27,398 nt of DNA from a virus. The stretch is from the IMG/VR virus record IMGVR_UViG_3300010354_000499, positions 1 to 27,398 of that record; one strand, 5' to 3'. A program made the translations under genes and the position numbers. The notes beneath the pieces were generated by a model. That model saw only the letters and a list, made by a program, of their open reading frames with translations. It was not told where the DNA came from and did no database searches. This document shows, in pieces, positions 1 to 27,398 of the stretch; positions within the stretch are counted from its first letter, which is position 1, and the number at the start of each line of letters is the position of its first letter.

Positions 1-948
1 CTGATGCCAGATTGGAAAGTGTACCGTAGCCGATCCACCTCGGATGCCATTTTGAGTGCAGCATCTGACAGTTGCCTCAAATTTCTTGAGGAACGGTACA
101 ACGCCAGTATGGGCAACCTCTCCACCTCTAATTTTACTGTTGATACCACGGATGCGACCTGCGTTGATACCGATTCCTGCCCTTTGAGCAACATACTTAC
201 CAATAGCCATGTCACTGCTAAAGATGCTGTCGAGGGTGTCATCAGAATCAATAAGAACACAGCTAGCAAATTGTCTGAGAGATGTTCTAACTCCCGCCAT
301 GATGGGAGTTGGAATGTTGATTTTGTGCTTTGAGATTCCATTGTAATAGCGGCGAATATAATCTAAACGGGTACTTAAAGGATACTCAGCAAATAAAGTA
401 ACAGCAATCATCATGTACATATACTGTGGTGTCTCAAAAATTTCGCCGTTACTTCTATCCTGCACGAGATACTTGTCAACGACTTGACGTAAACCAGCAT
501 AAGAGAATAGATAGTCACGATCATGATCAACCCAACTATTAATTTTGATCCATTCTTCGTCAGAATATTTGTCGAGAATTTCTTCATCATAAACTTTCAA
601 GATTGTTGCATTGTATGCTGCCACATCAAACAATGATGGCATACCTTCTTGCCAAATATTTTTATGGAATGCTTGCTTACGCAAAGCAAATAAAAGTAAT
701 CTTGAGGCTACGTACTGATAGTTTGGGTTATCTAGTGTTATCAAATCACTAGCAGAACGAATAAGAATCTCTTGAATTTCTTCGGTAGTAATCCCATCAT
801 AAAACTGAATTCCAGAATTCATTTCTACCTGAGAAGCAGAAACTCCTGCCAGACCATCACATGCTTCATCAACCATACGATGAATTTTATCTAGATTGAG
901 GGGTTCAATAGAACCATCACGCTTTGTAACCTTAATCCCGTTGCTCAT
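1..948 (-). CDS. nrdA: Class Ia ribonucleotide reductase, alpha subunit (N-terminal 316 residues; runs off the window)
   Basis: Reduces ribonucleoside diphosphates to deoxyribonucleotides for phage DNA synthesis, together with a beta subunit (NrdB) not seen here. The reading frame is open from the ATG at 946-948 to the window edge. The N-terminus (MSNGIKVTKRDGSIEPLNL) looks like an ATP-cone type start. The catalytic-domain hallmarks follow: SCVLIDSDDTLDS, with Cys230 matching the first redox cysteine (Cys225 in E. coli); QRAGIGINAGRIR; and CTQNGIRGGSATVHFPIWH at the window edge. The active-site cysteine/glutamate segment and the C-terminal redox cysteines lie outside. The start overlaps the primase stop as ATGA (945-948), so the two are probably translationally coupled. 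The class assignment is firm; the full length cannot be judged. Confidence 0.95.
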   Translation of the reverse strand, partial: MSNGIKVTKRDGSIEPLNLDKIHRMVDEACDGLAGVSASQVEMNSGIQFYDGITTEEIQEILIRSASDLITLDNPNYQYVASRLLLFALRKQAFHKNIWQEGMPSLFDVAAYNATILKVYDEEILDKYSDEEWIKINSWVDHDRDYLFSYAGLRQVVDKYLVQDRSNGEIFETPQYMYMMIAVTLFAEYPLSTRLDYIRRYYNGISKHKINIPTPIMAGVRTSLRQFASCVLIDSDDTLDSIFSSDMAIGKYVAQRAGIGINAGRIRGINSKIRGGEVAHTGVVPFLKKFEATVRCCTQNGIRGGSATVHFPIWHQ

Positions 949-1952
949 ACTTTCTTCCATTCATTAAACTTTAGTTGTGCCTGTAATCCTTGGTACGTAT
1001 TTTGCTCTATGATTTCTTGAGGATTTAATCCTGCTAAAACCATATCATTAATATCTTTTTGTTCAATAGAACTTGGCCAAATTACTATGTAATTTTTATC
1101 TTGAATTAATTTAGAATACCTATCAACTATTTCTTTGTTTCTTGGTTCATTATCTAAAACAAAACAAAACTCCGTGGCAGGAAACTTTCTTTTTAATTCT
1201 TTCGAATCAACATCAGCTCCCAACATAGCAATAGCGTTGTCAAGGAACATGCTATCAAATGGTCCTTCAGTAACACATACTGGTTTGTCAAAGTTTGCTC
1301 GATCTTGTCCAAAAATTTTCAGTTGAGTATTACTAAACATTACTGTTATGTAACGCAGTTTTGCTGATGGCGACAACGACCTTCCTTGAAATCCAATCAA
1401 TTCATTGACGGTATCGTAAATAGGAATAATAATTCTAGGACCATCACCACGCAAGCTTTCAAATACTCCTCTTTTTCTAGAGTTTGCCCACTCTTTAAAC
1501 TTAGGACAATAATAAAAATAATCTAATTGACTAATTTTTCTATCTTCTAAGTATTTTCTTGCTGGGTGATCTTGTTCTAATTCAGAAATCTTTTCAAGAT
1601 TGATAGATTTTGTCCTGGTAAACACAGGTGCAGCAAAATTAAATGACGGGGTTGGTGTTTGGTATCCCTTTCCAGTTAATCCTTCTTTAAATCTTTCCAT
1701 AACATATTGATCGTGTAAATGATTGCAGTTGTCTTTTAAAAAATTTGTAAAACTTCTACCCACACCACAATTGTGGCACTTGTAGATATATTCATTTTTT
1801 ACTTTGATAAAATAACCTCTTGCTTTATCTTGCCGTTTTTTACTGTCTCCACAATAAGGACATCGAAAATTATAAAGTCCTTCTTTTTTCTTGGAGAATT
1901 TTATTAATTGCGAAGAGACAAGTGAAATGTACTTGGTTTCAAGATAACTCAT
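945..1952 (-). CDS. 61: DNA primase, T4 gp61-like
   Basis: Makes RNA primers for lagging-strand synthesis in complex with the gp41 helicase. The 335-aa product has the N-terminal zinc-binding domain with Cys31, Cys34, Cys59 and Cys62 (FRCPYCGDS ... YKCHNCG), as in DnaG and gp61. A Toprim-type core follows at about residues 220-270 (VCVTEGPFDSMFL, then FVLDNEPRNKE), which would hold the metal-binding acidic residues. The length fits T4 gp61 (about 340 aa). The start at 1952 overlaps the stop of the upstream 131-aa gene by ATGA, and its own stop overlaps the nrdA start. A near-consensus promoter lies at 1980-2008, just upstream, so primase and nrdA may be transcribed separately from the genes before them. 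Confidence 0.95.
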   Translation of the reverse strand: MSYLETKYISLVSSQLIKFSKKKEGLYNFRCPYCGDSKKRQDKARGYFIKVKNEYIYKCHNCGVGRSFTNFLKDNCNHLHDQYVMERFKEGLTGKGYQTPTPSFNFAAPVFTRTKSINLEKISELEQDHPARKYLEDRKISQLDYFYYCPKFKEWANSRKRGVFESLRGDGPRIIIPIYDTVNELIGFQGRSLSPSAKLRYITVMFSNTQLKIFGQDRANFDKPVCVTEGPFDSMFLDNAIAMLGADVDSKELKRKFPATEFCFVLDNEPRNKEIVDRYSKLIQDKNYIVIWPSSIEQKDINDMVLAGLNPQEIIEQNTYQGLQAQLKFNEWKKV

Positions 1953-2344
1953 TTTATAAGGTTAGTATTCGCTCCTCCTATAGTAGCACCTGTTTTACCG
2001 ATTGTCAAGAGGTTCCCAAAAAATGTTGCAGATCCAATTACGATAGTGGCAGCAGTGCCAACTCCAATTGTAATCCAACGAAATTTTGAAAGTTCTTCTA
2101 CTTTTTTTTCGACACCAGATATTTTAGTTTTGACATCCTTTATTAATTCCATAATAGCAGTATCAGCTCTGTCTGATTGTTCTAATCTGTTCTCATGTCT
2201 TTCGAGGATGAGGGCAACGTTCTGGTTACTCTCACTAATTTTATCCACTGCTCTCTCAAGTTTGTCAAGCATCTCTTTGGAGAGATCTTCGTATATTTGA
2301 AACTTCGCTTCTAATACTTCTAGGTCTCTGCCAAATCCAAACAT
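1949..2344 (-). CDS. Small coiled-coil protein with a C-terminal membrane segment (function unknown)
   Basis: This 131-aa protein is not recognised by name. Residues about 8-87 are charged and heptad-like (for example LSKEMLDKLERAVDKISESN), predicting a long coiled coil. A hydrophobic stretch at about 91-115 (ITIGVGTAATIVIGSATFFG) looks like one transmembrane helix, and the tail is short and glycine-rich. A coiled coil plus a C-terminal hydrophobic helix resembles XhlA-type phage membrane proteins, but that is only a similarity of plan. It overlaps primase by ATGA and starts 12 nt after the 240-aa gene ends. It may act at the host inner membrane. The gene is firm; the role is open. Confidence 0.8.
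   Translation of the reverse strand: MFGFGRDLEVLEAKFQIYEDLSKEMLDKLERAVDKISESNQNVALILERHENRLEQSDRADTAIMELIKDVKTKISGVEKKVEELSKFRWITIGVGTAATIVIGSATFFGNLLTIGKTGATIGGANTNLIK
1980..2008 (-). promoter_or_regulatory. Sigma70-type promoter ahead of primase/nrdA
   Basis: On the minus strand a perfect -35 TTGACA (2003-2008) is followed by a 17-nt spacer and a -10 TACTAT (1980-1985). The -10 is preceded by TGC, an extended -10 element shared with other early promoters in this window. It lies inside the 3' end of the 131-aa gene, and the expected start site near 1973 is about 20 nt before the primase ATG. The -10 matches consensus at only 4 of 6 positions, so activity is inferred. Confidence 0.55.
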
Positions 2345-2356
2345 GACTTCCCCCTA

Positions 2357-3079
2357 TCAAACGTTTCTCACAGCGAACTCAAGAGCACTTTGGAATGTCG
2401 ATGCATCTTTGTTCAACATAAAACGAAACTTTTCTTTATTAGTATCGTCTAGTTGTGCATATGCAGCAGTAATTCTTTTAGCAGAAAAATTATCTAGGTT
2501 TTGCTGAGATCCATCTCCAAAAGTAATCTTTGCAAAATCAGTTTCGCCAGATGGATTTAATTCTGATGTTGCTACTTGTAGTGCTACTTCAAGTGCATCC
2601 AAAGTTGTTGTATTTTCATTCATGATCTGTCCTCCTTCAATTTCATAATGATTTTTTTGTACTTTTTGTTGTTGCTCTGATGCTTTTTTCTTGAAATCAG
2701 TGAGGCGAGCTTTCATTAAAACTCCCATCTCATCTGTTTTTCTTTGCATTTTTTGTTTTGCTTCGTCTCTTCTTCTTTGAAGATCCTTTTTATTTTCTAG
2801 TTCTTTCTTTTTTCTGATTTGTTCTTGTGCCCTTTCAGTTTCTGTGGGCACCTTTTCAGAAATTAATTCTAATTCTTCTTTCATTTTGCTACGTCTTTGT
2901 GAAATACGAGATAGTAATTTTTTAGCGCCCTTAGAACGACCATCAATATTATCTTTGTTTGCTTTTTTATATGCTCTTTGTGACTTGGGATTCACAAAGA
3001 CAAATGCAGGAGGCATGGACAAGGAAGATCCATCTCCTGCCATCATTTCACTTAAATTTTCATTAATTGATTCAGACAT
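2357..3079 (-). CDS. Uncharacterised basic coiled-coil protein
   Basis: This 240-aa protein belongs to no family I can name. Residues about 35-150 are very rich in Lys, Arg, Glu and Gln (KSKMKEELELISEK-like stretches, then QIRKKKELENKKDLQRRRDE), predicting a long charged coiled coil. The last 80 residues look like a small globular domain ending RFMLNKDASTFQSALEFAVR. The start at 3079 overlaps the preceding gene by 28 nt with no clear Shine-Dalgarno site. Two in-frame ATGs at 3046 and 3043 would remove the overlap and are credible alternatives. It sits between a DUF7207-like gene and the membrane coiled-coil gene, in a group that reads on into primase. Confidence 0.75.
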   Translation of the reverse strand: MSESINENLSEMMAGDGSSLSMPPAFVFVNPKSQRAYKKANKDNIDGRSKGAKKLLSRISQRRSKMKEELELISEKVPTETERAQEQIRKKKELENKKDLQRRRDEAKQKMQRKTDEMGVLMKARLTDFKKKASEQQQKVQKNHYEIEGGQIMNENTTTLDALEVALQVATSELNPSGETDFAKITFGDGSQQNLDNFSAKRITAAYAQLDDTNKEKFRFMLNKDASTFQSALEFAVRNV

Positions 3080-3408
3080 TCTTGGTCAACGTTTGTATTG
3101 AGTGGTTCTGGTAATCTATTTAGAAACGTCATAAATGCTTTCAAGGCGGGCCAATATTTTGATTCCATTTTAAAAAATAATAAAGGAGTTGCAGCATCAT
3201 TGAAAACATTGTACATAACAATAATATGATTTAAAATTAAATGATGTTTCAAATCACCGCTGGTTAAATAACGTCGAAATAATCTTTTAAGATATTTGAA
3301 TTTATTTAAATCCTTTTCAAAATCTTCATAGGTAACAGAGTTTGGATTTTCATAATGTTTAATGGCAAACATAATCCAATTATCTTTTGTCAATTCATCA
3401 AATATCAT
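3052..3408 (-). CDS. Conserved phage hypothetical protein (DUF7207-like)
   Basis: This 118-aa protein has an aromatic, helical pattern (FAIKHYENPNSVTYEDFEKD, LKYLKRLFRRYLTSGDLKHH-type segment, ILNHIIVMYNVFNDAA, then FLNRLPEP). From memory it resembles a small family common in marine phages and named DUF7207, whose function is unknown. Its start is 13 nt after the Ig-like gene stops, in AT-rich sequence without a clear ribosome-binding site, and its end overlaps the 240-aa gene. It is about the usual length for that family. A regulatory or nucleic-acid-associated role has been guessed for such proteins, but nothing in the sequence proves it. Confidence 0.8.
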   Translation of the reverse strand: MIFDELTKDNWIMFAIKHYENPNSVTYEDFEKDLNKFKYLKRLFRRYLTSGDLKHHLILNHIIVMYNVFNDAATPLLFFKMESKYWPALKAFMTFLNRLPEPLNTNVDQECLNQLMKI

Positions 3409-3421
3409 AATTTATAAATTA

Positions 3422-4030
3422 TCAAGTGCCAAATGTTAGAGTAGCAGCGCCATTACTGATTACTTCCTCAGTACCACCTGCTGAAGTAATTTTTACTCTG
3501 TACTTATAACCATCATAAGTTGTATCTGTTACGCCAGAAACTGCAAGTGTATTTGTTGTAGCACCAGCATAGATGCCAGTGTTAGTAACATTTGTCCACT
3601 TGGTTGTTTGAGTAGCAGTTTGATATTGCCACTGATATGCAAGAGCTCCAGGAGTTCCTGATGTAGTTGTGGTTAACGTGAACGATGCTGCACCAGTTGT
3701 GGTGGTAGCAGCAGCTGGTTGTACAGTAATCGTTACCGCCGATGCCACATCTGCAGCAATGGTGTCATCAGATTGAGTTTCATCTGCGTTAGCTTCTGGA
3801 TTTGCAAGCGTTACAAGATGCTCACACTTGTGTCTAGTACGACCCTCGCAATCGGTGTAAGTGTAATAAGACCACCAACCAGGAGCATTAATACCACGAA
3901 ATTTGTTTTCGGATAAAGCAGCTTCTGTGTCATCAACAAACACAATCGTTTTTGCTTGCGAAGAAGCAGCTACTCCTCTACCAGCTTTTGCTACGTCTTC
4001 GTTGCTATCAGTTCTTCCGTACAGAGACAT
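3422..4030 (-). CDS. Virion-type protein with a C-terminal Ig-like domain
   Basis: The 202-aa product has two parts. Residues 1-75 form an N-terminal domain with conserved-looking aromatic and cysteine positions (INAPGWWSYYTYTDCEGRTR and a second Cys shortly after). Residues about 100-200 form a Thr/Ala/Gly-rich beta domain typical of phage Ig-like folds, with the core Trp in YQWQYQ and the late beta-strand pair DGYKYRVKITSAGG. Such domains decorate capsids or tails and may bind cell-surface or environmental glycans. It has a late promoter (4068-4075), a GGAG ribosome-binding site about 8 nt before the ATG, and a terminator immediately upstream that isolates it. This supports late expression as a structural or decoration protein. 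Its exact virion position is unknown. Confidence 0.8.
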   Translation of the reverse strand: MSLYGRTDSNEDVAKAGRGVAASSQAKTIVFVDDTEAALSENKFRGINAPGWWSYYTYTDCEGRTRHKCEHLVTLANPEANADETQSDDTIAADVASAVTITVQPAAATTTTGAASFTLTTTTSGTPGALAYQWQYQTATQTTKWTNVTNTGIYAGATTNTLAVSGVTDTTYDGYKYRVKITSAGGTEEVISNGAATLTFGT

Positions 4031-4067
4031 CTAATTTCTCCAATAAATTTGTATCGTTTCTATATTT

Positions 4068-4075
4068 TATTTATA
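4068..4075 (-). promoter_or_regulatory. T4-type late promoter for the Ig-like protein gene
   Basis: The minus strand reads TATAAATA, the canonical T4 late -10 element recognised by gp55-programmed RNA polymerase. It is about 38 nt ahead of the ATG at 4030, with GGAG between. It directly follows the U-tract of the terminator at 4077-4103, so upstream transcription ends and late transcription restarts within about 35 nt. Confidence 0.75.
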
Positions 4076-4076
4076 A

Positions 4077-4103
4077 AAAAGGGGGTGACTAAGCACCCCT
4101 TTT
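4077..4103 (-). terminator. Intrinsic terminator after the two small late genes
   Basis: On the minus strand AAAAGGGGTG pairs with CACCCCC plus a T-rich side, closing a 6-nt loop (CTTAGT), and T residues follow. The core stem GGGGTG/CACCCC is perfect. The A-run/T-run flanks mean it could also work on the plus strand. The stop codon of the 53-aa gene (4089-4091) lies in the loop. Confidence 0.8.
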
Positions 4104-4250
4104 ATTCAATAAGGTTTTTAAAAATAATTGAATGAAATCTAAAATTCCATTTGCTTCGGTTCTTTTTGTTTTTGATAACCATTCTGATATAGAAAGGAGT
4201 AATCCAAGAACAATAGTAACACCCCAATTAGTTATTAAACAAGTAATCAT
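4089..4250 (-). CDS. 53-aa membrane protein (function unknown)
   Basis: The reading frame starts with ATG at 4250 and stops with TAG inside the terminator loop. The product begins MITCLITNWGVTIVLGLLLS, a single strongly hydrophobic helix. A basic stretch follows (WLSKTKRTEAN), then an amphipathic helix (ILDFIQLFLKTLLNKRGA). Its ATG overlaps the stop of the 57-aa gene (ATGA), so the pair is translationally coupled. Both are under the late promoter at 4460-4467. One membrane helix, small size, late timing and a basic tail are all compatible with a holin-like or other membrane-active lysis role, but no family match is claimed. Too short for routine gene calling, but well supported by its context. 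Confidence 0.7.
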   Translation of the reverse strand: MITCLITNWGVTIVLGLLLSISEWLSKTKRTEANGILDFIQLFLKTLLNKRGA

Positions 4251-4420
4251 GCCTGAGGTACAAACAATTTATCCTTCACTAATTCATAGACAACATTATC
4301 AATACTATTGTCTGTGCTGTCAACATACTTCTTGAGTAAATCAAGAACAAGATTCTTAACTGCTGGATTTGTAGCAATTGAAAGAAGAAGTGGTTTTACC
4401 ACTGCAACTACTGCACCCAT
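4247..4420 (-). CDS. 57-aa small late protein (function unknown)
   Basis: It starts with ATG at 4420, preceded by a strong CGGAGG ribosome-binding site 5 nt upstream. The sequence opens with an apolar helix (MGAVVAVVKPLLLSIATNP), followed by an amphipathic, charged C-terminal half (VKNLVLDLLKKYVDSTDNS, then VVYELVKDKLFVPQA). The N-terminal segment could be membrane-associated; the rest is a likely soluble helix. It lies 40 nt downstream of a TATAAATA late promoter and is coupled to the 53-aa membrane protein by ATGA. It is probably half of a two-protein late unit. It is not recognised by name. Confidence 0.75.
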   Translation of the reverse strand: MGAVVAVVKPLLLSIATNPAVKNLVLDLLKKYVDSTDNSIDNVVYELVKDKLFVPQA

Positions 4421-4436
4421 GATAACCTCCGTTTTA

Positions 4437-4597
4437 TTAGTTAAAATGTTTTCCAGTGATATTTATAAGGTTAGGTGGATTTTTTTCTTGACTTTTGAGT
4501 GCTTTGCCAACATACTTTCGATTCTTTTTCCTTTCTTCAGAATTGCCATCTTCAATTTCTGGAAGAATCTCGACAGTTGGCTTTACTGCTTTTTTTC
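4437..4597 (-). other. Candidate programmed -1 frameshift site and C-terminal extension frame
   Basis: The 284-aa gene ends GAA AAA AAG CAG TAA, which contains the dnaX-type slippery heptamer A AAA AAG in the correct phase (seven A at 4590-4596, G at 4589). A slip of -1 opens a frame of 50 codons (AVKPTVEILPEIEDGNSEER ... NLINITGKHFN), ending TAA at 4437-4439. That frame has a TGA just before the slippery site and no ATG, GTG or TTG, so it cannot be an independent gene. A GGAG lies 10 nt upstream of the A-run, like the dnaX Shine-Dalgarno-like stimulator. No strong downstream hairpin was seen. A missing A in the assembly would give the same picture. Confidence 0.5.
4460..4467 (-). promoter_or_regulatory. 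T4-type late promoter for the two small late genes
   Basis: The minus strand reads TATAAATA, about 40 nt ahead of the ATG at 4420, with the CGGAGG ribosome-binding site between. The box lies inside the -1 frame extension of the upstream gene (4437-4597). Confidence 0.75.
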
Positions 4598-5437
4598 TTC
4601 TTCAATCTCCATTTGTTCAGACATTTTCTTTTTGGCTTTCATGATCTGCCCAATCTTTTTACGACGAGCAGCAAGATACTTATCCGACTTATCGTGGTCA
4701 CCATCGTTATCAATGTCCTTGTCTTCTTTACCAACAGGATCTAAAGCTTCTTTAACTGCTTTGTTTTTTGTTTTCCAAGCAGTAGCATAAGCAATACCCT
4801 TTTCTTTCTTGGTTAACTCACCATCCTCAGAATAACCTTTCTTGATGTGCTTGACCATGCGCTCATACTTTGCACCAGGAGGTGCTTTCTCGTCAAGCAT
4901 CAATTCACCAATTGGTTCGTACCCCGCCTTCACACAGTTATTAACTTCTTTATCACCTTTCATTTTGGTGCCTTGCTTTTTATATCCCTTCCAGCAAGAT
5001 GTAAATCCATTATCATCTTTACCATCCATTTTCTCAAAGACATAATGAACGCCCTCAACATAGATGTTGAAAGCTTCTTTCATTTTCTCTTTCTTCTCTT
5101 CTGCCTTACCTTCCTTATGCTTCTTCTCACCCTTCTCTTCTTTCTCTGGCTTCTCCCATGCTTCTTTAGCAACTACGTTGGTGTACTTAATATTGTTGCC
5201 ATGTGATTGCTTAACACCAGCTCCAGTGCGGAGATCGACAGCAGGATCAGCAGCACCTGCATTTTCTTTTGGATCTTTTTTCGAAAAGTTATCTTCGCCA
5301 CCTTTCTTTTGTAAAGATGGAATACCTTCTTCAGCAACAACTTTTTTGCCGCTAAAATATAATGCTGTGGATTCAATTAATGCTTTAGAATAATCGTCGT
5401 TATGACGGATCGTTGTCGATGGTTTCTGTCTTTCCAT
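4583..5437 (-). CDS. Lys/Glu-rich, EF-hand-like virion-type protein (function unknown)
   Basis: The 284-aa protein is highly charged, with a Lys/Glu-rich region at about 92-122. A small Cys/Trp/Gly domain (FTSCWKGYKKQGTKMKGDKE, residues 145-164) comes next, then a segment seen repeatedly in marine myovirus structural proteins (MVKHIKKGYSEDGELTKKEK, about 194-213). An EF-hand/dockerin-like loop DIDNDGDHDKSD (241-252) has acidic residues at the usual Ca2+-binding positions. This suggests a calcium-binding head or internal virion protein, but the role is inferred. It overlaps the upstream 95-aa gene by 38 nt. It ends at a slippery sequence that may add 50 residues, giving 333 aa (see 4437-4597). 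Confidence 0.75.
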   Translation of the reverse strand: MERQKPSTTIRHNDDYSKALIESTALYFSGKKVVAEEGIPSLQKKGGEDNFSKKDPKENAGAADPAVDLRTGAGVKQSHGNNIKYTNVVAKEAWEKPEKEEKGEKKHKEGKAEEKKEKMKEAFNIYVEGVHYVFEKMDGKDDNGFTSCWKGYKKQGTKMKGDKEVNNCVKAGYEPIGELMLDEKAPPGAKYERMVKHIKKGYSEDGELTKKEKGIAYATAWKTKNKAVKEALDPVGKEDKDIDNDGDHDKSDKYLAARRKKIGQIMKAKKKMSEQMEIEEEKKQ

Positions 5438-5687
5438 TTGTAAAGAATATACTTTTCCTGTCTTTATTTATGTTTTCAACAACATTAACTTCCCTAATGT
5501 CTTTAACCCAAGCACGAAACATTTGTTTATCTTCAGTAACGGCTATTATATAATTAACACCAGATCTTATAATAGTACCTTTTTCGCCTGTGTTAACATT
5601 CATGATAACATTTCCTTCTTGAAAGATTTCCTTCTGCTTATATCTTTTTTGCGTTGCTTCTTGTTTTATTTTGCGGAAATCTTTCAT
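5400..5687 (-). CDS. 95-aa protein with a KOW/SH3-like core (function unknown)
   Basis: Its core reads GEKGTIIRSGVNYIIAVTED followed by KQMFRAWVKDIREV. This beta-rich pattern resembles KOW or SH3-type barrels and recurs in many small marine myovirus proteins, often near structural genes. The N-terminus is basic and helical (MKDFRKIKQEATQKRYKQKE). The start at 5687 has no clear ribosome-binding site. The A/T-rich stretch at 5697-5711 holds two overlapping AATAAATA late-like boxes, but they lie so close to the ATG that any leader would be under 10 nt. The gene overlaps the next one by 38 nt, which suggests coupled translation. No specific function can be given. Confidence 0.75.
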   Translation of the reverse strand: MKDFRKIKQEATQKRYKQKEIFQEGNVIMNVNTGEKGTIIRSGVNYIIAVTEDKQMFRAWVKDIREVNVVENINKDRKSIFFTNGKTETIDNDPS

Positions 5688-5713
5688 TGAAAATTTTTTA
5701 TTTATTTATTTTA

Positions 5714-5786
5714 TGGAGAATAGCGGACTCGAACCGCTGACATCCTGCTTGCAAAGCAGGCGCTCTACCAACTGAGCTAATTCCCC
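5714..5786 (-). tRNA. tRNA-Ala (anticodon UGC)
   Basis: A complete 73-nt cloverleaf. The acceptor GGGGAAU pairs with AUUCUCC and includes the G3:U70 wobble that identifies alanine tRNAs. The D-arm (GCUC/GAGC), the anticodon stem-loop CCUGC-UUUGCAA-GCAGG and the TC-arm (GGUUCGAGUCC) are all present. CCA is not encoded. It would read GCA and GCU-type codons. Confidence 0.95.
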
Positions 5787-5790
5787 TAAA

Positions 5791-5877
5791 CGGAAGGTGG
5801 GCGAGTCGAACGCCCAAGGGCTTTAACACCTCAACTGTTTTCAAGACAGGTTCCGTCGCCAATCGGATTGACCTTCC
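5791..5877 (-). tRNA. tRNA-Ser (anticodon UGA)
   Basis: An 87-nt class II tRNA. The acceptor is GGAAGGU/ACCUUCC with discriminator G, the anticodon loop is CUUGAAA (anticodon UGA), and a long variable arm is typical of serine. The TC-arm is GGGCGUUCGACUCGCCC. CCA is not encoded. It lies 4 nt from tRNA-Ala, and the two are likely one transcript. Confidence 0.93.
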
Positions 5878-5885
5878 AGTATTTA

Positions 5886-5901
5886 CGGGGCGTGTGCCCC
5901 G
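5886..5901 (-). other. GC-rich hairpin between mazG and the tRNA genes
   Basis: A perfect 6-bp stem CGGGGC/GCCCCG with a 4-nt loop. No U-tract follows on the minus strand, so it is not a classic terminator. It could be a processing signal at the 5' side of the tRNA transcript or protect the mazG mRNA 3' end. A GATAAATA box overlapping the mazG stop is a weak late-promoter candidate for the tRNAs. Confidence 0.5.
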
Positions 5902-5907
5902 AGTTAT

Positions 5908-6318
5908 TTATCGATCGTCAGATGCTCGATGTTCGGAATAATAGATATCAAAGTTTCCACCAGGATATCGCTTCTCCAACTTCTTGACATTACGTTCAAG
6001 CACTTCATCAAAAGAAACTTCAAGTGCAAGACATGCTTGAGCAACATACCACAGAAGATCACCAAGTTCAATAATCATATGCTCTCGGTTATCTTCGTTG
6101 AAGGGTTTTCCCTGAAAGATCATCTTCTTAATGATCTCAAGAAACTCACCGCCCTCAGCATTAATACCGACGCCAGCAGTAAGCAGTCGTTCAATATTGG
6201 CACCCTTACGATCCAGTTCAACAAGACGATCAGAAAGGGCAACAAAATCCGTAGAAGCATCTGAAGTAACAGCATCAACAAATTCTTGATACCTTGTAAA
6301 AGAAATAGAGTCAGTCAT
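5908..6318 (-). CDS. mazG: MazG-like nucleoside triphosphate pyrophosphohydrolase
   Basis: Hydrolyses (d)NTPs or related nucleotides to the monophosphate and pyrophosphate. The 136-aa protein is a single all-alpha MazG domain. The metal-binding signature ExxE...ExxD is at Glu55, Glu58, Glu84 and Asp87 (AEGGEFLE ... ELGDLLWYVAQACLALEV). In cyanophages this gene is a well-known host-derived metabolic gene, proposed to recycle nucleotides from the degraded host genome or to alter host ppGpp signalling; the latter is disputed. It starts 4 nt after the gp41 stop, so it belongs to the replication transcript. A perfect consensus promoter inside gp41 (6439-6467) could express it, and the tRNAs behind it, separately. 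Confidence 0.92.
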   Translation of the reverse strand: MTDSISFTRYQEFVDAVTSDASTDFVALSDRLVELDRKGANIERLLTAGVGINAEGGEFLEIIKKMIFQGKPFNEDNREHMIIELGDLLWYVAQACLALEVSFDEVLERNVKKLEKRYPGGNFDIYYSEHRASDDR

Positions 6319-6321
6319 AAA

Positions 6322-7722
6322 TTAAATTACAAATTTGGAAAATTTATCGAGTCGTGATTGTTTAGAAGAGACATCCTCTAGATATTCATATGGTTCTTCT
6401 TCCGTTGTATCGGTGATAGATCCGTCAGAATCCTCTACATTATACAGCTTCATCTTCGCCCTGTCAATACCCACAGTAAATCTTCGGTAGAAGGTGGGAT
6501 CATTATATCTGTTCTTGAGTTGCTTAACCATGATTCTACCAGATGATTCAAGTTCCTCAGTAGAGATAAGAGCAAACATAAAGTCAGCAGTAGCAGGAAG
6601 ACCAAAGGATTCAGAAGTGTCGGTAAGGTCAACGTCACTATTGCCAAAACCACTCCTAGTAGTTTGAGTAGCAGATACAACTGGAACGTCGTTTTCAACA
6701 GCAAGACCCCTAAGTTCTTCAGCAATTGCTTTAACATAGGTATATGAGTTTACAATGTGACCCTTATATCTAGCAGAAGCACAGATGTTAAGATAGTCAA
6801 TGAAGATGATATCGGGTTTGAAATCTTTCTTCAAACGAAGATCGCTTAACAAAGCTTTAAAATGACCTGCGTGTGCAGATGCAGTTGGATATTCTTTGAT
6901 AATTAATTTACCTTGAGTTCTTCTACCTATGTCTTGAACTTTAGATGTAAATAAAGTTTGTGGTAAATTAGCAATATCTTTTATGTTTACATTCAAAAGA
7001 TTAGCATCAATCCTTTCTGCAATTTTTTCCTCGGACATTTCTAGCGTAATGTACAATACATTTTTACCAAGAGAAAGACAAGAAGCAGCACAATGACACA
7101 TGAATAGAGATTTGCCAACACCTGTTCCAGCAAGAGCAATGTTTAGTGTCTTGTTTGGCAATCCTCCTTTAGTAATCAAATTGAATTTATCAATATTGAA
7201 AGGCATTTTTACCTCATCTTTATGATAATATTCATATCTAAGATCGGCATTATCTACATAGTCGTGTCCGATATATTCATCAAACGATACTGCCAGGGCC
7301 TGTTGAAGGATGGACGGGATAGCATCTCTTGATAACTTTTGATCTCCCCCATCAGCAATTTTGATTGACTGCAATAGGGCGTTATAAATGGCCCTATCTT
7401 TACACCACTTTTCTGTTGATGTAAGTAACCAATCTCCATCAACCCATTCTTCGCTGTAATCTTTAATTTTCTGGACACTTTGTTTATAAGTTTCTTCAGT
7501 AAGATCATTTCTGTTTTGTAAATTAATAATTAAAACTTCTTTGGTTGGGATCTTATCAAACTTTGTAGAGAAGTCATGAATCTCCTCGAATATAATTTTT
7601 TCATCATATTCTTGAAAGTAATCAGATTTCAAAAAAGGAATTACTTTTCTGTAATATCCTTCATTACATAACAAGTTTCTAATAATAGTTGATTCAATTT
7701 TCTCCGTCATCGCTTGCCCCAT
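6322..7722 (-). CDS. 41: Replicative DNA helicase, T4 gp41 (DnaB family)
   Basis: A hexameric 5'-3' helicase that unwinds the fork and carries the gp61 primase. In the 466-aa product, residues 1-160 are the helical N-terminal domain. The RecA-type motor has Walker A AGTGVGKS (198-205), catalytic Glu228 in ITLEMSEE, Walker [10 protein letters not shown] (Asp309) and the glutamine/arginine sensor region [11 protein letters not shown] (about 350-360). The annotated ATG at 7722 lies inside the uvsX 3' end. An in-frame ATG at 7710 with a purine-rich GGGGCAAG upstream is an equally good start. The overlap with uvsX of 17-29 nt implies coupling of the two genes. Confidence 0.96.
6439..6467 (-). promoter_or_regulatory. 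Perfect consensus sigma70-type promoter inside gp41
   Basis: On the minus strand TTGACA (6462-6467), a 17-nt spacer and TATAAT (6439-6444) match consensus at all 12 positions. It lies in the gp41 C-terminal coding region (around [12 protein letters not shown]), about 115 nt ahead of mazG. It could drive mazG and the tRNA genes on their own. Activity is inferred from sequence alone. Confidence 0.6.
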
Positions 7723-8725
7723 ACGAAAATTCTACTCTAGCATATTCCTCAAGTTTTGCCATGACATCTTCAGTAAAATATTTTTCAGGCGTTTTTAAAA
7801 TATCTTTACCGTATATTTTTTTACCGTCAACTTCATAGCGACCCGCTACGTTTTTCCATATCCCTGCTTCTTCACCAAGTTCAAGAAGACCATAGTACCT
7901 TTCCAATCCACGCTCATCAAAGAACAATCTAGTTTCAATCTTAGATCCTTCCCTAGTTAGACGGGACTTTTTCGCCTCACATTTAATAATGTTTCCGACC
8001 AGATCGGTTCCGTCTTTTTCTTTTTTCTTTGAAAGAAAGATGATCGTACTAGCAGAATACTTAAGACCGCTACCACCACCCATTTCTTTTGTAGGAACGT
8101 AAGAGCCAATAACATCGTAAGTATGGTTTGTAACTAACATGGGGATATTTGCTTTACCAAGTTTCAGTGTAAGAATCCTAAACACGGATTTGATTAACTG
8201 TGCCTTGGTCATGTCACGAACATTTTTATCATTGGAAGCATCTTCTACTTCTTTATTTGTAGAAAGCATTCCAAGAGAATCAAGAACAAACATAAGAGGT
8301 TGACGTTCCTCTTTTGGTTGCTCCATGTATTTATCGATGATGCGGATTGCGTGAGTGCGAAATTCTTCGATAGTGTCTACTGGGTAAACCACTAAACGTT
8401 TACTATCAATTCCTCTACTTTCAATCATCTGCTTGCTTATAGCAGATTCAGTTTCAAAATAAATGACTCCAGCATTAGAATTACTATTAAGGAAATGACG
8501 AACGACAGAAAGACAAAAAAAAGTTTTTCCAGTGCCGCTGTCTCCTGCCAAAGCTGTGATCTTATTCGAGGGAATGCCCCCAAACAAAGATCCAGAAACC
8601 AAGGCATTAAACACGTAACTGCCAGTGTCAACGAAAGATTCAATATCGCCAGCAGCAATCCCTTCAGAAGCAAAACCAACGTATTCATTTTTGCTTTCTT
8701 TGATTACTTGAGTTAAAAAGTCCAT
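7694..8725 (-). CDS. uvsX: UvsX RecA-like recombinase
   Basis: The strand-exchange recombinase for recombination-dependent replication and repair, loaded by UvsY. The 343-aa product has Walker A GDSGTGKT (61-68), the catalytic Glu91 in YFETES, Walker B MFVLDSLG (Asp149), an L1/L2-like region with [13 protein letters not shown] (about 214-226) and an acidic C-terminal tail (ASDDGEN), like T4 UvsX. The start at 8725 is 4 nt after the gp43 stop would end on the minus strand, so polymerase, recombinase and helicase form one operon. The length is close to the family's usual 350-390 aa, slightly shorter than T4 UvsX. Confidence 0.96.
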
Positions 8726-8729
8726 AGTT

Positions 8730-11225
8730 TTATTTAAAAAAATCTAGTAGTGAAATTTTTCTTTCGACTTGCCATCCAATGCATTCTAGCACATTTTTCA
8801 ATGGTTCGTAAAATGATTTATCAAACTGTAATTTATAATCAATATACTTTTCTAAACTAAATTCAGAAGGAAGATTTTGATAAAAAGAAATTACATTTTG
8901 TTGGAATGGATTTGGCGTTCGTAAATATATAAATTTTATTTTTTCTCCTTCTTGGATAAGAGGATACTTGTGAGTAAGATTACGCTTTCGGACATAGTAA
9001 TTATACAATAATGCACCTCGGACATGAATAGGTGTACCCTTTCCATAAATGTGTGATGTGCTTTTATATTTTTCAAGTCCATTAACTCCCCTAGGAAAAG
9101 CAATATTTAAATAATCTTGTTTTTTTGTATCTTCTTTTATCTTGTCAATGAAGTCAATCAAATCATCATTTGTTTGATTAATAATAATTGTATATGCTTG
9201 CAACAATTTATCTCTAAAGTATGCTGGTGTAGAAGATCTTGCTGTTTCCATGCCACAAATTTTCATCTTTGGTTCTGCATATCGCACACCTTCACTGTCC
9301 CATACGTTAAGAACATAACGTTTCTTAGCAGTCCAGAATCCACGGTTAGCAATATTCTCCCGCTTCATCTTCATCTTCTGCTCATATGCATTCACATACT
9401 CAGCCAATTCTTGGTAAGAACTTTCAATATAAGGTTCAAGTTCCATTTCACAGATCTTGTCAAGGAACCCAACAATTTTTTCAGGAGTTTTCTCTCTTCC
9501 CTGGTATACACGTTCAACCAAAGGACCCAAGTTAAGGTACATAGAATCAGTATCTGAAGCAATAACATAATCAACATCCTGTGTCTTTAAAACTTTATTG
9601 AGATAGGCATTCATCTTGTTACCAATCCAGCGAATAGAAAGCTGACCAGATAGAGTGATTGCCTCAGCGATTTCAAGTTTGTAGTAACGGAAGTGCTCGT
9701 TACCAATAGCACCATAGGCAGAGTTGAGTTGAATCTTACGTGCCATCTGAATGTTATTGCAGCGGGCAATCTCTTTCTTCAACTCAACACTAGGATTCTT
9801 TTCGTATTCTTGCTTAGCAGCAAGCATCTTCTTTTTGTAGATGGTACGTTCTTGATAGATTTTATCCATCAGTTTTGGCAAGAAACCTTGAAAAGTTGTA
9901 TCATAGAAAGTTCCATTAGCACAAACAGTTTGACCACAAAGATCACGAAGATCTAATTCTTTATTCAATAGTTTATCAACATTAGCATTTGGATGTTTGT
10001 GTGGTAAAAGAGTTTCTGGAGAAAGATTGTACTGCATGATTAAGTGTGGATATAGAGAGTTCAAGTCAAAACTGACAATCCAATCATACATTCCAGGAAT
10101 TGGTTCTTTTACATAAGCGCCAGCATACTTGTTATCCTTTGTGCTTTCTTTTTTTGGCGGGATAACTATATTTTGTTTAGCAAGGTAAACGTAAATAATA
10201 TTATCCCACATACGAACTTGAGAATATACATCCTCAAAGTTTACCTTGGCATCATATGCCATAGTAATAGCAAGTTCAAGTAACTTCATCTTGTCGTCTA
10301 GTTGATCCACAAGGCGAACGTCATGAATGTTATACTCAACAAACTTATTCCAATCTTTAGTATAAAATTCTTTAAACGTATCAAATTCCGAGTGATCTAA
10401 TTTTTTAACTCCAAGTTCTATAGAACAAATGTGATCTAGTCGATACGATTCTTGGTTTGTGTATGTAAATTTTCTATACAGTTCCAGATAATCTAACGTT
10501 GCAATACCACTTATGTCATAAGCAATATTCTTTCTCCCTTTAATATAGATTTCTCTACACAAAGTATTGTTCCAAGGAGATATCATCCTCGCTTCTTTTT
10601 CACCAATGATTCGTTCGATCCTTCTAAAAATATAAGGCATGTCGAACAATTGAACATTCCATCCTGTAATAACATCAGGATAATTAGAAGACCACCAATG
10701 AAGGAACGCTTTCAGCATACCAACTTCAGTTTCGAAGTGTAGGTAATCAACCCCCTTTTGTTCTTTATGGTATGGTCTAGAACCAAAGACAGTAATTCTC
10801 CCCATCTCACTATCTTTAATGCTGATGAGGAGAATTTCTTGGTCTGCAGATTCAATGTCAGGAAATCCATTTTCTGCACCAGTTTCAATATCCAAAGTAA
10901 AAATACGAATTTTATTAATATCGTATTTCATTTCATCATCTGGATACTGTTCCAAAATATATTGATTCAAAAATCTGGTTTGCCCGTAAATTTGAAAATC
11001 TTCAATATCTTTATGGTCTTCAATAAACTGTTTTGCATCTTTGATTGTACCATGTTGAACTGATCTTACGTGCTTACCATCCAATGTTTTCCATTGAGAT
11101 GGTTTGGCGGAAGGAAGAAACAGAGTTGGTTTGAATTTAACTTTATCCTCAAATCTCATTCCATGATCATAACCACGAACTAAAATCGTGTTCCCTGATT
11201 GTTCAACGCTGGTGTAAAATTTCAT
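8730..11225 (-). CDS. 43: DNA polymerase, T4 gp43 (family B)
   Basis: The replicative polymerase with 3'-5' proofreading. In the 831-aa product the exonuclease motifs are Exo I FTLDIETG (Asp112, Glu114), Exo [15 protein letters not shown] (Asp195) and Exo III YNIHDV (Asp302). The polymerase motifs are [11 protein letters not shown] (Asp387), [14 protein letters not shown] (497-509) and C ASDTDSMY (Asp558, Asp560). The C-terminus ends SLLDFFK, a PIP-like tail expected to bind the gp45 clamp. It is slightly shorter than T4 gp43 (898 aa), as in other marine relatives, and shows no intein or split. Its ATG overlaps the stop of the 98-aa Sm-like gene (ATGA). Confidence 0.97.
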
Positions 11226-11518
11226 TCGATTTCTGTGTCCTCAATAATGTCATCATCAATAATCTCATTTTGTTCATCATGAACTAATGACGCATACTGA
11301 GATAGAAGAAATTTTTTCGGTTCAGAAAGAACTGTAATGTCAGATGATCTAACAACGACTTCTCTATCGTCAGTATGAATTGGCCAGTGCTCTAAATGAG
11401 TTGGTCCTATCTGATATGGATATTTTAATATGCAATCAGGGTCTCCAAATTCTGTATCTGGAATTTCTTCAATTTCGGATATAATCCAAACTCCATCAAA
11501 CCTCATCACCTTGATCAT
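11222..11518 (-). CDS. Sm-like cyanophage protein (copy 1, short form)
   Basis: This 98-aa acidic protein can be aligned by eye with the products at 11496-11834 and 24298-24705. An opening beta pair is followed by a helix-like acidic stretch (GVWIISEIEEIPDTEFGD), then a LKYPYQIG strand, a Trp-centred loop (LEHWPIHTDDREVVVRSSDI) and a final strand plus helix (TVLSEPKKFLLSQYASLV). This matches the Sm-like fold plan known from small cyanophage proteins. It may bind RNA, but this copy lacks the longer variable loop of the others. The ATG at 11518 overlaps the previous gene by 23 nt; an ATG at 11506 with AAGGTG before it is an alternative. It is coupled to gp43 by ATGA. Confidence 0.7.
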   Translation of the reverse strand: MIKVMRFDGVWIISEIEEIPDTEFGDPDCILKYPYQIGPTHLEHWPIHTDDREVVVRSSDITVLSEPKKFLLSQYASLVHDEQNEIIDDDIIEDTEIE

Positions 11519-11834
11519 TCTTTTCTTTCTCCATAGTTAAAAATGCTTCGACTTGCTGTACTTTCTCAACAAAAGCTTCTCTCAATCCTGTATCACATTC
11601 ACCAAATGCGATCACGGAATCATAAGGAACTTTGAACTGGGTGTCGCTTGAATAGGGGCACCACTTACTGAATTTAACTTGTACATCATCTTCAGTAGGA
11701 ATCAACTGAAGTGAGTATGGATGCACAAACAAAAGACCCAATCCTTTTTTATCTTCTTTATCGCTATCAAAAAATTCTTTAAGGTCACAAATGATTTGCT
11801 CACCAGTTTTCAAAATTACAATAGAAGGATTCAT
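11496..11834 (-). CDS. Sm-like cyanophage protein (copy 2)
   Basis: This 112-aa product shares with its two relatives the pattern IVILKTGEQIICDLKEF, then LLFVHPYSLQLIP, then VKFSKWCPYSSDTQFKVPYD, then a terminal helix. From memory, a structural-genomics study described an Sm-like protein of putative cyanophage origin with this kind of sequence. An RNA-binding or ring-forming role is therefore plausible but not shown. I chose the ATG at 11834, not the longer reading frame from 11912. The longer frame would translate through the hsp20 terminator, and the -10 box at 11859-11864 puts the transcript start near 11852. It is the first gene of the transcript that leads into DNA polymerase. Confidence 0.75.
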   Translation of the reverse strand: MNPSIVILKTGEQIICDLKEFFDSDKEDKKGLGLLFVHPYSLQLIPTEDDVQVKFSKWCPYSSDTQFKVPYDSVIAFGECDTGLREAFVEKVQQVEAFLTMEKEKNDQGDEV

Positions 11835-11858
11835 AATTTGTCTAGTAACTAACAACCT

Positions 11859-11887
11859 ATTATAGCATAAAAAAAGGGGGGCGTCAA
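11859..11887 (-). promoter_or_regulatory. Strong sigma70-type promoter for the Sm-like/gp43/uvsX/gp41 operon
   Basis: On the minus strand TTGACG (11882-11887), a 17-nt spacer and TATAAT (11859-11864) match consensus at 11 of 12 positions. An extended TGC precedes the -10. The spacer is made of the C-run and T-run of the hsp20 terminator. The expected start site near 11852 is about 18 nt before the ATG at 11834. Confidence 0.8.
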
Positions 11888-11910
11888 CTGGATTTTGCCA
11901 GTCCACCCCC
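11869..11910 (-). terminator. Intrinsic terminator of hsp20
   Basis: On the minus strand GGGGG pairs with CCCCC and ACTGG with CCAGT (interrupted by a small internal loop), with a 6-nt apical loop and seven T after the stem. It follows the hsp20 stop by about 20 nt. It overlaps the next promoter (11859-11887). Confidence 0.9.
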
Positions 11911-11928
11911 ATGCGGCGACGATACTAT

Positions 11929-12375
11929 CTATTTAGATTCCGTGAGCAATTCTTGTTTACTTGCTCCAATAGTATAGGTGATCCTCTTCTGATGTTCTGG
12001 GATTACTTTCTCTAATGAGATTGATAGCAATCCATCAGCAAAATCCACAGAGGTTATTCGGACATCATCTGCAAGTTGCCAGGAGTTATTGAATGAACGT
12101 TTGGAGAGACCTTTATGGAGGTATGTTCTTTCAGAATCTCGTTTCTCAATTTTTGAGGTAACTCGGAGAATGTTTTGTTCAGTAGAGACCTCGATCTCTT
12201 CTGATTTAAATCCTGCAAGAGCGATTTCAATCTCGTAATTGGCTGCATCGTGCTTGATTAAATTGTAGGGTGGGTAACTGGTATTGTGTCCAGACATTGC
12301 CTCTAGACGATTAAAAACTTCGTCTAGACCTACCGAAAATGGGGAGTAAATATCCCAAGTGTATTTAGTAGTCAT
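11929..12375 (-). CDS. hsp20: Small heat-shock protein Hsp20 (IbpA-like)
   Basis: An ATP-independent chaperone that holds unfolding proteins; in cyanophages it may protect the photosynthetic machinery or assist virion assembly. The 148-aa protein has a variable N-terminus (YSPFSVGLDEVFNRLEAM), an alpha-crystallin domain at about 36-135 (YNLIKHDAANYEIEIALAGF, then KSEEIEVSTEQNILRVTS), and the conserved late strand DFADGLLSISLEK with the G-x-L signature. A short C-terminal tail follows. The start has a good AAGGAG ribosome-binding site 8 nt upstream. It is a one-gene unit between two terminators (12487-12520 and 11869-11910), set inside the replication cluster. Hsp20 is a hallmark gene of marine T4-like cyanophages. 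Confidence 0.95.
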   Translation of the reverse strand: MTTKYTWDIYSPFSVGLDEVFNRLEAMSGHNTSYPPYNLIKHDAANYEIEIALAGFKSEEIEVSTEQNILRVTSKIEKRDSERTYLHKGLSKRSFNNSWQLADDVRITSVDFADGLLSISLEKVIPEHQKRITYTIGASKQELLTESK

Positions 12376-12486
12376 TTGTTGTCTCCTTGAATAAGCGAGT
12401 TTAAATTAGGATCTCGTATGAGCATCCGTAGCGTATGGGGGGTGTTGCCACCTATCTCCCATCACTAATAATTTATCATAGATTAC
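12376..12486 (-). promoter_or_regulatory. hsp20 leader region
   Basis: About 110 nt without a gene between a terminator and hsp20. It must hold the hsp20 promoter, but I see no convincing -35/-10 pair and only a poor late-type box (GATAAATTA). It contains a GGTG-GCAA-CACC hairpin (12441-12452) with a GNRA-type loop, and the AAGGAG ribosome-binding site. A short UCCU could pair weakly with the AGGA of that site. Confidence 0.35.
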
Positions 12487-12520
12487 AAAAAAAGGTAGGG
12501 TAGATATCCCCACCTTTATT
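12487..12520 (-). terminator. Intrinsic terminator of the clamp-loader/RegA operon
   Basis: On the minus strand AAAGGTGGGG pairs with CCCTACCTTT over 10 bp (one G:U), with a 7-nt loop ATATCTA, followed by a T-run. It begins inside the stop codon of the 43-aa gene (12516-12518). Confidence 0.9.
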
Positions 12521-12647
12521 GTTCGGTCATCAGTACCGTATATCCTTGTTTACGATACCAATCTAAATGGGATTTACCCCAAGGGATAGTAACCCAAACA
12601 ATTTTTTTATTAGGAGTCAAAAGTTGAACTTTGACTTGTCTATTCAT
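12516..12647 (-). CDS. 43-aa protein (function unknown)
   Basis: This short gene starts at the ATG at 12647, sharing the TAATG junction with the RegA stop. It is preceded by AGGAGG 4 nt upstream, one of the best ribosome-binding sites in the window. The product (MNRQVKVQLLTPNKKIVWVT, then IPWGKSHLDWYRKQGYTVLM) is a compact beta-rich sequence with several Trp and Tyr residues, as in other tiny conserved cyanophage proteins. The TAA stop lies in the 5' arm of the terminator. It is the last gene of the gp45-gp44-gp62-RegA operon. No function can be assigned. Confidence 0.75.
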   Translation of the reverse strand: MNRQVKVQLLTPNKKIVWVTIPWGKSHLDWYRKQGYTVLMTEQ

Positions 12648-13069
12648 TAGACCTCCTGTTTCTTCCTTCCAATATTATATTTACTTTCAAGAGTCCATTC
12701 GTCTTTTTCTTTAAAAGCAAGAACTTTGATCTGATTTAAAGGAGCGATATCTTCAATTTTTGAAACGTCTACAATAGCAATCAATCCCCAATCACAAAGA
12801 AGTTGAGCAATACGATTGCGACGTTGTACATCATTTAAAGATAGATTTGTTTTTTTGCCATCAAGGGCAAACAGTTCTTTAAAGTGAACAATGTAATACT
12901 TACCTTGCTTGTGCAAAATATGACAAGATTGGTAAATCTTTTTTTCTTTCCTGGAAGCAACACCGATTCTAGTTAGGGTCTCACGAACTTTTAGAAAATC
13001 ATCTGGTTCGGACAAACTAACTTCCACCATATCAGAAGGTTGCCAATCAATTTCAATTTCAGTAGTCAT
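12647..13069 (-). CDS. regA: RegA translational repressor
   Basis: Binds the start regions of phage early mRNAs and blocks ribosome loading once enough replication protein is made. The 140-aa product follows T4 RegA closely: PDDFLKVRETLTRIGVASRK, then IYQSCHILHKQGKYYIVHFK, then RRNRIAQLLCDWGLIAIV, then the C-terminal segment FKEKDEWTLESKYNIG. About 10 extra residues (MTTEIEIDWQPSD) precede the usual RegA start. It overlaps gp62 by ATGA at its 5' end. In T4 it also lies next to gp62, so gene order is conserved, and it probably represses its own operon. Confidence 0.96.
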   Translation of the reverse strand: MTTEIEIDWQPSDMVEVSLSEPDDFLKVRETLTRIGVASRKEKKIYQSCHILHKQGKYYIVHFKELFALDGKKTNLSLNDVQRRNRIAQLLCDWGLIAIVDVSKIEDIAPLNQIKVLAFKEKDEWTLESKYNIGRKKQEV

Positions 13070-13452
13070 CTTTTTCCGCCTGTATCTAATAGTTTTTTTA
13101 TCTCATTAAGTTGCGAATTCGTGAGGATCCTTAATGCGGCGAGTGCTTTGTTATGGTTGTACCCATAATATTTTTTCACCAATTCAAGATGCTCAAGAGT
13201 TTGTTTTTTGACCCAAGGACTATAACGTTTCCTAGGCTTCAAACTATTTATAAAAAAATCATATTGCATCTTAGAATCTAAATGAGAATTAAGATTCATT
13301 TCATTTGCAAATAAGACACTATCTGTAAATGAGGACAGGCATTTATTAACAATAAAAGGTGGATACCCTTTTATTGCTTCTTGATCTCCTTCTAAAATAT
13401 TTTTCTTTGTTTGATTGATGCTATTTAAATAATCCCTTAATTCATATTTCAT
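13066..13452 (-). CDS. 62: Clamp loader small subunit, gp62
   Basis: Partner of the gp44 ATPase in loading the gp45 sliding clamp. The 128-aa protein matches the short cyanophage form (T4 gp62 is 187 aa). Helical segments include YPPFIVNKCLSSFTDSVLFA, LDSKMQYDFFINSLKPRKRY and SPWVKKQTLEHLELVKKYYG, followed by NHNKALAALRILT. T4 gp62 has the equivalent RGKRYGKWAK segment. The start at 13452 overlaps the 47-aa gene's stop (ATGA), and its own stop overlaps regA. It is separated from gp44, unlike in T4, by the methylase/nuclease block (13449-15120). Confidence 0.92.
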   Translation of the reverse strand: MKYELRDYLNSINQTKKNILEGDQEAIKGYPPFIVNKCLSSFTDSVLFANEMNLNSHLDSKMQYDFFINSLKPRKRYSPWVKKQTLEHLELVKKYYGYNHNKALAALRILTNSQLNEIKKLLDTGGKR

Positions 13453-13592
13453 TCAAACACACTTGTGACACTTACTACTTTTGCATTTGGATTTCTGGCA
13501 AGGGCGACTTCCCGTGCCTCTTGATAATTGGTAGCAATTACTTCTTCGTAAAATACACGACCACCAACGTACAGTTGAACACGGCATTTCAT
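13449..13592 (-). CDS. 47-aa protein (function unknown)
   Basis: A small gene linking the methylase and gp62. Its ATG (13592) overlaps the methylase stop and its TGA overlaps the gp62 start, both as ATGA. The product reads MKCRVQLYVGGRVFYEEVIA, then TNYQEAREVALARNPNAKVV, then SVTSVFE, a beta-alpha-beta pattern with an amphipathic helix in the middle. It resembles tiny conserved proteins of marine phages seen near RegA/gp62. The frame exactly fills the gap between the two neighbours, which is strong evidence that it is real. The function is unknown. Confidence 0.8.
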   Translation of the reverse strand: MKCRVQLYVGGRVFYEEVIATNYQEAREVALARNPNAKVVSVTSVFE

Positions 13593-14437
13593 AGGGGTTG
13601 CTCTGAACTACTGATATTATAGTTGGTCAAAACCAGTTCGTGGCGGGATGCCTGGTCAGTTGTGTAAGTGCCCACCGACCTCATGGTATAGGTGTGAGCA
13701 AATTCAGATGACTGCCAACCGTTAAACCGTTCTTTGATAAGATTACTAGAATTGTAACTTACCATGATAGAACATACATACAAATCACATGTGGTAGCAA
13801 ACTTGTCGTGATTGAATGATCGATGCATGTCTCCTTTCTTTCCATATAGATTATCTTTAATTTCATATGGAGGATCTAAGTAAACAAATACTTTTTTATC
13901 ATCAGTCAAAAGATTCTCATATGAACTATTTGTAATGAACCATTCTTTTATAATTTCAGAATACTTAGGAATATTTTCAATTCCCTTCACACTAAAATTA
14001 CTAACTGATGCTTGTTTTGAAAATGATGATGACTCGGTGAGTCCGCTGAAAGAACATTTATTAACGATATAAAAAGAAACAGCACGATCAAAATCACTTG
14101 ACTTTGTGTGGGACAAACATTCTTTGCTTTCAGCAAACAAATAGGAAGCTTTAGTTTCATCATTATATTTTTCTTTCAAAGACAATAATTCATCAGACAT
14201 CTTCTGACCAGAATGCTGAATGTGTTTCCAAAAATTCACCAGGGGTTCGTACAAGTCGTTCACCCAAATTTTTAGATGCGGATACTGCTTGCTCATGGCG
14301 ATTGCCATAGATCCACCACCAAGAAAAGGTTCTCTAAATTCAGTAATCGTACTCATCTCAGGAAGATACTGAAATAGTTTAGGAGTGGCACGAGATTTGC
14401 CACCAGGATAACGAAGAGGGGTTTTCAAAGATTTCAT
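13589..14437 (-). CDS. dam: D12-class DNA adenine-N6 methyltransferase (Dam-like)
   Basis: Transfers methyl groups from S-adenosylmethionine to adenine in DNA. The 282-aa product has the family's N-terminal RYPGGK (9-14), the SAM-binding FLGGGS (38-43) and the catalytic DPPY (188-191, in FVYLDPPYE). The order and spacing are those of Dam, DpnM and M.EcoRV. Specificity cannot be read; GATC is the commonest for this class but not the only one. It may protect phage DNA from host enzymes or from the adjacent putative nuclease (14439-14963), from which it is separated by 1 nt. The pair lies between gp44 and gp62. Confidence 0.92.
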   Translation of the reverse strand: MKSLKTPLRYPGGKSRATPKLFQYLPEMSTITEFREPFLGGGSMAIAMSKQYPHLKIWVNDLYEPLVNFWKHIQHSGQKMSDELLSLKEKYNDETKASYLFAESKECLSHTKSSDFDRAVSFYIVNKCSFSGLTESSSFSKQASVSNFSVKGIENIPKYSEIIKEWFITNSSYENLLTDDKKVFVYLDPPYEIKDNLYGKKGDMHRSFNHDKFATTCDLYVCSIMVSYNSSNLIKERFNGWQSSEFAHTYTMRSVGTYTTDQASRHELVLTNYNISSSEQPL

Positions 14438-14438
14438 A

Positions 14439-14963
14439 TCAAAGAATGTGTTCGATGTTGTCGAGGATTTGAGTAGCAGTAATTTTTTTAGTTGAAGGAG
14501 TTACGCTGGTAGCAATCATAGTGAAATCGCCAGGTTGAAATTTCACTTTTGCTGAGGGGGAACTTGCAGTAAAATAAACTCGCTTCTCTACTGTATCCCA
14601 ATCAGTATAAGCAATACACATATTTTCTGTGTCAACAAGAAACATGTATTCAAAAGTTTTATTAATTTGTTTCGAATTACCTTGAAAATTTTTGAGGGTA
14701 ATTACTTTGGTTGATCCATTTTTATTAAACAAACCAAGAGAACCTTTCATCTCATAAGGAGTTTCATCATCACCAATAAAATCAACTCCATCCATATGAT
14801 CGCCAACGTAACGAACTTGTCCGTCACTCCATTTAGCGAAAGATTTCTCTTGAAGGTATGTTCGAAAAGTTTTAAACGTATTCGATTTCATTTCTTTGGT
14901 ATTGGTTGCATTTACACAACCAAAAAATTCATTAAGATTAATGCGAGAAAAATTAATGTTCAT
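14439..14963 (-). CDS. Putative PD-(D/E)XK-type nuclease next to the methylase
   Basis: I do not recognise this 174-aa protein by name. It has a possible PD-(D/E)XK active site: Asp61 in MDGVDFIGDD, then Glu71-Met-Lys73 in TPYEMKGS, the spacing seen in small type II restriction enzymes. A hydrophobic strand (EYMFLVDTENMCIAYTDWD) follows. It lies directly upstream of the D12 methylase, so a restriction-modification or host-DNA-degrading role is possible. Only the E-x-K segment and context support this. I chose the ATG at 14963 over a TTG six bases earlier. The start overlaps the 55-aa gene by 11 nt. Confidence 0.7.
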   Translation of the reverse strand: MNINFSRINLNEFFGCVNATNTKEMKSNTFKTFRTYLQEKSFAKWSDGQVRYVGDHMDGVDFIGDDETPYEMKGSLGLFNKNGSTKVITLKNFQGNSKQINKTFEYMFLVDTENMCIAYTDWDTVEKRVYFTASSPSAKVKFQPGDFTMIATSVTPSTKKITATQILDNIEHIL

Positions 14964-15120
14964 AATCAATAGGGTGATACTTCAAAAATTCACGAAAGGT
15001 CATTTTCATTTCCTTCATAGTCATGCCACAATGGGATGCTGCTGTAGGAAGATTCATTGTAGCACGAAACAACCCCCAGTTTGCTTCTGCTACATTATCA
15101 GGCGTAGTTTTTACATTCAT
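14953..15120 (-). CDS. 55-aa conserved-looking protein, possibly HTH-like
   Basis: The frame starts with ATG at 15120, sharing ATGA with the gp44 stop, and ends inside the start of the nuclease-like gene. The product contains ANWGLFRATMNLPTAASHCG, then MTMKEMKMTFREFLKYHPID. These are two or three helices with a turn at SHCGMT that could be a small helix-turn-helix. Similar tiny proteins occur in marine myoviruses, but I cannot name a family. It exactly bridges two genes with overlaps at both ends, which supports it being translated. Confidence 0.75.
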   Translation of the reverse strand: MNVKTTPDNVAEANWGLFRATMNLPTAASHCGMTMKEMKMTFREFLKYHPIDYEH

Positions 15121-16058
15121 TTGAATTCACAACTCATCATAATTTCTGTGAGACACGCAAGAAAATTAATTTCTTGATCAGCAACAAACGCAATCTGGTA
15201 TTGATATTTTGCTAAGATTAATACTGCTTCTGGAATTGATGATGGTTTTAACGACTCATAAAGCATGTCATAGATTTTCTTGATGATAATATTGGGATCA
15301 TTATCGATATTATCACAAACCCATTTCTTGACAACTGTGAATTCTTTGTTCTTCAAAGAGTTGATAAGATCATCAAGTTGAATATCATCAATATCAATTA
15401 ATATTGAACTATCAATTTTACCTGAAGAACTATGTCGTTGAGTTTCATTAATCAACCTACGCCAATCTGGGTAGTACCGTTTGATTAATTTTAGAATAAT
15501 TTTATCGTCGTATTCAATTTGGTTTTCAAGCAAGATTGATTTCAATCTCACAAAAAATTTCGCTTGAAGTTTATCTTGATCTGCCTTCTTAATTTTAAAG
15601 TCGATGACTGTACAACGAGAATGTAAGGGATCAATAATTTTATTTGGAAAGTTACATGTGAAGATGAATCTACAGTTGTTGTGAAATTCCTCTACGGCGG
15701 TCCTGAGCGACAGTTGAACGTCGTTGGTGGTGTTGTCTGCCTCGTCAATGATAACGACCTTGTGGGGCGCTCCAGAGGTCAAGGAGACGGTTGTAGCGAA
15801 TTGCCTGACACGGTTCCTCACTGTGTCCAAGAACCGCCCCTCATCCGAACCGTTAATGACGATATAGGATGCTCCAATTTCATCACACAACGCTTTGGCA
15901 ACTGTGGTCTTTCCGATACCAGCAGTGCCAGTAAGTAGAAGGTTAGGGATCTCTTTCTGTTCAATAAATCCTTTGAATGATTTTTTAATATTCACTGGGA
16001 GAATACAATCCTCGATTGTATGAGGACGATATTCTTCCACCCACAAAAAGTTTTTCAT
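15117..16058 (-). CDS. 44: Clamp loader ATPase subunit, gp44
   Basis: The AAA+ ATPase that opens and loads the gp45 clamp at primer ends with gp62. The 313-aa product has Walker A GTAGIGKT (44-51), Walker B VIIDEAD (102-108), sensor 1 TCN (134-136) and the clamp-loader SRC arginine-finger motif (147-149, in DPLHSRCTVI). A helical collar domain follows. The length matches T4 gp44 (319 aa). Its start overlaps the gp45 stop by 1 nt and its stop overlaps the 55-aa gene. The order gp45-gp44 is as in T4, but gp62 is displaced about 1.7 kb downstream. Confidence 0.97.
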   Translation of the reverse strand: MKNFLWVEEYRPHTIEDCILPVNIKKSFKGFIEQKEIPNLLLTGTAGIGKTTVAKALCDEIGASYIVINGSDEGRFLDTVRNRVRQFATTVSLTSGAPHKVVIIDEADNTTNDVQLSLRTAVEEFHNNCRFIFTCNFPNKIIDPLHSRCTVIDFKIKKADQDKLQAKFFVRLKSILLENQIEYDDKIILKLIKRYYPDWRRLINETQRHSSSGKIDSSILIDIDDIQLDDLINSLKNKEFTVVKKWVCDNIDNDPNIIIKKIYDMLYESLKPSSIPEAVLILAKYQYQIAFVADQEINFLACLTEIMMSCEFK

Positions 16059-16732
16059 TAAGGTTCTAAGGCAATATAATATGTCAAATTCAATTTAGAG
16101 TGTTTCCATTCTGTGATCAACTTGGTGGAAATTTTTACATCATACTCTCCAGGAAACAATCGAATGTTTTCCATCTTCATGAAAAGTTCGTATGCTCCTG
16201 TAGTTTGTCCTGGTATTTCTTGAGAATAAACATTGCTGGTTTCGTTTTCTTTATCGACCAACGAAAGGGTGATGAGTTGATTATTTTCACTAAAAGATTC
16301 AAACTTCAAATCAGGAATGGCATACACATCAGATGCTTTCCTAAGAGAGACAAGACACTCTTGATTGATTTTAAATTCCATATCAGAACCAGGGAACTGA
16401 AGTTGTTTTTCTGGTGCTGCTTTAAGTGTAATTTCTGGATTAGAAAAATAATATCTTGCACTTCTCCCATCTCCTTTGATAGTTACATACTCTTCGTTTT
16501 CGAAGACAAGAACAGGATTTGTGAAAAGAGAAAGTCCAGAAAGAAATTGGTTTAGATCGTAAATGCCAAATGTTTGTGGGAAAGTTTCTTCGCAAACATA
16601 TTCAGCAACACAATTTTCCCCAATACTAATTGTTTTCAATACATTGCCTTTTCTGAATAAGATTGATCCATTAATTGAAGCAAAGTTTTTTAAAACGTTT
16701 ACGGTATTTTGAGATAGAATTACTCGTGTCAT
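16058..16732 (-). CDS. 45: DNA polymerase sliding clamp, gp45
   Basis: A trimeric ring that tethers gp43 to DNA and, with gp55, activates late transcription. The 224-aa product matches the T4 gp45 length (228 aa) and its two-domain beta/alpha pattern: LSQNTVNVLKNFASINGSIL, FGIYDLNQFLSGLSLFTNPV, YYFSNPEITLKAAPEKQLQF, then a C-terminal half ending ITEWKHSKLNLTYYIALEP. The start at 16732 overlaps the stop of the DUF3310-like gene (ATGA). Its presence with gp55 and late TATAAATA boxes indicates the T4 mode of coupling late transcription to replication. Confidence 0.96.
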   Translation of the reverse strand: MTRVILSQNTVNVLKNFASINGSILFRKGNVLKTISIGENCVAEYVCEETFPQTFGIYDLNQFLSGLSLFTNPVLVFENEEYVTIKGDGRSARYYFSNPEITLKAAPEKQLQFPGSDMEFKINQECLVSLRKASDVYAIPDLKFESFSENNQLITLSLVDKENETSNVYSQEIPGQTTGAYELFMKMENIRLFPGEYDVKISTKLITEWKHSKLNLTYYIALEP

Positions 16733-17037
16733 TTAAACTCCTGGAGACCGTTTTGGGTACGAGAATAATGATTGTCAAAGTGAAGTAGCAACATAGCGTA
16801 GTGAATCACTTTCATCAAATCCCGTTTGTTACGTCCATCCTTATCGCCATAGCGAGATCCATACTTGAGGATATTTGCTTGACAGAATCCAGCGGCAAGT
16901 TTCTTTGCTGCCATCAAATCAATGGTTTGGATGTCAGCGTATCCATCTTCATCGCCACAATAATGACCATGATAGGTACTGACAATATAATCTTCAACAT
17001 CTTTGAGGATCTTCTCCTCATTGTATTTCCACTGCAT
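16729..17037 (-). CDS. DUF3310-like small protein
   Basis: The 102-aa product contains GFCQANILKYGSRYGDKDGR, then NKRDLMKVIHYAMLLLHFDN. This is the pattern of the DUF3310 / SaV-like family (GFxxGNxIKY...R...K...DLxKxxxY), common in phages and once linked to nucleotide kinases; its biochemical role is unproven. The N-terminal part has a His/Cys/Asp-rich stretch (YHGHYCGDEDGYAD) that could bind a metal. It lies upstream of gp45 with an ATGA overlap and 1 nt after the 61-aa gene, at the head of the clamp operon. Confidence 0.75.
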   Translation of the reverse strand: MQWKYNEEKILKDVEDYIVSTYHGHYCGDEDGYADIQTIDLMAAKKLAAGFCQANILKYGSRYGDKDGRNKRDLMKVIHYAMLLLHFDNHYSRTQNGLQEFK

Positions 17038-17038
17038 T

Positions 17039-17224
17039 TCATTCCTCCATTACATACTGTAGATCATCATGATAACACTCTTTGATTGTTCCGTCAAGTG
17101 TCTTTACAAACAATTTAAGGTTTTGCCCACCGATTATTTTAACTGTCTCGCCGTTTTTTAGGACGGCGAGATTACCTAAGTAACCGTGAAACTCAGAATG
17201 GGGCGGCGTTGAGTTCCGTTGCAT
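17039..17224 (-). CDS. 61-aa KOW/SH3-like protein (function unknown)
   Basis: The core LGNLAVLKNGETVKIIGGQN, then LKLFVKTLDGTIKECYHDDL, is a compact beta-barrel type sequence like KOW or SH3 folds. I chose the ATG at 17224 because a GGAGAAGA ribosome-binding site lies just upstream. The frame is also open to 17296, but that extension lies wholly within cobS coding sequence. The chosen start still overlaps the end of cobS by 32 nt, implying coupled translation. It precedes the DUF3310-like gene by 1 nt. No function can be assigned. Confidence 0.75.
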   Translation of the reverse strand: MQRNSTPPHSEFHGYLGNLAVLKNGETVKIIGGQNLKLFVKTLDGTIKECYHDDLQYVMEE

Positions 17225-18293
17225 TTTCTTCTCCATTAGCATTAGCATCAATTTTGTCATACAGTTCCATGAAAACTGTTTTAGTTTCTTCGTCAAAGCG
17301 ATTCACACAAACTTGAATCGCTTTCATCCGCTTGCCAAAGATAGTATATGCACGGATGATGTGAGACAGACGACGAGTAGAAATCACCTCATCAATACCA
17401 CCATCCTTAAAGGTTTTACGGATAATGTCTGCCCAAGAAGCAAGCTTCTCACAAAACTCAATGTCAGTTCCTCCAAGGGAAGTCATCAGTTTTTCAAGAA
17501 TCTTTTGCTCAATTTTAGCAGTAGGATAATCTTGCTCAAAGGTAAGAGCAAATCGCTCAAGGAATGCTTCGTTCAGAACGTTAGTGCCGATGAAGCGACC
17601 ATCATCACTACCCTTACCTTTGGTGTTGGCAGTAGCAACAACGTTGAAACCAGCAGCAGGTTTGACATACTTACCAGTTTTCTTAAGGAACACACCTTTG
17701 CCTTCGAGGATTGACTGAAGGCACATCACTTTATTGCTGGCAAGATCAATTTCATCAAGCAGCAGAATGGCGCCCCGCTCAAGTGCTTCGATCACGGGAC
17801 CGTTATGCCACACCGTTTCACCATTGATCAGGCGGAAACCACCGATCAGATCATCCTCATCAGTTTCGATGGTGATGTTGACACGAATCAGTTCACGCTT
17901 CAGTTGAGCACAAGCTTGCTCCACACTGAAAGTTTTACCGTTGCCAGAGAGACCAGTGATGAAGATAGGATAAAAGACACCAGAAGAAATAATCTTCTTA
18001 ACATCACTGAAATTACCAAAGCTGACGAAGTTATCATCTTTTTCAGGAATCAAGTTTTGTTGTTCAACTGGAGCAGCAGACGGACTGTTGTAAGTTTTTT
18101 CAAGTTGTTCTGCGGTCAAATTCCAACGACCATGACCAATTTTATATTGTTCAAGTCGCTTCGTAATTGTTTGATACGAAGAATCAAACTGTTCACATGC
18201 TGCATTGATAGCATTGCTACCAAATTCATTGCCGTAATTTTCATTGATAAAATTAACAAGGGCGGTTTGGTCAATCGTGGATTTGCGGGGCAT
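17193..18293 (-). CDS. cobS: CobS-like AAA+ ATPase (MoxR/cobaltochelatase class)
   Basis: Widely annotated in cyanophages as the cobaltochelatase subunit CobS of B12 synthesis. The 366-aa product has an N-terminal helical region (1-70) and an AAA+ domain with Walker A GLSGNGKT (114-121), Walker B LLLDEID (177-183), sensor 1 ATAN (220-223) and the ERF segment (246-248). I chose the ATG at 18293, with AAGGAG upstream; a longer frame to 18317 has no good start. The next gene upstream encodes a VWA/HExxH protein of CobT-like plan, so the pair may be an AAA+/VWA remodelling machine. Whether it acts on cobalamin is unproven. Its start is 83 nt after the VWA gene. Confidence 0.9.
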   Translation of the reverse strand: MPRKSTIDQTALVNFINENYGNEFGSNAINAACEQFDSSYQTITKRLEQYKIGHGRWNLTAEQLEKTYNSPSAAPVEQQNLIPEKDDNFVSFGNFSDVKKIISSGVFYPIFITGLSGNGKTFSVEQACAQLKRELIRVNITIETDEDDLIGGFRLINGETVWHNGPVIEALERGAILLLDEIDLASNKVMCLQSILEGKGVFLKKTGKYVKPAAGFNVVATANTKGKGSDDGRFIGTNVLNEAFLERFALTFEQDYPTAKIEQKILEKLMTSLGGTDIEFCEKLASWADIIRKTFKDGGIDEVISTRRLSHIIRAYTIFGKRMKAIQVCVNRFDEETKTVFMELYDKIDANANGEENATELNAAPF

Positions 18294-18321
18294 AATAAAA
18301 AATCTCCTTGAGAACAAAGTA

Positions 18322-18350
18322 AGTATAGCAGGTGAGGGGATTGGTAGTAA
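18322..18350 (-). promoter_or_regulatory. Probable extended -10 promoter for cobS
   Basis: On the minus strand TGC-TATACT (-10 at 18322-18327) repeats the extended -10 element of the gp55 and Sm-like promoters. The -35 position at 17-nt spacing is only TTACTA, a poor match, as is common for extended -10 promoters. The start site near 18315 is about 20 nt before the ATG. Confidence 0.5.
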
Positions 18351-18376
18351 CCCCCAGTGGACAGTTTAAAAAGTGG

Positions 18377-20566
18377 TCAGGATACCAGCGAAGCAAAAGA
18401 AGAAAGAATTTTCTTGTTGGTGGTTTTTGCTTTCAGCATACCACGAAAAGCTTTACTGATTTCAGATGTTGTTGCATTTTCTTCAACTTCAAAATTAGAG
18501 TTAGAAGAAAGATTGTGGGAAGAGATTGCATATAATGCATCATACCCAACCCCAAAATTAATTTCTGCACTCTTTTCTTTTTTCCAAATTCGCTGAATGT
18601 TTTCGGCATTACTTGGTAGTTCATTAAACCTAGGAAGACCAAAAGCAGATCTGATGAGAACTGCAAATTCCGAACCAGATAAGATACGGAATCCAATCAA
18701 ATTAATTTCGGGAAAATTGTGCTTCAAGTTTTCTAGCAAAATTGTAGTTAGATTATTATTAAGAGAATTATCAAAGTTACGATACACTCGTCCAGTTTTT
18801 CGATCACGCAAAGCATTCCTTTCAGATACATGGTGATTCCCAAGTTTTGATGTTGGGTATCCATATGTTTTTTTCAAATCAACATCATAACAAAGATTGT
18901 TGCTTTCCCCATCAGTAAGAATAACAACATTAACTTTCTGGAGTTTGTTGTTATTCTTAAACTGAGGAATGATTTTGTGTAGTGCAAGAATACTTTCGTT
19001 AAGAGGAGTCCCACTCAGTTCCAATCCAATCGGATTTCCATACGAAGCATAGACATGTGTAGTATTGCCAAAAGCAAGACGCCAAAGATTCAAACAACTA
19101 GTTTCAAATTGTTTGGTATTTGCTTTTGAAGAGATGAAGTTCAACAAATGGAATCGATTGTGAATGGAAAGGGCTCCATCTTTTCTTTTATACTTTTCAG
19201 TATTGTGACTACCTGCATCAATATAGGTATTCATCCACTCATAGGTAAATCCGTAAACTTCAAAAGGAATTTGTACTTTACGGCAGAACCACACAAGATT
19301 CAGAAGTTGTTTTACAGTATTCAAAAGATAATCACTCATCGAACCAGACCAATCCAAAATAAAGATTAGTCCATGATTTTTACCATCGGGAACAACAGAA
19401 ATTTTACGGAAGATATCATCATTGTATTTGTAAGTATACAATTTTGATGTATCAATAACACCTGTTTTAGATACAGTCAAGCGTTGATATGCATCAGCAG
19501 ATTTTTTCATCTCAAACTCTTTAACAAGATAGTTAACTTCTTTTTGAGATTGTTTCTTGTAGGTCGAGTAATCAGAATCAGATTGTTCGAACACATTTCC
19601 CCAATGTTTTTTCTTATCTAGAAATATATTGTTATATTGAGATGTGATGTGAGCATTCAATTTATCAAAAGGAACAATGATATCATCAATCTGTACTTCT
19701 GGAATCTCTACATAAACTGTTTCGGTATGATATGAATTTTGGTTTGTTAGTTTTTCAGTACCAGAATCAAATGATCGTTGAGTTTTAGAAACTTCTTCAT
19801 TGGGTCCAGAAGCTTTTTTAGAAGTAGTTTGATCAGAAAAATCTTTTTTAGGATCCGATTCTTTGGCATTTGTATTTTCAGATTGATTGGAACCTTCATC
19901 GCCAAACTCTTCTGATTTAGCAAATGATTCCCCATCAATAGAAGATTGTGATTGAGAACCACATCCAGAAATTTGACTCACATCTTGACTTTCGGTAGTA
20001 GTTTCAACAGAATTTTTAGTTTCTTCTTTAATATATTCTACAAGTTTGTTGCAAATTTCAATGACATCATCAAAAGTTTCTGCCTTTTCTGTCATGTCAA
20101 TAAACTGTTGCTCCTTCTCTTTGAAGGGAACACAAGCATAAGAACCAATTTTAAAGTGAAGATTGACACGATCAATCAAAGAAAGAGAATTCATGTCTTG
20201 ATCTTCAAGACAAAAGAAATCGTCATCATTTAATTCTTTATAACCATTATAAAAACTTCTGCCCAGTCCAGGATATTTACGCTTCATCAATTTTTCGATA
20301 CGAGCGTCTTCAATTACATTAATATAATCTTTCGGTCCATCAAACATTTCTCGCCAATCAAACGAAGGCGTAAACAATGCATGACCAACTTCGTGTCCAA
20401 CCAAAAGATCATACACCACAGAAGATGCTTTGTCCCAAATCGGAAGAGTGAGAACACGATTCAGTACATCAAAAGATGCCGTGGAAACTTTTCGATGTTC
20501 CACGACAAGGTTTTCTGTGGCAAGAAGCTTAGCAAGCGATCCTTTAATTTCTTGATTAATGGACAT
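18377..20566 (-). CDS. CobT-like protein: HExxH metalloprotease-like domain plus VWA domain
   Basis: The 729-aa product has three parts. Residues 1-180 carry the zinc motif HEVGH (58-62, in LLVGHEVGHALF) and a downstream VIEDARIEKLM (84-94) that could supply a further ligand. Residues about 180-280 are a Ser/Glu/Asn/Lys-rich low-complexity linker. Residues about 390-680 are a von Willebrand A domain with MIDAS motifs DWSGS (405-409), SGTPL (518-522) and TDGE (551-554). Cobaltochelatase CobT has the same plan of N-terminal domain, acidic linker and VWA. It is the likely partner of the next gene, cobS. Whether the HExxH site is catalytic is unknown. The start at 20566 lacks a strong ribosome-binding site. 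Confidence 0.85.
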   Translation of the reverse strand: MSINQEIKGSLAKLLATENLVVEHRKVSTASFDVLNRVLTLPIWDKASSVVYDLLVGHEVGHALFTPSFDWREMFDGPKDYINVIEDARIEKLMKRKYPGLGRSFYNGYKELNDDDFFCLEDQDMNSLSLIDRVNLHFKIGSYACVPFKEKEQQFIDMTEKAETFDDVIEICNKLVEYIKEETKNSVETTTESQDVSQISGCGSQSQSSIDGESFAKSEEFGDEGSNQSENTNAKESDPKKDFSDQTTSKKASGPNEEVSKTQRSFDSGTEKLTNQNSYHTETVYVEIPEVQIDDIIVPFDKLNAHITSQYNNIFLDKKKHWGNVFEQSDSDYSTYKKQSQKEVNYLVKEFEMKKSADAYQRLTVSKTGVIDTSKLYTYKYNDDIFRKISVVPDGKNHGLIFILDWSGSMSDYLLNTVKQLLNLVWFCRKVQIPFEVYGFTYEWMNTYIDAGSHNTEKYKRKDGALSIHNRFHLLNFISSKANTKQFETSCLNLWRLAFGNTTHVYASYGNPIGLELSGTPLNESILALHKIIPQFKNNNKLQKVNVVILTDGESNNLCYDVDLKKTYGYPTSKLGNHHVSERNALRDRKTGRVYRNFDNSLNNNLTTILLENLKHNFPEINLIGFRILSGSEFAVLIRSAFGLPRFNELPSNAENIQRIWKKEKSAEINFGVGYDALYAISSHNLSSNSNFEVEENATTSEISKAFRGMLKAKTTNKKILSSFASLVS

Positions 20567-20609
20567 TGGAATTGTTTCGAACTGAAGTCAGTATACAACA
20601 GAACTTCCG

Positions 20610-20626
20610 AGGGGTGTGTCACCCCT
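20610..20626 (-). other. Hairpin over the gp46 stop codon
   Basis: A perfect 7-bp stem AGGGGTG/CACCCCT with a 3-nt loop, beginning within the gp46 TAG (20625-20627). No T-run follows, so it is not a standard intrinsic terminator. It may stabilise the gp46 mRNA 3' end. A TATACT box at 20590-20595, between it and the VWA gene, lacks a -35. Confidence 0.45.
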
Positions 20627-22355
20627 AGTCCACTTCCACAACTGTCTCCCTAGGGACGCTGTAGTTTTTAATTTTTTCAAATTTAATAGTCCTATCAAAT
20701 TTTTCTGTCATTCCCTCTTTATGAGAGATAACAAAAATATTTGTATTGTTATCAAAGTTTCTCAGTATCCAACCAAGTTCACCAGTACCACTTTGATCTA
20801 AAGAACCATCGAAAATTTCATCGAGAATTAAAAGATTAGTATCAACGCTATTCTTGAGCTTAGCAATAGCTCTCCAAGTAAGCAACAAAGCAATGTCAAT
20901 TCTAGCTTTCTCTCCCTCACTAAAAGATTCATAAGAAAAAATATCCCTATAACGTGATTTAATCGTCTCTTCAAAATTTTCATTAAGAGTAAAGTTCACA
21001 TAGAAATCCATGCTTTGCAAATACTCATTAATGAGTTTATTCATAACAGGCAAATACTTTTTAATAATTCTTGTTTTAATTCCATTGTCTTTCAAAAGTT
21101 GAGCAGCAGCTAAGAAGCAATCACGTTCTTCTTTCATGCTAACCATTTGTTTTTTTGCTGCAATTAAACTCTTTTCAATTCCCTGTAGTTTTGAATTTTC
21201 TTCGGTTTTATTGGAATTGTTATTCTGAAGATCAGAAATTTCTTTTTGCAAATCTTTAATCTGCGATTGATACGAACTAATTTGAAACTGTTGAATCTGA
21301 TAGTCCTTAAAGTTTTCTTGCCACTTGGCAGTTAAACGAAAGAACTCTTGCTCTCGTTCTTCTTCAAGTTTGATTGCCAGTTCCATTTCATCCACACCTT
21401 GTTTAAGTTCTTTGATAGAACTCATAATCTCAGATACCCTAGCATCCCGAAGGTCTTCGCTGATGTGCTGAGTACAGGTTGGACAAGTGGTATTCTCAGT
21501 AAAAAACTGATGTTCTTTTTTATGAGTAGCAAACTTTTGTTGAATCTTGCCACGAAGGTTTCCAAGTTTCTTGAGTTTGTCCGTGGCATTTTCAAAGTTG
21601 CTCATCTCTTTGTTAAGAGCATTTCTTTGTTCGTCAAGATCTTTTAATTTGACATTAACTTCTTGCTCAAGATTTGTGAAATAAACAATCTTATTATTCT
21701 TTTCTTGAATATCGTTTCGATTTTGAAGTTCTAAATTAGCAATGAAATTTCTTTGCATTGAAACTTTTTCTTCCATCAAATCAATTTGATAGTCACAATT
21801 TTTAATTTCGTCATTAGAGATTTTAATTTTTTCTTTTAGATTGACATTCATAGTCGAGAAAATTTGAATGTCAAGAATGTCTTCGATGATTTCTCTGCGA
21901 GCAGCAAGAGGAAGACGCATAAATGGAACAAACGTAGAAGATCCAAGAACTACAATCTGAGTAAATGATTTGTAATTCATCTTGAGAATGTTCTGCTCAA
22001 GTTGTTTTTGATTATCTCCAGTTGATGCCATCTGATCTAGCATCTGATCATTTTGATAAATTTCAAAAATTGCTGGTTTAATTCCTCTTCTAATTTTAAA
22101 ATTATTTTTACCAATTGTAAATTCTATTTCAGTCAAGCAATCCTTATCGTTAATACTATTAACAAGCATTGGTTTGTTAATTTTACGAAAAGGTTTGCCA
22201 AACAAAGAGAAGGTAAGAGCATCAAGAATTGTGCTTTTACCTGCTCCGTTTTGTCCGATAATTAAATTGGTTTTGTTTTCTGTCAGATTTATTTCTGTGA
22301 AAGTGTTCCCAGTTGACAGAAAATTTTTCCAACGAATTTTTTTAAATACAATCAT
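20625..22355 (-). CDS. 46: Recombination exonuclease subunit gp46 (SbcC/Rad50-like)
   Basis: The SMC-type ATPase of the gp46/gp47 nuclease that resects DNA ends for recombination and degrades host DNA. The 576-aa product has Walker A GQNGAGKS (34-41), long coiled coils (about 170-440) folding back at the zinc hook CPTC (291-294), the ABC signature FSEGEKARIDIALL (about 467) and Walker B LLILDEIFDG (about 493). A D-loop/H-loop follows (FVISHKEG). It overlaps the DUF3110-like gene by ATGA. The length matches T4 gp46 (560 aa). Confidence 0.97.
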   Translation of the reverse strand: MIVFKKIRWKNFLSTGNTFTEINLTENKTNLIIGQNGAGKSTILDALTFSLFGKPFRKINKPMLVNSINDKDCLTEIEFTIGKNNFKIRRGIKPAIFEIYQNDQMLDQMASTGDNQKQLEQNILKMNYKSFTQIVVLGSSTFVPFMRLPLAARREIIEDILDIQIFSTMNVNLKEKIKISNDEIKNCDYQIDLMEEKVSMQRNFIANLELQNRNDIQEKNNKIVYFTNLEQEVNVKLKDLDEQRNALNKEMSNFENATDKLKKLGNLRGKIQQKFATHKKEHQFFTENTTCPTCTQHISEDLRDARVSEIMSSIKELKQGVDEMELAIKLEEEREQEFFRLTAKWQENFKDYQIQQFQISSYQSQIKDLQKEISDLQNNNSNKTEENSKLQGIEKSLIAAKKQMVSMKEERDCFLAAAQLLKDNGIKTRIIKKYLPVMNKLINEYLQSMDFYVNFTLNENFEETIKSRYRDIFSYESFSEGEKARIDIALLLTWRAIAKLKNSVDTNLLILDEIFDGSLDQSGTGELGWILRNFDNNTNIFVISHKEGMTEKFDRTIKFEKIKNYSVPRETVVEVD

Positions 22356-22615
22356 TCTAGATCAGCTGGCGGTATAATAAAATCGTCTTCAGTAATTATA
22401 GCATATTTTTGTTCTCTTTCTTCACAGGCATTGACAATATCTTTGAGATCTATTTCAACAACCTGTAAGGAATATTTTTTAAATCTTTCTTCTAGTTGTA
22501 TGTGATAACGACTTGCATCATCTTCATCTTCAAAAATAGGAATAATTTGTTCTCCGTAATCATCCAACACGGAAAATACTCCATCTGTTCTATTTTTGAG
22601 TGTGAGGATATACAT
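22352..22615 (-). CDS. DUF3110-like protein (cyanobacterial family)
   Basis: The 87-aa product fits a small family otherwise known mainly from cyanobacteria. An opening MYILTLKNRTDGVFSVLDDY is followed by the conserved IPIFEDEDDASRYHIQLEER, a Val-Glu-x-Ile segment (LQVVEIDLKDI) and the closing FIIPPADLE. The family's function is unknown. It sits exactly between gp47 and gp46, sharing TAATG-type and ATGA junctions with them, which suggests it is co-translated with the nuclease and may modulate it or a host process. It was probably acquired from a host. A TGC-TATAAT box inside it (22395-22403) is a weak promoter candidate for gp46. Confidence 0.8.
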   Translation of the reverse strand: MYILTLKNRTDGVFSVLDDYGEQIIPIFEDEDDASRYHIQLEERFKKYSLQVVEIDLKDIVNACEEREQKYAIITEDDFIIPPADLE

Positions 22616-23664
22616 TACATTGCTTCACAACTTTCAATATATAGTGTCTTTAATAATTCTTTAAGTGAAGATTTATCTACGGTCATTTCTACTTCGTCAA
22701 CATATTCATTTAATAATGATAATGTATCTTTAATTTCTATATTATCATCATTGTAATCAATAGTTTTATCTACTGTAGTTTCAATAATTTTTAAATCATG
22801 TACTCCAGCATCATATAGATCTTCAATCATTTTTTCAAATTTATAATAATCTTGTTTTTCTTCTACGACAATCTTGACAAAAGTATTTGCATACTCACTG
22901 GGATTGATGCTGAAACTAGAATTAGAAGAATCATTATAATAGATTTTCTTGAAAATCTCATAAGGGTTCTTGACCCGCTTGAGTTTATTTGTCTTTGGTT
23001 CATAAAGATGAAATCCTCGCTCGTCTTTATAATCGTTCCAATATAGTTGATACGGATTGCCAAGATAGGTAACGTTGCCCCTAGATGATTTGTGATGATA
23101 GTGACCAGAGAATACTTGTTTGAACTTGGAAAAGATAGAAGGATCCATTCCTTCTTCTTTCATAATGCCAACATTGACTTCAAACCCAGTTAATTCTAAA
23201 TGACCAACTGCAATTTGAGCACTAGTTTGATTAATCCATTTCATTGTTTCGTCATGATTTTCTTGGTTAATCCAAGGAAGCATAAGAATTTTAGTGTCTT
23301 CAATCATCACAACTTCTGGACTAGAATATATTTGAATATTATCATAGTCCTTTAAAAGTAATTCTGGCGAATTAATTTCGTTTGTATTTTTAAAGTACGT
23401 GCAGTGATTCCCGAGAATCATATGAACAGTAATGCCAGAGTCACGGAGACGATCAAAGTAATGCTTACGAATACGATTCCAAACATTAAAATCAATGCTC
23501 TTTCGATTATCAAATGTATCACCGAGATCGATGATAGTTTTGACGTTATGTTTCTCAAGAGTTGGAAAAAATACCTCATCATAAAATTTTTGAAAGTAGT
23601 CCCAAAAAATAACGCTGCCTTTTCTTCCATCCAAATGTTGATCGGTAATCAAAGCAATTGTCAT
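22615..23664 (-). CDS. 47: Recombination exonuclease subunit gp47 (SbcD/Mre11-like)
   Basis: The metallophosphoesterase nuclease partner of gp46. The 349-aa product shows the di-metal motifs: LITDQHLD (Asp8, His10), DLGDTFDNR (Asp46-Asp49), the GNH box MILGNHCTY (Asn86, His87) and the late FSGHYHHKS. A C-terminal gp46-binding region (about 250-349, rich in Asp/Glu) follows. The length matches T4 gp47 (339 aa). It overlaps gp55 by ATGA at its 5' end and the DUF3110-like gene by 1 nt, so gp55-gp47-gp46 forms one transcript behind the promoter at 24184-24212. Confidence 0.96.
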   Translation of the reverse strand: MTIALITDQHLDGRKGSVIFWDYFQKFYDEVFFPTLEKHNVKTIIDLGDTFDNRKSIDFNVWNRIRKHYFDRLRDSGITVHMILGNHCTYFKNTNEINSPELLLKDYDNIQIYSSPEVVMIEDTKILMLPWINQENHDETMKWINQTSAQIAVGHLELTGFEVNVGIMKEEGMDPSIFSKFKQVFSGHYHHKSSRGNVTYLGNPYQLYWNDYKDERGFHLYEPKTNKLKRVKNPYEIFKKIYYNDSSNSSFSINPSEYANTFVKIVVEEKQDYYKFEKMIEDLYDAGVHDLKIIETTVDKTIDYNDDNIEIKDTLSLLNEYVDEVEMTVDKSSLKELLKTLYIESCEAM

Positions 23665-24152
23665 TTATTCATCCTCGTTTCAATGTTTTCTTTAATGCCA
23701 CACATGTCGGAGAAGTTTGCATTCATGCCAGCCATATCTCCGTCGTAACTATCGGTGTGCATGACATAATCATAACCAGACCTGTCTAGTATTTTGCCTT
23801 TGATTTCTAGTTGTTTCTTTTCTTTTTGAATTCTACGAAGAAAGGCGTAGTAAATAATTTGAGTAAAGTACGCAAAAGGATTAGAAGATTTTTCTGGATC
23901 AAAGTTATCGATATACAATAAGCAATTTTCAATGCCATCGCAAATCATATCTTCTCGAAACATGTAGTTGACAAAGTTTGGTTTGTATGATAAATGCGTA
24001 GCAATCTTCAAAAGACAGTCGCCAATATAATTCGGAACTCTTGGTTTAGGTTGATTGTTTTTCTTAGATTTTAAAACAGAATTTCTATAAACAGTAATTG
24101 CTTCTAAAAATTCTTTGTTATTAACATAATACTCGGTATTCTTTTTTGCCAT
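23661..24152 (-). CDS. 55: Late transcription sigma factor gp55
   Basis: A small divergent sigma70 relative that directs host RNA polymerase to late TATAAATA promoters, activated by the gp45 clamp through gp33-like co-activators. In the 163-aa product the sigma region 2-like segment is LYIDNFDPEKSSNPFAYFTQ followed by IIYYAFLRRIQKEKKQLE, which in the family binds core polymerase and melts the -10 box. I chose the ATG at 24152 (MAKKNTEYYVNN). The frame is open to 24212, but the -10 box of a strong promoter (24184-24189) lies inside that extension, so the longer form would not be transcribed. The length is close to T4 gp55 (185 aa). Confidence 0.93.
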   Translation of the reverse strand: MAKKNTEYYVNNKEFLEAITVYRNSVLKSKKNNQPKPRVPNYIGDCLLKIATHLSYKPNFVNYMFREDMICDGIENCLLYIDNFDPEKSSNPFAYFTQIIYYAFLRRIQKEKKQLEIKGKILDRSGYDYVMHTDSYDGDMAGMNANFSDMCGIKENIETRMNK

Positions 24153-24183
24153 GGTCCATCTGTCTTTTGCGTGTATTGATACC

Positions 24184-24212
24184 AGTATAGCATCGGAAAA
24201 TGGGTTTGTCAA
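24184..24212 (-). promoter_or_regulatory. Near-consensus sigma70 promoter for gp55-gp47-gp46
   Basis: On the minus strand TTGACA (24207-24212), a 17-nt spacer and TATACT (24184-24189) with an extended TGC give 11 of 12 consensus matches. The start site near 24177 is about 25 nt before the gp55 ATG. It is back to back with a plus-strand promoter 27 nt away (24240-24268). Confidence 0.85.
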
Positions 24213-24239
24213 GCATTTGTAACAATTTCTGCAGGGGGC

Positions 24240-24268
24240 TTGACACGGGGTTCAAAACCAGTTATAAT
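24240..24268 (+). promoter_or_regulatory. Perfect consensus sigma70 promoter on the plus strand
   Basis: TTGACA (24240-24245), a 17-nt spacer and TATAAT (24263-24268) match consensus at all 12 positions. This is the only strong promoter I found pointing against the genes. It diverges from the gp55 promoter. The start site near 24275 leads into a 185-nt unit ending at an intrinsic terminator (24427-24459). Confidence 0.8.
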
Positions 24269-24274
24269 CACTCT

Positions 24275-24459
24275 GTTAGGGGTGCATGATTAATTTATTA
24301 GCTTCTATTAAATATATCTTCTAGATACTGTTTGGTTTCCTTTACAGATCCTAAGTAACCCATACGTCTACTGAATTCTTTTGGTTTAATACCAATCTCA
24401 TTAGATTTAGAATCAATTTCTCCACTGAGATGTTTTAAATAAAACGTCTCTATTTTTTT
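24275..24459 (+). ncRNA. Candidate antisense/small RNA
   Basis: Predicted from its ends: a perfect consensus promoter at 24240-24268 and a strong intrinsic terminator at 24427-24459 on the same strand, about 185 nt apart. The RNA would be antisense to the last 160 nt of the Sm-like gene at 24298-24705. Internal short hairpins are possible (UAUCU-UCU-AGAUA at 24313-24325; UUGGU-UUAAU-ACCAA at 24379-24393). Near its 5' end, AGGGG precedes a 12-codon reading frame (24286-24324, MINLLASIKYIF), which may be chance. No similar RNA is known to me at this locus. Confidence 0.55.
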
Positions 24460-24705
24460 GTCTAATTCACTTAGAGTAATTATTTGTTCCATTTTAATAA
24501 TGAACATAGTATCGTAAGTAGCAAGAATCCATTCCTTTAGAATAAATCCTTCTACGTTTACTCCTGATTTTTTGTTTACAATTTTTTCAACTAACATTGG
24601 AGCATCTAAAATAATGCTATCCTCTTCAGGAAGATAGCATATTTTTGCTATCAACTCTTCTCCAGAAGTTAATTTAATTGTTGCATAAAATTCTTCTTCC
24701 ATCAT
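24298..24705 (-). CDS. Sm-like cyanophage protein (copy 3)
   Basis: The 135-aa product resembles those at 11496-11834 and 11222-11518: TIKLTSGEELIAKICYLPEE, then LDAPMLVEKI, then VEGFILKEWILATYDTMFII, then a helix (ELDKKIETFYLKHLSG). A 30-residue basic tail is unique to this copy. This is the beta-barrel plan of Sm/Hfq-like proteins known in cyanophages; RNA binding is inferred. Its ATG overlaps the uvsW stop (ATGA). Its 3' half is covered by a candidate antisense RNA from the plus strand. It is the last gene of the uvsY-uvsW group; no clear terminator follows on its own strand. Confidence 0.75.
   Translation of the reverse strand: MMEEEFYATIKLTSGEELIAKICYLPEEDSIILDAPMLVEKIVNKKSGVNVEGFILKEWILATYDTMFIIKMEQIITLSELDKKIETFYLKHLSGEIDSKSNEIGIKPKEFSRRMGYLGSVKETKQYLEDIFNRS
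24427..24459 (+). terminator. Intrinsic terminator of the plus-strand RNA
   Basis: GAGATGTTTT pairs with AAAACGTCTC over 10 bp (one U:G) with a 4-nt loop AAAT, followed by TATTTTTTT. On the opposite strand the stem is followed by AGTGG, not by T residues, so it is oriented for plus-strand transcription. It lies inside the Sm-like gene. Confidence 0.7.
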
Positions 24706-26162
24706 TGTAAATTTATTTTTATTATTTCGTACTTGAAGTTTTCCTCTTGATATATTTGTAATCTTTCTTGAAGATGTTTTAAAGTATAGTTTTGTCTTTT
24801 GTTTGAAATATCATCAGCAATATCATAAAGTGTTGCTGTATCTTTTCCTTCTCCTTTACGAAGAACTCTACCTATTGATTGTAAATTTCTAATTCTTGAT
24901 TTAGATGGTGAAGCAAATACAATATTATGCAATCTTTTAATATTAATACCTGTACTAAAAGTTCCATAAGAAGCAATAATCACAGCATTGGTTTCTTCCT
25001 CAGTGATTACTCTAACTTGTTCTCTATCCTCAACATCGACAGAACCATGTACGAAGAAAACTTTTCTTTTTTCTCCGATATCATTATTTATTAATTCATA
25101 CAAAGGTTCCCCATGCTTCTCGACATAGTTAAACAATACTAATGTATTGCCTTCTAGATCACGAACAAGATTTTTAATTAAACTATTTCTTCTTCGATTG
25201 TTTACTAGATACTCTATTTCAGAATGGTAATCTTCAAAGTATTGATACTCATGTTTGCAAAGTAATACTTTAATTCTTAAACTAGAAAGATAACCTTTTT
25301 TAATCAGATCATCTGTCTTAGTAACTTTTTCACAAGCACCAAACAATCCTTCTAATACCCACTTATGTGTTTTACTACCATCAAGTGTTCCAGTAAAACC
25401 AAATCTGTACTTAGCATTATGAAGTTTTGTCATAATACCAGTAAGTGATTTTGACTTAAACAGGTGTGCCTCATCACCAATTACACAATCAATATCATCG
25501 AAGTATCTTTTAGGAAACTTGTAGATAGATTGCCAAGTGGAAATGATAACAGGTTTGTCTGTATTTTTATCTTTACCAGAATAAATTGTGTGACAAAATT
25601 CTGTAGGATCCCATCCATAATCCTGGAAATCTTTTATTAATTGTTCAACAAGAGAAGTTGTTGGAACAATGATTAATATTTTTTTCTTGGTTGCAACATA
25701 GTATCTCACTATTGAATAAATCATCAGTGATTTACCAGATCCAGTTGGAGAGAGAAATAATCCTCTATTGTTCTTGAGTGCCTGATATACAGTTGCGTAT
25801 TGATAATCTCTTGGTTTATACTTAGAGATTTTATCCATGAAAACTTTGACGCCATTCGGAGAAACTAAATCGTTAGATTCTTCTACATCGCCATACCAAT
25901 CATTCTTTACATAACTTATTTCATAACTTCTCTCCTTTGCCCACTCTTTTAAATGTGTTATAAGACCACAATATAGTTCTCCTGTTCCAGGAGAATATAA
26001 ATGAATAGTTCCATCCCAATATTTAAATCGTGGTTGTCTTTTTAAATACTTTGCTTCTGGCAATTCAAACGAAAAATAATCCGAAAGTTCCCTGTGGACA
26101 TGAGGTTCTGATAAAAGTTGATAAAATACTTCGTTCTTCTTTTTAATAACAATACGAGACAT
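24702..26162 (-). CDS. uvsW: UvsW RNA-DNA and branched-DNA helicase
   Basis: An SF2 helicase that unwinds R-loops and Holliday-type branches, shutting off origin replication in favour of recombination-driven replication. The 486-aa product has an N-terminal DNA-binding region (1-110), a Q-motif-like YKPRDYQYATV, Walker A SPTGSGKS (138-145), motif II GDEAHL (229-234), motif III FTGTLDG (256-262), motif V SYGTFSTGINIKRL (about 415) and motif VI QSIGRVLRKGEG (about 440). The length matches T4 UvsW (503 aa). It overlaps uvsY by 1 nt and the Sm-like gene by ATGA. Confidence 0.97.
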   Translation of the reverse strand: MSRIVIKKKNEVFYQLLSEPHVHRELSDYFSFELPEAKYLKRQPRFKYWDGTIHLYSPGTGELYCGLITHLKEWAKERSYEISYVKNDWYGDVEESNDLVSPNGVKVFMDKISKYKPRDYQYATVYQALKNNRGLFLSPTGSGKSLMIYSIVRYYVATKKKILIIVPTTSLVEQLIKDFQDYGWDPTEFCHTIYSGKDKNTDKPVIISTWQSIYKFPKRYFDDIDCVIGDEAHLFKSKSLTGIMTKLHNAKYRFGFTGTLDGSKTHKWVLEGLFGACEKVTKTDDLIKKGYLSSLRIKVLLCKHEYQYFEDYHSEIEYLVNNRRRNSLIKNLVRDLEGNTLVLFNYVEKHGEPLYELINNDIGEKRKVFFVHGSVDVEDREQVRVITEEETNAVIIASYGTFSTGINIKRLHNIVFASPSKSRIRNLQSIGRVLRKGEGKDTATLYDIADDISNKRQNYTLKHLQERLQIYQEENFKYEIIKINLQ

Positions 26163-26638
26163 TAGTTATTTCCATTAATAAATTTTTCCCATTCAATTGC
26201 ATTCTTGATTTGAAAATTTCTATTTGAAATCATTTTCATAACATGATCTAAAAAATAAAGCATTTGATCTATGTACTTTATTTTTGCTTCCAAATTAATA
26301 ATTTCTTCATCAGATTCCAAATATGTTTTCATTTTTTCTGCAGTTTTGATGCTAGTTCCAAAAGGTTTTTCCGCGTAAACTTTTGGATCTGCTTCACCAG
26401 AATAATATTCTCTTTTATCTCTTATGAGTTTTCTGATCTCAAACTCTAGAGAAGTTTTTATTTGATTAAGATCAATGTAATGGTTTAAATATTTATTGTG
26501 TTGATAAGGTATTTCTAATGCAAGTTTTGCAAGATCTTCTGTATACTCTTTATTTTTAAATTGAAAATCTATAGTGCTATCTTCGTTCCATTCTTTTTTT
26601 ATGTTTGCAAATAAATGATGTAGTTGTTCAAATTTCAT
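26162..26638 (-). CDS. uvsY: UvsY recombination mediator
   Basis: Helps UvsX displace gp32 and load on single-stranded DNA. The 158-aa all-helical product follows T4 UvsY: the conserved LIRDKREYYSGEADPKVYAE (T4 has KARLDYYSGRGD), then KMKTYLESDEEIINLEAKIK, YIDQMLYFLDHVMKMISNRN and the final FQIKNAIEWEKFING. The length is close to T4 UvsY (137 aa), with about 20 extra N-terminal residues. The start overlaps the preceding structural gene by ATGA, and the stop shares TAATG with uvsW. Confidence 0.93.
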   Translation of the reverse strand: MKFEQLHHLFANIKKEWNEDSTIDFQFKNKEYTEDLAKLALEIPYQHNKYLNHYIDLNQIKTSLEFEIRKLIRDKREYYSGEADPKVYAEKPFGTSIKTAEKMKTYLESDEEIINLEAKIKYIDQMLYFLDHVMKMISNRNFQIKNAIEWEKFINGNN

Positions 26639-27147
26639 AATTTCTTAAAGTTTTTATCTCGAACGTTAAATATACTGTACTTAAAAACAACAGTGGCAGT
26701 AAAATATTCTATGTCTGTTACGGTTGAATCAAATTCAATTTCCGTTAAACTAACAGGGAACAATCTTTCAAACTCGATTATGTGTGACACATTAAAGTTT
26801 GATGTGGCAATTAAAAGTTGTCCATTAGAATAATCTACTTCACCAAAATTGGTTTCGTTTGCATCTGCGTTTTTCTCTATCCAATTTTTTATCGATAAGT
26901 AATTTACTAGATCTTCATCTATGATAAAGGTTACATTAAAATCTCCATACTCGACACCGCCGCCAGGAACAATAGGAAATGACCTAAACCTTGTTGGCAC
27001 TTCTGTAAATGGCATTGTGATGTTTGGAAAATTTGCCGATTGGCAAAAGAAATCAACTCCTTCAAATAACTCTAAACTAAGTTTAAATCCTACAGGAGCA
27101 AGATAGTTTCTATTTTTAGGTTGTTCTTTATACCAAGCAGCAGACAT
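26635..27147 (-). CDS. Tail-tube-fold structural protein (probably gp3-like tail completion protein)
   Basis: This 170-aa beta-rich protein has the phage tail-tube pattern: LAPVGFKLSLELFEGVDFFC, NFPNITMPFTEVPTRF, FPIVPGGGVEYGDFNVTFII, DEDLVNYLSIKNWIEKN and the closing VTDIEYFTATVVFKYSIFNV. In marine T4-like phages a gene of this kind between gp23 and uvsY is usually called gp3 (tail completion and sheath stabilisation). I rely on position and fold, not a direct match, so it could also be a gp19-type tube paralogue. A late-type AATAAATA box (27169-27176) and the gp23 terminator lie upstream. Its stop overlaps the uvsY start, so uvsY can also be made late. Confidence 0.7.
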   Translation of the reverse strand: MSAAWYKEQPKNRNYLAPVGFKLSLELFEGVDFFCQSANFPNITMPFTEVPTRFRSFPIVPGGGVEYGDFNVTFIIDEDLVNYLSIKNWIEKNADANETNFGEVDYSNGQLLIATSNFNVSHIIEFERLFPVSLTEIEFDSTVTDIEYFTATVVFKYSIFNVRDKNFKKL

Positions 27148-27168
27148 GTCAACTTCCCAAGCTATTAC

Positions 27169-27176
27169 TATTTATT
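27169..27176 (-). promoter_or_regulatory. Late-type promoter box for the tail protein
   Basis: The minus strand reads AATAAATA, one base off the TATAAATA form and matching the relaxed xATAAATA motif of cyanophage late promoters. It is 22 nt from the ATG and directly downstream of the gp23 terminator. Confidence 0.5.
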
Positions 27177-27181
27177 CCCAT

Positions 27182-27205
27182 AAAAAAAGACCCCCGAAGG
27201 GGTCT
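27182..27205 (-). terminator. Intrinsic terminator of the major capsid gene
   Basis: On the minus strand AAGACCCC-TTCG-GGGGTCTT is a perfect hairpin with a stable UUCG loop, followed by T residues. It starts 18 nt after the gp23 stop. The A-run on the other side could also serve plus-strand termination. Confidence 0.95.
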
Positions 27206-27223
27206 TGGTGAACCAGTGATGAA

Positions 27224-27398
27224 TCACATGAGGTTGATAACTTGTACTCTTCTGTAGTACATGTTAGCATTAGCAGTGAGGGTCTCGCCATCTGGAGTAC
27301 CATTGTAAGCACCGTTGGTGGTTACGAATGGGTTGCTGACCATACCATAACGGGTCTTGAAGCCAATCTTTGGCTGGAAGGTGTTAGGATCGATCGAA
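27224..27398 (-). CDS. 23: Major capsid protein gp23 (C-terminal 57 residues; runs off the window)
   Basis: The main head shell protein of T4-like phages. The visible end reads SIDPNTFQPKIGFKTRYGMV, then SNPFVTTNGAYNGTPDGETL, then TANANMYYRRVQVINLM and a TGA stop at 27224-27226. The phrases PKIGFKTRYGM and MYYRRVxVxNLM are signature C-terminal sequences of marine gp23. It has no overlap with the next gene and is followed by a strong terminator, as expected for the most abundant late product. Everything before the last 57 codons is outside the window. Confidence 0.96.
   Translation of the reverse strand, partial: SIDPNTFQPKIGFKTRYGMVSNPFVTTNGAYNGTPDGETLTANANMYYRRVQVINLM

Follow-up and report, generated by a model that had tools for sequence, protein, structure and literature searches.

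A probable programmed −1 ribosomal frameshift that would add a C-terminal tail to a conserved gene of T4-like cyanophages

The DNA analysed here (the window), a virus record of 27.4 kb, has the gene content of a T4-like cyanophage; the virus is a phage of aquatic cyanobacteria. One of its genes, encoding a protein of 284 aa, ends at a site that is best explained, by a wide margin, as a signal for programmed −1 ribosomal frameshifting, with a probability of about 0.92. The majority of ribosomes would read GAA AAA AAG CAG, stop at TAA and release the 284-aa protein. A fraction would be detained there, through rRNA pairing with a GGAG on the 5' side and an RNA structure on the 3' side, would slip backward by one base on A AAA AAG with lysyl-tRNA(UUU), and would translate 50 further codons to make a longer form, predicted at 333 aa. 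Two forms of one protein would be produced in a set ratio, with the long form bearing a conserved C-terminal module. The sequences show the site, its conservation and that of the upstream motif, selection on the tail in the −1 frame and, at the family level, a localised downstream structure; from these we infer the slip, with a rate yet to be set.

The slip site and its conservation

The gene is read on the minus strand and ends in ...GGAGATTGAAGAAGAAAAAAAGCAGTAA, i.e., GA(A AAA AAG)CAG TAA: an in-phase heptamer of the X XXY YYZ type, which starts at the second base of an A7 run (4596-4590), lies in the overlap of the 0 and −1 frames and is followed by CAG and the stop (Table 1). From 4601, the −1 frame runs without a stop to its own TAA at 4439-4437, and there is no ATG, GTG or TTG among the 50 codons past the slip. 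The initial annotation had described a dnaX-type heptamer at the gene end and a startless 50-codon −1 frame behind a TGA, and both descriptions are correct. It had also placed a GGAG 10 nt upstream; the motif is there, but this distance is that to the A-run, with 11 nt separating the motif from the heptamer.

Table 1. Elements of the predicted frameshift site in the window and the basis for each
Feature	Position	Strand	Basis
0-frame gene, 284 aa, PHROG 4359, T4-GC842 / GC1080 type	4583..5437	minus	relatives compared
Shine-Dalgarno-like 5' stimulator GGAG, 11 nt 5' of heptamer	4607..4610	minus	conserved spacing, synonymous-codon test
TGA closing the −1 frame just 5' of the slip site	4602..4604	minus	read from sequence
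Slippery heptamer A AAA AAG, in phase	4589..4595	minus	sequence and relatives
0-frame stop TAA, 3 nt 3' of heptamer	4583..4585	minus	read from sequence
Predicted −1 frame extension, 50 codons (AVKPTVEILPEIEDGNSEER...GKHFN) and TAA	4437..4589	minus	PHROG 11250 match
Candidate stimulatory stem, 5' arm GCCAAC, 7 nt 3' of heptamer	4576..4581	minus	relatives compared
Candidate stimulatory stem, 3' arm GUUGGC	4506..4511	minus	relatives compared

The site is conserved in dozens of related T4-like cyanophages, laboratory isolates included. Relatives of the main protein confirmed in IMG/VR number 423, of which 80 were fetched; about 60 of the 80 contain matches to the window tail, which lie in frame −1 with respect to the main gene. 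A search with the tail alone returned 54 loci, and all 33 that were inspected carry the tail in −1 and have an in-phase A AAA AAG just 5' of the stop of the 0 frame, with no in-frame tail fusion among them. The two records closest in the tail (L174 and L175, 87% identical there) have the window's own GAAAAAAAGCAG TAA. The same arrangement is found in nine isolates (S-PM2, Syn1, S-CAM1, S-H9-2, Sf-CH11, Sf-CH3, S-CAM3, S-RIM32 and Sf-FR1), and in the single-cell virus AG-345-P14 the heptamer and the stop come with a −1 frame that is long and divergent. The exact pattern GGAGATYGAAGAAGAAAAAAAGTRA occurs in 77 viral stretches: 74 of the 76 parsed have a VEVMP-type tail, and in the remaining two the tail is divergent or cut off. 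The distance from heptamer to stop is 0 or 3 nt in all 64 sites compared; many of the sequences are closely related, so these counts overstate independence and are not independent trials. In the tree of the main protein, slippery sites are scattered across deep branches. In a broad range of cyanophages, isolates among them, the homologues thus have the extension in the −1 frame, and in the slippery group neither of the outcomes named initially as contrary to a frameshift was found: there was no run of eight A, and no homologue that stops short of the tail.

Selection, stimulatory elements and other routes to the tail

The statistics of the heptamer and of GGAG come from a non-redundant set of 47 genes. 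Where two lysine codons follow an A (A-KK), they are spelled A AAA AAG in 3 of 105 cases in gene bodies vs. 47 of 47 at the terminal site: the heptamer is avoided inside gene bodies and, beyond chance, occurs at each of the tail-bearing slippery loci examined. GGAG or GAGG lies upstream in 40 of the 47 genes, as compared to a mean of 17.5 and a maximum of 27 in 200 synonymous recodings. The −1 frame is conserved, coding and under selection: dN/dS of the tail is 0.36 in this frame vs. 1.14 and 1.64 in the other two, and there are no stops in the −1 frame vs. 105 and 257 in the others. At the protein level, the tail thus evolves in the −1 frame alone.

In the slippery family, a Shine-Dalgarno (SD)-like 5' stimulator is found within about 7-14 nt of the heptamer; in 45 of the 64 sites, GGAG and the heptamer are 11 nt apart, and 5 of the 64 have no SD-like motif upstream. 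The anti-SD CACCUCCU (CCUCCU) is present in the 16S genes of picocyanobacteria. Downstream, 60-nt folding windows along 600 nt reveal one clear minimum, which begins 5 nt past the heptamer and has a mean z of −2.38; outside the site, in windows not overlapping the upstream end of this region, z is about −0.5, with a range from +0.1 to −1.0. At the family level, a downstream structure starting about 5-9 nt past the heptamer is present, and in the window alone it is weak.

This structure takes two forms, a local hairpin in many lineages and a long-range stem in others. The long-range stem, with its 5' arm about 7 nt past the heptamer, occurs in the S-PM2/S-RIM32 and window/L002/L174 lineages, with z of −2.8 in S-PM2, −5.5 in S-RIM32, −4.0 in L002, −3.6 in L174 and −1.2 in the window. 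The initial annotation noted no strong downstream hairpin; a candidate GCCAAC/GUUGGC stem is nevertheless present, statistically weak in the window, with strong versions at the corresponding position in relatives. Both sides of the long-range stem have changed in 4 of 10 pairs (hand-trimmed arms, seven sequences), and the pair and cell counts were reached by 19 and 12 of 500 shuffles, respectively. Many relatives have the local GGCA...TGCC hairpin, which the window has lost; its covariation is modest and confined to one pair because its 3' arm encodes the fixed residues MP.

As regards host translation, a Cyanobium genome, taken as a host type only and possibly not that of the phage's host, has one lysine tRNA, with a UUU anticodon, among 31 standard-length tRNAs. 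Roughly half of bacteria have just one lysine tRNA, a feature that has been discussed and tied to the slipperiness of A AAA AAG (PMC5009743). Taken together, the −1 homologues, GGAG, the structure 3' of the site and the purifying selection seen in the tail's −1 frame support the programmed −1 frameshift that had been proposed from the window.

Could the polymerase, and not the ribosome, change the frame? If RNAP added an A on the A-run, some mRNAs would encode the fusion, and identical products would be expected; runs of 6-7 A do stand beside the stop. A-runs can slip during transcription, usually if they are longer than 7 (PMC3711429), but the runs at these sites never exceed 7 (7 in 57 of 64 sites, 6 in 7 of 64). 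Moreover, an in-phase heptamer ending in G, an SD-like element and a downstream structure are all conserved, though polymerase slippage needs none of them. Transcriptional slippage is thus a very unlikely source of the fusion.

Less plausible still is the view of the tail as a separate small protein, made by reinitiation after the stop at a GTGA overlap or at the ATG of VEVMP. Annotators and PHROGs do treat the tail as separate, a TGA directly after the heptamer makes GTGA with a possible overlapping GTG start, and one clade of relatives has a genuine ATGA. However, the stop is TAA in 27 of the 64 sites, which gives no start there; the VEVMP ATG has no SD before it, and a start at this codon would drop the conserved residues that precede M. 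The tail of L002, like that of the window, is without a usual start codon (ATG, GTG or TTG), and independent initiation consequently fails for both. The invariant heptamer would also be left unexplained.

The clade with the genuine overlap comprises 12 non-redundant relatives in which ATGA, not a frameshift site, precedes the same tail: L090 (S-WAM2), L095 (Sf-CH1b), L097 (S-CAM4), L030, L033-L035, L042-L044, L069 and L074. In the main-protein tree, a branch with full support (100/100) sets these relatives apart, and A AAA AAG is missing in all of them but L074, where the heptamer adjoins ATGA. It appears that the frameshift and the coupled start were swapped during evolution for the same tail, and the clade provides a natural comparison of a frameshift and an ATGA overlap serving one tail.

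The two weakest alternatives can be put aside. An assembly or sequencing error that hides eight A and a single continuous gene has next to no chance of being right: homopolymer errors are possible in such contigs, and L011 has an A-run elsewhere in the gene (about 2771-2870) that shifts the frame before the gene's usual end, probably through a contig error or a natural indel, but no relative has an in-frame fusion, and the same arrangement in L174, L175 and other relatives and in isolate genomes rules such an error out. The idea that the tail is what is left of a longer, decaying gene, or a frame open by chance, would suit the short tails of some relatives (31 codons in Syn1) but can practically be dismissed given purifying selection in the −1 frame, the lack of stops there and the conserved site.

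Domain content, neighbourhood and annotation

The 284-aa protein is modular, with CWKGY, KYERMVKHIKK and DxDxDGDxD segments. The KYERMVKHIKK...ATAWK segment is part of the 0-frame body in the window and its nearest relatives and part of the −1 tail in L032, L038, S-H9-2 and Sf-CH11 (L085, L086); a DUF3008 segment is present in the tails of S-PM2 (L082; a Pfam match) and S-RIM32 (L089). Since segments reside in the body or in the tail depending on the lineage, the tail resembles an exchangeable slot. A tentative proposal, to which we give somewhat less than even odds, is that the −1 frame of Kyanoviridae is an exchangeable C-terminal domain slot: DUF3008, KYERMVKHIKK and CWKGY segments would move between the body and the slot, so that evolution would tune how much of a domain is made by having it expressed in full, only upon a slip or, within the ATGA clade, as a product of its own.

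The window protein has solely a sub-threshold coiled-coil match in Pfam, and a search of PDB sequences with the protein profile gave no match; structure prediction of the 0-frame protein yielded a pLDDT of 47.8 and a pTM of 0.16. The adjacent gene encodes a head protein, and isolates also have a cytidyltransferase neighbour, a family that has been detected in virions (PMC3037559, PMC10665884). Because of these neighbours, a virion- or head-associated role is plausible.

On the minus strand next to the gene, a 95-aa ORF (5400-5687) has relatives labelled as ribonucleotide reductase alpha subunit, NrdB or cytidyltransferase; it is too short for a reductase, and the label is therefore probably a misannotation passed between records. 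Genes for tRNA-Ala(UGC) (5714-5786) and tRNA-Ser(UGA) (5790-5878), also on the minus strand, lie just 5' of this ORF. A second frameshift was considered at 17039-17296 (minus strand), where a small ORF of PHROG 4819 overlaps the end of a 374-aa gene. It was dismissed since an internal in-frame ATG, with a GGAG six bases ahead of it, points to a normal start near 17224.

In databases, the tail is annotated as a separate small ORF or omitted. The 'hypothetical' ORFs S-PM2p143 and Syn1_164 and PHROGs 11250, 11051 and 30268 are most likely tails of the preceding gene. In the open papers searched on cyanophages and frameshifting, we found no description of a frameshift in the PHROG 4359 gene or of any other recoding event in T4-like cyanophages, and the PRFect paper does not mention cyanophages. 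The dnaX-like type of signal is known; its cyanophage instance is apparently undescribed and would give T4-like cyanophages a recoding event of wide conservation.

Comparison with known frameshift systems

Extension of a phage protein by a slip near the end of its gene, with two forms of one protein as the outcome, is familiar from T7 gene 10A/10B and from the coat proteins of T3 and A2; the T7 10B extension is about 50 residues long. By contrast with the PHROG 4359 gene of cyanophages, these are major head or coat genes and use other slip sites. The window gene was considered as a capsid extension of the T7 10A/10B type, and no capsid match was found in PHROGs, Pfam or PDB sequences. A frameshift fusion product is likewise made from the tail assembly chaperone genes (gpG/gpGT) of long-tailed phages, but these represent another family in another gene neighbourhood, and an assignment to gpG/gpGT, examined by homology and by a location ahead of the tape measure gene, was set aside: the gene of the window belongs to PHROG 4359 and is located between the cytidyltransferase/NrdB-like ORF and the head protein gene. 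T4 itself is without a G-T type frameshift (PMC5009743).

In its signals, the cyanophage site is most like E. coli dnaX (tau/gamma), with which it shares A_AAA_AAG, an SD-like element about 10-11 nt upstream and a downstream stem-loop; a single lysine tRNA with a UUU anticodon, seen in the Cyanobium genome taken as a host type, may be a further likeness. The gene is unrelated, and the outcome is reversed: in the cyanophages, the 0 frame ends right away, and it is the shift that would yield the longer product. A similar reversed arrangement exists in some other dnaX genes, e.g., in Chlorobium (PMC5009743).

Follow-up and report, generated by a model that had tools for sequence, protein, structure and literature searches.

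A predicted antisense promoter with a dyad at its start site is near-universal at one locus of the Kyanoviridae, and this feature, recognized by sequence comparison, is the discovery reported here. No description of such an antisense promoter and start-site dyad was found in the literature searched. In the window (the whole stretch of 27,398 nucleotides that was analysed), the promoter occupies the spacer between gp55 and an Sm-like gene (stop at 24298), both encoded on the minus strand. It is found on the plus strand at 24240-24268 as TTGACA-17-TATAAT, matching the consensus at 12 of 12 positions, with a spacer of 17 that falls within the 16–18 bp of sigma70-type promoters. The features of the locus are as follows.

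23661..24152, minus strand: gp55, late sigma factor, with its ATG at 24152 (phrog_234, 218 bits)
24184..24212, minus strand: gp55 promoter TTGACA-17-TATACT (-35 at 24212-24207, -10 at 24189-24184), back to back with the antisense promoter
24240..24245, plus strand: -35 of the antisense promoter, TTGACA, an exact match
24263..24268, plus strand: antisense promoter -10, TATAAT; relatives have TAnnnT, at a spacer of 17 or, in rare cases, 16 or 18
24269..24284, plus strand: start-site dyad CACTCT-GTTA-GGGGTG, directly past the -10
24275, plus strand: predicted transcription start, the G of TGT (24274-24276), 7 nt past the -10, placed by sigma70 spacing
24275..24459, plus strand: predicted antisense transcript, complementary to the 3′ part of the Sm-like gene and of lineage-specific length
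24298..24705, minus strand: Sm-like protein, PHROG 471 (Pfam Sm_like 30.5 bits, cut-off 29.4)
24427..24459, plus strand: terminator-like hairpin (24427-24450) and T tract, common to the near-identical relative L081, with a similar one in L022
24702..26162, minus strand: UvsW helicase

The initial annotation had described a perfect plus-strand promoter in a minus-strand setting, back to back with the gp55 promoter, giving an RNA of about 185 nt that ends in a 10-bp hairpin with an AAAU loop and a T tract. We were able to confirm each of these sequence elements. The promoter is exact and is placed beyond chance by its conservation in relatives; the neighbours uvsW, the Sm-like gene and gp55 are all on the minus strand; the hairpin reads GAGATGTTTT-AAAT-AAAACGTCTC, then TATTTTTTTG; and the distance from the predicted start to the end of the T tract is about 185 nt. 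The back-to-back arrangement is present in the window, and the pairing itself is conserved in relatives. In 29 of the 95 unique loci the -35 hexamers of the two best-scoring divergent promoters overlap (offset -7), in about 50 they are 2-9 bp apart, and in the window they are separated by 27 bp.

Perfect consensus alone is weak evidence. Window shuffles gave an expectation of 0.01 sites of the form TTGACA-17-TATAAT against the 2 found in the window, and the other site, at 6467-6439 on the minus strand, is internal to the gp41 helicase gene, lies upstream of MazG and has no start-site dyad. The evidence for the antisense promoter comes from its relatives. A set of 116 IMG/VR loci was retrieved through similarity to gp55 or the Sm-like protein, and not through the promoter; 109 of them, including the window and some near-identical loci (95 are unique), have both genes and a readable spacer. 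TTGAC(A/G)-17/18-TAnnnT was found antisense to the Sm-like gene in 109/109 of these uvsW/Sm-like/gp55 loci, the -35 being TTGACA in all except one (TTGACG), and the promoter was also present in 7/7 further loci where no Sm-like gene was detected. The chance of such a promoter, estimated from base composition, is below 1% per spacer. All eight named cyanophage genomes scanned in full (S-PM2, Syn9, P-HM2, P-SSM2, S-SM1, S-RIM2, DSL-LC02 and S-CRM01) carry it, as do S-T4 and the Pelagibacter phages Mosig (spacer 16) and HTVC008M. In ACG-2014f the -35 is TTGCCA, and in the Methylophilales phage Melnitz-1 the promoter is degenerate. No such promoter was detected in Synechococcus phage B23, in which the annotation of gp55 differs, and the more distant T4-like phage Yut2 has no room for it (spacer of 8 bp). 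The promoter is kept even where identity of the Sm-like protein falls to 28%; its conservation does not track the Sm-like sequence. From these comparisons, the predicted antisense promoter is deeply conserved and real.

The second conserved feature is the dyad, which spans about -6 to +10 relative to the predicted start. The corresponding start would be at about 84438-84439 in S-PM2, 123697-123699 in Syn9 and 120708-120710 in P-HM2. A TGT located 6-9 nt downstream of the -10 is invariant in 122/122 elements (L026 included), and the arms around it vary by phage, for example AACTCT/AGGGTT, CACTCT/GGGGTG in the window, and AACAG/CTGTT. The first pair of the window dyad is C-G, compared with A-T in most relatives, both sides having changed. 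Other arms are CTTAG/CTAAG in S-CRM01, AACGG/CCGTT in Mosig, AGGC/GCCT in HTVC008M and CTGG/CCAG in S-T4. A contiguous stem of at least 5 pairs around the TGT (Watson-Crick and G.U) was detected in 62/81 unique elements, against 13% at random and 3/81 in a control with the right flank reversed. Much of this signal needs G.T pairs, since Watson-Crick-only stems (at least 4 in a row) were found in just 19/81 elements, against 9% at random. The arms covary, forming 4.89 of 6 pairs compared with 4.39 (sd 0.087) when arms were shuffled, above all 2000 shuffles; this test is inflated by relatedness, of which the unrelated perfect arms of the distant members are independent. Among the non-Watson-Crick pairs, 64 are G.T and 6 are A.C, many of the G.T pairs being one inherited state. 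This excess points to a dyad that would act as a single plus-sense strand, and not as a symmetric double-stranded operator. A 5′ RNA hairpin is ruled out if the start is 6-8 nt past the -10, as the left arm is then untranscribed. Similarly, a hairpin in a minus-strand RNA is disfavoured because the common form of the dyad would carry a C.A mismatch.

Additional copies of the element were sought in whole genomes. A profile scan of S-PM2 gave two strong sites only, at 64 bits for the antisense copy and 59 bits for a copy preceding gene p212; the other genomes have 0-3 extra copies, before cp12/cpeT and small genes. Pattern scans of viral contigs and contigs from bacterial genomes gave 123 matches, 92 of them at the gp55/Sm spacer, with 10 before cp12 among the remainder. 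The extra copies are mostly sense promoters of small genes, and since they are found in that role before cp12/cpeT and other small genes, the element behaves as a promoter. Some copies face genes in the antisense direction, the genes being named by eye: a 2OG oxygenase (G004), a PAAR gene (L459) and the end of a tail fibre gene (L435). Apparent antisense copies into late/structural or 2OG oxygenase genes were located at 5585 (minus) of L459, 8551 (minus) of L435, 1177 (plus) of L473, 234526 (minus) of G003 and 90631 (plus) of G004, one structural target being a tail fibre with a chaperone end.

Within a genome, the copies tend to share arms, loop length and often the -35/-10 spacing while their spacer sequences differ (G001, G003, G004, S-SM1, S-RIM2, Syn9, S-PM2 and DSL-LC02), a comparison biased toward shared arms, as similarity to the antisense site was the search criterion. 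In Syn9, S-SM1, S-RIM2 and G004, the same copies are recovered with an element taken from another genome. All four sites of G003 have a spacer of 18. The shared arms suggest a trans-acting factor. A small protein that by eye looks like AbrB/MazE is encoded a few genes downstream of the second copy in Syn9 (53843-54007), S-RIM2 (47849-48016) and S-SM1 (49681-49845); this AbrB-like protein of the second-site operon was rejected as the regulator, because it is not universal in the family. A host operator was rejected as well, the element being nearly absent from 84,980 bacterial and archaeal species. Only 4 matches were obtained in that scan, and two of them (L373 and L375) were judged from their genes to be phage contigs; they are cyanophage-looking contigs inside a Lewinella MAG and a Synechococcus single-cell genome. 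By its distribution, the element looks phage-specific.

The predicted RNA fared less well. The hairpin is common only to L081, with an analogous one in L022, and any terminator was found in 3/98 relatives, against 4/98 in the reversed control. Comparing relatives for both elements, as the initial annotation had proposed, thus gave a split result, the promoter being kept and the hairpin not; the promoter-plus-terminator RNA unit is not supported, and the putative RNA of 185 nt is at best specific to this lineage because its terminator is not conserved. The expected constraint on third codon positions was not observed either, the 3′ part of the Sm-like gene beneath the predicted RNA having no extra synonymous conservation. 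The absence of a conserved terminator and of synonymous constraint suggests that the promoter is selected, and not a particular RNA. A small ORF on the RNA (ATG...TAG, 12 codons after AGGGG) was rejected, since it is absent from the aligned relatives except L081. At the Rfam gathering score no RNA family was detected at the locus, and only a tRNA in the whole window. The window has two adjacent tRNA genes on the minus strand, Ala(TGC) and Ser(TGA), at 5714-5786 and 5790-5878, of which the gathering score reports only the first.

The Sm-like label of the opposite gene was upheld. Its Pfam Sm_like score is just above the cut-off, and an AlphaFold model built from 34 relatives (pLDDT 81) matches the Sm/LSm-like structure PDB 3by7 (TM 0.88 by target), with the same predicted fold at 18-20% identity. 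An Sm/LSm fold of the product is therefore supported by modelling. PHROG 471 is widely annotated as 'methylamine utilization', a name that the predicted fold does not support. The further suggestion that the RNA controls the Sm-like protein, or is its partner, found no support; promoter conservation does not follow the Sm sequence, and the gene shows no extra synonymous constraint under the RNA.

The reading that we favour, with a probability of roughly 0.45, is that of an early antisense promoter, used by host sigma70, that competes with the gp55 promoter, opposes uvsY-uvsW-Sm transcription and is regulated through its dyad. It builds on the observed sequence, position, conservation, dyad and back-to-back geometry, from which we infer promoter activity, timing, the RNA 3′ end and a regulatory effect. 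The promoter would be fixed in Kyanoviridae at the boundary of the uvsY-uvsW-Sm and gp55-gp47-gp46 replication genes. Host RNA polymerase with a sigma70-type factor would fire from it early, away from gp55 and into the 3′ end of the Sm-like gene and uvsW. Polymerase at the antisense promoter would compete with that on the gp55 promoter, which overlaps or adjoins it, and the opposing transcription, together with the antisense RNA, would restrain uvsW-Sm read-through and expression until late. The start-site dyad would open the promoter to regulation, a phage function being the probable agent, and would allow it to be turned off at the onset of the late programme. T4 expresses UvsW from a late promoter, and the protein dismantles R-loops at origins (PMC3016281), hence early silence of uvsW would make sense; late expression of uvsW in cyanophages is presumed here by analogy with T4. 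Against this early-antisense model, the dyad's left arm precedes the expected +1, a placement for which simple antisense models have no need. Since the terminator is not conserved and synonymous sites show no added constraint, the sequence of the RNA may be unimportant.

A broader interpretation, which we hold tentatively and regard as possible, is that the element represents a promoter class specific to Kyanoviridae. A stem-loop of the non-template (plus) strand at the start site, with its invariant TGT and arms that differ by lineage, would be read by a co-evolving phage factor, or would set initiation or R-loop formation, and the near-universal antisense copy would be an early-late switch or a replication origin. 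How gene timing works in T4-like cyanophages without MotA, AsiA or Alt is an open question (PMC2984593).

Two other explanations appear unlikely. The first is an antisense RNA that would anneal to the intergenic stretch and the 3′-terminal part of the Sm-like mRNA, either directing cleavage that separates uvsW-Sm from gp55 mRNA, as GadY would, or shielding the message from RNase E. The GadY layout is indeed found at the window locus: in E. coli, GadY is transcribed from a promoter in the spacer between gadX and gadW and is complementary to the 3′ terminus of the upstream member of the tandem pair (PMC7368042). Protection from RNase E has a precedent in marine cyanophage infection, as antisense RNAs reportedly cover nearly all transcripts of the podovirus P-SSP7 in Prochlorococcus and protect them from this enzyme (PMC9692554). 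Moreover, S-PM2 makes the antisense RNA CfrI, likewise a cyanomyovirus RNA, ~200 nt long, that faces the 3′ end of a gene (PMC2984593). The differences are substantial. Unlike GadY, the element is phage-borne, overlaps a divergent promoter in a number of relatives and lacks a conserved terminator; P-SSP7 is T7-like with broad antisense coverage, whereas the window element is one fixed promoter; CfrI, shown experimentally, comes from a different locus, opposite psbA and a homing endonuclease gene, and the TTGACA/dyad element is absent from the stretch upstream of it in S-PM2. The overlapped Sm 3′ end without synonymous constraint, the lack of a 3′ end common to relatives and the sense orientation of other promoter copies also argue against this type of RNA.

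The second unlikely explanation is an operator-bearing promoter that serves gp55 timing alone, a phage regulator binding the dyad and the antisense RNA being a by-product of promoter competition. The dyad at about -6 to +10 is in the classical repressor position, and copies share arms, and often loop length and spacing, in G003, G001, S-SM1, S-RIM2 and Syn9. However, the copies had been recovered through similarity, and in several genomes the same copy is also recovered with the element of another genome. In addition, loops differ in length among phages (about 2-3 to 5-6), G.T pairs, for which double-stranded operators have no need, complete the imperfect dyads, and none of the scanned S-PM2 proteins that recur in nearly all genomes resembled a typical repressor.

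We consider very unlikely an origin of the T4 oriF/oriG kind, in which a transcript R-loop in an A+T-rich stretch would prime DNA synthesis and the dyad would fold in the displaced non-template strand. The element may resemble oriF and oriG, where a promoter precedes A+T-rich DNA, and the phage is likewise T4-like (PMC3016281). The 50 bases past the dyad are 74% A+T, the copies per genome are few, and the best dyads need plus-strand G.T pairs, as a single strand would. However, this stretch is only slightly richer in A+T than the remainder of the Sm gene (74% versus 69%), the copies upstream of ordinary genes are explicable as promoters, no change in GC skew was detected at the site in 13 genomes, and the window element, unlike the T4 origins, has no MotA box. 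Finally, a functionless chance match, to which the perfect site within gp41 might point, is hardly credible, being refuted by conservation in 109/109 loci and in phages of other hosts.

The locus illustrates that a noncoding phage feature can surpass the adjacent protein gene in conservation. A covarying dyad at the start site is unusual for a promoter and offers a feature to look for in transcriptomes of infected cells, and a near-universal antisense promoter beside the late sigma factor promoter, facing uvsW, provides a concrete and testable control point. Its conservation suggests that antisense transcription may serve the Kyanoviridae as a standard switch beside the late sigma factor gene.
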